Shown here piece after piece: positions 1 through 64,000 of a stretch of 64,000 bases of DNA (position 1 is its first letter; the number at the start of each line of letters is the position of its first letter). The translations under genes and the position numbers were made by a program. The stretch spans positions 1 through 64,000 of the forward strand of contig PBNP01000002.1 of NCBI GenBank assembly GCA_002723295.1, written 5' to 3'. The stretch comes from Flavobacteriaceae bacterium (GTDB taxonomy: Bacteria; Bacteroidota; Bacteroidia; Flavobacteriales; Flavobacteriaceae). Below the pieces are notes generated by a model. The model was not told the origin of the DNA. It searched no databases and saw only the letters and a program-made list of their open reading frames with translations.

Positions 1-126
1 AAAAAAATTAAATCAGAAAACATTCAGCTATACCCTTGGACTGTAAATGAAATAAAGGATATTAATAAAATGATTAGACTAGGAGTAGAAGGAATTATTA
101 CTGATTATCCAGAAAGAATTAAATAA
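1..126 (+). CDS. Glycerophosphodiester phosphodiesterase family protein, C-terminal fragment (truncated by window start)
   Basis: Frame 1 reads ...KIKSENIQLYPWTVNEIKDINKMIRLGVEGIITDYPERIK*, matching the GDPD C-terminal pattern (WTVN..., GVDGIITDYP). Confidence 0.8.
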   Translation, partial: KKIKSENIQLYPWTVNEIKDINKMIRLGVEGIITDYPERIK

Positions 127-181
127 ATTCATATTTACTAATATTTAAGGAACTAATTTAGTAATGTATGATTTTTAAATT

Positions 182-1255
182 ATGACTGAAAAAGATTTTG
201 TTTTTAAAAAAATTGAACTAATCACTGGAAAAATTACATGGGAATCCCCTAGTAATATTGCTTTAGTAAAATATTGGGGAAAATATAATGAACAACTTCC
301 TAAAAATCCCTCTTTAAGTTTTACCCTTTCTAGATGTAAAACAAAAACAACTATAAAGTATAGACCAAAAGAAGAAAAGGAGAAAGGGAATTTTTTATTT
401 AAGTTTAATGGTAAATCAATGCCTTCTTTTCACCAAAAAATTGATAGATTTATTAAGATTGTTGAATCTTATATTCATGTAGTTAAATTCCATTTTTTTG
501 AAATAGATTCCTATAATTCCTTTCCTCATAGTACTGGTGTAGCTTCATCAGCATCATCAATGTCTTCTTTAGCATTATGTTTTATGGAAATTGAAAGAAA
601 ATTAAATAATCAAATTAGTGATTCATATTTTTTAAAAAAGGCAGCTTTTTTATCTAGATTAGGCTCAGGAAGTGCAACGAGAAGTATTCAAGGACCAATA
701 GTTACATGGGGGAGCTCTTCATCTTTTGATGGATCTAGTTCTTTATATGGAACTCTTATAAATTCAAAAATTGCTGATGTATTCAAAACATATCAGAACA
801 CAATATTATTAATAGATATTAATCAAAAAAAAATAAGTAGTTCTTATGGGCATCAACTTATGAAAGAACATCCTTATGCAAAATGTAGATATATTCAAGC
901 AAATAAAAACATTAATACTTTTAAAAAGATTCTATCAAATGGAGACTTATCAGAATTTATTAGAATTGTAGAACTAGAAGCTTTATCATTACACGCTATG
1001 ATGTTAACTTCATCCCCACAATACATTCTAATGAAACCGAACACAATTTCAGCAATTGATGAGATTTTAAGATATAGAAAAGTTACTTCTATACCAATAT
1101 GTTATACTCTTGATGCAGGAGCAAACATTCATTTACTTTATCCTAAAAGTTATAAAGAAAAGGCAATGATATTCATTAAGGAAAAGTTGTTGAAATTTTG
1201 TAATTCTGGAGAATTTATTGATGACTATGTAGGGGAAGGGGCTAAAAAAATTTAA
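182..1255 (+). CDS. mvaD: Diphosphomevalonate decarboxylase
   Basis: SPSNIALVKYWGK, SLSFTLS, FPHSTGVASSASSMSSLALC, SRLGSGSATRSIQGPIVTWG motifs. Confidence 0.93.
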   Translation: MTEKDFVFKKIELITGKITWESPSNIALVKYWGKYNEQLPKNPSLSFTLSRCKTKTTIKYRPKEEKEKGNFLFKFNGKSMPSFHQKIDRFIKIVESYIHVVKFHFFEIDSYNSFPHSTGVASSASSMSSLALCFMEIERKLNNQISDSYFLKKAAFLSRLGSGSATRSIQGPIVTWGSSSSFDGSSSLYGTLINSKIADVFKTYQNTILLIDINQKKISSSYGHQLMKEHPYAKCRYIQANKNINTFKKILSNGDLSEFIRIVELEALSLHAMMLTSSPQYILMKPNTISAIDEILRYRKVTSIPICYTLDAGANIHLLYPKSYKEKAMIFIKEKLLKFCNSGEFIDDYVGEGAKKI

Positions 1256-1267
1256 TTTTATAGCAAG

Positions 1268-2200
1268 ATGAAAGGGCCATTATTTTATGCAAAAATTTTA
1301 TTATTTGGTGAATATGGGATAATTAAAAACTCTAAAGGTCTTTCCATACCATATAATTCTTATAATGGTTGTCTAAATACTTCAAATGATGTATTGAATG
1401 CTTATCAGAAAAAATCTAATAGAAGGTTGAGAGAATTTGCTAATTTTTTAAAAGATATTGATAAAAGAATTGTTGAATTTGATCATAAACGTATTGCCTT
1501 AGACCTTTCAAAAAACATGTATTTTGATAGCAGTATTCCTCAGGGATACGGTATTGGTAGTAGTGGGGCACTAGTAGCATCTATTTATGATTGTTACGCA
1601 TTTAATAAGATTGAGGTTCTTAAGAATTTAAGTGAGAAAAAACTTCAATGTTTAAAGAAAATCTTTTCTCATATGGAATCATTTTTTCATGGAAAATCAT
1701 CTGGATTAGATCCTTTAAATAGTTATTTAAGTTTACCTATATTTATTAATTCTAATAATTATGTTGAATCAACTGGAATTCCATCTAAAAACAAAAATGC
1801 TAAAGGAGCTGTTTTTTTGTTAGATACTGGAATCATGACCAATACTAAATTTATGGTAAAACTTTTTTTTGAAAAAATGAAAAAAAAATCATTTAGTCAA
1901 ATGTTTGAAAATCAATTTATTTCAAAAACTGATTCATGTGTCGAACATTTTCTTAAAGGAAATATTAAAGCTTTATTTATCAACCTGAAAGAGCTTTCCT
2001 TATTGGTTTTTAATAATTTTGAACCAATGATACCAGATAATTATAAAACTATATGGAAACATGGAATTCATACAAATATTTTTTATTTTAAATTGTGTGG
2101 ATCTGGGGGAGGGGGTTATATTTTAGGCTTCACCAAAAATTGGAGTCAAGCAAAAAAAGAACTTTCAGATTATAAACTTCAACTAGTTTGTCAGTTATAG
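1268..2200 (+). CDS. GHMP-family kinase (probable mevalonate kinase)
   Basis: KILLFGEYGIIKNSKGLSIP, PQGYGIGSSGALVASIYD, and a C-terminal KLCGSGGGGYILGF; adjacent to mvaD. Confidence 0.85.
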   Translation: MKGPLFYAKILLFGEYGIIKNSKGLSIPYNSYNGCLNTSNDVLNAYQKKSNRRLREFANFLKDIDKRIVEFDHKRIALDLSKNMYFDSSIPQGYGIGSSGALVASIYDCYAFNKIEVLKNLSEKKLQCLKKIFSHMESFFHGKSSGLDPLNSYLSLPIFINSNNYVESTGIPSKNKNAKGAVFLLDTGIMTNTKFMVKLFFEKMKKKSFSQMFENQFISKTDSCVEHFLKGNIKALFINLKELSLLVFNNFEPMIPDNYKTIWKHGIHTNIFYFKLCGSGGGGYILGFTKNWSQAKKELSDYKLQLVCQL

Positions 2201-2244
2201 AAAAGATTTAAATGAGTAAGATAGATAATTTAGATATAAAAAAT

Positions 2245-3588
2245 TTAAGTTTTTAAAGAAGGTTTAAAAGTGTAATTTTTTCTTCTATATATTTCGTAAA
2301 AAAAAGCAGAATATACTAAAACATATTCTATCCATAAATAAATAGGTTTTTCGTTAAAACTCTCAATAGAATAAGCAGAATATGAAATAAAAATTAGCCC
2401 ACTCCATACTATAGGATAATAATATGTTGTGAAAACTGATAAGGCAACTAAAGTTATAATATACCATGGATGAACAGTTGTTGATATAAAGAAATACAAA
2501 CTTAATAGTATCAGCTGATTTGCAATTATTGATTTTAAATCTTTATTTTTTGTTAAAAAAGCAAAATAAAATATTAAGCAAAATATTAATAGAGGAATAA
2601 TTTTTCCATATTCACGAATTATATTGTATCCTTTACAATAATAACCAACTTCTCTTATTAGGTAATAAATACTCCCATTAAACTCAAATCTATTAAACCA
2701 CAAATTGATTGTAGTTAAATAATTAAAATAAAATTCATCTTTAATATATGGAATCCAAGTTGATAAAAATATAAGAGTAATTAATGAGAAGAAAAGTATA
2801 CTTTTATTAAAAGATAGTTTTTTAAATAAAACGGGAGCTATTATAAGAGTAATTAATTTTGTTGCTGCTGAAAAAGATATAGCTATAGCAGATAATATTA
2901 TTTTATTATTATTGAAATATGCTAACCCCAAAATAAAAAAAAATATCATTAAACCTTCACCGTGAAGATTGCCAGTTAGTTCAATAATTATAAGTGGATT
3001 CAAAAAATACCATCCTACTTTTTTTGCATTGGTATTTAATGAATTTGCCAACTTACACATCAAAATAAATGTGGCAAATTCAAAAGCAATAATAATCAGT
3101 CTTATTGTTAAAATTGAAACCCATAAATTATTTTTTCCTAATTGTGAGGAAATTAAATAAACCAACTGACTAAAAGGTGGGTAATTTGAATAGTTGTTAG
3201 CTGATAATTCTCCCATGCCTAAAATCAGATTATTGGCTAAAGGAAATAATTGGTCATATTTAGATAAATAAATTGGAGTATACATGTAGGGATTTAAACC
3301 TAATCTTGATAAATTACCATCCCATATAAATCTAAAATAATCTTGTGATAAATCAGGAATTGATCCAATTAAAATCAAACGAAAAGAAATTCCTAAAATC
3401 AAAATACTATTTATAGAAATCTTTTTATTCATAAACACTACAAAAGACAAAAACAATAAAGTATATATAGTGAATAGAAGGCTAGTTTCTAATCTATTTA
3501 TCTGATAACCAATTAAGTAGTAACATAGGATAGAAAAAAAACCAAATATGTATATGTAATTTTCTTTTATTAAAGATTTAGCCATCAA
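2245..3588 (-). CDS. Multi-pass membrane glycosyltransferase (GT87/ArnT-like mannosyltransferase)
   Basis: Hydrophobic multi-TM protein with SIPDLSQDYFRFIWDGNLSRLGLNPY; adjacent to two GT2 genes. Confidence 0.65.
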   Translation of the reverse strand: MMAKSLIKENYIYIFGFFSILCYYLIGYQINRLETSLLFTIYTLLFLSFVVFMNKKISINSILILGISFRLILIGSIPDLSQDYFRFIWDGNLSRLGLNPYMYTPIYLSKYDQLFPLANNLILGMGELSANNYSNYPPFSQLVYLISSQLGKNNLWVSILTIRLIIIAFEFATFILMCKLANSLNTNAKKVGWYFLNPLIIIELTGNLHGEGLMIFFFILGLAYFNNNKIILSAIAISFSAATKLITLIIAPVLFKKLSFNKSILFFSLITLIFLSTWIPYIKDEFYFNYLTTINLWFNRFEFNGSIYYLIREVGYYCKGYNIIREYGKIIPLLIFCLIFYFAFLTKNKDLKSIIANQLILLSLYFFISTTVHPWYIITLVALSVFTTYYYPIVWSGLIFISYSAYSIESFNEKPIYLWIEYVLVYSAFFYEIYRRKNYTFKPSLKT

Positions 3589-5094
3589 TTAGTATATTTT
3601 AAGCGATTTGATTGTTAAAAAAGCGAAACCTATAAAAAGCATTAAGTGAAATGGAAATAATCCAAAATCTCCTTTGTTTCCAATTATAAAGGGACTAAAT
3701 AATCCAAACAAAAAATAGAAGGTAATTAACCCTTCATAAATCACATTATATGATATTTTCCCAGAAACATATTTGTTGTTTTTGAATGATTTCCCTGAAT
3801 CTTTTAAATTAAATTTTGGAGTTCGAATAAAATCACTTTTTTTTCTTAAATGTCCTTCTAAAACCGCAATAGAATTGTGGAGTGAAAACCCAATTGTTAA
3901 ACAATAGAAAATAACAAAGCGTTGAATATAATTAATAAAACTTTTTATTCCTGTTCCATACAAATTTTTGTGAACAAACCAATAGGAAATAAAATAAATA
4001 ATTGTGCTTATTATGAAAAGAGATATGAAGTTATAATACCAAGCTAAATCTGGCCAGATTGATTTTATATATAACATTGGCACACTTAAAATACCAACTA
4101 AAAAAATGTTTAAAAAAACACTAGAATTGAACAAATGAAGAATCCCATGTACTTTTGTTTTAAAAGAAATATTATTTGATTTTAAAATTTTTGAAATAAT
4201 TTTTTGAAAGTTTTCTGCCCCACCCTTATTCCATCTAAATTGCTGAGATCTAATTGCATTTATTGTTATTGGTAGTTCAGCTGGAGTAGTAACATTTTCT
4301 AGATAAACAAATTTCCAGTTTTTTAGCTGTGCACGATAACTCAAATCAAGGTCTTCTGCTAAAGTATCTGCTTGCCAGTTTCCAGCATCAATTATTGCAG
4401 ATTTTCTCCAAACTCCTGCAGTTCCATTAAAATTAATGAAATGCCCTTTTGCATTTCTTCCAACTTGTTCTAAAGAAAAATGAGCATCCAACGCAAATGC
4501 TTGAATTTTAGTTAAAATTGAATAATTATTATTAATGTGTCCCCATTTGGTTTGCACTAGACCAACTTTTTTATTTTTAAAATATGGTATTGTGTTTTCA
4601 AGAAAATTAGCGTCAGGTATAAAATCTGCATCAAAAATTGCAATAAACTCTCCTTTTGCAGATTTAAGACCTTCTTTAAGTGCTCCAGCTTTAAATCCTT
4701 TTCTGTTTTTTCTCTTTATATGTATAATATCTAAGCCTTCATTTTTTACTTTTTTTACTAGTTTAGAAGTAAGTGTAATTGATTGATCATTTGAGTCATC
4801 TAGTACTTGGATTTGTAATTTTTCCTTAGGATAATTAATTCTCTTTACAGAATTAATTAGTCTTTCAATAACATATAATTCATTATAAATCGGTAGTTGA
4901 ATTGTTACCATAGGTAAATTTTTATTAGATGTATTCCAGTTTAATTTATTTGCTTTACTTTTTGCATTTAAATAAATCAAAAGTAAATTCCCTTGAGCTA
5001 GTGAATAAATAAAAATAATTATGAGAGAAAATGTATAAAGAAAAATTATTATTGAGATAAAAATTAGTAATATTTGATGAAGGACATCATTCAT
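3589..5094 (-). CDS. Processive-type GT2 glycosyltransferase (cellulose synthase/mannan synthase-like)
   Basis: VTIQLPIYNE, QVLDDSND, IFDADF, EDLDLSYRAQLKNWKFVY, QQFRWNKGG motifs plus TM helices. Confidence 0.85.
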   Translation of the reverse strand: MNDVLHQILLIFISIIIFLYTFSLIIIFIYSLAQGNLLLIYLNAKSKANKLNWNTSNKNLPMVTIQLPIYNELYVIERLINSVKRINYPKEKLQIQVLDDSNDQSITLTSKLVKKVKNEGLDIIHIKRKNRKGFKAGALKEGLKSAKGEFIAIFDADFIPDANFLENTIPYFKNKKVGLVQTKWGHINNNYSILTKIQAFALDAHFSLEQVGRNAKGHFINFNGTAGVWRKSAIIDAGNWQADTLAEDLDLSYRAQLKNWKFVYLENVTTPAELPITINAIRSQQFRWNKGGAENFQKIISKILKSNNISFKTKVHGILHLFNSSVFLNIFLVGILSVPMLYIKSIWPDLAWYYNFISLFIISTIIYFISYWFVHKNLYGTGIKSFINYIQRFVIFYCLTIGFSLHNSIAVLEGHLRKKSDFIRTPKFNLKDSGKSFKNNKYVSGKISYNVIYEGLITFYFLFGLFSPFIIGNKGDFGLFPFHLMLFIGFAFLTIKSLKIY

Positions 5095-5774
5095 TTTTTA
5101 AGATAATATTTTAAAATCCAACCTATTATTTTAACACCAGCTAAGATAGTTCCTTTTAGAGTTCCAGATATTTTTGAATCTCCAATTCTTTTTTTATATC
5201 TAACATTTATTTCAGAATAAGGGATTTTCTTTTTTAAAATTTTTAATTGCATTTCAACAGTCCAACCATAAGTTTTATCAACCATATTAAGAGAAATTAG
5301 AGTATTCCATCTAATGGCTCTAAAAGGACCTAAATCGGTAAATTTGCTGTTATAAAGAAAATTCATAAGAAAACAGGCAACAAGATTTCCAAATATTTGT
5401 TGAGTAGTCATGGAGCCTTTTTCTCTTAAATTATATAATCTAGTACCTAAAACAAAATCGACTTTATTATCATTTATTGGTGTAATTAATTTTACCATTT
5501 CTTCTGGATAATCAGAATAATCACCATCTAAGAAAACAACTATATCAGGTGGATTTCTCTTAAGAAAATCAATCCCCTTCAAACATGCGTAACCATACCC
5601 CCTTTTTTCTTCAAGAATCACAGTTGCGCCGTTTTCTAATGCTATTTCTGAAGTTTTATCAGATGAGCCATTGTCAACAACAATAATTTCTCTATAAATT
5701 TTAGGTATATCATTTATAACATTTTTTATTGATTTTTCTTCATTTAATGCAGGAATAATTACAGATATAGCCAT
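5091..5774 (-). CDS. GT2 glycosyltransferase (dolichyl-phosphate-mannose synthase-like)
   Basis: ISVIIPALNEEKSIKNVI, VVDNGSSDKT, VFLDGDYSDYPEE, LGPFRAIRW. Confidence 0.85.
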   Translation of the reverse strand: MAISVIIPALNEEKSIKNVINDIPKIYREIIVVDNGSSDKTSEIALENGATVILEEKRGYGYACLKGIDFLKRNPPDIVVFLDGDYSDYPEEMVKLITPINDNKVDFVLGTRLYNLREKGSMTTQQIFGNLVACFLMNFLYNSKFTDLGPFRAIRWNTLISLNMVDKTYGWTVEMQLKILKKKIPYSEINVRYKKRIGDSKISGTLKGTILAGVKIIGWILKYYLKK

Positions 5775-5796
5775 AATTGATTAAACAAAATTTTGC

Positions 5797-6201
5797 CTAG
5801 TTTAAATTTAGTTCAATTTGTTGTTGTGGAACAATATACTTGTCAAAGTAAAAGCTGGAAAATTCATCTAAACTATGAAATAAGCAAAATGAAATTAAAA
5901 TTACAATTATTACGAAAAGGATTTTATTTGTTTTTTTTTCTTTTTCGGTATTTAAACTACAACTCTCTTTTTTATTGAAACTAACTATACCCAATATGAT
6001 TATTAATAAAGCAATGATTCTTAAAATTATTGAACCGACTCCAATAGATCCATCTTCAGCATAAAAAAAGTCAGCAAATGAAATAGCATAAACCCCAGTA
6101 ATTAAGCCAAACTGAAATAAAATAACAGGGCCAATACAACATATTATTCCTGCAACAGCAGCAGATAATGAAACTTTAATTAAATGATAGACTTTCCACA
6201 T
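5797..6201 (-). CDS. Small membrane protein, MerT/MerC-like N-terminus
   Basis: AAVAGIICCIGPVILFQFGLITGVY resembles the CC-x-GP first TM segment of mercuric transport proteins. Confidence 0.5.
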   Translation of the reverse strand: MWKVYHLIKVSLSAAVAGIICCIGPVILFQFGLITGVYAISFADFFYAEDGSIGVGSIILRIIALLIIILGIVSFNKKESCSLNTEKEKKTNKILFVIIVILISFCLFHSLDEFSSFYFDKYIVPQQQIELNLN

Positions 6202-6239
6202 GAATTTATACTTATTTGCAAATTTATAATATTAAATAA

Positions 6240-6941
6240 CTAGTTTGATTTATTTAGTTCCCAATCATAATTCATATATTTTATTTTTGGATTCTTTATT
6301 TCTATTTCAGAGTAGGTAGATATAAAATTCAATAAGTCTTTTCTTGAGCCAAAATCTTTTTTAAACCAAAAAAATATTTTTGAAAGCAGAAGATTTTCTT
6401 CTTTAATTATATTTTTTGTAGTATCAGCTAAAAACAATTTAACAGCAATATTTAGCTGTTCGGTAAGCTTGTTTGGTAAATATGCAGAATTTAATAGTTT
6501 TGGGCATGAAATGGAGGCGCAATTAATTGCAAAATGAATTTTAGGTTCATTCATTTTTCTTAATATTTCATGTTCAATTTGATCTAATGAAAAACTTTTT
6601 GAATTAATCAAAATAAGATTTTTTGTCCATGAATTTGGAATTTCTTTTATACTATTTATTGGATAATTTTCTACAATTAGTTTTATAGTTAAAGCATTAT
6701 ATATATTAATCCAATAGGCTAAAACTTCATTTTTTGACCAATATTTTTTTGGATTAAATTTTTGGAGAATCTCTATATATGCATTTAACCCTTCTAAATC
6801 TTTTCCCCATTTTTCATAATTAACCTTTCCATTTTCATCTACATGCTTTTGAAGTTCATAACTCCATCTGTCATGCATGCTTTTTTGCCCAAAACAATTA
6901 AAGCTGATAAATAGAATTAAAGTATAATAAAATAAATTCAT
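6240..6941 (-). CDS. DUF547 domain protein, secreted
   Basis: Signal peptide plus ...AYWINIYNALTIKLI..., HFAINCASISCPKL motifs typical of DUF547. Confidence 0.88.
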   Translation of the reverse strand: MNLFYYTLILFISFNCFGQKSMHDRWSYELQKHVDENGKVNYEKWGKDLEGLNAYIEILQKFNPKKYWSKNEVLAYWINIYNALTIKLIVENYPINSIKEIPNSWTKNLILINSKSFSLDQIEHEILRKMNEPKIHFAINCASISCPKLLNSAYLPNKLTEQLNIAVKLFLADTTKNIIKEENLLLSKIFFWFKKDFGSRKDLLNFISTYSEIEIKNPKIKYMNYDWELNKSN

Positions 6942-6948
6942 GTTTTAT

Positions 6949-7785
6949 TTATAGTTTATTGTTCTCAGTTAAATACTTTTTTATTATTTGAATTAGTTTT
7001 AATTCTCCTATTTCTGCTAGTTCAATTATTTCAGGGATGTTAATAGGCTTTAAATTTTTATAATCGCATTCATCAGTCAAGACCGAGAAAACAATAGTTT
7101 TAATTTTTAATTGATTGCAAACTATCACTTCAGGAACAGTAGACATACCTACAGCGTCTGCTCCAATTGTCCAAAGATATCTATATTCAGCTGCAGTTTC
7201 TAGTTGGGGCCCTACTACGGCAGCATATGTTCCATTATGTATTTTTATCTTTTCCTCTCTAGCAATTTCATTTATTTTTTTTATCAGTTTTTTATCATAA
7301 GGATTGCTCATATCAACAAATCTCTCTCCCAATTCCTCAATATTTTTTAATGCTAGAGGTGAACTGCCTTGTAAATTTATATGATCATTTACAAGCATTA
7401 AATTACCTTTAATAAAACTTGGGTTAATAGCACCAGCGGCATTACTAATTATTGCATTTGATACTCCAAGTACTTTCATAATTCTAATTGGAAAAGTTAT
7501 TTCAAAATAATTATAGCCTTCATATAAATGAAATCTACCATGAAATGCAACTATATCATGTCCAAATAATTTTCCAGTGATTAAGTTGCCAGCATGAAAC
7601 TCTACTGTTGATATTGGAAAATTTGGTATTTCAGAGTAAGGAATTTTTTTTTCTATTTCTATATGCTTTATTAGCTTTCCAAGTCCAGTTCCAAGTATAA
7701 TTCCTAAAGAAGCACTTTTTATTCCTTTTTTATTTAGGTATTTGATTGTCTGATTAATTATTTTGGTCCATTCCATATTTATCAT
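6949..7785 (-). CDS. Purine nucleoside phosphorylase
   Basis: GIILGTGLG, GRFHLYEGY, ISNAAGAINP, GTYAAVVGPQLETAAEYR, GADAVGMSTVPE motifs. Confidence 0.93.
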   Translation of the reverse strand: MINMEWTKIINQTIKYLNKKGIKSASLGIILGTGLGKLIKHIEIEKKIPYSEIPNFPISTVEFHAGNLITGKLFGHDIVAFHGRFHLYEGYNYFEITFPIRIMKVLGVSNAIISNAAGAINPSFIKGNLMLVNDHINLQGSSPLALKNIEELGERFVDMSNPYDKKLIKKINEIAREEKIKIHNGTYAAVVGPQLETAAEYRYLWTIGADAVGMSTVPEVIVCNQLKIKTIVFSVLTDECDYKNLKPINIPEIIELAEIGELKLIQIIKKYLTENNKL

Positions 7786-7792
7786 ACATTAT

Positions 7793-8389
7793 TTAAATCA
7801 AAGAAATTAAATCTGGATGATTTTTTAAGTCTTTTTCATTATCAATATCATTCATCATTGCAAGATAAAAAATGGAATTGTCGCTTATCTTTTTAACACT
7901 ATCTTCTAAGACTTTTTTTGTTCCCCAAGATTTTATTTTAAAAAGAGGCAAAATCATTTTCTTTAAACCCAAAAGATAATAGCCGCCATCAGATGAAGGA
8001 CCAAAAACAACATTGCAATTTTTTAGAGCTTTAAAAGCATCATTAATTAATTTTAAGTCAATATTCCACAAATCAGTTCCAATTACACAAATTTTTTTGT
8101 AACCTTTTTTAAAGCCCCATTTAAATGCATTCTCTAATCTTTCTCCTAAAAGATCTCCTTTTTGTAACCTTTGGTATTTTGCAAAAGACCAAGTTTTATT
8201 TGTTGGTTTAAAATCACTATAAAACATTGCAATGTCATGTTTTGAGCTTTTTAATGTTTTTGCTGTATTCATCAAAAGAATTTTATATACTTGTAATGCT
8301 TTTGAGTCACCTATTGTTTTTGCAAGTCTTGTTTTGACTTTGCCTTTTACTATATTTTTGCCAAAAACTATAATTAAAGATGATTTCAT
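7793..8389 (-). CDS. TIGR04282/DUF2064-type glycosyltransferase (CofC-like)
   Basis: IIVFGKNIVKGKVKTRLAKTIG, QKGDLLGERLENAF, IGTDLWNI, VFGPSSDGGYYLLGL. Confidence 0.88.
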   Translation of the reverse strand: MKSSLIIVFGKNIVKGKVKTRLAKTIGDSKALQVYKILLMNTAKTLKSSKHDIAMFYSDFKPTNKTWSFAKYQRLQKGDLLGERLENAFKWGFKKGYKKICVIGTDLWNIDLKLINDAFKALKNCNVVFGPSSDGGYYLLGLKKMILPLFKIKSWGTKKVLEDSVKKISDNSIFYLAMMNDIDNEKDLKNHPDLISLI

Positions 8390-8398
8390 AAGATAAAA

Positions 8399-9151
8399 TT
8401 ATTTTTCTCCAACTGGAATTAACTCACCTTTAATCAAACCAAATCTTTTAATTTCCTTATCTGATAAATTTGATGTAAAATCAATTTTTTTAATTTTAAA
8501 CCCGATTTCACTCAGTCTTTTAAAAAAATCTATTCCGTATATTCTAACATGATCATATTGACCAAAAAACTCAGTTCGCTTTTTTGGGCTCGTAATTGAA
8601 AAATCCTCAAAAGTTTTATTTCTATTATAATCTATAGGAACTTGAAGTATAGCTATACCCCCAGGTTTAAGAACTCGATAAATTTCCATCATAGCTTTTT
8701 TATCATCATCGATATGTTCTAAAACATGATTACATAAAATAAGATTATAGCAATTATCCTTTAAAGGCAGATTACACAAATCTGCCTTTATATCAGCTAT
8801 GGGTGATTGTATATCTAATGTTGTATAATTCCAGTGGGAATATTTTCTAAACTTTTTGTAGAAAATTTGCTCTGGAGCTATATGTAGGACATCTAATTCT
8901 TGATTTTCTATATCAATAATACTTTGAAGATATAACCATAATAATCTATGTCTTTCAAGAGATAGAGTTCCTGGACTTAATGCATTTGGCCGCAAAGTTT
9001 GATGCCCATAAGAGAAAAATTTTCGATAGCCTCTACCATCAATAGGATCTGTAAACTTTGATCCCTTATATAATAATACAAGTAATGGCCTAATTAAAAA
9101 ACTTATTCTAATTAAAATAGTTCGTGGAAAAATCTTCAAAAGCGTTCTCAT
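8399..9151 (-). CDS. Class I SAM-dependent methyltransferase
   Basis: LDVLHIAPEQ, LPLKDNCYNLILCNHVLEHIDDDKKAMMEIYRVLKPGG. Start moved to MRTLLK (9151) to avoid overlap with map. Confidence 0.85.
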   Translation of the reverse strand: MRTLLKIFPRTILIRISFLIRPLLVLLYKGSKFTDPIDGRGYRKFFSYGHQTLRPNALSPGTLSLERHRLLWLYLQSIIDIENQELDVLHIAPEQIFYKKFRKYSHWNYTTLDIQSPIADIKADLCNLPLKDNCYNLILCNHVLEHIDDDKKAMMEIYRVLKPGGIAILQVPIDYNRNKTFEDFSITSPKKRTEFFGQYDHVRIYGIDFFKRLSEIGFKIKKIDFTSNLSDKEIKRFGLIKGELIPVGEK

Positions 9152-9161
9152 AAAAGATTGG

Positions 9162-9971
9162 TTAAAGCTTAAAAGGTAGCTCTTGATTAGATTTAATCCC
9201 CAAAGCTTCTTCAATATATTTAAAAGTAGAAAGTAATTTAGGTTTCCCATCAATTAAAGCTACATTATGTTCAAAATGAGCACTAGGAAGACCATCTTCT
9301 GTAATTATAGTCCATCCATCTTCTAATTGTTTTATTTTATGTGACCCCATATTTATCATTGGTTCAATAGCTAAAACCATCCCATTTTCAATTTTTTTCC
9401 CTTTTCCTCTTTTCCCATAATTTGGTACTTCTGGGGCCTCATGCATACTTATTCCAATACCATGACCAACTAATTCACGAACCACACCATACCCATTAGA
9501 TTCACAATAACTTTGTATTTCATATCCTATATCTCCAATACGATTACCTTTTCTAAACTTATTAATCCCATTATATAAAGATTGTTTTGTAATGTCAAGA
9601 AGTTTTTTTGTTTTATAATTTATTTCACCTACAAAAAAAGTATAAGCATGATCACCATAAAAACCATTTTTAAACACCCCACAATCTATAGAAATGATAT
9701 CTCCTTCTTTAAGCAAAGTTTCATTTGGTATTCCATGAACTACTTGTTCATTAGGTGATACACAAAGTGTATTAGGAAAATCATAAAGGCCTAAAAAACC
9801 TGGTTTTGCATTATGATCTCTGATAAAAGCCTCAGCAAGATTGTCTAGATATAATGTGTTTATCCCAGGCTTAATTTCAGCTGCAAGCATTCCAAGTGTT
9901 TTGGATACTAATAGAGCACTTTCAGCCATTAATTCAATTTCTTCTATGGATTTTAAATTGACTTTACTCAT
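9162..9971 (-). CDS. map: Type I methionine aminopeptidase
   Basis: PNTLCVSPNEQVVHGIP, DIISIDCGV, GHGIGISMHEAPEVPN, MVLAIEPM, EHNVALI. Confidence 0.95.
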   Translation of the reverse strand: MSKVNLKSIEEIELMAESALLVSKTLGMLAAEIKPGINTLYLDNLAEAFIRDHNAKPGFLGLYDFPNTLCVSPNEQVVHGIPNETLLKEGDIISIDCGVFKNGFYGDHAYTFFVGEINYKTKKLLDITKQSLYNGINKFRKGNRIGDIGYEIQSYCESNGYGVVRELVGHGIGISMHEAPEVPNYGKRGKGKKIENGMVLAIEPMINMGSHKIKQLEDGWTIITEDGLPSAHFEHNVALIDGKPKLLSTFKYIEEALGIKSNQELPFKL

Positions 9972-10515
9972 TGATATCGATTTGGAAATATGGGTTTTGA
10001 TAAGATTTACCTTGAATGATATCTTCCAAATCTTTTGTTAAAGAAACAATAGGAAATTCTACAAAGCGGTTAATTTCCTTACCATTTAAATAAAAAATTA
10101 ATGTTGGGACATTTGTAATATTTAATCCTTTTTCATAATTCTCTGGAGTGTGTTTGTCTTCTGAAACAGCAAACATTTGAAGTTTATCATAATTAAAACC
10201 CGAGTAGTCAATAAGTTTTAACATTCCGGGGACTTCTCTCTCTGAATCTTCACACCAAGTACCTAAAAAGAGCTTAAGAGTCATTTTGTTTAATAGCGAA
10301 GAGTTTTTCTTTACCCAATCCTTAGGAACTTTAAACTTTTCATATTCACTTAAGAACCAAGAGCTATGTTCATATTGTAGTAAGTTTTCACGATTTATTT
10401 TTCCAACAATATAAGGTCTTCCATCTATTGTTTGATGATGTTTAACAGGAAATGGATCTAATTTAGTGTTGCATCCAATCACCAATAAAATTAAAAACAG
10501 GACTGAGTGTTTCAT
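9964..10515 (-). CDS. Thioredoxin-fold lipoprotein
   Basis: Lipobox-like LLVIGC; LKLFLGTWCEDSEREVPGMLKL; NVPTLIFYLNGKEINR. Confidence 0.75.
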   Translation of the reverse strand: MKHSVLFLILLVIGCNTKLDPFPVKHHQTIDGRPYIVGKINRENLLQYEHSSWFLSEYEKFKVPKDWVKKNSSLLNKMTLKLFLGTWCEDSEREVPGMLKLIDYSGFNYDKLQMFAVSEDKHTPENYEKGLNITNVPTLIFYLNGKEINRFVEFPIVSLTKDLEDIIQGKSYQNPYFQIDINE

Positions 10516-10524
10516 GGTAAAAAA

Positions 10525-12036
10525 TTAAAGTAGTGAATTTTCTGTCATTGATTTAGGCTTATTAATATTAAGAATTTTGAGAATTGTTGGGGCTATATTT
10601 CCCAATATACCGTTTCTTATTTTTCTTTTTTTTGGATCAACAAAAATTATAGGCACTGGATTTGTTGTATGAGAAGTATTAGGGCTTCCATCAGGATTTA
10701 CCATCTTTTCACAATTACCATGATCTGCAATAATAATGCTAATATATCCATATTTTAATGCGGTTGAAATTACTTCTTCTACACATTTATCAACTACTTC
10801 ACAAGCTTTTATCGCTGCTTTTAAATTACCGGTATGTCCCACCATATCAGGATTGGCAAAATTCAAACAAATAAAATCAGGACTCTCTATTTTGATTTTG
10901 GGAATAATAGCATTTTTAATATCAAAAGCTGACATTTCTGGTTTTAAGTCGTAAGTTGAAACTTTAGGAGAAGGACATAAAATTCGATTTTCTCCTTTAA
11001 ATGGCAGCTCTCTACCTCCATTAAAAAAGTAAGTTACATGAGGATATTTCTCAGTTTCTGCAATTCTTAATTGAGTTTTTCCGGCTTTTGATATTACTTC
11101 CCCCAAAGTGTCTTTTAAATTTTTTTTATCAAAAATTACTTTTATTTTTTTAAATAATGAATCATAATTAGTTAGTGTTAAAAAACAAAGATCTAAAGGT
11201 TTCATTCCATATTTAGGAAATGGTTTTTGAGTTAAAACTCTAGTTAATTGTTTAGCTCGATCATTTCTAAAATTAAAAAAAAACACAACGTCTTTTTCTT
11301 TTATTTTAGTAATTGGAGAATTATTCTTATAACAGATAATTGGAGGTAGAAATTCGTCGGTTATTCCTTCTTTATATTTAGAATTAATTGTATTGATTAA
11401 GTTTTCTGATTTTTCACCAACTCCATTAACTAAAAGATCGTATGCTTTTTTAGTTCTATCATATCTATTATCTCTATCCATAGCATAATATCTACCAATT
11501 AATGATGCTATTTCAAAACCACTTTTTTTAAGTAAAGGAATAATGGACTTAATAAACTTTATTAATGATTTTGGATCACAATCTCGACCATCAGAGAATA
11601 AATGAATATAGACTTTGGTTAAATTATTTTTCCATGCAATTTCTAATATTTCCATTAAATGCTGAATATGCGAATGAACACCACCATTTGAAAATAAACC
11701 AATGAAATGAATCTTTTTATTTTGTTCTTTAGCATATTTAAAAGTTTTGGTAAGAATTTCTTTTCTTTCTAAAGACTTGTTCTTTATAGATAAATTTATT
11801 TTTGCTAAATCTTGATTTATAATTCGCCCAGCACCTATATTCATATGACCCACTTCACTGTTGCCCATTTGACCTTCTGGAAGGCCAACATTTAATCCAT
11901 CAGTAATTAATTTTGAGTGAGAATAATTTTTACATAGGTTATCAATAAAGGGAGTTTTAGCAATATCTATCGCAGAAATAGTTGGGTCCTTTGTTATTCC
12001 CCATCCGTCAAGAATCATTAATAGTGCTTTTGACAT
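10525..12036 (-). CDS. gpmI: 2,3-bisphosphoglycerate-independent phosphoglycerate mutase
   Basis: LMILDGWGI, GLPEGQMGNSEVGHMNIGAGR, GLFSNGGVHSH, DGRDCDP, ADHGNCE. Confidence 0.96.
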   Translation of the reverse strand: MSKALLMILDGWGITKDPTISAIDIAKTPFIDNLCKNYSHSKLITDGLNVGLPEGQMGNSEVGHMNIGAGRIINQDLAKINLSIKNKSLERKEILTKTFKYAKEQNKKIHFIGLFSNGGVHSHIQHLMEILEIAWKNNLTKVYIHLFSDGRDCDPKSLIKFIKSIIPLLKKSGFEIASLIGRYYAMDRDNRYDRTKKAYDLLVNGVGEKSENLINTINSKYKEGITDEFLPPIICYKNNSPITKIKEKDVVFFFNFRNDRAKQLTRVLTQKPFPKYGMKPLDLCFLTLTNYDSLFKKIKVIFDKKNLKDTLGEVISKAGKTQLRIAETEKYPHVTYFFNGGRELPFKGENRILCPSPKVSTYDLKPEMSAFDIKNAIIPKIKIESPDFICLNFANPDMVGHTGNLKAAIKACEVVDKCVEEVISTALKYGYISIIIADHGNCEKMVNPDGSPNTSHTTNPVPIIFVDPKKRKIRNGILGNIAPTILKILNINKPKSMTENSLL

Positions 12037-12127
12037 TTATTATTCCTTAGCAAACAAATATAAGAATTAGCTAAGGTTTCAATAGTCTATGCTCACGAAA
12101 AAAAATATTGTTACTTTGTAAAAAAAA

Positions 12128-13060
12128 GTGGATATAGGTACTGTATATAGATCTACAGGAAGTTGGTACAAAGTTGTTACTGATAAAAAAATTTTAAATT
12201 GTCGTATTCAAGGAAAGTTTCGACTTAAATTAATTAATTCCACAAATCCTGTTGTGGTTGGCGATAGAGTAGAGGTGAAGGAAGATATATCTTTAGGGAA
12301 AAATTACGGAACAATTACAAAAATTCTTTCTCGTGAGAATTATATTGTTAGACGTTCAGTTAATCTATCAAAGGAAACCCATATAATTGCTGCTAATATT
12401 GACCATTTATTTTTATTAATCACATATAATAATCCTAAAACCTATTCAAAGTTTATAGATAGAATATTAGTTACTGCTGAGGCATATAAAATTAAAGTTA
12501 CATTAGTTTTTAACAAAATTGACACATATGACCAATATGCTAAAATTTATATCAATAATTTGATAAATATATATAATAAAGCAGGATACAGCTGTATAAA
12601 AATATCTGCTTTGAAGAAAATAAATATTGAAAAGATAAATGAGCTTATTAGAGATAATACATGCATGTTTTTTGGAAATTCAGGTGTTGGAAAATCAACA
12701 TTAATTAATGCGTTATCTCCAAAACTCAATCTAAAAACATCTGAAATTTCAATTCAAAATAAGCAAGGGGTACACACGACCACTTTTGCTGAGATGTTTG
12801 ATTTAGAAAATGGGGGAAAGCTAATCGATACTCCTGGAATTAAAGGTTTTGGTATTATTTATATAGAAAGAGAGGAAATAAAAAAATATTTTCCAGAGTT
12901 TAAATTAATTGCCAATGATTGTAAGTTTAAAAATTGCATTCATTTAAATGAACCTGATTGTAATGTAAAAAAAGCTGTAGAATCTAAAAAAATTTCTTCT
13001 TCGAGATATCAAAACTATCTTGAACTTTTGTTAGATAATGAAAAAAATAGAAATGCATGA
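12128..13060 (+). CDS. rsgA: Ribosome small-subunit-dependent GTPase A (GTG start)
   Basis: GTVYRSTGSWYKV, LVFNKID, GNSGVGKSTLINAL, HTTTFAEMF, LIDTPGIKGFG, Cys/His cluster CKFKNCIHLNEPDC. Confidence 0.95.
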   Translation: MDIGTVYRSTGSWYKVVTDKKILNCRIQGKFRLKLINSTNPVVVGDRVEVKEDISLGKNYGTITKILSRENYIVRRSVNLSKETHIIAANIDHLFLLITYNNPKTYSKFIDRILVTAEAYKIKVTLVFNKIDTYDQYAKIYINNLINIYNKAGYSCIKISALKKINIEKINELIRDNTCMFFGNSGVGKSTLINALSPKLNLKTSEISIQNKQGVHTTTFAEMFDLENGGKLIDTPGIKGFGIIYIEREEIKKYFPEFKLIANDCKFKNCIHLNEPDCNVKKAVESKKISSSRYQNYLELLLDNEKNRNA

Positions 13061-13509
13061 GAGTATTAATTCAAAGAGTTATTAGAGCTGAAATCAAAGT
13101 GGAAAAAAAAGTTGTTGGTAAAATTTTGAATGGAATGCTTATTTTAGTTGGAATTGAAGAAACTGATAATATTGAAGACATAAAATGGCTTGTCAATAAA
13201 ACAATTAATTTAAGAATTTTCAATGATATAGATGGTGTCATGAATCTATCTTTAAAAGAAGTTGAGGGGGAAATTTTATTAGTTAGTCAATTTACTTTGA
13301 TGGCTTCTACTAAAAAAGGAAATCGTCCATCATATATTAGAGCTGCTAATAATGAAAATGCAATTCTATTATACGATAAATTTAAAGAAGAATTAGAAAT
13401 TTTGACGGGAAAACATGTTGAATCTGGAATTTTTGGAGCTGACATGAAAGTATCATTAATTAATGATGGTCCAGTAACTATTTTAATAGATTCAAAAAAT
13501 AGAGAATAG
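13057..13509 (+). CDS. dtd: D-aminoacyl-tRNA deacylase
   Basis: MRVLIQRVIRAEIKV, SQFTLMASTKKGNRPSY, GIFGADMKVSLINDGPVTILID. Confidence 0.96.
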   Translation: MRVLIQRVIRAEIKVEKKVVGKILNGMLILVGIEETDNIEDIKWLVNKTINLRIFNDIDGVMNLSLKEVEGEILLVSQFTLMASTKKGNRPSYIRAANNENAILLYDKFKEELEILTGKHVESGIFGADMKVSLINDGPVTILIDSKNRE

Positions 13510-13522
13510 GATAAATTAAAAT

Positions 13523-14548
13523 CTACCAAATATTTACTTCAGGAATTAATTTAATTCCATAAACAAATTTTACCTTAGTAATAATTTCATTAGCTAATTT
13601 AAGAATTTCTTTACCGGATGCATTTCCATAATTTACTAAAACTAGGGCATGATTTTCATCTATACCTGCATCTCCAACTCTGTAACCCTTTAAATTTAAA
13701 TTATCAATTAGCCAAGCAGCAGGAATTTTAACATCATTTTTAGAAGTATAATTGGGAATTTCATGATATCTTGATTTAAGTTTCTTAAAAAAGGATTTGG
13801 AGATAATAGGGTTTTTAAAAAAGCTACCACAATTCCCAACTTTTTCTGGATTTGGTAGTTTTGATAATCTTATTTTGATAACAGCATCGGAAATATTTTT
13901 TGGAGTAGGCATTTCTTTACCAATAATACTTTTGATTTCATCATAATCAGTATTTAATTTGTGAAATCCATTTTTTGTAAGAACTAATATTATAGAGGTA
14001 ATTATATATTCTCCTTTATTTTCATTTTTAAAAATAGAATCTCTATAGTCTAAGTTGCATTCCGAGTAATTAAATTGCTTTTGCTTAAGAGTATTAATCT
14101 CGATTGTAGAACAACTAATAAAAACATCTGCAAGTTCAACACCATATGCTCCTATGTTTTGAATTGGAGCAGCACCAACATAACCAGGAATTAAAGATAA
14201 ATTTTCAAGGCCACCATATCCATTATTTATAGACCAAATAACAAAATCATGCCAATTTTCTCCAGATTGAACTTCTACAACTACCTTTTTAGACGTTTCC
14301 TTTATTATAGAAATTCCTTTATTTGCAATGTGTATCGTCAAACCATTAAAGTCTTTTGTCCATAAAACATTACTTCCTCCACCAACAATTCTTATAGGTA
14401 AGTCATTTGATTTTAAAACGTTAATTAAATCAGAAGTTTTGGATATTTTAATATATCGATTACTTTTAGCATCTACTCCAAAAGTATTAATTCTTTTAAT
14501 AGAAAAATTTTCTTTGAACACCATAATTATTGTAAGATAATCAAACAA
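13523..14548 (-). CDS. murB: UDP-N-acetylmuramate dehydrogenase
   Basis: NTFGVDAKS, IVGGGSNVLWTKDFNGLTI, LIPGYVGAAPIQNIGAYGVE, NCGSFFKNPI, ENHALVLVN. Confidence 0.95.
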   Translation of the reverse strand: MFDYLTIIMVFKENFSIKRINTFGVDAKSNRYIKISKTSDLINVLKSNDLPIRIVGGGSNVLWTKDFNGLTIHIANKGISIIKETSKKVVVEVQSGENWHDFVIWSINNGYGGLENLSLIPGYVGAAPIQNIGAYGVELADVFISCSTIEINTLKQKQFNYSECNLDYRDSIFKNENKGEYIITSIILVLTKNGFHKLNTDYDEIKSIIGKEMPTPKNISDAVIKIRLSKLPNPEKVGNCGSFFKNPIISKSFFKKLKSRYHEIPNYTSKNDVKIPAAWLIDNLNLKGYRVGDAGIDENHALVLVNYGNASGKEILKLANEIITKVKFVYGIKLIPEVNIW

Positions 14549-14676
14549 GTATTTATTTATATATTATTAATAATACTTTTTATAATTATTTTAGATTTGA
14601 TTATACTTATTAAAACATAAGTTAATAAGTTGTTTTAATGAACTCAATTAAGTTTTTTAAATATAAAAAGGCTTTT

Positions 14677-14684
14677 TACTTTTG
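14677..14684 (+). promoter_or_regulatory. Predicted -7 element upstream of valS
   Basis: TACTTTTG in a 163-bp divergent intergenic region, 27 nt before the valS ATG. Confidence 0.45.
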
Positions 14685-14711
14685 TAGAGCAATAGTTGGA
14701 ACATATCAAGT

Positions 14712-17339
14712 ATGAAAACTCTTCCAAATTTTGATTCAAAATCTGCTGAAAAAAGGTGGTATAAATATTGGCTTGATAATGGATATTTTAATTCCAAACC
14801 TGATAATAAAAAACCTTACACAATAGTAATTCCACCTCCAAATGTCACAGGAGTTTTACATATGGGTCATATGCTAAATAATTCTTTACAGGATATACTT
14901 ATCCGACGTGCAAGAATGATGGGATATAATGCATGTTGGATTCCTGGAACTGATCATGCCTCAATTGCAACTGAAGCTAAAGTCGTTGAGAAATTAAAAA
15001 ACAATGGAATAGATAAAAAAGACATCTCTCGTGAGGAGTTTTTAAATCATGCTTGGGATTGGACAGAACAATATGGAGGAATAATTTTAGATCAATTAAA
15101 AAGATTAGGATGTTCTTGCGATTGGAATCGTACAAAATTTACTTTAGATCCCGACATGTACAAATCGGTTATTAAGGTTTTTATAAATTTATATAATAAA
15201 GGACTTATTTACAAAGGGTTTAGAATGGTGAATTGGGATCCAGATGCTCAAACAACTTTGTCAGATGAAGAGGTTATATATAAAGAAACAGAAGGAACCC
15301 TTTATTACATATCATATAAAATTAAAAATGAAGATAATTCAATAATTATTGCTACAACTAGGCCTGAAACAATTCTTGGGGATTCTGCAATTTGTATTAA
15401 TCCAAAAGACAAAAGATTTACAAGATTACACGGCAAGAGTGTTATAGTTCCAATTGTGGGTAGAACAATTCCTGTAATTCTTGATTCATATGTTGATCCT
15501 GAATTTGGAACTGGCTGTTTAAAAGTTACCCCTGCACATGATCCAAATGATAAAAATTTAGGAGAAAAGCATAAGTTAGAATTTATCGATATTTTTAATC
15601 CTGATGGAACCTTAAATTCAGAAGGGCTCCATTATCAAGGTCAAGATAGATTTATAGTAAGAAAAAAAATAGTTGAGGAGCTCAAATCAATGGAAGTGCT
15701 AATAAAAAAAGAGAAGCATATTCATAAAGTAGGAACTTCTGAGAGAACAAAAGCCATAATAGAACCTAGAATTTCTGAACAATGGTTTCTTAAGATGAAG
15801 GATATTTCTATTCCAGCTATCAATGCTGTTCTTAAAACAGAGGAGGTAAGATTAATTCCTAATAAATTTAATAACACATATAGACATTGGATGGAAAATA
15901 TAACAGATTGGAATATCTCTAGACAACTTTGGTGGGGTCATAGAATACCAGCTTATTATTTTGGAAAAAACAATGATTTTGTAATTGCGGAATCTTTAGA
16001 AAAAGCATTGGAATTAGCTATCAGTAAAACTAATAACAAGAAATTAACTATTGGAGATTTAAAACAAGATGAAGATGTTTTAGATACTTGGTTTTCTTCT
16101 TGGTTATGGCCAATAACTGTATTTGATGGGATAATTCATCCTGATAATTCTGAAATGAAATATTATTACCCCACACAGGATTTAGTAACTGGCCCAGATA
16201 TTTTGTTTTTTTGGGTAGCAAGAATGATAATTGCAGGGTATAATTTTCAAGGCAAATTTCCTTTTTCAAATGTTTATTTAACTGGATTAGTTCGTGATAA
16301 GGATGGAAAAAAAATGTCAAAACAACTTGGTAATTCTCCTGATGCAATTAAACTTATAGAAAATTATGGTGCAGATTCAGTTAGGGTTGGATTAATGCTA
16401 AGTTCAGTTGCTGGAAATGATTTATTATTTGATGAGGACTTGTGTAAACAAGGAAAAAATTTTGCAAATAAAATTTGGAATTCATATCGTCTTATTTCTG
16501 GATGCAAAATTAAGAAAACCATTTCTCAACCAAAAGCTTCAAAAGAAGCACTTGAATGGTATTCAAATAAATTCAATCAAGCTTTAATAATTATAAATGA
16601 TTATTTTGATAAATATAGAGTTTCAGATGCACTAATGACAGTTTATAAATTAATTTGGGAAGATTTTTGTTCATGGCTATTAGAGGTTGTTAAACCAGAT
16701 TTTCAATCGCCTATTGATTTAAAAACTTTTAATAAAGTAAATTATTATTTTGAAGAAAACTTGAAATTACTTCATCCGTTTATGCCTTTTATTTCTGAAG
16801 AATTATGGCAAAAAAAAGAAAAAAGAAATTCTTCTCAGGCTTTAATTATTACCCCATGGCCAAAGGCGAAAAATTTTGATATAAAAGTTTTGGAAAGTTT
16901 TGAGATAGTAAAACAAATAGTTGGAGGAGTTAGAAATTTTAGAAAAGAATATAATATTGGCCAAAAATTGCAATTAGATTTATTTTATAACAAAAAGACC
17001 TCTATAGGTTTTTCATCAGTAATAATTAAATTGGCAGGATTGAAAAACTATTCCTATACTAATAGTATTTCAAATTTAACTTCATCTAGTTTTAGGGTAA
17101 TCAAACAAGAATTTTTTATACCTATAGAAAAAAAGTTAAATATTGAAGAAGAAAGAAATAAATTAATTTCAGAATTAAATTATTTAGAAGGATTTTTAAA
17201 TTCTTCTTTGAAGAAATTATCAGATAAAAGATTTATAAATAATGCGCCAAATGAAATAATCCTATTGGAAAAGAGAAAAGTAACTGATGCTAAAGAAAAG
17301 ATTAAAACTCTCAAAAAAAGCATATCAAACTTAAATTAA
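14712..17339 (+). CDS. valS: Valine--tRNA ligase
   Basis: PPPNVTGVLHMGHM (HIGH), WIPGTDHASIATE, DVLDTWFSSWLWP, KMSKQLGNSPD (KMSKS-like). Confidence 0.97.
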   Translation: MKTLPNFDSKSAEKRWYKYWLDNGYFNSKPDNKKPYTIVIPPPNVTGVLHMGHMLNNSLQDILIRRARMMGYNACWIPGTDHASIATEAKVVEKLKNNGIDKKDISREEFLNHAWDWTEQYGGIILDQLKRLGCSCDWNRTKFTLDPDMYKSVIKVFINLYNKGLIYKGFRMVNWDPDAQTTLSDEEVIYKETEGTLYYISYKIKNEDNSIIIATTRPETILGDSAICINPKDKRFTRLHGKSVIVPIVGRTIPVILDSYVDPEFGTGCLKVTPAHDPNDKNLGEKHKLEFIDIFNPDGTLNSEGLHYQGQDRFIVRKKIVEELKSMEVLIKKEKHIHKVGTSERTKAIIEPRISEQWFLKMKDISIPAINAVLKTEEVRLIPNKFNNTYRHWMENITDWNISRQLWWGHRIPAYYFGKNNDFVIAESLEKALELAISKTNNKKLTIGDLKQDEDVLDTWFSSWLWPITVFDGIIHPDNSEMKYYYPTQDLVTGPDILFFWVARMIIAGYNFQGKFPFSNVYLTGLVRDKDGKKMSKQLGNSPDAIKLIENYGADSVRVGLMLSSVAGNDLLFDEDLCKQGKNFANKIWNSYRLISGCKIKKTISQPKASKEALEWYSNKFNQALIIINDYFDKYRVSDALMTVYKLIWEDFCSWLLEVVKPDFQSPIDLKTFNKVNYYFEENLKLLHPFMPFISEELWQKKEKRNSSQALIITPWPKAKNFDIKVLESFEIVKQIVGGVRNFRKEYNIGQKLQLDLFYNKKTSIGFSSVIIKLAGLKNYSYTNSISNLTSSSFRVIKQEFFIPIEKKLNIEEERNKLISELNYLEGFLNSSLKKLSDKRFINNAPNEIILLEKRKVTDAKEKIKTLKKSISNLN

Positions 17340-17384
17340 TAAAGATTGTTTTTAATTGTTGAATATTATATTCTTTTCTAAAAT

Positions 17385-18038
17385 TTATAATTCCCCAGCT
17401 ATAATAGTTTTAGCTCCTACCACAGATTCATTTAATTCAACATTTATTGGAATATTAAGAGGCAGGAATAAATCAACTCTGGATCCAAACTTTATAAATC
17501 CAGCATCCTCTCCTTGTACTACATTTTCTCCCTTTTTTGCATAGTTCACTATTCTTCTAGCTACTGCTCCTGCAATCTGTCTATATAGAATTTCACCAAA
17601 TTTTGGAGTATTAATTACAACAGTAGTTCTTTCATTTTTTTCTGAAGATTTCGGATGCCAAGCTACCAGATATTTTCCGGGATGGTATCTGCTATATTTT
17701 ATAACACCGCTTGATGGATATCTAGTTACATGTACATTAATAGGTGACATAAAAATAGAAACTAAACGCCTATTATCTTTAAAATATTCATTTTCAAAAA
17801 CAGATTTAATCTCAACAATTTTTCCGTCTACTGGAGAGTAAATTTTTCTATTATTTGGAACAATATCGCGTTTAGGATTTCTAAAAAATTGTAAAATAAG
17901 TATTAATAAAAAAAAGCAAAATATCTGAAAACTTTTTTGAATTAATATATTTGAAATAAAATATTCTGCAGAAACTCCTATTCCAACAAGTATAATAAAA
18001 CTTAAGCTAATAATTAAAAACCCTTCTTTATGAAACAT
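17385..18038 (-). CDS. psd: Phosphatidylserine decarboxylase-related protein
   Basis: SPVDGKIVEI, SIFMSPINVHVTRYPSSG, FIKFGSRVDLFLP with RIVNYAKKGENVVQGEDAGFIKFGS. Confidence 0.9.
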   Translation of the reverse strand: MFHKEGFLIISLSFIILVGIGVSAEYFISNILIQKSFQIFCFFLLILILQFFRNPKRDIVPNNRKIYSPVDGKIVEIKSVFENEYFKDNRRLVSIFMSPINVHVTRYPSSGVIKYSRYHPGKYLVAWHPKSSEKNERTTVVINTPKFGEILYRQIAGAVARRIVNYAKKGENVVQGEDAGFIKFGSRVDLFLPLNIPINVELNESVVGAKTIIAGEL

Positions 18039-18824
18039 CTATAATTGACTTAATAGAAAATAAATCCATGGACTTACAAATATAATACTATCCATTCGAT
18101 CGTAAAAACCACCATGACCAGGCAATAGGCTGCCAGAGTCTTTAACCCCAGCAGTGCGTTTAAACTTAGATTGAATTAGATCGCCTAATGTTGCAAGAAT
18201 CGGAATAATAATAGAGAATATAAAAATTAGAGCGAAAGAAAGGTTCGGTTTTATTAAATAGAAAAAGACTGGAGATAGAACTATACAAGAAATTAAACCA
18301 GCCCAAAATCCTTCCCAAGATTTTTTCGGTGAAACTTTTGGAAGCAATTTATTTTTTCCAAAATTTTTTCCAATTATATATGCAGAACTATTATTTAACC
18401 AAGTTAGTATAAAAACAATTAGCATCAATTTTAAATCAAAATTCCCTTTTGCAAATGGGATAGCAATTAAAAAAAAAGAACAAAACACAAAATATACATA
18501 ACTGGATAATGGAATTGAAAATTTTAGATTAGGGGTTTTTATCACCCAATTTATTAGTAAAACTTGATAGATTAAAGTGGGGATTAATATAATAGAAAAT
18601 ATAAATAATGGAATTTTTTTAGCTAATAGTCCAAAAGTCAATATACCTAAGATTAGATATGGAAAAAGGTTAATTTTATTTATTAACCTTTGGAATTCAA
18701 AAAGAGCAAAACATGATAGAGAAAAAATTAATATTGAAAATGCTAAAGGACCAATTATTAAACATGCAATTATTGTTAGTGAATATAATATGCCAGTGAA
18801 TGATCTAATATAAAGCTCTCTCAT
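18039..18824 (-). CDS. cdsA: Phosphatidate cytidylyltransferase
   Basis: SPKKSWEGFWAGL, GDLIQSKFKRTAGVKDSGSLLPGHGGFYDRMDS (CDP-OH signature). Confidence 0.95.
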   Translation of the reverse strand: MRELYIRSFTGILYSLTIIACLIIGPLAFSILIFSLSCFALFEFQRLINKINLFPYLILGILTFGLLAKKIPLFIFSIILIPTLIYQVLLINWVIKTPNLKFSIPLSSYVYFVFCSFFLIAIPFAKGNFDLKLMLIVFILTWLNNSSAYIIGKNFGKNKLLPKVSPKKSWEGFWAGLISCIVLSPVFFYLIKPNLSFALIFIFSIIIPILATLGDLIQSKFKRTAGVKDSGSLLPGHGGFYDRMDSIIFVSPWIYFLLSQL

Positions 18825-18830
18825 TTTTTA

Positions 18831-19424
18831 TTATTCCTGAAGAAGAAGATAGATGTTTTTTGATGCACTTCCTTGATATAACAAGTTTGAGTCATTATCT
18901 AAACTTTTCGGAGTTAAAGTAGTAATATTAGAGGGTTTTTCTTTGTTATATTTTAATTTAAGCTTACTCATTGCTTCGCTTACATCTCTTGCAAATTGAG
19001 CTGTATTAGCTTGGACAATAATATTTTTAGGAAGTTGAACTAAATTCAGACTTTTAATTTGATTACTTGATATCAAGAAACTTCCAGTCGTCGCAATTAA
19101 AAACTCACATTTAATAAATACAACTTTTTTTTGTTTATTAATTGAATTGTTATTAGAAAACTCTAATTTAAATTTGTTTGATATTCCTTTATTTAAGCAT
19201 AAAACATCATGCAAAGTCCATTTATTTTCTTGAAGAATACTTTTAAAAAATTTTATTAAATCAGACTCTGATTCTGAAAATAAAAATCGTCCACCTTTTT
19301 TTGTGAAATTGTTGGCAAACAAAATTTCAACTGATTGTTCCTTTTGAGGCATAAAAGGACTTCTAGATTTTACTTTTTCATCTTTTGATTCCTTTTTGTT
19401 GAAAAGCTTTTTCCAAAAGTTCAC
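18831..19424 (-). CDS. LUD domain-containing protein
   Basis: LIATTGSFLISSNQ...LVQLPKNIIVQANTAQFARDVSEAM, resembling LUD-type proteins; located between ftsH and cdsA. Confidence 0.65.
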   Translation of the reverse strand: MNFWKKLFNKKESKDEKVKSRSPFMPQKEQSVEILFANNFTKKGGRFLFSESESDLIKFFKSILQENKWTLHDVLCLNKGISNKFKLEFSNNNSINKQKKVVFIKCEFLIATTGSFLISSNQIKSLNLVQLPKNIIVQANTAQFARDVSEAMSKLKLKYNKEKPSNITTLTPKSLDNDSNLLYQGSASKNIYLLLQE

Positions 19425-19437
19425 AACCTACATGTAT

Positions 19438-21372
19438 TTATTTTTTATCATTTTTAACAATATCAAAAGGTCTTTTACCAAGAATTTTTTCTAAATCATC
19501 TTTAAAAATAACTTCTTTTTCCAAAAGTCTTTCTGCTAATGCTATCAATTTTTTCTTGTTTGATTTAAGCAAATCACATGCTCTTTTATATTGTTTTTCA
19601 ATGATTTTTGAAATTTCATTATCTATTTTTTGTGCTGTTTCCTCCGAATATGGTTTTGTAAAATTATAATCAGTTTGCCCAGAAGAATCATAATATGTAA
19701 TATTGCCTATACTATCATTAAGACCATAAACTGAGACCATAGCTCTTGCTTGTCGAGTTACTTTTTCTAAATCACTCAAAGCACCAGTTGAAATTTTATT
19801 AAACATTACTTTTTCTGCAGCTCTACCACCAAGTGTAGCACACATTTCATCTAACATTTGTTCTGTTCTAACTATCATTCTTTCCTCTGGTAAATACCAT
19901 GCTGCCCCTAAGGATTGACCTCTTGGAACAATTGTTACTTTAACTAATGGCGCAGCAAACTTTAGCAACCAACTAACTGCAGCATGACCTGCTTCATGAT
20001 ATGCAATAGTTTTTTTCTCTTCTTTAGTGATAATTTTATTTTTCTTTTCTAGCCCACCTACAATTCTGTCAACGGCATCAAGAAAATCTTGTTTTCCAAC
20101 AGCTTTTTTGTTTTTTCTTGCAGCTATAAGAGCTGCTTCATTACATACATTTGCAATATCGGCACCTGAAAAACCAGGAGTTTGCTTTGCTAAAAACTCA
20201 AAATCTAGTGATTTTATAATTTTTAAAGGTTTCAAATGAACTTTGAAAATCTCAAGTCTTTCATTAAGATCAGGAAGGTCAACATATATTTGGCGGTCAA
20301 ATCTACCAGCTCTCATTAAAGCTTTATCCAAAACATCTGCTCTATTAGTTGCAGCTAAAACTATTACATTTGAGTTGGTGCCAAAACCATCCATTTCAGT
20401 TAATAATTGATTTAATGTATTTTCTCTTTCATCATTAGAGCCTGTAAAATTACTTTTCCCTCTAGCACGACCAATTGCATCAATTTCATCAATAAAAATT
20501 ATTGAAGGAGATTTATCTTTAGCTTGTTTGAACAAATCTCTTACTCTAGAAGCACCTACACCTACAAACATTTCTACAAAATCAGAACCAGACAATGAAA
20601 AAAAAGGAACTTTTGCTTCTCCAGCTACAGCCTTAGCCAGCAAAGTTTTTCCTGTTCCGGGCATTCCTACTAAAAGAGCACCTTTGGGTATTTTTCCGCC
20701 TAGTGCTGTATATTTTGCAGGGTTTTTAAGAAAATCAACTATTTCTTGAACCTCTTCTTTTGCTCCCTCAAGACCAGCTACATCTTTAAAGGTTATTTTA
20801 ATATCAGTATTTTGATCAAAGAGTTTAGCCTTGGATTTACCAATGTTAAAAATCTGACTACCTCCACCTACACCTCCTCCTGACATTCTTCTCATAATAA
20901 AAATCCATATACCAATTATTATAATAATAGGTAAAAAACCAAGTAATACATCAAGCCAACGGTTTTCCACTGTACTAAATTCATATTTAAATTCAATCCC
21001 TTTCTCCTCTGCTTTTTCAAGCTTGCGCTGAAAAAGCTCTAAATTTCCAACTTCAAATTGGTAGTGAGGACCTTTGATGTTTTGTTGACCAAATATGTTA
21101 GTTGATTTTAATCGTTGATGCTCAGCCTTGGATAAAGATTCTTCTTTTATAGATATTTGAGCCAAATTTTTATTTATTACTATTACTTGACTAACATCAC
21201 CAGAATTTAAATATCTTTCAAATTCACTAATATTTGTTTTGCTTAAATTTTTAAAATTAGACCCTCCTCCAAAAAAACTCATTCCAAGCAGAATAGTAAT
21301 TATAGCACCATAAATCCAATAGATATTTAATTTAGGAGGCTCTTGTTTGTTTTCTTTCTTGTTTTTTTTCAT
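19438..21372 (-). CDS. ftsH: ATP-dependent zinc metalloprotease FtsH
   Basis: [58 protein letters not shown]. Confidence 0.97.
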
Positions 21373-21386
21373 AATGAATTATTATT

Positions 21387-21749
21387 TCAAGCAATTTGAG
21401 TAGTTTTAGCATCTCCCCATAGATTTTCTATACTATAATGTTCTCTGATTTTTTTTTGAAAAACATGAACAACTACATCAATATAGTCCATTAAAACCCA
21501 TTTCCCAATTTCAGCACCTTCAGTTTGATATGGCTTTTCTTGTAAACTTTTGCTTACAGATTTTTTAATAGAGTTTACAATTGCATTAACATGAGTGTTT
21601 GAACCTCCATCACATATAATGAAATAGTTGCAAATTGTATTTTCCAATGAACAAAAATCTAATAAACTAATATTAACACCCTTCACTTTTTCAATAGCTT
21701 TAATAATCTCAGAAATAAGTGTTTTTGTATTTGAAACATTTTTTAACAT
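21387..21749 (-). CDS. rsfS: Ribosome silencing factor
   Basis: YFIICDGGSNTHVNAIVNSI, WVLMDYIDVVVHVFQKKIREHYSIENLWGDA. Confidence 0.94.
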   Translation of the reverse strand: MLKNVSNTKTLISEIIKAIEKVKGVNISLLDFCSLENTICNYFIICDGGSNTHVNAIVNSIKKSVSKSLQEKPYQTEGAEIGKWVLMDYIDVVVHVFQKKIREHYSIENLWGDAKTTQIA

Positions 21750-21803
21750 TAAAATATTTTAATTTTATACAAATTTATTAGTTTTTACTTTAGGTATTAA
21801 TTT

Positions 21804-22538
21804 ATGACTAATTTAAACCTTCGCAAACTTAATGCCATTGATTCAACTAACAAAGCATTAAAAAAAATGCTTTTTAATAATAAGATTGTTTCTGGTGATG
21901 GAATTTGGACTATGAATCAAACCAATGGAGTAGGTCAATTAGGTTCAAAATGGCAATCTAAACCTAATGATCACCTAGCATTAAGTATATATAAAAGTTT
22001 TGATAAACTTGATGCTAAGTGGATATATTCAATAAATACTGCATCCTCATTAGCTGTTGTTTCAACGTTAAACTTTTTTGATGTCCCTAATGTAAGTATA
22101 AAATGGCCAAACGACATTTTGTCAGATGATAAAAAAATATGCGGTATATTGGCAGAAAATCAAATAAACAAAACACATATTAGGTCAATTATTGGATTTG
22201 GAATTAATTTGCATGAACAATCTTTTCCTGAATTACCAAGTGCTACAAGTGTTTTTATCAAAACAAATAAGAAAATATTAATTAATAATTTTATAGAGAA
22301 ACTTTCTGAGAATTTGATTCATTTTTTTACGTTTTGTTCAACCAAATCAACCAGCAAATTGAATAGAGATCTTCAAAACCATATTTATGGAATAAAAAAA
22401 GAATCTTTATTTGAAATACAAAAACAAAAAATTAAAGCGAGTATTGAAGGGGTCATGAAAAATGGTCTGTTAAAACTAAAACTTTCAAATGGGAAAATTA
22501 AATACTTTAAATCAAAGGAAATAAAAATGATTTATTAG
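21804..22538 (+). CDS. birA: Biotin--[acetyl-CoA-carboxylase] ligase
   Basis: LNAIDSTN, NQTNGVGQLGSKWQS, VSIKWPNDILSDDKKICGILAEN, GFGINLH. Confidence 0.92.
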   Translation: MTNLNLRKLNAIDSTNKALKKMLFNNKIVSGDGIWTMNQTNGVGQLGSKWQSKPNDHLALSIYKSFDKLDAKWIYSINTASSLAVVSTLNFFDVPNVSIKWPNDILSDDKKICGILAENQINKTHIRSIIGFGINLHEQSFPELPSATSVFIKTNKKILINNFIEKLSENLIHFFTFCSTKSTSKLNRDLQNHIYGIKKESLFEIQKQKIKASIEGVMKNGLLKLKLSNGKIKYFKSKEIKMIY

Positions 22539-23176
22539 GGTTTCCATTTATTGGGGTATTCTCTCCATTTGTTTAGTTTTGATAACATTGAAGAGTCTAA
22601 TTTTCCAGAAGCAATAGCTTCTTTAATTAAGTACTCATAGTTAGTAAGAGTGTTTAATTTTATTCTTGCATTTTTAAAATTTAATTCAGCATCATTAAAA
22701 CCATATGTAAATAAGGCTAGCATGCCAAGCACGTTAGCACCTTCTTTTTTTAACGCTTCAACTGCAAGCAAACTACTTTTTCCAGTTGAAATTAAATCTT
22801 CAATTACTACAACTTTTGATTTTGCAGACAAATATCCCTCTATTTTATTTTTTCGTCCATGGGTTTTTGATTCAGGCCTAACATAGACAAAAGGTAAATC
22901 TAGCTTATTGGCTACCAACATGCCAATTCCAATTGCACCAGTAGCAACGCCAACAATTGTATGATCATTTCCATATATGCTAATTATTTGATTTGCTAAT
23001 TTTTCACATAAATAATTTCTAATTTCAGGATATGAAAGTGTTACACGATTATCACAGTAAATTGGAGATCTCCATCCGCTTGCCCATAAAAAAGGATTTT
23101 CTGGATTTAATTTAATTGCATTAATTTGTAAAAGATAATTTGCAGTTTTAAATGCTATCTGTTCATCAAAAATCAT
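22535..23176 (-). CDS. pyrE: Orotate phosphoribosyltransferase
   Basis: NPFLWASGWRSPIYCDNRVTLSYPEIR, VGVATGAIGIG, YVRPESKTHG, VVVIEDLISTGKSS. Start at MIFDEQ (23176). Confidence 0.95.
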   Translation of the reverse strand: MIFDEQIAFKTANYLLQINAIKLNPENPFLWASGWRSPIYCDNRVTLSYPEIRNYLCEKLANQIISIYGNDHTIVGVATGAIGIGMLVANKLDLPFVYVRPESKTHGRKNKIEGYLSAKSKVVVIEDLISTGKSSLLAVEALKKEGANVLGMLALFTYGFNDAELNFKNARIKLNTLTNYEYLIKEAIASGKLDSSMLSKLNKWREYPNKWKP

Positions 23177-23182
23177 ACACAA

Positions 23183-23815
23183 ATGTATAAAGTTTTTTTC
23201 AATCAAAAGCCTCTTATTTTAACTACATCAATTGTTAAAAACAGTGATATCTCTCCAGTTATTCATTCAAAATTTTCAAGTCAATCTATAATAATTAAAG
23301 CTTTAAAATCAAATAAAACTAACAAAGTATATTATTATCATTCTGATTTTGAGAAATTAAGCAAACATCTAGAAAAAAAATTTAAAATTGTGGAGGCGGC
23401 TGGAGGCATGGTTAAAAATAGTGATGGTAAATATTTAATGATTTATAGAAAGAACAAATGGGATTTACCTAAAGGTCATTTGCGAAGGAAGGAATTAATT
23501 ATGGATGCTGCTATTCGTGAAGTAATTGAAGAAACAAATGTTAAGGGGTTAATTATTAAAAGAAAACTTCCAACAACCTATCATATTTTTAGGAAAGATA
23601 AATTCTATTTTATAAAGAAAACTTACTGGTTTTTTATGTATTCTAATTATAAGGGATCATTAACCCCTCAAAAGAAAGAGAAAATAGAAAAAGCAGTATG
23701 GGTAGATGAATTAGAAATTTCAAAATGCATGAAAAACATGTATGCAAACATAAAGACACTTTATGAGTTTTATTTTGATGAAAAATTAACAGATGAAGGA
23801 ATCAAGGATTTGTAG
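23183..23815 (+). CDS. NUDIX hydrolase
   Basis: AAGGMVKNSDGKYLMIYR...WDLPKGHLRRKELIMDAAIREVIEETNVKG (Nudix box). Confidence 0.92.
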   Translation: MYKVFFNQKPLILTTSIVKNSDISPVIHSKFSSQSIIIKALKSNKTNKVYYYHSDFEKLSKHLEKKFKIVEAAGGMVKNSDGKYLMIYRKNKWDLPKGHLRRKELIMDAAIREVIEETNVKGLIIKRKLPTTYHIFRKDKFYFIKKTYWFFMYSNYKGSLTPQKKEKIEKAVWVDELEISKCMKNMYANIKTLYEFYFDEKLTDEGIKDL

Positions 23816-24231
23816 TTTCCATTATTTCTAATAAGTTCTCTTACAAGACTACTCCTTATGAAAGATGTTTTAGGGGAGGTAAATAAAAATACAGTATCAA
23901 TTCCAGAAAGCTCAATATTTATATCAGCTATTGATTTCTCATACTCAAAATCTGAAAGACTTCTTAGTCCACGTAATATAAATTGAGCTTTAATAGATTT
24001 ACAATATTCAATTGTAAGACCTTTGTATGGTGTAACTTTTATTTTAGAATGATTTTCAAAATTCTTTTCTATGAATTTTATTCTTTCTTCTATTGAAAAC
24101 ATATATTGTTTTTCACTATTTATTCCAACTCCAATAACAATTTCATCAAAAAGAGGGATAGCTCTCGATATAATATTCTCATGACCATTTGTTATTGGGT
24201 CAAAAGATCCTGGAAATAGAGCACGTTTCAT
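23770..24231 (-). CDS. coaD: Pantetheine-phosphate adenylyltransferase
   Basis: ALFPGSFDPITNGHENIISRA, ILRGLRSLSDFEYE, TSPKTSFIRSSLVRELI. Confidence 0.96.
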   Translation of the reverse strand: MKRALFPGSFDPITNGHENIISRAIPLFDEIVIGVGINSEKQYMFSIEERIKFIEKNFENHSKIKVTPYKGLTIEYCKSIKAQFILRGLRSLSDFEYEKSIADINIELSGIDTVFLFTSPKTSFIRSSLVRELIRNNGNYKSLIPSSVNFSSK

Positions 24232-24253
24232 ATTTTCTATTTATCAAAAGTAG

Positions 24254-25243
24254 TTATTTAGTTCTTGCTGAATATAATAGTTCTTCAAAAAAAAATTCAA
24301 GTTTTATATTAGCAGCTGCACATTGTTTAGGAATTATGCTTTCATTTGTTAGCCCTGGCACTGTATTTATCTCTATTAAATGAGGATTTGAATCAACTAA
24401 AATAAAATCAGATCTACAAATACCATCTAGGCCAATTTTTTTATATAAATCTATTGCCATTTTAGACAATTCATTTTTCCAATTATTAGAAATATTTGCA
24501 GGAGTTATTTCTTCAGATTTACCCAAATATTTTGCTTCATAATCAAAAAAATCATTTTCAGAAATTATTTCAGTAATTGGAAGAGCATGGACACCACTAA
24601 CATTTTTATATACACCAACTGAAAACTCTCTGCCTTTTAATTCAGACTCTATAATTATTTGATTATCTTCTTTAAATGACATGAGTATTGAATTCTTTAA
24701 ATCTTTTTTTTCTTTAACCTTATAAATCCCAAAACTACTTCCAGATCTATTTGCCTTGACAAAGCAAGGAAGACCTATCTTATTAATTATTTCCTCCTCA
24801 TTGATTAAATCACCTTGATTTAAAGAAATTGATTTTGCACACGGAATATTATATGATTTTGCTAGAGAAACACACTCTCGTTTACTAAAAGTCAAAGCTG
24901 AAGAATAAAAATCACTGCTAGTATATGGAGTTTTATTATAATCTAGTAATGAGGCCAGAAAACCATTCTCCCCAGGTGCGCCATGAATAGCGTTAAAAAC
25001 AACGTCAAATTTGAGTTCTCTTTTATTATAAATAAAAGAAAATTTCTGAGTATTAAAATTTAATTTAATTCCATCAGAGGTTTTAACATACCAATTTTTT
25101 TTCTTAATAATTAATAAAAACACATTCCAGCCTAACTTAATTAAGTTATTTAAAACTAACTTTCCGCTTAATAATGAAATTTCCTTTTCAGAATTAAATC
25201 CTCCACAAGCAATTCCTATTATACTTTTATTTTTATTTAACAT
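24254..25243 (-). CDS. ddl: D-alanine--D-alanine ligase
   Basis: GIACGGFNSEKEISLLSG, GAPGENG, CFVKANRSGSSFGIYKV, IEINTVPGLTNESIIPKQC. Confidence 0.95.
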   Translation of the reverse strand: MLNKNKSIIGIACGGFNSEKEISLLSGKLVLNNLIKLGWNVFLLIIKKKNWYVKTSDGIKLNFNTQKFSFIYNKRELKFDVVFNAIHGAPGENGFLASLLDYNKTPYTSSDFYSSALTFSKRECVSLAKSYNIPCAKSISLNQGDLINEEEIINKIGLPCFVKANRSGSSFGIYKVKEKKDLKNSILMSFKEDNQIIIESELKGREFSVGVYKNVSGVHALPITEIISENDFFDYEAKYLGKSEEITPANISNNWKNELSKMAIDLYKKIGLDGICRSDFILVDSNPHLIEINTVPGLTNESIIPKQCAAANIKLEFFFEELLYSARTK

Positions 25244-25257
25244 TGAGACAAAGTTAG

Positions 25258-25291
25258 TTGATTTAATAGCATTCCAAAATTCTTATATTTG
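25258..25291 (+). promoter_or_regulatory. Predicted promoter of PASTA-protein/rluD operon
   Basis: TTG-N23-TATATTTG, 14 nt before the ATG. Confidence 0.5.
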
Positions 25292-25305
25292 ACAGAAATA
25301 ATGTA

Positions 25306-25860
25306 ATGAGTTTTTTTAGATTTTTAATTTCTTGGATTTTTATTAAAAATTTGCTTAAAGCCTTTTTTTTGTTTTTTATTTTAGGTTTTCTTTCATTACA
25401 AGTTTTAAAAATAATTACTCAAAATAATAGACATAAAACCGTTCCTGACATATATGGACTTCCACTAATGAAAGCTATAGAAGTTTTAAATGAAAATGGA
25501 TTAAGACATGAAGTAATTGACTCTGGGAAATATAATCCAAAAATTAAACCTTTAGGAGTTTTAGAGTTCTTTCCGACTTTAGGGAATGAAGTAAAAAAAG
25601 GTCGAAAAATTTATTTAACATTAAATCCTAGTGGATATAGAAAAATAAGCATTCCTAACATAATTCAAGTAACATATAGAAATGCTATATCTAAGTTAAA
25701 AGCAGTTGGTTTTGAGATAGGTGAAATAACATACCAAAATAATATTGGAAAAGATATGGTTTTAGAAATACGATATAATGGAAAGAAAATTGCTCCCGGA
25801 TCAGTTTTACCTAAAACTACCAAAATTGATATGGTATTAGGAAATGGAAAGCTGCGATGA
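25306..25860 (+). CDS. PASTA domain-containing membrane protein
   Basis: N-terminal TM; VPDIYGLPLMKAIEVLNENGL, G.KI.LTLNP, IPNIIQVTYRNAISKLKAVGFEIG. Confidence 0.85.
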   Translation: MSFFRFLISWIFIKNLLKAFFLFFILGFLSLQVLKIITQNNRHKTVPDIYGLPLMKAIEVLNENGLRHEVIDSGKYNPKIKPLGVLEFFPTLGNEVKKGRKIYLTLNPSGYRKISIPNIIQVTYRNAISKLKAVGFEIGEITYQNNIGKDMVLEIRYNGKKIAPGSVLPKTTKIDMVLGNGKLR

Positions 25861-26876
25861 CTTTAAAAGATTTTACATATGATCAAAATTTACATGAACA
25901 TTATAGTTTTATAGCAGATAAAGGGCAAGCGCCTTTAAGGGTAGATAAATTTTTAATGAACCGAATTGAAAATGCTACTCGTAATAAAATTCAACAAGCA
26001 GCTAAGTCAGGCAGCATTTATGTTAATGGCACTGATGTAAAATCAAATTATAAAGTTAAATCAAATGATAAAGTTCAAGTTTTATTTAATTATCCTGTAT
26101 ATGAAAATCTCTTAATTCCTGAAGATATAAATATTGATGTTATATATGAAGATGATTTTCTTATAGTTGTAAATAAACCTGCAGGTATGGTTGTTCATCC
26201 AGGTCATGGAAATTATTCAGGCACACTTGTTAATGCATTATTATACAGATTTCAATCACTCCCTTCAAACAATTATCGTCCCGGGTTAGTTCATAGGATA
26301 GATAAGGATACTTCTGGACTACTTGTTATAGCAAAATCTGAATCAGTAATGAGCTTTCTAGCAAAACAGTTTTATGATAAAACGATTTTAAGAGAGTATT
26401 TTGCTTTAGTTTGGGGAGATGTAAAAGAAGATAAAGGCTCAATTATAGCAAATATTGGTCGTAATCCAAAAAATAGATTGCAAATGACAGTATTTCAAGA
26501 TCAGAATATAGGAAAGAATGCTGTAACTAACTTTCAAGTAATAAAGCGGTTTAGATATGTGACTTTAATAAAATGCGTTCTAGAAACCGGTAGAACTCAT
26601 CAAATTAGAGTACATCTAAAACATATTGGACACACTTTATTTAATGATGAAAGGTATGGAGGAAATACTATTTTAAAAGGCACTACTTTTAGCAAATATC
26701 GACAATTTATTGAAAATTGTTTCAAAGTTATACCTAGACAGGCACTTCATGCAAAAACATTGGGGTTTATTCATCCTAAAACTAATAAAATGATTTCATT
26801 TGATTCTGATTTGCCAAAAGATTTTAGTGAGGTTTTAAAAAAATGGGAGAATTATTCTATAAATAGTAAACATTAA
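25857..26876 (+). CDS. rluD: RluA/RluD-family pseudouridine synthase
   Basis: S4-like N-terminus; VVNKPAGMVVHPGHG, PGLVHRIDKDTSGLLVIAKS, LETGRTHQIRVHLKHIGH. Confidence 0.95.
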   Translation: MTLKDFTYDQNLHEHYSFIADKGQAPLRVDKFLMNRIENATRNKIQQAAKSGSIYVNGTDVKSNYKVKSNDKVQVLFNYPVYENLLIPEDINIDVIYEDDFLIVVNKPAGMVVHPGHGNYSGTLVNALLYRFQSLPSNNYRPGLVHRIDKDTSGLLVIAKSESVMSFLAKQFYDKTILREYFALVWGDVKEDKGSIIANIGRNPKNRLQMTVFQDQNIGKNAVTNFQVIKRFRYVTLIKCVLETGRTHQIRVHLKHIGHTLFNDERYGGNTILKGTTFSKYRQFIENCFKVIPRQALHAKTLGFIHPKTNKMISFDSDLPKDFSEVLKKWENYSINSKH

Positions 26877-26909
26877 TATTATTTTTGATTAAAAGTAAAT
26901 TTTGAACAA

Positions 26910-27671
26910 ATGAAAATTATTGTTTCTCCTGCAAAATCAATGGATTTATCAAGCTCAATTCCTAATGTTAACATAACTCAACCCCATTTTTTAAATGAAG
27001 CTTCAGTTTTGAACAAAGTGCTTAAAAAAAAATCTGTTAAAGAAATTTCATCTTTAATGGGTTTGTCTGAGAATTTAAGTAAACTAAACTGGGAGCGTAA
27101 CCAAAAATTCAAAACGCCATTCAATTTGAGTAATTCTAGACCAGCAGTCTATACATTTAATGGAGATGTGTATTCTGGATTGAATCCGACATCCATATCA
27201 GATGATAAGCTTATTTCTCTACAAAATAACCTCAGAATCATCTCAGGGTTATATGGAATATTACGCCCCTTTGATTTAATTCAGCCATACAGATTAGAAA
27301 TGAGCACTAAATTACAAGTTGGTAAAAGCAAAAACCTGTATGAATTTTGGAAAAACAAATTAACTAATCAAGTTAAAGATGAATTAAAGAATGATGATTT
27401 ATTAGTTAATCTTGCAAGTAAAGAATATTTTTCTGCCATTGATTTTAAATCAATTTCTAATAAGATTATAACTCCCCAATTTAAGGATTTTAAGAATGGA
27501 ACTTTGAAGATAATTTCTTTTTTTGCTAAAAAAGCACGTGGAATGATGTCTAGATATTTAATTGAAAATAATGTTAAAACTATTCAAGATCTTTTGCATT
27601 TTTCAGTTGATGGGTATACTTTTAGTATGGAAGAAACAATAAATCAAAATGAGCCAGTATTTATTCGCTAG
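26910..27671 (+). CDS. yaaA: Peroxide stress protein YaaA
   Basis: MKIIVSPAKSMDL, FNGDVYSGL, ISGLYGILRPFDLIQPYRLEM, DLLVNLASKEYFSAI. Confidence 0.95.
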   Translation: MKIIVSPAKSMDLSSSIPNVNITQPHFLNEASVLNKVLKKKSVKEISSLMGLSENLSKLNWERNQKFKTPFNLSNSRPAVYTFNGDVYSGLNPTSISDDKLISLQNNLRIISGLYGILRPFDLIQPYRLEMSTKLQVGKSKNLYEFWKNKLTNQVKDELKNDDLLVNLASKEYFSAIDFKSISNKIITPQFKDFKNGTLKIISFFAKKARGMMSRYLIENNVKTIQDLLHFSVDGYTFSMEETINQNEPVFIR

Positions 27672-27750
27672 TATTATTAATTATAAAAAAGTATTTAACT
27701 ACTAATCTTTTATTAGAAAAGAGTTTAAATATGAAAATGAACCAAATTTG

Positions 27751-27758
27751 TATGTTTG
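27751..27758 (+). promoter_or_regulatory. Predicted Bacteroidota -7 promoter element for tRNA-Gly
   Basis: TATGTTTG fits TAnnTTTG; tRNA begins 7 nt downstream. Confidence 0.5.
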
Positions 27759-27765
27759 ATTTTTT

Positions 27766-27838
27766 GCGGGAGTAGCTCAGTTGGTAGAGCGTCAGCCTTC
27801 CAAGCTGAATGTCGCCGGTTCGAACCCGGTCTCCCGCT
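27766..27838 (+). tRNA. tRNA-Gly (anticodon TCC), CCA not encoded
   Basis: GCGGGAG...CTCCCGC acceptor stem, anticodon arm GTCAGCCTTCCAAGCTGA, T arm GCCGGTTCGAACCCGGT. Confidence 0.96.
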
Positions 27839-27869
27839 CAAATAAATATTGATTATTATATTAAATCGT

Positions 27870-28592
27870 ATGAAAAGTATATTAATTTATATAATTCTGT
27901 TTTTTAGTTTTTTTGTTTCTGCTCAGAATAGAAAATTAATAAAAGGAAAATTATTATATCGAAATAATAATGTTATTGCAGCTAATGTTATAAACAACAG
28001 CTCTCAAATTAACACCATAACTGATTCAGATGGTGAGTTTGAGATTCCTGTAAAAAAAGATGATGAAATTGTTTTTTCATCAGTTCAATTTAAAATTAAA
28101 ACTGTTAAAATTACTAATGAAATTTTATCAAAAAATCGTCTTGTAGTTAATATAACAGAGAGAATTAATGTGCTTGATGAAGTGGTTGTTGGACCAGAAA
28201 ATATTAAAAAATTTCTTGATCTTAAAGAAGAAGAATTTGAAGGGTATGATTATATCCAAGATAAATCAACCAAGCTTGACAATACAATTCTTAATCAAGG
28301 AAAACTCCAAAATGGAATTAATTTTGTAAATGTTGCTAAATTAATTTCTAAACTAGTTTTAAGTGTTCCAGAAGAAGAAAAATTAAATTTAATTCCAAGT
28401 AAAGTGCTCCCATATGTTTTTGAAGATGGTTTTTTTATAAATGAATTAGGTTTAAGTCAAGATCAAATTGTAGGGTTTTTGTATTATTTAGATCAAGAAC
28501 TTACATCTAAAAACTTACTTACTAAGTCTCAAGAGTTTTTATTAATAGATTATTTATATTCAGCTGTAGAGGGGTATAAAAATATATTGTAA
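27870..28592 (+). CDS. Secreted protein with carboxypeptidase-regulatory-like domain
   Basis: Signal peptide; KGKLLYRNNNVIAANVINNSSQINTITDSDGEFEIPVKKDDEIVFSSVQF; ATG at 27870 preferred over TTG 27849. Confidence 0.75.
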   Translation: MKSILIYIILFFSFFVSAQNRKLIKGKLLYRNNNVIAANVINNSSQINTITDSDGEFEIPVKKDDEIVFSSVQFKIKTVKITNEILSKNRLVVNITERINVLDEVVVGPENIKKFLDLKEEEFEGYDYIQDKSTKLDNTILNQGKLQNGINFVNVAKLISKLVLSVPEEEKLNLIPSKVLPYVFEDGFFINELGLSQDQIVGFLYYLDQELTSKNLLTKSQEFLLIDYLYSAVEGYKNIL

Positions 28593-28593
28593 A

Positions 28594-29379
28594 ATGTTTC
28601 GTTTTCTAATTTTGTTTTATTTGCTTGGAATATTTAGTATATATTCTCAAGATATAGACAGTAAATTATTAAAAGGTAGAGTTGTTAATGATTCTTTATC
28701 ACTAGCTGCAATTCATATAGTAAATAAAACAAAAGGAAATGCAACTATTACAGATCAAAATGGATTTTTTGAAATTTTTACTTCAATTAATGATACACTT
28801 CTTCTTTCAGGGGTTCAATTTGAACCAAAAATGATTATAATTAACAGCAATATTCTTGATAGTAAAGAAATTATAATTCCTTTAGAGATTTTTGTTAATT
28901 ATTTATCCGAAGTAATAGTAAAACCTAATAATTTATCAGGCAATTTATTTAGAGATTTTATAAACTCAGGACTTGAAGAAACTGCAAATTTTGATGATTT
29001 TGGAATTCCAGGATATAAAGGGGTTAGAAAAGAAAAAATAATTTCAAAAAAGAGTTTAATTGTTTCAACACTTTTATTGCCTATTTCTGGTGGAATTGAC
29101 ATAGAAGCTGTTTATAAACATCTTAGCGGATATTACAGGGATTTAAAGTTAAAAAGAAAAATGGATAAAGATTTTAATTTAATTTCTAGAATAATTACGT
29201 TTTATGGAATAGATTATTTTATAAATACTTTTAATTTATCAGAAGATCAGATTTATGATTATGTTTCAGGAACTTATGCGAATTATCCATTAAAAAAGGA
29301 TTTTCAACAAAATAATCATGCTAAAGTTATGCAGTATTTTGAAGAGAACAACTTAAGAATTATTAAATCATTAGAATGA
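28594..29379 (+). CDS. Secreted protein with carboxypeptidase-regulatory-like domain, paralogue of preceding gene
   Basis: KGRVVNDSLSLAAIHIVNKTKGNATITDQNGFFEIFTSINDTLLLSGVQF, co-linear with the upstream paralogue. Confidence 0.75.
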   Translation: MFRFLILFYLLGIFSIYSQDIDSKLLKGRVVNDSLSLAAIHIVNKTKGNATITDQNGFFEIFTSINDTLLLSGVQFEPKMIIINSNILDSKEIIIPLEIFVNYLSEVIVKPNNLSGNLFRDFINSGLEETANFDDFGIPGYKGVRKEKIISKKSLIVSTLLLPISGGIDIEAVYKHLSGYYRDLKLKRKMDKDFNLISRIITFYGIDYFINTFNLSEDQIYDYVSGTYANYPLKKDFQQNNHAKVMQYFEENNLRIIKSLE

Positions 29380-29433
29380 AATTTTATTGATTTTTGAGTA
29401 TAATACTTCATACAGTATTTTTTATATTTGAAT

Positions 29434-29703
29434 ATGGTTTTATTTATAAGTGGGGCAGAAATAGTAGTAATTTTCTTTTTCATTTTATTAGTTTTTGGAG
29501 CAGATAAGATACCTTCAATAGCTAGAGGTTTAGCTAAAGGAATGACACAAATACGAAATGCCACAAATGAAATTAAGTCTGAAATAGAAAAATCTTCTAA
29601 AATTGATGATGCCTCATCAATTTCTAAAGGAATAAATGAAGAAGTTGATAAGGTAAAAAAAGATTTTGATAATTTGAAAGATTCGATTAAAAGAGAAATT
29701 TAA
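29434..29703 (+). CDS. tatA: Sec-independent translocase TatA/E-like protein
   Basis: FISGAEIVVIFFFILLVFGADKIPSIARGLAKGMTQIRNATNEIKSEI; ATG at 29434. Confidence 0.85.
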   Translation: MVLFISGAEIVVIFFFILLVFGADKIPSIARGLAKGMTQIRNATNEIKSEIEKSSKIDDASSISKGINEEVDKVKKDFDNLKDSIKREI

Positions 29704-30341
29704 AGTTTTCTGCTTAAACTTAGACCATCTCTTATTGGAAGTAAAATTGTTTCTAGTTTAGGATTAGATTTTATTAACTTATTATAATCTTGTAATATCT
29801 TTGTGTCTAGATCATCCTTGTTAGCTTTTTTTAATACTTTCCCGCTCCATAAAACATTATCAGAAATTAAAAGACCACCTCTTCTAATTTTTGGAAGCAC
29901 CAATTCCATATAATTAATATAATTACTTTTATCAGCGTCCAAAAAAACTATATCAAAAGGCCCATCAATTTTTTGTATAATATTAAGAGCATTACCCAAA
30001 TGTTGAATAATTTGATTTCTTTTTGAGCTTTTTAAAAAATATTTATTCTGAAAACTAATCAACTCCTCATTAATATCTATAGTATGAATTTTACCAGTCT
30101 TTTTAAGACCTTCAGAAAGACAAAGTGTCCCATAGCCTGAATAAGTTCCAATTTCTAGGATTAACTCAGGGTTAATTATTTTTGAAATAAAACTCAGTAA
30201 CCTTCCTTGAAGAGGACTGCTAAGCATTCTTGGATGAAGAATTTTTTGGAACGTTTCTTTCCTTAGTTCTTTTAAAATAGAAGGCTCTTCACTACTATGA
30301 AGAACAGAATAATCTAATAATGATTCATCAATAAATTCCAT
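29700..30341 (-). CDS. Class I O-methyltransferase
   Basis: MLSSPLQGRLLSFISKIINPELILEIGTYSGYGTLCLSEGL, DIVFLDADKSNY, LISDNVLWSGKV. Confidence 0.92.
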   Translation of the reverse strand: MEFIDESLLDYSVLHSSEEPSILKELRKETFQKILHPRMLSSPLQGRLLSFISKIINPELILEIGTYSGYGTLCLSEGLKKTGKIHTIDINEELISFQNKYFLKSSKRNQIIQHLGNALNIIQKIDGPFDIVFLDADKSNYINYMELVLPKIRRGGLLISDNVLWSGKVLKKANKDDLDTKILQDYNKLIKSNPKLETILLPIRDGLSLSRKL

Positions 30342-30342
30342 T

Positions 30343-30966
30343 TTATTTTTTTATTTTAGGTCTTGCATAAGAAAATCTTTTAATAAGTTTAGGAAGAGCA
30401 TATCCATCTAGACCATTAATGGTTACAATCTCTCCTTTATTTAGTTCAACCCAACCATCTTTGTTTAAAAGATTTTCATTTAAAAATAAATTCTCTATTC
30501 TTCCAATAATTAATTTTGTATTATTTTCTGTTATATGATATTCATTACTAAAAGAGCATGCTATTTGAATCGGTGAGTTTTTTACAAATGGTATAACAAA
30601 ATTTTCTTTAAATTCAGGCGATAGAGTAGTTTTATCAAATTCAGAAATATTTTTTGGGTACTTTGCACTTGAATGATGAGCTGACTCGATTTGATTTTTA
30701 GTTATATGATTAATGGTGAAATATCCATTTTCTATTATGTTATCATATGTATTTCTAGGAACAGGCCCAGGCCTGGTTATAAAACCTATTAGAGGAGGAT
30801 CACTTCCAAGATGAGTTACTGAACTAAAAATAGCAACATTGTAGATTTTAGAATTAGTTTTGGTTACAATTAGGTTTGCAGATTTATAACCAGTTATAGA
30901 GTTAATTAAATTCAACCGAAATATTTTTGACATTGCTTGAATATCATTAGTATTAAAATATTTCAT
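30343..30966 (-). CDS. Flavin reductase-like FMN-binding protein
   Basis: NLINSITGYKSANLIVTKT, NVAIFSSVTHLGSDPPLIGFITRP, YDNIIENGYFTINHI. Confidence 0.85.
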   Translation of the reverse strand: MKYFNTNDIQAMSKIFRLNLINSITGYKSANLIVTKTNSKIYNVAIFSSVTHLGSDPPLIGFITRPGPVPRNTYDNIIENGYFTINHITKNQIESAHHSSAKYPKNISEFDKTTLSPEFKENFVIPFVKNSPIQIACSFSNEYHITENNTKLIIGRIENLFLNENLLNKDGWVELNKGEIVTINGLDGYALPKLIKRFSYARPKIKK

Positions 30967-30986
30967 ATTTAAACAAAAATTTAAAA

Positions 30987-31232
30987 TTATTCATCGCAAT
31001 AAACATCTCCAACTTGATAGTTTTGAAAAGTTTGAAAATTTACTTGACCCGAATTATTATCAAATTCAATATTAGAATTATACGTTTCATTACTGAATAA
31101 AAAATAATAGTTTCCATTTACTTCTATTTTTTCTTCAATTGTTATACAATCAGAGTTCTTGCAATTAATAAAAAATAAAAAGAGAACCGCTAAAGTTAGG
31201 TTTTTCAAAATCATATACTTTATTGAATTCAT
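30987..31232 (-). CDS. Hypothetical small lipoprotein
   Basis: 82-codon ORF with TM/lipobox-like LFFINC; overlaps the next gene's stop. Confidence 0.5.
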   Translation of the reverse strand: MNSIKYMILKNLTLAVLFLFFINCKNSDCITIEEKIEVNGNYYFLFSNETYNSNIEFDNNSGQVNFQTFQNYQVGDVYCDE

Positions 31233-31540
31233 TAATCAGATTTAATCAATTCTTTTCTAAGGAAATAATATCTAGTTATAGGAAGTTGTTTTTTTCCTTC
31301 AATAATAAATGAAGAATCTACAAACTTTAGTTCAAAATCCTCACCTTGTAGGGTTTTAATTAAATTTGCGAATGAAGGATCTTCTAATTCAATTGTGTTT
31401 ATCGATTTTCCATCATCTATTACTACTTTCATCTTTCCATCTTTATATCTATTTGCCGTATGCTGCTCAATAACTAACCAGTTTTGAGAAAAAATGGATG
31501 AACTAGAAATAAGTAATAATAATATAAGTAAATATTTCAT
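31232..31540 (-). CDS. Hypothetical secreted protein
   Basis: Signal peptide MKYLLILLLLISSSSIFSQ. Confidence 0.6.
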   Translation of the reverse strand: MKYLLILLLLISSSSIFSQNWLVIEQHTANRYKDGKMKVVIDDGKSINTIELEDPSFANLIKTLQGEDFELKFVDSSFIIEGKKQLPITRYYFLRKELIKSD

Positions 31541-31653
31541 TTTAGTTTTTTTATGTGTTTGCTAATGTAGAAAAAAATGATTGTAAATATTAAAATCCTG
31601 ATGTCATTATATTGTTTTTCATTTATTATATTGTTACCTAAATTAATGTATAA

Positions 31654-32781
31654 ATGATAAGTTTTTGGGAAAAAATTGCATTTACAAAGTATGATTTAGT
31701 AGTTATAGGAAGTGGTTTTACTGGACTATTTTGCGCATTGTCTTTTAAGAAAAAAAATCCAAAATCAAAAATTGTAATTCTAGAAAGAGGTATTTTTCCT
31801 AATGGTGCAAGCACAAAAAATGCTGGATTTGCTTGTTTTGGTTCTATCTCAGAATTAATAGAGGATAGTCAGAAAATGAGTGATGATGAAATTTTGGAAT
31901 TAGTTGAAAAAAGAGTATTAGGTTTGGAGCTTTTAAAAAAAACAATACCTAAAAAATATTTGGAAATAAAAAATTGGGGTGGATATGAACTTTTTTTTGA
32001 TGAAAAAATTAATCTTGATGAATCAATAGATAGATTCAACAAATTATTAAAACCAATTTTTAAAAGTGATGTATATTCTATAAATAATGAAAAAATTGAA
32101 TTGTTTGGTTTTCCAAAAAACAAAGTCAAACAATTAGTTTACAACCCTTTTGAATCACAGATAAATACAGGTACTACAGTATACAAATTACAAGAAATTG
32201 CTAACCAAAATGGAATTAAAATATTAAATGGATGTAATGTTGAAAGTTTTACTTTTAATTCTAAGCATCATGAAATATTAGTGTCAAGTAAAGGGGGTAA
32301 TATAAAGTTCAGATCAAATTTTTTAGCTATATGTTCTAATGCATTTAGCATTAAATGGTTTCCAAATGAAAAAATAATTCCAGGAAGAGGAATGGTTTTA
32401 GTTACAAAACCAATAAAAAACTTAAAATTAAAAGGCTGTTTCCATTATAACAAAGGATATTATTATTTTAGAAATTATAAAAGGAGAATAATTTTTGGGG
32501 GAGGGAGAGAGGCAGATTTTAAAGCTGAGCAGACTACTTCATTTGGTTTAAATAGAAAAATAAAATCTATTCTGATAAAAGATTTAAAAAAAATAATTAT
32601 TCCAAATTATCAATTTGAAATTGATATGGAATGGTCAGGAATAATGGCATTTGGTCCTACAAAACAGCCTATAATCAAAAATTTAGGAAATAATTCTGTT
32701 ATAGGCGCAAGATTGGGAGGCATGGGAATTGCTTTGAGTAGTTTAGTTGGCAAAAATGTTTCTGATTTATTTGATAATTAA
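31654..32781 (+). CDS. FAD-dependent oxidoreductase (DAO-like)
   Basis: YDLVVIGSGFTGLFCALSFKKKNPKSKIVILERGIFPNGASTKNAGFAC; IGARLGGMGIALSS. Confidence 0.88.
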   Translation: MISFWEKIAFTKYDLVVIGSGFTGLFCALSFKKKNPKSKIVILERGIFPNGASTKNAGFACFGSISELIEDSQKMSDDEILELVEKRVLGLELLKKTIPKKYLEIKNWGGYELFFDEKINLDESIDRFNKLLKPIFKSDVYSINNEKIELFGFPKNKVKQLVYNPFESQINTGTTVYKLQEIANQNGIKILNGCNVESFTFNSKHHEILVSSKGGNIKFRSNFLAICSNAFSIKWFPNEKIIPGRGMVLVTKPIKNLKLKGCFHYNKGYYYFRNYKRRIIFGGGREADFKAEQTTSFGLNRKIKSILIKDLKKIIIPNYQFEIDMEWSGIMAFGPTKQPIIKNLGNNSVIGARLGGMGIALSSLVGKNVSDLFDN

Positions 32782-34059
32782 TGGTAATATTTTTTCAAGA
32801 TTCATCGCTCTTGATCCTTTAACTAGAATATGATTTTCATTTATAGTATTTTGCGATAAGTATTTTACTAGGTCTTTGGTTTTTTTAAACTTCATACAAT
32901 TTTTTGCATTCGTTTTTGACTTAAAAAAGTTTTCCCCTACAGTTATTATTTTTGTAAAACATAAATTACCTGTTAATTTCATTATTTTTTGATGAGCGGG
33001 AATTGTCTTTTTTCCCAATTCAAACATATCACCGATAATAATTAAGTTGTTTTTAGGAAATTCATTGTAAAAACAATTGATTGCTATTTCCATGCTAGAT
33101 GGGTTTGCATTATAAGCATCTAAAATTATTTTATGCTTTTTTGAAGAAACTAATTCAGAACGATTGTTATTTAGTATGAATTTTTTTAAACTTTTTTGAA
33201 TTTGAGTTAGGGATACTTTGAAATAATCTCCTACTACTATTGATGCAGCTATATTTGGGAAATTATAGCTTCCATAAAGATTACATGAAAATTTTTTATC
33301 ATTAAATTCAATCTCTAAAAAATTTTTGTGTTTTTTATAAATAAATGAGTAGTTAGCTTTTTTATTTTCCCCAAAGGAAATACACAACTTTTTATTTACT
33401 CGTTTAAGCTGATTTTTATTATCAATATTTAAAAAAATAGTTCCATTAGATTTATTTAAATATTCATATAGTTCTGATTTACCATCTTCTACACCTTTTT
33501 CACTTCCAAATCCTTCAATATGAGCTTGTCCAAAATTTGTTATAAATCCACAAGTAGGATCTGCAATTTCACATAATTCTGCAATTTCACCTATATGATT
33601 TGCACCCATTTCTATAATTGTAAATTCAGAATTTAATGGTGTATTTAAAAGAGTAAGGGGAACTCCTATATTATTGTTTTGATTACTAAAAGTTGCATTT
33701 GTTTTATATTTACTTTTCAAAACACTTTTTATTAATTCTTTAGTTGTTGTCTTACCATTACTTCCTGTTATTCCTAAAACAGGACACTTTAGCTTTTTCC
33801 TATGAAAATTGGCAAGCTTTTTTAAAACATCATGAGCATTTTCAACAAGATAAAACTTGTTTGAAGTAAGAGAAATTTTTTTATCATCAATAATTGCGGC
33901 AATTGCACCTTTTTCTATTGCTTCTTTTGCATATTGATTTCCATCAAATTTTGGACCCTTTAGTGCAAAAAACAGACCATTATTAATGATTTTTCTAGAG
34001 TCAGTAAATATACCTAAAGACTCTTTAAATAATGCATATATTTTTTCTAATTGTTCCAT
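32767..34059 (-). CDS. murF: UDP-N-acetylmuramoyl-tripeptide--D-alanyl-D-alanine ligase
   Basis: DSRKI, GITGSNGKTTTKELI, EMGANHIGEIAELC, DAYNANPSSM. Confidence 0.95.
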   Translation of the reverse strand: MEQLEKIYALFKESLGIFTDSRKIINNGLFFALKGPKFDGNQYAKEAIEKGAIAAIIDDKKISLTSNKFYLVENAHDVLKKLANFHRKKLKCPVLGITGSNGKTTTKELIKSVLKSKYKTNATFSNQNNNIGVPLTLLNTPLNSEFTIIEMGANHIGEIAELCEIADPTCGFITNFGQAHIEGFGSEKGVEDGKSELYEYLNKSNGTIFLNIDNKNQLKRVNKKLCISFGENKKANYSFIYKKHKNFLEIEFNDKKFSCNLYGSYNFPNIAASIVVGDYFKVSLTQIQKSLKKFILNNNRSELVSSKKHKIILDAYNANPSSMEIAINCFYNEFPKNNLIIIGDMFELGKKTIPAHQKIMKLTGNLCFTKIITVGENFFKSKTNAKNCMKFKKTKDLVKYLSQNTINENHILVKGSRAMNLEKILPLIIK

Positions 34060-34086
34060 AAAAAAAGGTATCCGTTCGGATACCTT
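34060..34086 (-). terminator. Intrinsic-terminator-like hairpin between gldJ and murF
   Basis: Minus strand AAGGTATCC-GAAC-GGATACCTT followed directly by T5, then murF ATG. Confidence 0.7.
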
Positions 34087-34095
34087 AAAAAGCTT

Positions 34096-35790
34096 TTAAC
34101 GCCCGCGTTTATGACGTGCTGATTTTTTCTTTTTGCTCTTAGAACCAAGCCGAGACATTGCTAATCTAAAACCAATGTGATCCGTAGCAATATATTGAGG
34201 CAGGTATCTTCTCTGGGCAGGATCTAGCCAATAGGCTCTATCCTTCCATGATCCACCTTTATAGACTCTAACCTCGTCAGTGACTAATGAGGTTCGTTTA
34301 GTAGATTTGTCTATCTCTCTAATAATCTCTCCTTCTTCATCAACACTTACTTTTGCATAATTAGGCGCATCATACATTATAGTAGATTCAGCCCTTTTCA
34401 TCTCTTCTTCAGCTTCTCCCTGACCAAATTTTCTAGTTGATTCAACATCTCCATCACGAAAATTTCTATTATCACTTTCTGAAAAATTTCCTCTTAAAAA
34501 AGTTTCCTCCTCATCGATTGCCATTTGGTCAAGTTGTCCAGGCAGTCTTTTTAAATAGACTCTTCCATTAGGAAGTGTATCATAAACTAATTCATCAGCA
34601 GATATAACTTTGGCCTTACCATCTTCTGTAATGACATTTTTTAGAAAAACATTTCCTCTGAAATAATTAAAATCAGTATACTCATCATCAATTATAGGTC
34701 TATAAACATCTGCAACCCATTCAGATACATTTCCAGCCATATCATAAACACCAAAATCATTTGGAGGATATGATTTTACTTGAATTGTAATGTCAGCACC
34801 ATCATCTGACCATCCGGCAATACCACCATAATCACCTTTACTTAATTTAAAATTTGCAAGTTGATCACCTTCCATTTTTCTGTCCTCAGATCTAGTATAT
34901 TCTCCTGACCAAGGATATTTTTTCTTCCCCCTATAATTGTTATATTCTCTATCACCAACAAGTGCTATTGCAGCATATTCCCATTCGGCCTCAGTTGGGA
35001 GGCGATATGAAGGTAATAAAACACCTTTTTCTACTCCTGCATAAACATTTACAGTTGCAGTGTCTTTTTTTGCGGTTCCTCTTTTACCAGAATTTATTAA
35101 TGGTGTATCATCGCCATCTAAACTATCAATTTTACCACCGTAGCTTACCTCTGGTCTGGTCATATAAGCTTGTGTGCTAAATGTAGCATTTGGACCTACA
35201 CCATCATAGCGGACACCTTTTTTTACATAAGATTCTCTTTCAAGTATAAATTCGTTAACCCTGTCAGTTCTCCATTCAGCATATTGAACAGCTTGAATCC
35301 AATTGACACCAACAACTGGGTATTGAGCATAAGCTGGATGTCTTAGGTAGTTTGTTGTAAGTTCTTCTAAGTAACCTAATCTATCCCTCCAAACAAGTGT
35401 GTCAGGCAAGGCTCCTTTATAAACGTCTCTATATCTTGGTTCACTTTGAGGAAAAACTGTCTCAAGCCAGTCAAGATATTCCATATACATTAAGTTTGTA
35501 ACTTCTGTTTCATCTATATAGAAAGACATAACGTGTTGCTGAGAGGGAGAGTTATTCCAGTCATGCATAACATCATCCTGAACTTGTCCCTTTGTAAAAG
35601 TCCCACCTTCAATGAATACCAATCCAGGACCAGTTTCTTGCTCTTCAAAGTCAAGATTATACTGAAAACCACCTTTTTTTGAGTTTATATCCCAGCCGGT
35701 ACCCCTAGACATATCCTTACCACCACAACTAATAACTAAAAGAGCTAAAACGGCATAAAAATGATTATAAATTCTATGTTTTATTATCAT
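34096..35790 (-). CDS. gldJ: Gliding motility lipoprotein GldJ (SUMF1/FGE-like)
   Basis: Lipobox LLVISCGG, FIEGGTFTKGQ, YIDETEVTNLMYMEYLDW, YRLPTEAEWEYAA, MAGNVSEWVADVYRP, VYKGGSWKDRAYWLDPAQRRYL. ATG at 35790 fits the signal peptide. Confidence 0.92.
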   Translation of the reverse strand: MIIKHRIYNHFYAVLALLVISCGGKDMSRGTGWDINSKKGGFQYNLDFEEQETGPGLVFIEGGTFTKGQVQDDVMHDWNNSPSQQHVMSFYIDETEVTNLMYMEYLDWLETVFPQSEPRYRDVYKGALPDTLVWRDRLGYLEELTTNYLRHPAYAQYPVVGVNWIQAVQYAEWRTDRVNEFILERESYVKKGVRYDGVGPNATFSTQAYMTRPEVSYGGKIDSLDGDDTPLINSGKRGTAKKDTATVNVYAGVEKGVLLPSYRLPTEAEWEYAAIALVGDREYNNYRGKKKYPWSGEYTRSEDRKMEGDQLANFKLSKGDYGGIAGWSDDGADITIQVKSYPPNDFGVYDMAGNVSEWVADVYRPIIDDEYTDFNYFRGNVFLKNVITEDGKAKVISADELVYDTLPNGRVYLKRLPGQLDQMAIDEEETFLRGNFSESDNRNFRDGDVESTRKFGQGEAEEEMKRAESTIMYDAPNYAKVSVDEEGEIIREIDKSTKRTSLVTDEVRVYKGGSWKDRAYWLDPAQRRYLPQYIATDHIGFRLAMSRLGSKSKKKKSARHKRGR

Positions 35791-35811
35791 ATAGACTTTT
35801 TTAAAGTAATG

Positions 35812-35842
35812 CAAATATAATATTTTTAAAGGCATTAGTCAA
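35812..35842 (-). promoter_or_regulatory. Predicted gldJ promoter
   Basis: Minus strand TTG-N20-TATATTTG, fitting the Bacteroidota -33/-7 pattern, ~20 nt upstream of the ATG at 35790. Confidence 0.6.
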
Positions 35843-36006
35843 TTTTATGTATCTGTCCTCATCTTATTTCTTAAGAGATATAACGTAAATTTTCTTTTTT
35901 TAGTATTTATTGTTTAAAATTATAAATCAATTAAAACTAAGTGTTAAATTTTATAATTAATAAATCAATACCAAATTTGTCTTTTGAACGTTATTTATTT
36001 ATAGTG

Positions 36007-37149
36007 ATGAAAAATTTTAAAATTTCTTTCTTAATTGTTTTAACATCTTTTTTGATAAATACCCTTTATAGCCAAGAGAGAGTTATAACAACAGGAGTTC
36101 CATTTCTTATGATTACACCAGATGCTCGAGCTGCTGGAATGGGTGATTTAGGAGTATCTACTAGCGCTGATGCATTTTCTCAACAATGGAATCCCTCAAA
36201 ATATCCATTTGCTGAAAATTCTAAAGGATTTGCATTAAGCTATACACCTTATTTAAGCAAGCTTGTAAATGATATTTTTCTCGGAAATGTTACTTATTAC
36301 AAAAAATTAAATGATAGAAGTTCATGGGCTACAAGCTTTAAGTATTTTAGTTTGGGAGATATTCAGTTTAATGAAGTAATAGGGGGAACAATTGTTGATC
36401 AAGGTGTTCAGCGTCCAAATGAACTAACTTTAGATATATCATATTCATTAAAATTAAGTGAATTTATGGCTATGGCTGTTGCAGCTAGATATATTCGATC
36501 AGATCTTAAATTGAATAATGATGCTGATTCTAGTTCTGCTAATTCATTAGGAATAGATATTGCTGCATATTTTCAAAGTGATTCATTTGAATTAAATGGA
36601 ATGAATTCAATTTTTAGGTCTGGAATTAATGTTTCAAACATTGGCCCAAAATTGAAATACGATATTGGAGGGAAACAAAACTTTATACCTACAAATCTTA
36701 AATTGGGCAGTGGTCTTGAAATGAATTTAGATGATGACAATAAGGTTACATTTAATTTTGAATTAAATAAATTATTAGTTCCAAGTCCAATTGCTACATA
36801 TGATGAATCCAATCAGTTTTTAGGGTATAAACAACCTGATATTGGGTTTTTAAGCGGAATTATAGAGTCATTTAGTGATGCTCCAGATGGAATAAAAGAA
36901 GAGCTTAAAGAAATTTCTTGGGCTTTTGGATTTGAATATCTTTTCATGAAAAGCTTTTCCTTAAGAACTGGGTACTTTAATGAAAGCCAAGAAAAGGGAG
37001 CTAGACGTTTTTTAACTTTGGGTACTGGGTTTTTAATTAACCAAATGGATATTAATGTTTCTTATTTGTTTTCTACATCAAGAGTTAGAAGCCCATTGGA
37101 AAATACATTAAGGTTTTCACTTGCATTTAATCTTGAAGATTCTATCTAA
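36007..37149 (+). CDS. porV: Type IX secretion outer-membrane protein PorV (LptO)
   Basis: ITTGVPFLMITPDARAAGMGDLGVSTSADAFSQQWNPSKYPFAENSKGFALSYTPYLSKLVNDI, a highly recognisable PorV N-terminus. Confidence 0.93.
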   Translation: MKNFKISFLIVLTSFLINTLYSQERVITTGVPFLMITPDARAAGMGDLGVSTSADAFSQQWNPSKYPFAENSKGFALSYTPYLSKLVNDIFLGNVTYYKKLNDRSSWATSFKYFSLGDIQFNEVIGGTIVDQGVQRPNELTLDISYSLKLSEFMAMAVAARYIRSDLKLNNDADSSSANSLGIDIAAYFQSDSFELNGMNSIFRSGINVSNIGPKLKYDIGGKQNFIPTNLKLGSGLEMNLDDDNKVTFNFELNKLLVPSPIATYDESNQFLGYKQPDIGFLSGIIESFSDAPDGIKEELKEISWAFGFEYLFMKSFSLRTGYFNESQEKGARRFLTLGTGFLINQMDINVSYLFSTSRVRSPLENTLRFSLAFNLEDSI

Positions 37150-37215
37150 ACTTTATATTATTATTATAACTAAAACTTTAAATAATAGAATCATTAACTT
37201 TTAAGTAGAATTCAG

Positions 37216-37223
37216 TATTTTTG
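37216..37223 (+). promoter_or_regulatory. Predicted -7 element upstream of pdhA
   Basis: TATTTTTG, 35 nt before the pdhA ATG. Confidence 0.4.
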
Positions 37224-37258
37224 TATGTGTTTAAAGCATAATCTATCATTAATATTTA

Positions 37259-38257
37259 ATGAAAAAAATCACAAAAGAGACTTACCTTAACTGGTATGAA
37301 AACATGCTTTTTTGGAGAAAATTTGAAGATAAATTAGCTTCAGTATATATTCAACAAAAGGTAAGAGGTTTTTTACATCTATATAATGGACAAGAAGCTG
37401 TTTTGGCAGGTTCATTACACGCAATGGTTATAGGTAAGGATAGAATGATTACTGGCTATCGAAATCATGTTCAGCCTATAGGAATGGGAGAAGACCCAAA
37501 AAAAGTTATGGCTGAATTATTTGGTAAAGTTACAGGCACTTCTATGGGGCTTGGTGGATCAATGCATATTTTTTCTAAAAAATATAATTTTTTTGGTGGT
37601 CATGGAATTGTTGGTGGTCAAATTCCATTAGGTGCTGGTATAGCATTTGGAGATAAGTATTTTGGTAGAGACAATGTTACTTTATGTTTTATGGGAGATG
37701 GAGCTGTAAGACAAGGTTCTTTACATGAAACATTAAATCTAGCTACACTTTGGAAATTACCTGTCGTTTTTGTTGTAGAAAATAATGGATATGCTATGGG
37801 AACATCTGTTGCCAGAACTGCAAGTCATCAAGATATATGGAAGTTAGGATTAGGTTATGAAATGCCCTGTGAACCAGTTGATGGCATGAATCCAGTTACA
37901 GTTGCAAAAGCTTTAGATAAAGCAATTAAAATTGCTAGAAATGGAAAGGGACCATCATTTATTGAAATGAAAACTTATAGATATAGAGGTCATTCAATGT
38001 CAGATGCTCAACATTATAGAACTAAGAGTGAAGTTGAAGAATATCGTAAAATTGATCCTATAATTCAAATAAAAAATTTAATTCTAAAAAGAAAATACTC
38101 AAATCAATCTAATCTAGACAAAATTGAGAGTTCTATAAAGGAAAAGGTATTAGATTGTGAAAGATTTGCACATGAATCCCCTTATCCTGAAAAGAAATTA
38201 ATGTATGATGCTGTATATGAACAATCAGATTATCCCTTTTTAAAACATAAAATATAA
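37259..38257 (+). CDS. pdhA: Pyruvate dehydrogenase E1 component alpha subunit
   Basis: HLYNGQEAVLAG, GLGGSMHIFS, FGGHGIVGGQIPLGAGIAF, FMGDGAVRQGSLHE, YRYRGHSMSD. Confidence 0.95.
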   Translation: MKKITKETYLNWYENMLFWRKFEDKLASVYIQQKVRGFLHLYNGQEAVLAGSLHAMVIGKDRMITGYRNHVQPIGMGEDPKKVMAELFGKVTGTSMGLGGSMHIFSKKYNFFGGHGIVGGQIPLGAGIAFGDKYFGRDNVTLCFMGDGAVRQGSLHETLNLATLWKLPVVFVVENNGYAMGTSVARTASHQDIWKLGLGYEMPCEPVDGMNPVTVAKALDKAIKIARNGKGPSFIEMKTYRYRGHSMSDAQHYRTKSEVEEYRKIDPIIQIKNLILKRKYSNQSNLDKIESSIKEKVLDCERFAHESPYPEKKLMYDAVYEQSDYPFLKHKI

Positions 38258-38261
38258 TAAA

Positions 38262-39851
38262 ATGGCTGAAATAATTAGAATGCCTAGATTGAGTGACACA
38301 ATGGAAGAAGGAACAGTAGTTAAGTGGTTCAAAAAAGTAGGTGATTTAGTTAAAGAAGGAGAAATTTTAGCAGAAATTGAAACTGATAAAGCTACAATGG
38401 AATTTGAGTCTTTTTCCGAAGGAGAACTTTTGCACATTGGAATATCAGAGGGTGAAACAGCTGCAGTAGATAAGTTACTCGCTATAATTGGCAAAAAGGG
38501 TGAAGATATCAGTGATTTAATCTTAAAAAATAAGGGTAACATTCAAACAAATGAAGACAATAACTTTGAAAAAGTTGTTGAAAAAGACAATACTAATGAT
38601 TTTTCTTCAAATGATTATGAAATCATTAAAATGCCTAGATTAAGTGATACAATGGAAGAGGGGAAAATTTCTAAGTGGTTTAAAAAAGTAGGTGATTTAG
38701 TTAAAGAAGGAGAAATTTTAGCAGAAATTGAAACTGATAAAGCAACAATGGAATTTGAATCTTTTCATTCAGGCTACCTTCTCCATATAGGAATTAAAGA
38801 TGGAGAAACATCTCCTGTTGATTCTGTTTTAGCAATTATTGGAGCCAAAAGCACCAATATTGATTCAGTATTATCTTCTATTGAATCCACCTCTTTTTCT
38901 CAAAAAGAGAAATTGTTAAATAATCTAGATGAATTAAGAACGGATTCAAATAAAAGTATTCCTGAAACAAAAGTTTTATACAATTTAGCTGATAAAAAAG
39001 AAAGAATTATTGCCTCTCCATTGGCAAAAAGGATGGCTAGTGAAAAAGGTATTGATATTTCTAAAGTAAAGGGTTCTGGAGAAAATGGAAGAGTTATTAA
39101 ACGTGATATCGAGAAATTTAATTTTGATTATTCTAGTAGCTTACCCCAGAATGTAATTCAAAGTCAAACAGAATCAATCGCAGAACATACAAATAGTCAA
39201 ATGCGAAAATCAATTGCTAAAAGACTTTCTCAATCAAAATTTTCTGCTCCTCATTATTATTTAGGTATTGAATTTAATGTAGACAACCTTATTTCATTTA
39301 GAAAACAACATAATGACTTTAAGGAGGCAAAAATTTCATTTAATGATATAATTATCAAAGCAACTGCTAAATCATTAAAACTTCATCCTGAAGTTAATTC
39401 TAGATGGTATGATGATAAAATTGTACAACATTTACATGTAAATATTGGTGTTGCAGTAGCAGTTGATGATGGGTTGGTTGTTCCTGTCATTAGATTTGCA
39501 GATGAGAAAAGTTTATTGGATATTTCTTTATTAGTAAAAGACATGGCTAATAAAGCTCGTTCTAAGAAATTAACCCCATCAGATATGGATGGGAGTACTT
39601 TTACAATTTCTAATTTAGGAATGTTTGGTATTTCTGAGTTTACTTCAATAATTAATCAACCGAATTCAGCAATTTTATCAGTTGGTGCAATAAACAAAAA
39701 GGCAATTGTAAAGAATGATAAAATTGAAATAGGAAGCATAATGAAGGTTACTTTAGCATGTGATCATAGAAGTGTTGATGGTGTTACTGGATCTGCTTTT
39801 TTAAATACACTTAGAGGTTTTATTGAAAATCCTGTAACAATTTTATTGTAA
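38262..39851 (+). CDS. Pyruvate dehydrogenase E2 (dihydrolipoamide acetyltransferase), two lipoyl domains
   Basis: Two EIETDKATMEFESF lipoyl motifs, E3-binding region, C-terminal CDHRSVDGVTGSAFL catalytic motif. Confidence 0.95.
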   Translation: MAEIIRMPRLSDTMEEGTVVKWFKKVGDLVKEGEILAEIETDKATMEFESFSEGELLHIGISEGETAAVDKLLAIIGKKGEDISDLILKNKGNIQTNEDNNFEKVVEKDNTNDFSSNDYEIIKMPRLSDTMEEGKISKWFKKVGDLVKEGEILAEIETDKATMEFESFHSGYLLHIGIKDGETSPVDSVLAIIGAKSTNIDSVLSSIESTSFSQKEKLLNNLDELRTDSNKSIPETKVLYNLADKKERIIASPLAKRMASEKGIDISKVKGSGENGRVIKRDIEKFNFDYSSSLPQNVIQSQTESIAEHTNSQMRKSIAKRLSQSKFSAPHYYLGIEFNVDNLISFRKQHNDFKEAKISFNDIIIKATAKSLKLHPEVNSRWYDDKIVQHLHVNIGVAVAVDDGLVVPVIRFADEKSLLDISLLVKDMANKARSKKLTPSDMDGSTFTISNLGMFGISEFTSIINQPNSAILSVGAINKKAIVKNDKIEIGSIMKVTLACDHRSVDGVTGSAFLNTLRGFIENPVTILL

Positions 39852-39854
39852 ATA

Positions 39855-40538
39855 ATGAAAAACCCTAAGACTATTTTGATTACTGGAGCTAGTGATGGGA
39901 TTGGTTATGAATTAACAAAATTAGCTTTGGATAAAGGATACAATGTTCATGCATTGTCAAGAAATATTTCTAAATTAAAAAAGATTAGTGGAATTTATTC
40001 TTATTCTGTTAATCTTTCAAAGGAGAAGTCTATAAAGACATTTGTTAATAAATTAATTAAAGAATCTGTAAAATTAAATATAATAATAAATAATGCTGGA
40101 GCTCTTGTAAGAATGCCTTTTCATGATACTCCAAGAGAAGTTTTTAAGGAGATATATAATGTAAATGTTTTTGGAGTTGTTTCACTAATAAAGTACTTAA
40201 TTCCAATAATTGATAAGAAAGGCCATGTTGTTAATATTTCTAGTATGGGAGGTATTCAAGGAAGTAATAAATTTCCAGGTTTATCTGCATATTCAAGTAG
40301 TAAAGCTGCTTTAATTTCACTCACAGAATCCCTAGCAGAAGAATATAAAGAAACAGGACCATCATTTAATGCATTAGCTTTGGGATCTGTTAAAACTAAA
40401 ATGCTTGAGAAAGCATTTCCTGGTTATAAAGCTTCAACATGTCCTATGAAAATGGCATCATATATTTTAGATTTTTCCATTTCAGGACATACTTTATTTA
40501 ATGGTAAGATTTTACCCGTTTCTTTATCTACTCCATAA
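39855..40538 (+). CDS. SDR family NAD(P)-dependent oxidoreductase
   Basis: LITGASDGIGYEL, NNAGAL, VNISSMGG, YSSSKAALISL. Confidence 0.92.
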   Translation: MKNPKTILITGASDGIGYELTKLALDKGYNVHALSRNISKLKKISGIYSYSVNLSKEKSIKTFVNKLIKESVKLNIIINNAGALVRMPFHDTPREVFKEIYNVNVFGVVSLIKYLIPIIDKKGHVVNISSMGGIQGSNKFPGLSAYSSSKAALISLTESLAEEYKETGPSFNALALGSVKTKMLEKAFPGYKASTCPMKMASYILDFSISGHTLFNGKILPVSLSTP

Positions 40539-41147
40539 ATGATTAAAAACAACAATAAATTATTTAATTATTTACCTGTCGAAAGTCATAATTTAATAAG
40601 GGACTATATAAAGAAATATCCAGCTTCATATAAAGTCACCCCTAAAAGATATTCAAAACATGGAGATTTTAGAGCAGATATAAATGGCAATTATAGAATA
40701 ACAATTAATTCAAACCTAAATAAATACAGGTTTTTAATTACTTTAATTCATGAATTATCCCATTTGGTTTCCTTTAAATTATATGGAATGAACATTAAAC
40801 CTCACGGAAGTGAATGGAAAAAAAAATTTAAGGAATTAATGCAACCTTTTATGATTTCTTCTATTTTTCCTGATGAACTTAGTTCTTTGTTAAAAAAATA
40901 TCTGATTAATCCCAAAGCATCTACTGATTCAGACATGAAATTAACTAAAGTATTAAAAAAGTATGATAAGAATAAAGAAAGCCATACAACTGTTGAAGAT
41001 ATATCCGAAGGAGTTTTGTTTAGAATATATAGCGGTAAAGTATTTAGAAAGGAGTTTAAATTAAGAAAACGTTATCAATGTGAAGAATCATCTACTGGAA
41101 AAAAATATTTATTTAACCCCCAAGCTGAAGTTTTTCCTTTGGAATAA
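40539..41147 (+). CDS. SprT-like zinc metallopeptidase-like protein
   Basis: LITLIHELSHLVSF (HExxH) and GSEWKKKFKELM. Confidence 0.8.
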   Translation: MIKNNNKLFNYLPVESHNLIRDYIKKYPASYKVTPKRYSKHGDFRADINGNYRITINSNLNKYRFLITLIHELSHLVSFKLYGMNIKPHGSEWKKKFKELMQPFMISSIFPDELSSLLKKYLINPKASTDSDMKLTKVLKKYDKNKESHTTVEDISEGVLFRIYSGKVFRKEFKLRKRYQCEESSTGKKYLFNPQAEVFPLE

Positions 41148-41152
41148 AATAT

Positions 41153-41911
41153 TTATTTAGTTAATATTTGTTTAGCTTTTTTTAGTATTTCTGAAGAATA
41201 AACGAATTTAATGAATGCTTTGTTTTTAGCTCTAAATATATTCTTATTTGAACCTTCCCACTCTTTTTCACCATTATTTAAAAAAATAATATTTTCTCCT
41301 ATTTCCATAACGGAATTCATGTCATGAGTGTTTATTACAGTAGTCATATCATATTCCTTGGTTATTTCTTGAATTAGATTGTCAATAACAATGGAAGTTT
41401 GAGGATCTAGTCCAGAATTTGGTTCATCACAAAATAAATAATTTGGATTCATTACAATAGCTCTAGCTATAGCAACTCTTTTTTGCATTCCACCAGATAG
41501 CTCAGAAGGCATTTTACTATTTGAATTTGAAAGGTTCACCCTTTCAATGACCTCATTGACGCGATTCAACATTTCTTTATAGCTTTTTTTTGTAAACATA
41601 CGCATAGGAAACATTATATTCTCTTCTACAGTCATTGAATCAAAAAGTGCACTTCCTTGGAAAACAATCCCCATCTCTTGCCTAAGCTTTCTTCTTTCTT
41701 TATTATTCATGTTATTCAAAAAAATCCCATTAAAACTAATTTCCCCACTTTCTGGTAAAAAAAGACCTAACAAACATTTCAGCAGAACTGTTTTGCCTGA
41801 TCCACTTTGACCTATTATCAGGTTTGTCTTACCCTTATGAAATTTAGTGCTTATATCTTTTAATACTAAGATGCCGTCAAATGATTTGGTTATATTTTCT
41901 ACAGTAATCAT
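41153..41911 (-). CDS. MlaF-like ABC transporter ATP-binding protein
   Basis: GQSGSGKTVLLKCLLGL, GIVFQGSALFDSMTVEENI, LSGGMQKRVAIARAI, LFCDEPNSGLDP. Confidence 0.94.
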   Translation of the reverse strand: MITVENITKSFDGILVLKDISTKFHKGKTNLIIGQSGSGKTVLLKCLLGLFLPESGEISFNGIFLNNMNNKERRKLRQEMGIVFQGSALFDSMTVEENIMFPMRMFTKKSYKEMLNRVNEVIERVNLSNSNSKMPSELSGGMQKRVAIARAIVMNPNYLFCDEPNSGLDPQTSIVIDNLIQEITKEYDMTTVINTHDMNSVMEIGENIIFLNNGEKEWEGSNKNIFRAKNKAFIKFVYSSEILKKAKQILTK

Positions 41912-42657
41912 TATGCTAATAATGTTTGAGTAATTAAATAATTTGATATAATAATCACAACACTAGTCCAAACAAAAGATATTGTACTAGCTCTACCTAC
42001 TTGAAGAGCACCTCCTTTTAAAAAGTATCCATGATATGCAGGAATAGTTGCCAGTAGGAATGAAAAAAATAAAGTTTTAATAAAAGCATACTGTACATGA
42101 AAAGGAATAAAATCTATTTGTACACCTTCAATAAATAAAGCACTTGAACAAAAGCCTCCATATACGCTTGCAGCATATCCTCCTATAATACCTAGAAACA
42201 TTGAGATTGTTATTACAAAAGGATATAGTAGTAAAGCAATTATTTTTGGAAAAATAAGGTAGTTATATGTATTAATCCCCATTACTTCTAGTGCATCAAT
42301 TTGTTCTGTAACTCTCATTGTACCAATACTTGATGTAATATAAGAACCAACTTTACCAGCCATAATAATTGAAATAAAAGTTGGAGAAAATTCTAAAATA
42401 ACGGATTGTCTTGTTGCATATCCAATCAAGTTTCTTGGAATTAGTGGATTACTCATATTTAATGCAGTTTGAATTGCAACAACTCCACCAACAAAGAAAG
42501 AAATAAATGCAACGATTCCTAATGAGCCTATAATTAATATGTCAATATCTCTTAAGATAAGATTTTTTAGAACGGACCATTTTGTAAATTTTCCAAAAAC
42601 CTTTTGAAGCATTATGAAATAACTTCCGATATGTTGAATAACTTTCATAATGTTCAA
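41911..42657 (-). CDS. MlaE-like ABC transporter permease
   Basis: FVGGVVAIQTALNM, MAGKVGSYITSSIGTMRVTEQIDALEVMGINTYNYLIFPKI. Confidence 0.94.
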   Translation of the reverse strand: MNIMKVIQHIGSYFIMLQKVFGKFTKWSVLKNLILRDIDILIIGSLGIVAFISFFVGGVVAIQTALNMSNPLIPRNLIGYATRQSVILEFSPTFISIIMAGKVGSYITSSIGTMRVTEQIDALEVMGINTYNYLIFPKIIALLLYPFVITISMFLGIIGGYAASVYGGFCSSALFIEGVQIDFIPFHVQYAFIKTLFFSFLLATIPAYHGYFLKGGALQVGRASTISFVWTSVVIIISNYLITQTLLA

Positions 42658-42691
42658 AATTACAAAAAGGAAAATCTAAATGGTATTTTTT

Positions 42692-43750
42692 TTAGAATTG
42701 GTATGTTAAAGCATTAATATTCATCCCAGCACCTACACTGGCAAAAAGGATTAAATCACCATTATTTATTTTATGACCACCATAATTTTCTTTAATTACT
42801 AAATCAAAAAGTGTAGGAATTGTAGCAACTGAACTATTGCCAAATCTTTCTATGTTAGTAGGTAAAACATTATTTGGAGGTTCTGAATCGTAAAGCTTAT
42901 AAAATCTTTTAACAAGAGCTTTTTCCATTTTTAAATTAGCTTGATGAATAAAAATCTTTTTCAGATCAGTGATTTTTTTACCAGATTCATCTAGGCACTC
43001 TTTCATAGCATTTGGAACTTTACTTAGAGCAAACTCATAAACTTTATGCCCCTGCATTTTAATATATTTTGTTTTATCAATATTATTAGAATTAGATTCA
43101 CCGTAATAAATATAATTTACTATACCTTCATTTGAATATGTAGCGGATTTATTGCTTAAAATACCACCACTTTTTTCTGAAGATTCAATTATTACAGCAC
43201 CAGCACCATCTGCAAAGATCATCCCGTCTCTATCACTAGGATCAATAACACGGGACAATGTTTCAGTTCCAATTACTAAACATCTTTTTGCCATACCTGA
43301 TTTTATAAATGATTTTGCTTGAATCATTCCCTCTAACCATCCAGGACAACCAAATAAAATATCATAAGCAACACATGAGGGATTCTTAATTTCTAAATTT
43401 GCTTTTACTCTTGCAGCTAATGCTGGCATGGCATCCATTTGCTTAGTCCCATAATTAATATCACCAATATTATGAGCTAAAATTATATAATCAATAGATT
43501 CACTATTAATTTTTGAGTCTTTTATAGCTTTTTTTGCTGCTTCAGTAGCTATATCTGAAGATTTTAAATCATTAGAAACATAAAGTCTTTGCTTTATACC
43601 AGTTATAGATTGAAACTTTTCTATTATTTCTTGATTTTCAATTCCAAAAGAATTTCCGTCATTATCAATGAAATTGTTGCTCAAAAAAGCACTGTTGAGT
43701 TTTACTTTTGGTGGAATATAACTCCCGGTACCATTTATTATTATACTCAT
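42692..43750 (-). CDS. 3-oxoacyl-ACP synthase III family protein
   Basis: TGSYIPPK, GIKQRLYV, ILFGCPGWLEGMIQA, IFADGAGAVI, FIHQANLKMEKA, RFGNSSVATIP. Confidence 0.9.
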   Translation of the reverse strand: MSIIINGTGSYIPPKVKLNSAFLSNNFIDNDGNSFGIENQEIIEKFQSITGIKQRLYVSNDLKSSDIATEAAKKAIKDSKINSESIDYIILAHNIGDINYGTKQMDAMPALAARVKANLEIKNPSCVAYDILFGCPGWLEGMIQAKSFIKSGMAKRCLVIGTETLSRVIDPSDRDGMIFADGAGAVIIESSEKSGGILSNKSATYSNEGIVNYIYYGESNSNNIDKTKYIKMQGHKVYEFALSKVPNAMKECLDESGKKITDLKKIFIHQANLKMEKALVKRFYKLYDSEPPNNVLPTNIERFGNSSVATIPTLFDLVIKENYGGHKINNGDLILFASVGAGMNINALTYQF

Positions 43751-43882
43751 AAATAGATAACAATACTATTATATTATTGCTAATAACTTTTATATAAAAT
43801 TATAAAACATCTGACATTCAAAAATACTTATCGAATTTAATTTAAACTATTTAATTTTTTTAAAGTCTTGTAAATCAGAAAT

Positions 43883-46714
43883 TTAATATTTAGATATAGG
43901 AACACAACTGCAAATTAAATTACGATCTCCAAATGCTTCATCAACTCTTCTTGTAGTGGGCCAAAATTTGTTTCTTCTAACAAATTCTAATGGGAAAGCA
44001 GCCTTTTGGCGAGAATATTTGTATGGCCACTTATCACTAGATATAATTGATAATGTGTGTGGTGCATTTTTTAAAAGATCTATTTGATTAGTGTTTTCAA
44101 TTTCTTTTTTTATAGAAATCATTGCTTCACAAAAATGATTTATTTCAGTTAAGTTTTCACTTTCAGTTGGCTCTATCATCATCGTGCCTGGAACAGGAAA
44201 AGATACAGTTGGTGCATGGAAGCCATAATCCATTAATCTTTTAGCAATATCAACTACTTCAATTCCATTTTTTTTAAAGTTTCTACAATCAATAATTAAT
44301 TCATGGGCTGTTCTTTGATTTTTTCCAGAGTATAATACTTTATAATATTTTTCTAGACGATATTTAATATAATTTGCATTTAATATTGCTAATTGTGTTG
44401 CTTTTTTCAAACCATTTTTTCCAAGCATTTTAATATATCCATATGAAATTATACAAGCCATTGCAGATCCCCAAGGAGCAGCTGAGATTGCAGTTATTGA
44501 TTTTTCTCCTCCAGTTTTAACTATAGGATTTGAAGGCAAAAATTTTGATAAGTGTTTAGCTACACAAATTGGACCCATACCTGGACCTCCTCCTCCATGA
44601 GGAATAGCAAATGTTTTGTGTAGATTTAAGTGACATACATCAGCGCCAATATTTGAAGGATTAGTTATTCCAACTTGAGCATTCATATTAGCTCCATCCA
44701 TATATACTTGACCGCCAAATTCATGTACTAATTTTGTTATTTTTTGAATATTACTTTCAAATACACCATGCGTAGATGGATAGGTTATCATTAATGCAGC
44801 TAAATTATTTTTTGATTTGACAACTTTCTCTTTAATATCATCCCAACTAATGTTTCCTTCTTCATCAGTTTTAACAACAACAACTTTCATCCCTGCCATT
44901 ACAGCTGAAGCAGGGTTTGTTCCATGTGCTGATGCAGGAATTAAACATATATTACGGTTGAAATCTCCTTTTGAATGATGATATTCTCTAATTACCATTA
45001 AGCCTGCATATTCCCCTTGAGCACCTGAATTTGGTTGAAGTGATGTTGACTCAAACCCAGTAATTTCATTTAATTGCTTTGTCAACTCTTCTAGAATAAT
45101 ATGATAACCACTTGCTTGCTTTTTTGGAACAAAAGGATGAATATTATTCCATTTTGGAGAACTTAATGGAAGCATTTCTACTGCAGCATTTAATTTCATG
45201 GTACATGATCCTAAAGAAATCATAGAATGATTTAATGACAAATCTTTTAATTCAAGATTTTTAATATAACGCATCAATGAAGTTTCTGAATGATAAGAAT
45301 TAAAAACTGGATGTGTTAAAAAACTACTTTTACGTCTAGAAAATTCAGGAATTCGATTAAATTCAATATTATTTTTACTTGTAGAAGTACCAAATTTATT
45401 TTTATAAATTTTAAATACATCTTCAATTTTTTCAAAATCATTATTACTGATTGTTTCATTAATTGAAATACTAACAAATTTTTCTTCTATGTAATTAAAA
45501 TTAATTTTAGCTTTCTCAGCAATAATTTTTAGTTGTTCACAGTTTGCTTCAATTAGAAGAGTATCAAAATAGTATTTGTTAATTTGTTCAAACCCTAGTT
45601 TAATTAATTGTTTTTCTAATTTATTAGTATAGTCATGAATTTTCTTTGCTATATATTTTAGTCCTTCGGGCCCATGATAAACAGCATACATTCCAGCCAT
45701 AACTGCCAAGAGAACTTGAGCTGTGCAGATATTTGAAGTTGCTCTATCTCTCTTAATATGTTGTTCTCTTGTTTGCAATGCCATTCTAAGTGCCGAATTT
45801 CCATCACAATCAATAGTTTGACCTATTATGCGACCTGGTATATTTCTTTTATAAATTTCTTTAGTAGCAAAAAATGCTGCATGTGGACCACCATATCCTA
45901 GAGGAATACCAAGACGCTGTGTGGTTCCTACAACGACATCAACTCCATATTTCCCTGGACCTTCAAGAAGAATTAAACTTAGAATATCAGCAGCAACTAT
46001 ACATTTAACGTTGCTTTTTTTTAGTCTTTTTACAACCTTTGGTAGGTTAATTATTTCTCCATATTTACCAGGATATTGAATTAAGGCACCATAAAAAATA
46101 TCTGAAAATTTATAATTTTCAGGATCTCCAACAACTATTTCTATTCCTAAAGGTTTTGCTCTAGTATATAACACTGAAAGTGTTTGTGGAAGTATCTGAT
46201 CATGGACAAAAAACTTTTTCAAATGAGTATTTGATTTTGTATTAGAAATATTATATAACATTGTCATTGCTTCAGCTGCAGATGTGCTTTCATCTAAAAG
46301 AGAAGCATTTGCTATTTCCATACATGTAATATCACAAATAACAGTTTGAAAGTTAAATAAAGCCTCCAATCTGCCTTGAGCTATTTCAGCTTGATATGGA
46401 GTATAAGCTGTATACCATCCTGGATTTTCCAAAATGTTTCTTTGAATTACTGCAGGAGTTATAGCAGCATGATAGCCTAACCCTATATATGTTTGAAAAA
46501 CTTCATTTTTATTACTAATTGACTCAATATGCTTAGAAAATGAATGTTCACTTATGCCTTCAGGAAGATTTAATTCATTTTTTAAAAGTATTTTTTTTGG
46601 AACTGATTGATATATCAATTCATCTAATGATTTGACACCAATTAAACTCAACATTTTTTTTATCTCATTTAAACTTGGTCCCAAATGCCTTGACTCAAAC
46701 TGATCAGTATTCAT
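43883..46714 (-). CDS. gcvP: Glycine dehydrogenase (aminomethyl-transferring)
   Basis: FESRHLGPS, YTAYTPYQAEIAQGRLEALFNFQT, HLNLHKTFAIPHGGGGPGMGPI. Confidence 0.97.
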   Translation of the reverse strand: MNTDQFESRHLGPSLNEIKKMLSLIGVKSLDELIYQSVPKKILLKNELNLPEGISEHSFSKHIESISNKNEVFQTYIGLGYHAAITPAVIQRNILENPGWYTAYTPYQAEIAQGRLEALFNFQTVICDITCMEIANASLLDESTSAAEAMTMLYNISNTKSNTHLKKFFVHDQILPQTLSVLYTRAKPLGIEIVVGDPENYKFSDIFYGALIQYPGKYGEIINLPKVVKRLKKSNVKCIVAADILSLILLEGPGKYGVDVVVGTTQRLGIPLGYGGPHAAFFATKEIYKRNIPGRIIGQTIDCDGNSALRMALQTREQHIKRDRATSNICTAQVLLAVMAGMYAVYHGPEGLKYIAKKIHDYTNKLEKQLIKLGFEQINKYYFDTLLIEANCEQLKIIAEKAKINFNYIEEKFVSISINETISNNDFEKIEDVFKIYKNKFGTSTSKNNIEFNRIPEFSRRKSSFLTHPVFNSYHSETSLMRYIKNLELKDLSLNHSMISLGSCTMKLNAAVEMLPLSSPKWNNIHPFVPKKQASGYHIILEELTKQLNEITGFESTSLQPNSGAQGEYAGLMVIREYHHSKGDFNRNICLIPASAHGTNPASAVMAGMKVVVVKTDEEGNISWDDIKEKVVKSKNNLAALMITYPSTHGVFESNIQKITKLVHEFGGQVYMDGANMNAQVGITNPSNIGADVCHLNLHKTFAIPHGGGGPGMGPICVAKHLSKFLPSNPIVKTGGEKSITAISAAPWGSAMACIISYGYIKMLGKNGLKKATQLAILNANYIKYRLEKYYKVLYSGKNQRTAHELIIDCRNFKKNGIEVVDIAKRLMDYGFHAPTVSFPVPGTMMIEPTESENLTEINHFCEAMISIKKEIENTNQIDLLKNAPHTLSIISSDKWPYKYSRQKAAFPLEFVRRNKFWPTTRRVDEAFGDRNLICSCVPISKY

Positions 46715-46745
46715 TATTTTTTTGTGAATCTAAATCCTGATAAAC

Positions 46746-47228
46746 TTATTTAATTTTTTTTGAACTTTCAACAACTTTTTTTGCCATATTCTTTTTGTAC
46801 TCTAATATTTTCTTTTGAACCTCGATAGATTTTGATCCGATAATTTGAGCAGCTAAAATTCCAGCATTTTTTGCCCCATTTAATGCCACAGTAGCAACTG
46901 GAACACCACCAGGCATTTGAAGAATAGATAAAACTGAGTCCCAACCATCAATGGAATTCTTAGATTTAATTGGCACACCTATTACCGGCAGAGGGCTTAA
47001 TGATGCTATCATTCCTGGAAGATGTGCAGCACCACCAGCACCAGCAATAATTACTTTAATTCCTCTTTTATGTGCGTTATTTCCGTATTCCATCAATCGA
47101 GAAGGAGTTCTGTGGGCTGAAACTACATCTACCTCAGTTTTTATATTAAAAATATTAAGGATTTCTATTGCTTCTTTCATTATCGGTAAATCAGATTTAC
47201 TGCCCATTATTATTCCTACTTGCGCCAT
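46746..47228 (-). CDS. purE: 5-(carboxyamino)imidazole ribonucleotide mutase
   Basis: [55 protein letters not shown]. Confidence 0.96.
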
Positions 47229-47229
47229 A

Positions 47230-48384
47230 TTATTTTGAAATTACTTGGATTATGGATTTAATGTCTTCCGCTATTTTTCTAGCTTTTTCAATTTTATTGT
47301 TTACTACTGTTACATGTCCCATTTTTCGAAAAGGTCTTGTGTTATTTTTACCATAAAGATGGGGAGTTACTCCCTTTATAGCAAGAATTTGATCTATATT
47401 TTTATAAAAAACTGGACCACGATGATTTTTATCTCCAACTAAGTTTACCATTACACTGCAAATTTTACTTGACGTATCTCCAAGAGGAAGATCCATTATT
47501 GCTCTTAAATGTTGATCAAACTGATTAGTTGTTGAAGCCTCTATTGTAAGGTGTCCAGAATTGTGTGGCCTGGGAGCAACTTCGTTAACAAGAATATCGC
47601 CTGTTTCTGTCAAAAAAAATTCAATTGCTAATACACCTACATGTTTATATTTTTTAGCAATTTTAAAAGCAAGATCTTTTACTTTTATCTCTTCAGATTT
47701 TGAAATACGTGCTGGTGAAATCACATATTCAACTTGGTTTGCAAATGAATTAAATTCCATTTCTACAACTGGATATGTTAAAATTTCTCCTTGTGGACGT
47801 CGAGCAACTATTACTGAAAGCTCTGATTTAAATGATATAAAATCTTCAGCAATGCATTCTCCTTCATTTAATTTCTCTAGATCTTTATTGTTTCTAACAA
47901 TAGAAACACCAAAACCGTCATATCCCATTAAAGCTGCTTTCCAAACAAATGGAAATGAAAGGTTTCCCTTAGCTATAGAATTTTTTAAGGAGTCTAAATC
48001 TTTAAATTCTCTAAACCCAGCTGTTGGAATCTTATTTTGTATATAAAACTTTTTTTGAAGAGTTTTATTTTGAATTATTTCTAATATTTCAGGTTGAGGA
48101 TATACTTTTAAACCTTCTTTTTTTAAATCAAGAAGTGCTTTTACATTGACATTTTCAATTTCAATAGTTAGAAGATCAACTTTTTTTCCAAAATTATAAA
48201 CTGCTTCATAATCCATTAAATCACCTTGTGAAAACTCATTACAAGCTAATCTAGCAGGAGCTTTTTCATTGGGATCCATAACAGCAGTATAAATATCCCA
48301 TTTTCTTGAGGAATATAATAGCATTTTTCCTAATTGACCACCACCTAGAATACCTAGCTTTTTGGATGAAGAAAAAAAATTCAC
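47230..48384 (-). CDS. purK: 5-(carboxyamino)imidazole ribonucleotide synthase
   Basis: [56 protein letters not shown] start. Confidence 0.96.
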
Positions 48385-48424
48385 TTGTTTTTTTTTTTCA
48401 AAAATACATATAACTTTTGGTGAT

Positions 48425-48456
48425 TTGAAAAATGCTTTACAAATTGGGTATCTTTG
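48425..48456 (+). promoter_or_regulatory. Predicted adk promoter
   Basis: TTG-N21-TATCTTTG, ~17 nt before the adk ATG. Confidence 0.6.
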
Positions 48457-48472
48457 GAGTTTGTAAAATATT

Positions 48473-49048
48473 ATGATAAATCTTGTATTATTTGGAAAAC
48501 CTGGTGCTGGTAAAGGAACTCAAGCTGAATACATAAAAAAGGAATTTGGATTGTTTCATATTTCAACGGGAGATTTGTTCAGATATAATATTAAAAATAA
48601 AACTTCATTAGGGCTTTTAGCCAAAAAAAATATTGATAATGGGGATTTAGTTCCTGATCATGTTACAATTGAAATGCTTAAAGATTCAGTTTTAAAAAAC
48701 ATTAATGATTTAGGTTTTATTTTTGATGGTTTCCCCAGAACTATTTCACAAGCAATAAAATTAGATGAATTTTTAACCTCAATAAAAATAGAAATAACGG
48801 CTACTATTTCTTTAAATGTAGAAGACACAATACTTATGGATAGACTTATTAAACGAGGAAAATTAGAGGGTCGTGCTGACGATTTAAGTATTGATAAGAT
48901 TCGTAATCGTTTTAATGAATACAATACCAAAACTCAACCTTTACTTAATTTTTATCATAAACAAGGGAAGCTTTTGTCAATTGATGGATCAGGTACTATA
49001 TATCAAATAAGAGAAAGAGTAAATGTTTTGGTGAATCAATTTAAATGA
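48473..49048 (+). CDS. adk: Adenylate kinase
   Basis: [46 protein letters not shown]. Confidence 0.97.
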
Positions 49049-49049
49049 A

Positions 49050-50063
49050 ATGACTGAAGGTAATTTTGTTGATTATGTTAAATTACACATTAAGTCTGGA
49101 AGTGGAGGTAAAGGATCTAATCATTTACATAGAGAAAAATATAATAGTAAAGGAGGTCCTGATGGAGGTGACGGAGGAAGAGGTGGGCATATTATAATAA
49201 GAGGTAATGAAAATTTATGGACTTTATATAATTTTAAATTTAAGCGACATTTTGTAGCTGGTAATGGTGAGAATGGAAGTAAAAAAAGAAGTTCTGGAGC
49301 TCAAGGAAAAGATTTAATAATAGATGTGCCATTAGGAACTGTTATAAAAAACAAAAGAAATAATGAAATTCTTTTTGAAATAACAAAATCTAATCAGGAA
49401 ATTATTGTCCTTAGGGGAGGTTTAGGAGGTTTGGGTAATTGGAACTTTAAGTCTTCAGTAAGACAAACCCCCAGATATGCCCAATCAGGTCAAGGCTCAA
49501 ATGAACTAGATATAATTTTAGAGTTAAAAATTCTTGCTGATGTTGGATTGGTTGGTTTTCCTAATGCTGGAAAATCAACTTTACTTAAAGCTATAACCGG
49601 AGCTAAACCTAAAATTGGTGAATATGAATTTACTACTTTAAAGCCTAATCTTGGAATTGTTCCATATAGGAGTTTTCAATCATTTGTAGTTGCTGATATA
49701 CCTGGAATAATTGAAGGTGCTTCAAAAGGAAAAGGATTAGGGTATAATTTTTTAAGACACATAGAGAGAAATTCAATTTTATTATATGTTATTCCTTTAG
49801 ATTCAAAAGATGTAAAAAAAGATTTTGATATTTTAATCAATGAACTTAAGCAATACAATTCTGATTTATTGGATAAAGACTATGCTGTTGTATTATCAAA
49901 ATCTGACTTATTAGATGATGAATTATTACATGAGTATTATTCAGATTTAAAAATTCATTTTAGAGATATTCCATATTTTATTATTTCATCCATACAGAAA
50001 AAAGGTCTTGTTGAATTAAAGGACGGAGTATGGAAATTATTAAATAAATCAGAAAATGTATAA
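49050..50063 (+). CDS. obgE: GTPase ObgE/CgtA
   Basis: [93 protein letters not shown]. Confidence 0.97.
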
Positions 50064-50952
50064 ATTCATATTCAAGTTTTTCTTTTTCACATTTGTAATC
50101 CAGTCGCAGGACAAAACGCCCTTTGCTAAATATAATTTTCAAAATGATTCTTTGTATAACAAAGTTTTAAAGCAAAAGATTGAATCTATTGGGAATACTG
50201 CTAATTATAAAGTTTATCAAGAAATAGCTGAACATGCATATTATTATAAGGATTGGAAAACTGTTATAGAATATTCTCAAAAAAGCATTTCAATATTTCC
50301 AAATGAAAGAGGATTTTTTTTATTAGGTTCTGCTTCAGGATTTGCTTCTTTAATGGAAAATAAGATTAATTCAATTTTTTATTTAAACAAAATGAAATAT
50401 GGTTTTAAAAATTCATATAATTTTAATGCAGAAAATATAGTTTATTTAAAAGCTTTATTACTTTTTTATAGTAAAGTGCCAAAAATTTTAGGTGGCAACA
50501 TGAATTTAGCCTTTAAATATGCCAATGAACTTAAAATGATATCAGAAATTGAAGGATTCCTTGCTTTTGCACATTTAGCTGAAGTCAATAATAATTTTAA
50601 AGAAGCTAAGGAACAATATTTAAATGCAACAAATAGTTTTGACATAATTAATCAAGATTGTAATAACCTTTCATTAGTTGATATAAACAGAAGAAATCTT
50701 TTATATGAACTTTCATATGGTCAAATTAAATTTGGATTTGTTTCTAATAATACAATTTGCATGTTGCAATTTTTAGAATCTTCATACTCATTAAGTGATA
50801 GTTTTCCAAAAAAATGGCTTTATTTAAGATTAGCTAAAGCCTTTTATTTTTTAGGAGAATTAGATAATTATGAAAGTTATATTAATAAGGCAATGCTGAT
50901 AGATCCAGAATTTATTGAAGTAAAGTCATTTCTCAACAATTTAGGGGAATAA
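50056..50952 (+). CDS. TPR-like hypothetical secreted protein
   Basis: Signal-like N-terminus and helical repeat segments ([64 protein letters not shown]). Confidence 0.6.
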
Positions 50953-50979
50953 TAATTTCTCCAAGTCTAATTAATTCAA

Positions 50980-52284
50980 ATGCTTTTAATTTATACTACA
51001 AAAATTACTCCTAGGATTAGATATATATTTTATCACATTTTTTTCAAAATGTTAAATATTCAAATTAGTCTTACAGATTCAGTTTCAAATTTCGTTGCTT
51101 TTAATAGTCCAAAACTTAGCTATTCAAAGAAACCTTTAGGGAATGAGTTGTTTTTTTCTTCATGTAGTTTATTGTTTGAGCAGGGTATTCAGAATAGTTT
51201 AGTTAAAGTTTTTAAATGGAAAAAATATCCAGTTTTTTTTCAAGTTTCAAGTCAATCCATAATACCATTTGATTTATTTGCAGCAAGTTTCTATTTGATA
51301 ACTAGATATGAGGAACACCTTCCTCATATTAAAAATGTTGAGGGACAATTTACAAGCTCAGAAAGTATAGCAGGAAAAAATAATTTTTTAGATAAACCTA
51401 TTATTGATTATTGGGTTTTAGAATTGAGATCAATTATCAAAGAAAAATTTCCTGAAATCATTATTTCTTCATCCGCATCAAAAAAAATTGTTCCAATACT
51501 TGAGGTTTCAACTGCATACAAATTCAAGTATAAATCAGCAATCTTTTCTGTTTATCAAGCTATAAAATCAATGTGGAAATTAAATTTTGATAATTTATTT
51601 GATCAAATTTTAGTTTTATTTAGATTTAAAAATGATCCATTCTTAGAATATGATTTTATAATAAATTTTTTTAAAAAAAACAACCTATCATTGGTGTTCT
51701 TTTTCAGGTTTACAAAGTATGCATTAGATCATAGCTCTGAATCTATATTCAACTCATCATTTCAATCATTAATTAAGAATATTTCTGATAAGTCTATTTT
51801 GGGGTTATTAGTTTCAGGCTTTGCTCAGAAAAAAGAAAAATTTTTAAAAAAAGAAATAGATGGTTTATTTAATCTTACACATAAAAATTTAAAGAAAGTT
51901 AGACTTAATAATGGGATTATTTCAATTTCTGAAATTTATCCACTTTTAGTGCAACAAGAAATACTTGAAGATTATAGTATGGGTTATAAGGATTCTATTG
52001 GTTATAGAGCTAGTACTTCATTGCCATTTTATTATTATGATTTAATTAATGAAATTAAAACACCGCTTAAAATTTTTCCAATTGTTGCAACAGAAGAGTC
52101 ATTAAAACAAAAAAACGAAACGAAAGGATTTAAAAAAATCTTAGATCTTTATTCTTCTCTACCTCTTCAAAACTCTGTTCATGCCTTTACATTTAGCCCA
52201 AAAGTTATTAGTAAATCAAAAGAAGATATAAATTTACGAGAATCTTTTTTAAAATATATTAGTGAATATAAGAAACGCAAATAG
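50980..52284 (+). CDS. DUF7033/polysaccharide deacetylase-like protein
   Basis: PFDLFAASFYLITRYEEHLPH..., MGYKDSIGYRASTSLPFYYYDL, resembling the flavobacterial polysaccharide-deacetylase-family neighbour of yjjG. Confidence 0.6.
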   Translation: MLLIYTTKITPRIRYIFYHIFFKMLNIQISLTDSVSNFVAFNSPKLSYSKKPLGNELFFSSCSLLFEQGIQNSLVKVFKWKKYPVFFQVSSQSIIPFDLFAASFYLITRYEEHLPHIKNVEGQFTSSESIAGKNNFLDKPIIDYWVLELRSIIKEKFPEIIISSSASKKIVPILEVSTAYKFKYKSAIFSVYQAIKSMWKLNFDNLFDQILVLFRFKNDPFLEYDFIINFFKKNNLSLVFFFRFTKYALDHSSESIFNSSFQSLIKNISDKSILGLLVSGFAQKKEKFLKKEIDGLFNLTHKNLKKVRLNNGIISISEIYPLLVQQEILEDYSMGYKDSIGYRASTSLPFYYYDLINEIKTPLKIFPIVATEESLKQKNETKGFKKILDLYSSLPLQNSVHAFTFSPKVISKSKEDINLRESFLKYISEYKKRK

Positions 52285-52969
52285 AGTGGAAACTATATTT
52301 TTTGATTTAGATCATACATTATGGGATTTTGAAAAAAACTCATACCTAACTTTTAAAAGTATTTTTAGAGAGTATAATTTCCCATTTTCTTTAGAGGAAT
52401 TTCTAAGATTCTATATCCCTATAAATCACATCTATTGGAAAAGCTATTCTCAAGATAAGATAAGCAAGAAAAAGTTGAAAACCATTAGATTAATTAAAAC
52501 TTTCCAATCTTTGAAATATGATTTTAAATTAGATTTAATTAATGAAATTTCGGATGAATATATTAGAAGACTTCCTTTGAAAAAAAAATTGTTTGCAGGA
52601 GCTTTAGATTTAATAAAATTTTTACATTCAAAATATAAATTGTATATAGTAACTAATGGATTTGAAGAAGTTCAATTAAAAAAAATTAAAAATTCAGGAT
52701 TATATCCTTATTTTGAAACAATAATTACTTCAGAAATGGTAGGCAAAAAAAAACCACATCCCAAAATTTTTAGATTTGCACTTTCTTTAGCTAATCAAAA
52801 ACCCGAACAATGTTTAATGATTGGCGATAATACTAAAGCAGATATTTTGGGTGCATTAAGGGTAAATATTCGAGCTATTCATTTTAATTCAAATAAGGAA
52901 CCTAATCATTCATTTTGCCCGATAGTATATAATCATAAAGAGTTATATGAAATGTTTAATTCAAAATAA
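52262..52969 (+). CDS. YjjG-family noncanonical pyrimidine nucleotidase (HAD)
   Basis: IFFDLDHTLWDFEKNS, YIVTNGFEEVQLKKIKNSGL, SEMVGKKKPHPKIF, MIGDNTKADILGA. Confidence 0.93.
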   Translation: MNIRNANRVETIFFDLDHTLWDFEKNSYLTFKSIFREYNFPFSLEEFLRFYIPINHIYWKSYSQDKISKKKLKTIRLIKTFQSLKYDFKLDLINEISDEYIRRLPLKKKLFAGALDLIKFLHSKYKLYIVTNGFEEVQLKKIKNSGLYPYFETIITSEMVGKKKPHPKIFRFALSLANQKPEQCLMIGDNTKADILGALRVNIRAIHFNSNKEPNHSFCPIVYNHKELYEMFNSK

Positions 52970-52974
52970 AAAAT

Positions 52975-53301
52975 ATGTATATAAAAAAAGCTCAAAAAAT
53001 AGTGGATAGTTGGATTTCAGAAAATGGTGTTCGTTATTTTAATGTATTAACAAACATGGCTCAATTAACTGAAGAAGTTGGAGAAGTAGCTAGGATAATT
53101 TCTCGAAGATATGGGGAACAAAGTGAAAAAGAGTCTGACAAAGATAAAGACTTAGGTGAAGAACTTGCAGATGTTCTTTTTGTTGTATTTTGTATAGCTA
53201 ATCAAACAAAAATAGATTTACAAAAAGCTTTTGATATTAGATTGAAAACTAAGAAGCATAGAGATAAAAAGCGCCATAATAAAAATCCAAAACTCCATTA
53301 A
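52975..53301 (+). CDS. MazG-like nucleotide pyrophosphohydrolase
   Basis: LTEEVGEVARIISRRYGE...DLGEELADVLFVVFCIANQTKIDLQKAF. Confidence 0.92.
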   Translation: MYIKKAQKIVDSWISENGVRYFNVLTNMAQLTEEVGEVARIISRRYGEQSEKESDKDKDLGEELADVLFVVFCIANQTKIDLQKAFDIRLKTKKHRDKKRHNKNPKLH

Positions 53302-53303
53302 TA

Positions 53304-54536
53304 ATGGACATCAAGCTTTTTACAGAATCTAATAATTTATATGGAAAAATTTCAATAAATGGGTCTAAAAGTGAATCAAATAGACTGCTTATTTTGAAAG
53401 CTTTATATCCAAACTTAATTTTAAAAAACTTGTCCAATTCAGACGATACTATATTAATTCAAAAAGCACTTAATAATCCAACTAATATTATTGATGTGTC
53501 TCATGCTGGTACTGCTATGAGATTTTTAACAGCATATTATGCATCAAAACCTAATTCTGATATAATTCTTACGGGTTCAAAAAGAATGAAAAACAGACCA
53601 ATTGGAATTTTGGTTGATTCATTAGTTAAAATTGGTGCTTCAATAGAATATTTAGAAAAAGATGGATTTCCTCCATTAAGAATTAATGGAAAAAAATTAT
53701 TAGGAAATTTTTTAAATATATCTGCTTCAGTAAGCAGCCAGTTTATAACTGCATTGATTTTAATCGCTCCTACTACTTCTAAAGGAATGACAATTAATTT
53801 ATTAGATAAAGTTACCTCACAACCTTATATAAATATGAGTATATCGTTGTTGAAGAAATTAGGAATTAATGTTGAAGTTAATAATGATAATAAAATAATT
53901 ATTTATCCAAAAGAAAAAATATCTGCAACTACAATTTCAGTTGAATCTGACTGGAGTTCTGCATCATATTATTATAGTTTGGTTGCATTATCTAATAAAG
54001 CAGAAATTAAATTAAGCGGTTTTAAGAATAGTTCATTACAAGGAGATTCCTGTTTAAAGAAAATTTATAAAAAGCTTGGTGTTTTATCAATTTTTGATCG
54101 AGATTTTTTGATTTTAAAAAAAGATTCTAAAATTAATCTACCAAATGAGATTTCTTTAAATTTAATAGATTCACCTGACCTAGCCCAAACAATATCTGTA
54201 ACATGTTTTGGGTTAGGTGTTGATTGCAAACTAACTGGACTCCATACATTAAAATTTAAAGAGACCGATCGTTTGATTGCATTAAAAAATGAGTTTATAA
54301 AATTAGGGGCAAAGGTATCAATTACTAATGATAGTTTTTATCTAAAATCTTCAAATCAAAACCAAAATGACATGATTAAGATTTCAACATATAATGATCA
54401 TAGAATGGCAATGTCTTTTGCCCCGTTATCTCTTTTTGGTCCAATAATAATTGAAAATTATAAAGTTGTTTCAAAATCATATCCAAATTTTTGGGCTGAT
54501 CTTGAAAGCATAGGATTTAAATCAATAATAAATTAA
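53304..54536 (+). CDS. aroA: 3-phosphoshikimate 1-carboxyvinyltransferase
   Basis: INGSKSESNRLLIL, HAGTAMRFLTAYYA, SVSSQFITALILIAP, LKFKETDRLIAL, DHRMAMSFAPL. Confidence 0.95.
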   Translation: MDIKLFTESNNLYGKISINGSKSESNRLLILKALYPNLILKNLSNSDDTILIQKALNNPTNIIDVSHAGTAMRFLTAYYASKPNSDIILTGSKRMKNRPIGILVDSLVKIGASIEYLEKDGFPPLRINGKKLLGNFLNISASVSSQFITALILIAPTTSKGMTINLLDKVTSQPYINMSISLLKKLGINVEVNNDNKIIIYPKEKISATTISVESDWSSASYYYSLVALSNKAEIKLSGFKNSSLQGDSCLKKIYKKLGVLSIFDRDFLILKKDSKINLPNEISLNLIDSPDLAQTISVTCFGLGVDCKLTGLHTLKFKETDRLIALKNEFIKLGAKVSITNDSFYLKSSNQNQNDMIKISTYNDHRMAMSFAPLSLFGPIIIENYKVVSKSYPNFWADLESIGFKSIIN

Positions 54537-54556
54537 GAATATTTATTCTTAATTAC

Positions 54557-54588
54557 TTGACATAGGCTATTTGTAGATGTTATATTTG
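54557..54588 (+). promoter_or_regulatory. Predicted queA promoter
   Basis: TTG(ACA)-N21 spacer-TATATTTG, 19 nt before the queA ATG. Confidence 0.7.
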
Positions 54589-54607
54589 CAAATTAAAAAT
54601 TAATTAT

Positions 54608-55657
54608 ATGAAATTATCTGATTTTAATTTTGATTTACCAAAAAATTTAGTAGCTGAATATCCTAGTAAAGATAGAGATGAATCTAGACTTTTAGTCTTG
54701 AATCGAAATAATGGAAATATTGAGCATTTAGCCTTTAAAGATGTAATAAATTTTTTTGATGAAGGGGATGTAATAGTTTTAAATAATACAAAAGTTTTTC
54801 CAGCAAGATTATTTGGTAATAAAGAAAAAACAGGTGCTCGAATAGAAGTCTTTTTATTAAGAGAACTTAGTGATGATCAGCGATTGTGGGATGTGTTAGT
54901 TGATCCTGCAAGAAAAATACGAATTGGAAACAAATTATATTTTGGAGAGGATGAATCTTTGGTGGCTGAGGTTATAGATAATACTACATCTAGGGGTAGA
55001 ACTTTACGTTTTTTATTTGATGGCACTTATTCTCAATTTAGAAAAAAGTTAAATGATCTTGGGGAAACTCCACTTCCTAAATATATTAACCGTTCAGTTG
55101 AAGAAGAAGATAAAGAGAGGTACCAAACAATTTATGCAAAACATGAAGGAGCTGTTGCAGCTCCAACAGCTGGCCTTCACTTTTCAAAACATTTGCTCAA
55201 GCGTTTAGAGATTAAAGGGGTAAATCTTGCTGAAATCACTCTTCACGTAGGATTGGGCACCTTTAATCCAGTTGAAGTAGAAGATTTATCTAAACATAAA
55301 ATGGATTCTGAGGAACTAATTATTGATCAAATGGCTGCCAACACAGTAAATAATGCATTAAAAAACAAAAAAAGAATTTGTGCTGTTGGCACAACTGTCA
55401 TGCGTGGTTTAGAGAGTTCAGTTTCATCTATTAAAACATTAAATCCATATAACAGCTGGACTCATAAATTTATTTTTCCTCCTTATGATTTTTCAATTGC
55501 AAATTGTATGATTACTAATTTTCATACTTCAAAATCAACTTTATTAATGATGGTTTCTGCTTTTGCTGATCTTGAAATGATGATGCATGCTTACAATGAG
55601 GCAATAAAGGAAAAATATAGGTTTTTTTCCTATGGAGATGCAATGCTTATTATATAA
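54608..55657 (+). CDS. queA: tRNA preQ1(34) S-adenosylmethionine ribosyltransferase-isomerase
   Basis: [77 protein letters not shown]. Confidence 0.97.
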
Positions 55658-55664
55658 ATGATTT

Positions 55665-56726
55665 ATGAAAATCAAAAGTAAAATAGATATTCGAGCTCTT
55701 TCATCAAAAGAGCTCGAATCATTTTTTTTAGATATTGGTGAACCATTATATAGAGTAAAACAAGTTGAAAAATGGCTTTGGCAAAAAGGAATATCTTCCT
55801 TTGATCAGATGAAGAATATTTCAAAATTCACTCGCAAAATATTGGAAGAAAATTTTGTAATAAATAATATAAAAGTTGAGTATCATCAAAAAAGTAAAGA
55901 TGGAACAATAAAAAATTCAATTAGACTTTTTGATGGTTTAAAAATAGAGTCTGTTTTGATTCCTACTGAGAATAGAATAACAGCATGTATTTCATCCCAA
56001 GTTGGCTGTAGTTTAGATTGTAAATTTTGCGCAACTTCCAGATTAAAAAGATTAAGGAATTTGAATCCAGATGAAATTTTTGATCAAGTTTTATTAATTA
56101 ATATGCAGGCAAAAAAGTATTATAATAAATCCTTAACAAATATTGTCTTCATGGGCATGGGAGAACCGCTTATGAATTATAACAATGTAGTTAAAGCAAT
56201 TAATAAAATAAGTGCAGTTGATGGATTAGGAATTTCTTTAAAAAAAATTACTTTATCAACATCTGGAATTCCTAAAATGATAAAAAAATTAGCTGATGAC
56301 AAAGTTAAGTTCCAGCTTGCAGTATCACTTCATAGTGCTCGTCAATCAATTAGAGAAAAAATAATGCCATTTACAGTAAATTTTCCTCTAAATGAACTAA
56401 AAGATTCATTAGAATATTGGTATAGTAAAACAAAAAAAAGAGTAACCTATGAGTATATAATATGGAAAGATATAAATGATAAAGATGAAGACATTAAATC
56501 TTTAGTTGAATTTTGTAGTTATATTCCTTCAAAAGTTAATTTTATTGAATATAATAATATAGGCTCAGATGATTTTTTATCAGTAAGTTATAATAAAATA
56601 CTAAGCTATCAAGATGCATTAAAAAGAGCAAACATTACTTCTACAATAAGAAAATCAAGAGGAGAAGATATTAGTGCAGCATGTGGGCAACTAGCAAATA
56701 ATATTTCGCGCAATTCTAAATACTAA
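55665..56726 (+). CDS. rlmN: 23S rRNA (adenine2503-C2)/tRNA methyltransferase, radical SAM
   Basis: DIRALSSKELESFF, YRVKQVEKWLW, CISSQVGCSLDCKFCATS, VFMGMGEPLMNYNNV, SRGEDISAACGQL. Confidence 0.97.
   Translation: MKIKSKIDIRALSSKELESFFLDIGEPLYRVKQVEKWLWQKGISSFDQMKNISKFTRKILEENFVINNIKVEYHQKSKDGTIKNSIRLFDGLKIESVLIPTENRITACISSQVGCSLDCKFCATSRLKRLRNLNPDEIFDQVLLINMQAKKYYNKSLTNIVFMGMGEPLMNYNNVVKAINKISAVDGLGISLKKITLSTSGIPKMIKKLADDKVKFQLAVSLHSARQSIREKIMPFTVNFPLNELKDSLEYWYSKTKKRVTYEYIIWKDINDKDEDIKSLVEFCSYIPSKVNFIEYNNIGSDDFLSVSYNKILSYQDALKRANITSTIRKSRGEDISAACGQLANNISRNSKY
55689..55729 (+). terminator. Hairpin plus T8 inside the rlmN 5' coding region (possible queA terminator/rlmN attenuator)
   Basis: ATTCGAGCTCTTT-CATCA-AAAGAGCTCGAAT-CA-TTTTTTTT. 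Confidence 0.55.
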
Positions 56727-56763
56727 AGTTTGTCTTATTAATTATAGACTATATTTGAAATAT

Positions 56764-57744
56764 ATGAAAATTACTGAGGAAATTAAGGCGCCAATTTATA
56801 AAGAAATGGAAATGTTTGAAAAAAAAATTTTTGAATCCATTTCTTCAAAAGTTGTCTTGTTGAATCGTATAACTAAATTTATAGTTGATAGAAAAGGAAA
56901 ACAAATTCGCCCAATGTTTGTTTTTTTAATTGCAAAACTTTTTTCAAAAAATCAGATAGTAAATGAAAGGACTTATAGAGGAGCAACTATAATTGAATTA
57001 ATTCATACAGCGACTTTAGTCCACGATGATGTTGTAGACAACTCTACTCAGCGAAGAGGATTCTTTTCAATTAATGCTTTGTGGAAAAATAAAATTGCTG
57101 TTTTAGTTGGCGATTATCTTCTTTCTAAAGGACTTTTATTGTCCATAGAGAATGAAGATTTTGATTTACTTAAGATAATTTCTGTAGCTGTTAGTAAAAT
57201 GAGTCAAGGAGAATTATTACAAATAGAAAAATCGCGAATAATGGATATTGACGAGGATATATATTTTAAGATTATTCGTCAAAAAACAGCGTCATTATTA
57301 GCGGCTTGCTGTTCTATGGGTGCTAAATCAGTACATGCAACTGTTGATGAAGTAAAAAAAACATATAAATTCGGAGAATTAATTGGAATGGCATTTCAAA
57401 TAAAAGATGATTTATTTGATTATACTGAAGCTAAAATTGGTAAGCCTACAGGGGCAGATATAAAAGAAAAAAAAATAACACTACCTCTTATTTATGCAAT
57501 AAATGTTGCTGACAAAAAAGATAAAGAATGGATTATAAATGTAATTAAAAACAATACAGGAAATAAAAAAATTGTTAGACAATTAGTTAATAAAGTTATT
57601 GATTTAGGTGGTTTAGAGTATGCGTCTAATTTGATGAATAATTATAAAGATAATGCCTTAGCTCAATTGAATGATTTTCCAAAAAACAAATTTAGACACT
57701 CATTAGAACTTATGGTAAATTATGTTGTTGAACGTAATATATAA
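56764..57744 (+). CDS. Polyprenyl synthetase
   Basis: RKGKQIRPMFVFLIAKL, LIHTATLVHDDVVDNSTQRRG, GMAFQIKDDLFDYT. ATG at 56764 preferred over TTG at 56755. Confidence 0.93.
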   Translation: MKITEEIKAPIYKEMEMFEKKIFESISSKVVLLNRITKFIVDRKGKQIRPMFVFLIAKLFSKNQIVNERTYRGATIIELIHTATLVHDDVVDNSTQRRGFFSINALWKNKIAVLVGDYLLSKGLLLSIENEDFDLLKIISVAVSKMSQGELLQIEKSRIMDIDEDIYFKIIRQKTASLLAACCSMGAKSVHATVDEVKKTYKFGELIGMAFQIKDDLFDYTEAKIGKPTGADIKEKKITLPLIYAINVADKKDKEWIINVIKNNTGNKKIVRQLVNKVIDLGGLEYASNLMNNYKDNALAQLNDFPKNKFRHSLELMVNYVVERNI

Positions 57745-57782
57745 ATCCCTTTCTTTTTTATATTTTTATAATAAAAGTTCCT

Positions 57783-59738
57783 GTGATTTCTAGAGACACT
57801 ATAGATAAAGTTTATGAGACTGCTAAAGTAGAGGAGGTTATTAGTGATTTTGTTTCTCTAAAAAAAGCAGGATCAAATTATAAGGCTTTAAGTCCATTTA
57901 CAAAAGAAAAGACGCCAAGTTTCATGGTTTCACCTGTTAAACAAATTTGGAAAGACTTTAGTAGTGGTAAAGGAGGCAATGTTGTAGCTTTTTTAATGGA
58001 GCATGAGCATTTGTCTTATCCTGAAGCTATTAGGTATCTAGCAAAAAAGTATTCTATTGAAATAGAAGAAACTAGGCAAACAGAATATGAAAAGTCACAA
58101 AATAATGACAGGGAAAGTCTTTATTTGATTTCTAAATTTGCTTGTGAATTTTTTGAAAAATGTCTTTGGAATACTGAAGAAGGCAAATCAATCGGAATAA
58201 CATATTTTAAGGAAAGAGGTTTTGATGATGAAACAATTAAAAATTTTAGACTTGGATATTCTCCAGAACAAAATGATGCATTTTCCTCAATCGCATTAAA
58301 AAAAGGTTATAATGACAACTATATTATTCGATCAGGACTTGTTATTGATAACATAAAAAGAAAGAATAAAATTGATCGTTTTAGGGGAAGAGTGATTTTT
58401 CCAATAAGAAGTTTATCTGGAAGAGTTCAAGGTTTTGGAGGAAGAATACTTAAAAAGAATCTAAAAGCTGCAAAATACATTAATTCTCCAGAAAGTGAGA
58501 TTTATAGTAAGAGCAAGGTACTATATGGATTTTATGAAGCCAAGAAATCAATTGCTAAGGAGGATTGTTGTTATTTGGTTGAGGGATACACTGATGTAAT
58601 TCAACTTCATCAATCAGGTATTTCAAATTCAGTTTCATCTTCTGGTACAGCATTAACTTATGATCAAATAAGATTAATTAAAAGATTAACATTAAATATA
58701 ATAGTGCTTTTTGATTCGGATCCTTCTGGAATTAAAGCTGCTTTAAGAGGTGTAGATCTAATATTAGAACAAGGCCTTAAAGTTAGAATTTGTGTTTTTC
58801 CAGAGGGAGAGGATCCTGATAGTTTTGCAAAAAATAATTCTCCAAGTTTTTTAAAAAATTTTTTAGAAGATAATACTAAAGATTTTATTCAATTTAAAGC
58901 AAATCTTTTATCTAAAGAAAGCATTAATGATCCAATTAAAAAAACATCTATAGTAAGAGATATAATTCATAGCATTTCAAAAATTCCTGATTTAATTCAA
59001 CAAGAGTTTTATTTGAAAAGTTGTTCAGAAATTATGGGGGTAAGTGAAAGAGTATTGTTTAGTGTATTAGCTCAAGAAAAGAATCAATTTATTCGAAATA
59101 AAAATTTTAGACAGAAAAATGTTTTACCAAATAGAATTCACAAAACAGAATCAACAAAACATATTGATAATTCATACAATCTTGAAAAACAGATTATTTC
59201 AATTTTATTACAATTTGGTCATTTAGAGGCAGAATACGAAGAGGTTGTATTAAAAACTAATGAAAATGGTGAAATAACTGAAAGCTTTGAAAATATTAAA
59301 GCAAAAGTTTTTGAAAAGATATTTCTTGATCTTCAACAAGATGAGGTTGAATTAGCAGATCCGAATTTTCGAAATTTATTTCATAGATTAATTTCAGCTT
59401 TTCAAGTAAAAGGAGACTTAGCTATAAATAGTATGCTTTTTAAAGAAAAAAATGATTTAAATACGATTATTACTGATTTATTAATGGATGCTGAAAAATA
59501 TTTTTTACACTCATGGGATACAAAAAATATTTTTGTAAAAAGTAAAACAGATGAATTAGGTCAATTAGTAACTGAAACAATACTTACTTTAAGAAAAAAT
59601 CTTATCAATGAAAAAATAAATAAATTAAAAAGTCAGCTAAGTAGTGGAGATAAAAACCATAAAGACCTTTTAGAAGATATAATTAATTATAATAGGTTGA
59701 AAAAAACTTTATCAAAGAAATTAAACAGGGTTATATAA
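57783..59738 (+). CDS. dnaG: DNA primase
   Basis: VISDFVSLKKAGSNYKALSPFTKEKTPSFMVSP, FRGRVIFPIRSLSGRVQGFGGRIL, YLVEGYTDVI, SSSGTALTYDQIRLIKRL, LFDSDPSGIKAA. Confidence 0.97.
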   Translation: MISRDTIDKVYETAKVEEVISDFVSLKKAGSNYKALSPFTKEKTPSFMVSPVKQIWKDFSSGKGGNVVAFLMEHEHLSYPEAIRYLAKKYSIEIEETRQTEYEKSQNNDRESLYLISKFACEFFEKCLWNTEEGKSIGITYFKERGFDDETIKNFRLGYSPEQNDAFSSIALKKGYNDNYIIRSGLVIDNIKRKNKIDRFRGRVIFPIRSLSGRVQGFGGRILKKNLKAAKYINSPESEIYSKSKVLYGFYEAKKSIAKEDCCYLVEGYTDVIQLHQSGISNSVSSSGTALTYDQIRLIKRLTLNIIVLFDSDPSGIKAALRGVDLILEQGLKVRICVFPEGEDPDSFAKNNSPSFLKNFLEDNTKDFIQFKANLLSKESINDPIKKTSIVRDIIHSISKIPDLIQQEFYLKSCSEIMGVSERVLFSVLAQEKNQFIRNKNFRQKNVLPNRIHKTESTKHIDNSYNLEKQIISILLQFGHLEAEYEEVVLKTNENGEITESFENIKAKVFEKIFLDLQQDEVELADPNFRNLFHRLISAFQVKGDLAINSMLFKEKNDLNTIITDLLMDAEKYFLHSWDTKNIFVKSKTDELGQLVTETILTLRKNLINEKINKLKSQLSSGDKNHKDLLEDIINYNRLKKTLSKKLNRVI

Positions 59739-59746
59739 ATTTTTGT

Positions 59747-60538
59747 TTAAAGAATTTTTTTTGGAATCTTACATATTGGTATGGGCAACATCTTGTGTTG
59801 ATTTTTATTGTTTAATTTTAAATAAATCATTCTTGTAGCAGCCTGTTTTTTTGTAAGGTTTTCGATTGGCACATTATTAGAAATAAGATTCATAGCCTCT
59901 TCAATAGAAGAGTATTTTGCTCCAATTTATTCTTCATCTGTTCGGTTGTCATCCCATAAACCATCTGCAGGAATAGCCTTTTGAATAGAACTAATAATTT
60001 TTAAATGTGAAGCGAGTGAATAAACATCAGATTTCAAGAGGTCAGCAATAGGACATAAGTCTACTGCACCATCACCATGCTTTGTATAAAATCCAATTCC
60101 AAAGTCTTCAACTTTATTACCTGTTCCAACAACAAGAGATTTATAATAGCCTGCAAAATAATACAAGGTAATCATTCTTAATCTAGCCCTTGTGTTGGCT
60201 AAACTTAATAAATCAAGGTTATGTTTATTTTGTTTAATTAATTCACCTTTAAATGATTCAAAAACATTAGTTAATGAATGAGAAATGATTTTAACATTTT
60301 TATAATTCTTTTTTAACCATTTTAAATGCTCCTTAGCTCTAGAAATTTGATTTTTATTTTGATGAATGGACATTTCTATTGCATAAACTGGAAATTCAGT
60401 AAGAGCACATAGTGTAGATGTAACAGCAGAATCAACTCCCCCTGAAACCCCAATAATAAAACCATTTTGATTAGCTTCACTTATATACTTTTTTAACCAT
60501 TCAATTATATGCTCTTTAACTTTTTCTGGGTATTTCAT
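59747..60538 (-). pseudogene. nadE: NAD+ synthetase interrupted by in-frame TAA at 59927-59929 (open part 59927..60538)
   Basis: FIIGVSGGVDSAV, ANTRARLRMITLYY, VVGTGNKVEDFGIGFYTKHGDGAVDLCPIADL, PADGLWDDNRTDEE*IGAKYSSIEEAMNLI...NQHKMLPIPICKIPKKIL*. The frame continues for about 59 codons after the stop. Confidence 0.85.
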
Positions 60539-60564
60539 TTAATAATTATATTATCAATGTAAAT

Positions 60565-61588
60565 TTGTGTAAAGTTAGAAATTTGAAAACTAAATTCAAT
60601 TTGCAAAAGAATCGTTTTATCTCTTTTTTATTTTTATGCAAGGTTTTGTTGTTTATAAATGGATGTAAACAACATAATTCAGATGAACAAAAAATTAGTT
60701 CTATGAAATTAAAAGTTAAAATTGAGAGATTTGAAAAGAAATTTAAACTTATTGACACTTTAAATATTAATAAATTAAAAGGAAACTATTCTTTTTTTTT
60801 TCCCAGGTAATTATTCAGATAGCTTTTGGATAAAAAAGAAAGATGATAGTGCATATAAATTACTAGAAGATTCTGTTTCAAAAGAATTTGCAGATATCAA
60901 ACCTATTGAAAATGAATTAACTCATTTCTTTAAGCACTTGAAAAATCAATTCCCGTCAATTATAATGCCTCGTGTGATTTCTCTAATTAACAATGTGGAT
61001 TATCAAAATAATGTAATTTTAGCAGACTCTTTGTTGTTAATTTCGCTTGATTGTTTTATGGGGGCAGACCATCATTTATATAAAGGCATTCCCCTATATG
61101 TAAAAAAAAATATGAATAAGCATAATTTAACTTCTAAAGTTGTTGAAGAATATGCAAAGTATATTATTGATTTTCCAAAGGATAGGAGTTTTTTATCAAA
61201 AATGGTTTATCACGGAAAATTACTTTATATAAAGGATATACTCATGCCTCATCATGAGGACTCTTTAAAAATTGGATATACAAGAGATCAAAATAAATGG
61301 GTGAATGAAAACGAAGTTTTTATTTGGCAATATATGATTGAAAAGCAAATATTATTTAGTACAAAAACAACATTAGATTACAGATTTCTTATGCCAGCTC
61401 CCTTTTCTAAATTTTACTTAGAAATAGACAATGATTCTCCTGGAAGGATTGGTCAATGGATTGGTTGGCAAATAGTAAAATCTTATAAGGATGAATTTCC
61501 AGATTCAAAATTACAAGAAATTCTTTCTATGCCTAGTCAAGATCTTTTTAATAAATCAAAATATAAACCTAGAAGAATATGGAAATAA
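60565..61588 (+). pseudogene. gldB: Gliding motility lipoprotein GldB, split by a frameshift in a T10 run (60792-60801)
   Basis: ORF 60565..60810 (lipobox-like LFINGC ... NYSFFFPR*) and ORF in frame 2 (60938..61588, plus upstream GNYSDSFWIKKKDDSAY...). Deleting one T joins SFFFPGNYSDSFWIKK. Located between nadE and gldC. Confidence 0.85.
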
Positions 61589-61911
61589 ACCAAAAGGCTC
61601 CAATTACAATTAATGTAGAATTAGATGAGAATAAAATTCCAAAAAAAATCTCTTGGTCTGCTCCAGATGGAGGGTTAGAGGATCAAAATGCTAAAGCCAT
61701 GTTATTGTCTTTTTGGAATTATGAAAAAAAGGAATCATTTAGAATGGATCTTTGGGTAAAAGACATGCCCATCGAAGACATGAAACAATTTTTTTATCAA
61801 AACTTAGTTAGTATGACAAAAACCTATTATAAAGCTACTCAAGATGAAAAAATGACAGCTACAATGAATGATTTTTGTGATTATTTTTCTGAAAAATTAA
61901 ACTTGAAATAG
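61579..61911 (+). CDS. gldC: Gliding motility protein GldC
   Basis: ITINVELDENKIPKKISWSAPDGGLEDQNAKAMLLSFWNYEKKESFRMDLWVKDMPIEDMKQFFYQ. Confidence 0.93.
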   Translation: MEINQKAPITINVELDENKIPKKISWSAPDGGLEDQNAKAMLLSFWNYEKKESFRMDLWVKDMPIEDMKQFFYQNLVSMTKTYYKATQDEKMTATMNDFCDYFSEKLNLK

Positions 61912-61917
61912 AAATTT

Positions 61918-62544
61918 TTAAAGTATTAATTTATTTAATTCGTCTATATATTTTAGTATGTTCTTTAAGCCTGATTTATTAACTGATGATGTAATGAAAT
62001 ATTTAGGAATGGAACTCCACTTTTCATTCATTTTTTCAAAGAAAGCTTCAACATTCTCTTGTAAATCTTTAGATTTAATTTTGTCAGATTTAGTAAAAAC
62101 TATACTAAATGGGAGTTTTTTTTCCCCAAGCCAATTTATAAATTCTAGGTCAATTTTCTGAGGCTTAATCCTAATATCTATTAGAAGAAATGCTGAAATC
62201 ATTTGTTTTCGTTCTAAAAAGTATTTTATTATATATTCTTGAAATTTTTTTTTGTTCTGTTTTGAGGTCAGAGCATAACCATATCCAGGTAAATCAACTA
62301 TATGCCAACTTTTATTAATTAAATAATGATTAATTAATTGAGTTTTCCCAGGCTTTGAAGAAATTAATGCTAATCTTTTATTATTACACAAAGCATTAAT
62401 TAAAGAAGACTTGCCAACATTAGATCTGCCAATAAAAGCATAATCAGGCAAATTATTATTAGGGCACTTGCTTACATCAGTATTACTAATAAGAAACTTT
62501 GAGTTAATTATTTGCATAATTAAAAACCTCTTTTGTGAATCCAA
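61918..62544 (-). CDS. engB: Ribosome biogenesis GTP-binding protein YihA/YsxC
   Basis: DYAFIGRSNVGKSSLINALC, SSKPGKTQLINHYLI, HIVDLPGYGYA, VFTKSDK. The start may be MQIINSKF. Confidence 0.95.
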   Translation of the reverse strand: MDSQKRFLIMQIINSKFLISNTDVSKCPNNNLPDYAFIGRSNVGKSSLINALCNNKRLALISSKPGKTQLINHYLINKSWHIVDLPGYGYALTSKQNKKKFQEYIIKYFLERKQMISAFLLIDIRIKPQKIDLEFINWLGEKKLPFSIVFTKSDKIKSKDLQENVEAFFEKMNEKWSSIPKYFITSSVNKSGLKNILKYIDELNKLIL

Positions 62545-63287
62545 TCATATACTATTTTGTTAAATATATCAGGATGCTCCATCATTGGAGCATGACCGCA
62601 TTTATCTATCCAAAAAAGATTAGAATCAGGAAGAAGAGAATTAAATTCTTTAGCAACACTAGGAGGAGTAACAGTATCTTGTTTTCCCCAAACAATTAAT
62701 GAAGGATTAGTTATATCAGGAAGATCTTTAGACATGTTATGACGTATTGCACTTTTTGCAATTGTAAGTGTTTTAATGATTTTATTTCGGTCATTAACTG
62801 TTTCAAAAATTTCATCAACTAGACTTTTAGTAGCAATTTTTGGATCATAAAATACTTCTTCTGTTTTTGCTTTAATATAACTATAATTTCCACGTTTTGG
62901 ATATCCATCACCCATTGAATTCTCATAAAGCCCAGAGCTTCCTGTTATTACTAATCCTAGTACTTTTTTTTTGAAAATTTTGGTATAAATTAGCCCTATA
63001 TGTCCACCAAGTGAGTTCCCAATTAGAATTATGTTTTTTAGTTTTTTAAATAGAATAAAACTATTTAGATATTCAACAAACTTTTTAACATTTGTTTCTT
63101 TTATAGGCATGTCATATAAAGGTAAAATTGGCATTAGTACTTTATAGCCTTTTTTAGGGAAAAAAGAAAAAAGAGAATTAAAATTACTTAACCCACCCAT
63201 CAAACCATGAAGAAGTATTATAGGTTGACCTTTTCCATACTCAACATATTTAAATGATTTTTCCTGTATTATATTAATCTTATTCAT
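62520..63287 (-). CDS. Alpha/beta hydrolase
   Basis: IILLHGLMGGLSNF, ILIGNSLGGHIGLIY, LIVWGKQDTVTPP, IDKCGHAPMMEHPDIFN. Confidence 0.93.
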   Translation of the reverse strand: MNKINIIQEKSFKYVEYGKGQPIILLHGLMGGLSNFNSLFSFFPKKGYKVLMPILPLYDMPIKETNVKKFVEYLNSFILFKKLKNIILIGNSLGGHIGLIYTKIFKKKVLGLVITGSSGLYENSMGDGYPKRGNYSYIKAKTEEVFYDPKIATKSLVDEIFETVNDRNKIIKTLTIAKSAIRHNMSKDLPDITNPSLIVWGKQDTVTPPSVAKEFNSLLPDSNLFWIDKCGHAPMMEHPDIFNKIVYDWIHKRGF

Positions 63288-63385
63288 CCCAGATTGTTAA
63301 TGACAAATATATTCATTTGAAGTCAATATTACATTTTTATTGATTTAGAATCTTATTTGTAAAATATTGAAAAAATATTAACAAA

Positions 63386-63415
63386 GTGGTATTTTGTGGT
63401 AAAATGTGGGGAATA
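63386..63415 (+). promoter_or_regulatory. Predicted MraZ operator (three tandem GTGG repeats, 10-bp spacing)
   Basis: GTGGTATTTT-GTGGTAAAAT-GTGGGGAATA directly upstream of mraZ. Confidence 0.65.
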
Positions 63416-63421
63416 ATTAAT

Positions 63422-63429
63422 TATATTTG
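63422..63429 (+). promoter_or_regulatory. Predicted -7 element of mraZ/dcw promoter
   Basis: TATATTTG, 25 nt before the GTG start. Confidence 0.5.
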
Positions 63430-63454
63430 ATTATTCATTAGTCAAAAAAGTGAA

Positions 63455-63922
63455 GTGAAACATTATATTGGAACATATGAGTGTAAAGCTGATTCTAAAG
63501 GAAGAATAATGATACCAATGCCTTTAAAAAAACAATTGGCAAAAAACTTAAAGGAAGGGTTTGTTATTAAACGTGCTGTATTTAATTCTTGTCTTGAATT
63601 GTATACGTTTTATGAATGGTCTTTATTAATGGAAAAAGTTAATTCATTAAATCGGTTTAACAAGAAAAACAATGATTTTGTAAGAAGGTTCACTGCTGGT
63701 GTTAAGTTAGTTGATATTGACATGTCTGGAAGATTGTTAATTCCAAAAGACTTATTTAAACATGCAAAAATTGATAAAGAAGTGGTTATTTCATCTGTAG
63801 TGAATATTCTTGAAATATGGGATAAAACCCTTTATGAGAAATCAATAAATGAAGCCACTGTAGATTTTGGATTTTTGGCTGAAGATGTAATGGGAGATAA
63901 AAATGGAACAGTTATATCATAA
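63455..63922 (+). CDS. mraZ: Transcriptional regulator/division-cluster protein MraZ (GTG start)
   Basis: YIGTYECKADSKGRIMIPMPLKKQL, VKLVDIDMSGRLLIPKDL. Confidence 0.95.
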   Translation: MKHYIGTYECKADSKGRIMIPMPLKKQLAKNLKEGFVIKRAVFNSCLELYTFYEWSLLMEKVNSLNRFNKKNNDFVRRFTAGVKLVDIDMSGRLLIPKDLFKHAKIDKEVVISSVVNILEIWDKTLYEKSINEATVDFGFLAEDVMGDKNGTVIS

Positions 63923-64000
63923 ACCTGTCCTTTTGGATGAATCGATAAAGGGTCTTGCTATTAGATCTGATGGGGTTTATGTTGATGCTACCTACGGTGG
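63903..64000 (+). CDS. rsmH: 16S rRNA (cytosine1402-N4)-methyltransferase, N-terminal fragment (cut by window end)
   Basis: ATG at 63903: MEQLYHKPVLLDESIKGLAIRSDGVYVDATYGG. Confidence 0.92.
   Translation, partial: MEQLYHKPVLLDESIKGLAIRSDGVYVDATYG

Follow-up and report, generated by a model that had tools for sequence, protein, structure and literature searches.

A lone in-frame ochre codon in nadE of a draft Flavobacteriaceae genome, most likely a draft-sequence flaw or a dead-end mutant copy

The NH3-dependent NAD(+) synthetase NadE (PF02540, TIGR00552; solved relative 3fiu) is the described enzyme closest to the gene product analyzed here, which resembles it in sequence, length, nucleotide-binding motif and conserved tail, and differs from it by a single in-frame TAA at codon 204 of the present gene. 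In-frame stops in genes that keep a low dN/dS provide a second point of comparison. Such stops have been reported to be widespread in bacteria, sequencing errors having been filtered out by accepting only stops shared by at least two species (PMC7918605). The nadE stop has in common with these cases that it lies within an undecayed frame, but whereas the published stops occur in at least two species, the one in nadE was found in one genome only and fails that filter. The gene was analyzed in a window of 64,000 nucleotides, this being the whole stretch of DNA under study (positions 1 to 64,000 of contig PBNP01000002.1), and the source genome is a draft of 1.27 Mb in 35 contigs with a completeness of 68.8%.

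Translation of the minus strand between positions 59747 and 60538 gave 203 codons from an ATG, a lone TAA, 59 open codons and a natural TAA. The features are as follows.

59930..60538, minus strand: 5′ portion of nadE, 203 codons from ATG (PF02540, 1.9e-41; TIGR00552, 148.6 bits)
59927..59929, minus strand: premature in-frame TAA at nadE codon 204, where homologues all have Gln (CAA or CAG)
59747..59926, minus strand: nadE tail of 59 open codons, IGAKYSSIEEAM...HKMLPIPICKIPKKIL, with the natural TAA at 59747-59749

The 5′ portion contains the SGGVDS nucleotide-binding loop and the GTGNKVED / GDGAVDL region, and it matches the NAD_synthase domain with scores over the curated cut-offs (PF02540, 1.9e-41 and 142 bits, cut-off 21; TIGR00552, 148.6 bits, cut-off 63.65). 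The complete C-terminal part of NadE is not contained in a single open frame and is obtained by reading through codon 204. When the TAA is taken as Gln, the gene comprises 263 codons and the NCBIfam match reaches into the tail, with PRK13980 rising from 154 to 176 bits and TIGR00552 from 149 to 167 bits. A first-pass annotation of this DNA had described a single in-frame ochre stop followed by about 59 open codons, had expected Gln at the stop, and had predicted a normal NadE length on restoring it; all three points are borne out by the translation, the homologues and the extended match.

The site of codon 204 is occupied by Gln in 109 of 109 aligned homologues, the congeners all included (77 CAA and 32 CAG), and a change from CAA to TAA, a single transition, is thus the simplest one. 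That homologous NadE proteins might end naturally at NRTDEE is refuted by the same alignment, and the comparison with sister genomes proposed in the first-pass annotation gave CAA or CAG in all 109 homologues, and TAA only here. The gene is intact in six congeners, and no internal stop was found in the 58 of 60 relatives having nadE. Across the order, no internal stop was confirmed among the matches listed, 191 of 198 genomes having the gene. A recurrent nadE stop was considered for G098, G216 and G218, in each of which one TAA had been flagged, and was rejected when the three genes were found to align without an internal stop. A search of IMG/VR for a copy from the same species, with a query allowing C or T at the stop site, returned no match. 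On the aligned sequences, the TAA is private to this genome as far as the order members listed are concerned.

The tail shows 51-59% identity to three congeners, compared with 51-71% among the congeners themselves, and 14 of its 15 highly conserved columns are kept when codon 204 is counted as Gln. To the three congeners, nadE has a mean identity of 68% ahead of the stop and 56% beyond it, the corresponding values for the congeners being 69-73 and 56-62%. At highly conserved columns, deviations amount to 4/79 before and 1/15 after the stop, compared with 2-3/80 and 1-2/15-16 in the congeners. The divergence of the tail is no greater than in sister species. In an established pseudogene one would expect multiple lesions or a protein diverging faster than its sisters; neither was observed, nadE having one lesion. 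The gene shows no decay, as would be the case after an error or a mutation of very recent origin. Given the AT-weighted composition, a stop would arise from approximately 6.7% of single substitutions in the tail, and ~93% of random ones would leave it open, so that the open tail of 59 codons does no more than limit how old the lesion can be, and is no proof of current selection. The earlier statement that the downstream part is under coding constraint holds for the past of the gene, while for the present it cannot be shown from an open tail.

Based on the gene content of an assembled genome that is 69% complete, NadE appears, and is probably, indispensable in this organism. A search for a second nadE or PnuC, which the first-pass annotation had called for, was run on the assembled 69% of the genome, and no second NAD synthase (PF02540 search) and no member of the PnuC family was found; the NAPRT/NAMPT salvage families were not found in these 69% either. 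The remaining PF02540 matches were rejected as candidates, as they are short, weak stretches in ORFs of 404-560 codons, such as are expected of related ATP-binding enzymes. The nadA, nadC and nadD genes are present, intact and open, and NAD is thus predicted to be made via deamido-NAD, the substrate of NadE. In nearly all relatives (n=60), a single full NAD synthase was found and a close second copy was lacking, one extra weak match being seen in G031. A bypass of the lesion by another NadE or by NAD salvage, as listed earlier, is weakened by these results. A real loss of NadE could be tolerated if the ~31% of the genome missing from the assembly encoded a backup NAD synthase or a way of salvaging NAD, such as uptake of NMN or NAMPT acting with an NMN adenylyltransferase. 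A completeness of 68.8% leaves space for either, but the single synthase of nearly all relatives, the intact de novo genes making the substrate of NadE and the undecayed tail render backup and salvage, taken together, improbable.

TAA is the terminator of 80 of the 103 ORFs on the contig that reach 150 codons, and a suppressor tRNA with a UUA anticodon was not among the 24 tRNAs identified in the assembled 69% of the genome; recoding of the nadE TAA is therefore without support. A change of the genetic code with TAA reassigned was likewise rejected, TAA being the main terminator. Programmed readthrough or recoding would also be expected to conserve the stop, while all homologues have Gln at this site and no relative was confirmed to have an internal stop. 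Readthrough of the TAA, tolerated or programmed, would give a normal protein if Gln were inserted at UAA, and the widespread in-frame stops at low dN/dS offer a precedent (PMC7918605). In an E. coli reporter library, however, TAA was the least leaky stop, with a mean readthrough of 0.01-0.05% of wild type (PMC11126739), and a drop of the NAD(H) pool of ~10-fold is lethal in M. tuberculosis (PMC10470730). Together with the usage of TAA as main terminator, the tRNA result and the lack of a stop in any relative, this weakens the tolerated readthrough suggested earlier, and we regard it as very unlikely that readthrough yields enough full-length NadE. Even less credible is a split NadE, in which the first 203 residues and a tail peptide with its own start form an active enzyme. 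Both parts are open and in-frame ATGs do occur within the tail, but the first of these lies 13 codons beyond the stop, with loss of the conserved QIGA..Y motif, and no split copy was seen in any relative read.

A second lesion was identified in gldB, the divergent neighbour of nadE, which is broken by a +1 in a run of ten T, ~870 bases from the nadE TAA.

60565..60810, plus strand: 5′ portion of gldB in frame 1, with a lipoprotein signal (...LLFINGC...), reading to ...KGNYSFFFPR and a stop at 60808-60810
60792..60801, plus strand: T10 run at which the gldB frame is lost, compared with GldB of G001 and G002
60805..61588, plus strand: 3′ portion of gldB in frame 2, from GNYSDSFWIKKKDDS... to ...YKPRRIWK (TIGR03514 GldB_lipoprot, 3.7e-85)

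TIGR03514 matches the downstream ORF only over profile positions 102-308. Both parts match GldB of the sister genomes, and dropping one T would join them in the register of the sister proteins. Within the 119.8-kb contig, the nadE TAA and the gldB +1 were the only majority-supported lesions, the survey covering this contig (C2) only and counting a lesion just when the majority of sister genomes supported it. Many of the internal stops flagged in the survey were opposite-strand shadow ORFs or differing gene ends and were not counted. By our own arithmetic, the chance of two random points lying this close (~870 bases) is ~1.5%. Homopolymer indels are a classic fault of sequencing and assembly, and real slippage mutations arise at such runs too. 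The gldB +1 probably reflects another fault in a stretch of locally poor sequence that also includes the nadE stop.

Sister drafts served as a control, the nadE block being syntenic with that of the congeners. In G001, murG contains one in-frame TGA (~G001:C9:145567) where six other genomes are open. Two frameshifts were identified in G002, one at A9TG5 (AAAAAAAAATGGGGG, ~G002:C2:102893) in an ftsI-type penicillin-binding protein gene, named from penicillin-binding-protein family matches and its position after mraZ, and one at an A11 run (~G002:C2:87828) in a VimE-like deacetylase gene. No majority-supported lesions were found in G003, G004, G005 and G006 over the stretches read. Both G001 and G002 are metagenome-assembled genomes. 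Cells cannot live without MurG or FtsI, and isolated single-base lesions in indispensable genes are thus best read as noise in these drafts. Breaks comparable to the nadE stop are seen in murG of G001 and ftsI of G002, both of them indispensable genes in assemblies of a similar kind, and the gldB frameshift lies beside nadE in the genome studied here. Like the nadE stop, the murG and ftsI lesions are private to one genome and affect an indispensable single gene that is intact on both sides. They differ in type, the murG lesion being a TGA at a Gly codon and the ftsI lesion a homopolymer frameshift, whereas the nadE stop is a change of the C-to-T type. The first-pass annotation overlooked the gldB break next door as well as the lesions in the sister drafts, which point to sequence quality.

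The best explanation is that nadE of this Flavobacteriaceae species would be an ordinary gene for a full-length NH3-dependent NAD synthetase that the cell needs, and that the single TAA (from CAA) would be a wrong consensus base in a draft metagenome-type assembly, introduced through faulty assembly, low coverage or amplification. We infer that the base is wrong, and consider a consensus error probable, because all 109 homologues have Gln, no other nadE stop was confirmed and no substitute for NadE was found; because the gldB lesion lies ~870 bases off and the sister drafts have lesions in murG and ftsI; and because the tail shows no excess divergence and the genome is a 35-contig assembly of 69% completeness. 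Against an error, assembly faults more typically take the form of homopolymer indels than of substitutions, and as nadE is broken only here among the order members listed, such an error must be infrequent per gene.

The next explanation is a nonsense mutation that is real and very recent, a defective nadE having been present in the cell sampled or in a minority strain whose allele passed into the consensus. One transition would suffice, the tail is undecayed and the frame otherwise intact, and a minority base can become fixed in a population-built consensus. An allele of this kind should, however, be very rare with NadE looking indispensable, and the nearby gldB lesion and the murG and ftsI lesions of the sister drafts favour a technical cause. 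We therefore regard a recent defective allele as possible but rather unlikely, this holding jointly for its variants, namely a dying cell, life on residual NAD, or a rare deleterious polymorphism. The facts behind the list given in the first-pass annotation (error, recent nonsense mutation, readthrough or bypass, in no order) stand, and the list can now be ranked with a consensus error first and a recent defective allele second, a backup enzyme, readthrough and a split NadE being unlikely.

The nadE stop is thus most likely a draft-sequence flaw or a dead-end mutant copy, and not new biology. If the stop were real and fixed, it would be a rare instance in which an essential enzyme is produced solely by ochre readthrough or through a missing NAD pathway. 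That a free-living marine flavobacterium with an ochre stop in its sole NAD synthetase gene should live by unusually efficient UAA readthrough or by an unrecognised NAD route, with the T10 run of gldB rescued by transcriptional slippage, seems to us highly improbable. The case serves mainly as a warning to weigh lone stops and frameshifts in essential genes of drafts against how often such lesions occur in sister drafts, ahead of proposing any biology.

Apart from the stop, the 5′ portion of nadE shows three substitutions within residues 154-162 (60053-60079, minus strand), Y154H, G158A and S162C, at positions that are nearly invariant in flavobacterial NadE. Of these, A158 is also present in the solved relative 3fiu, and may hence be harmless.
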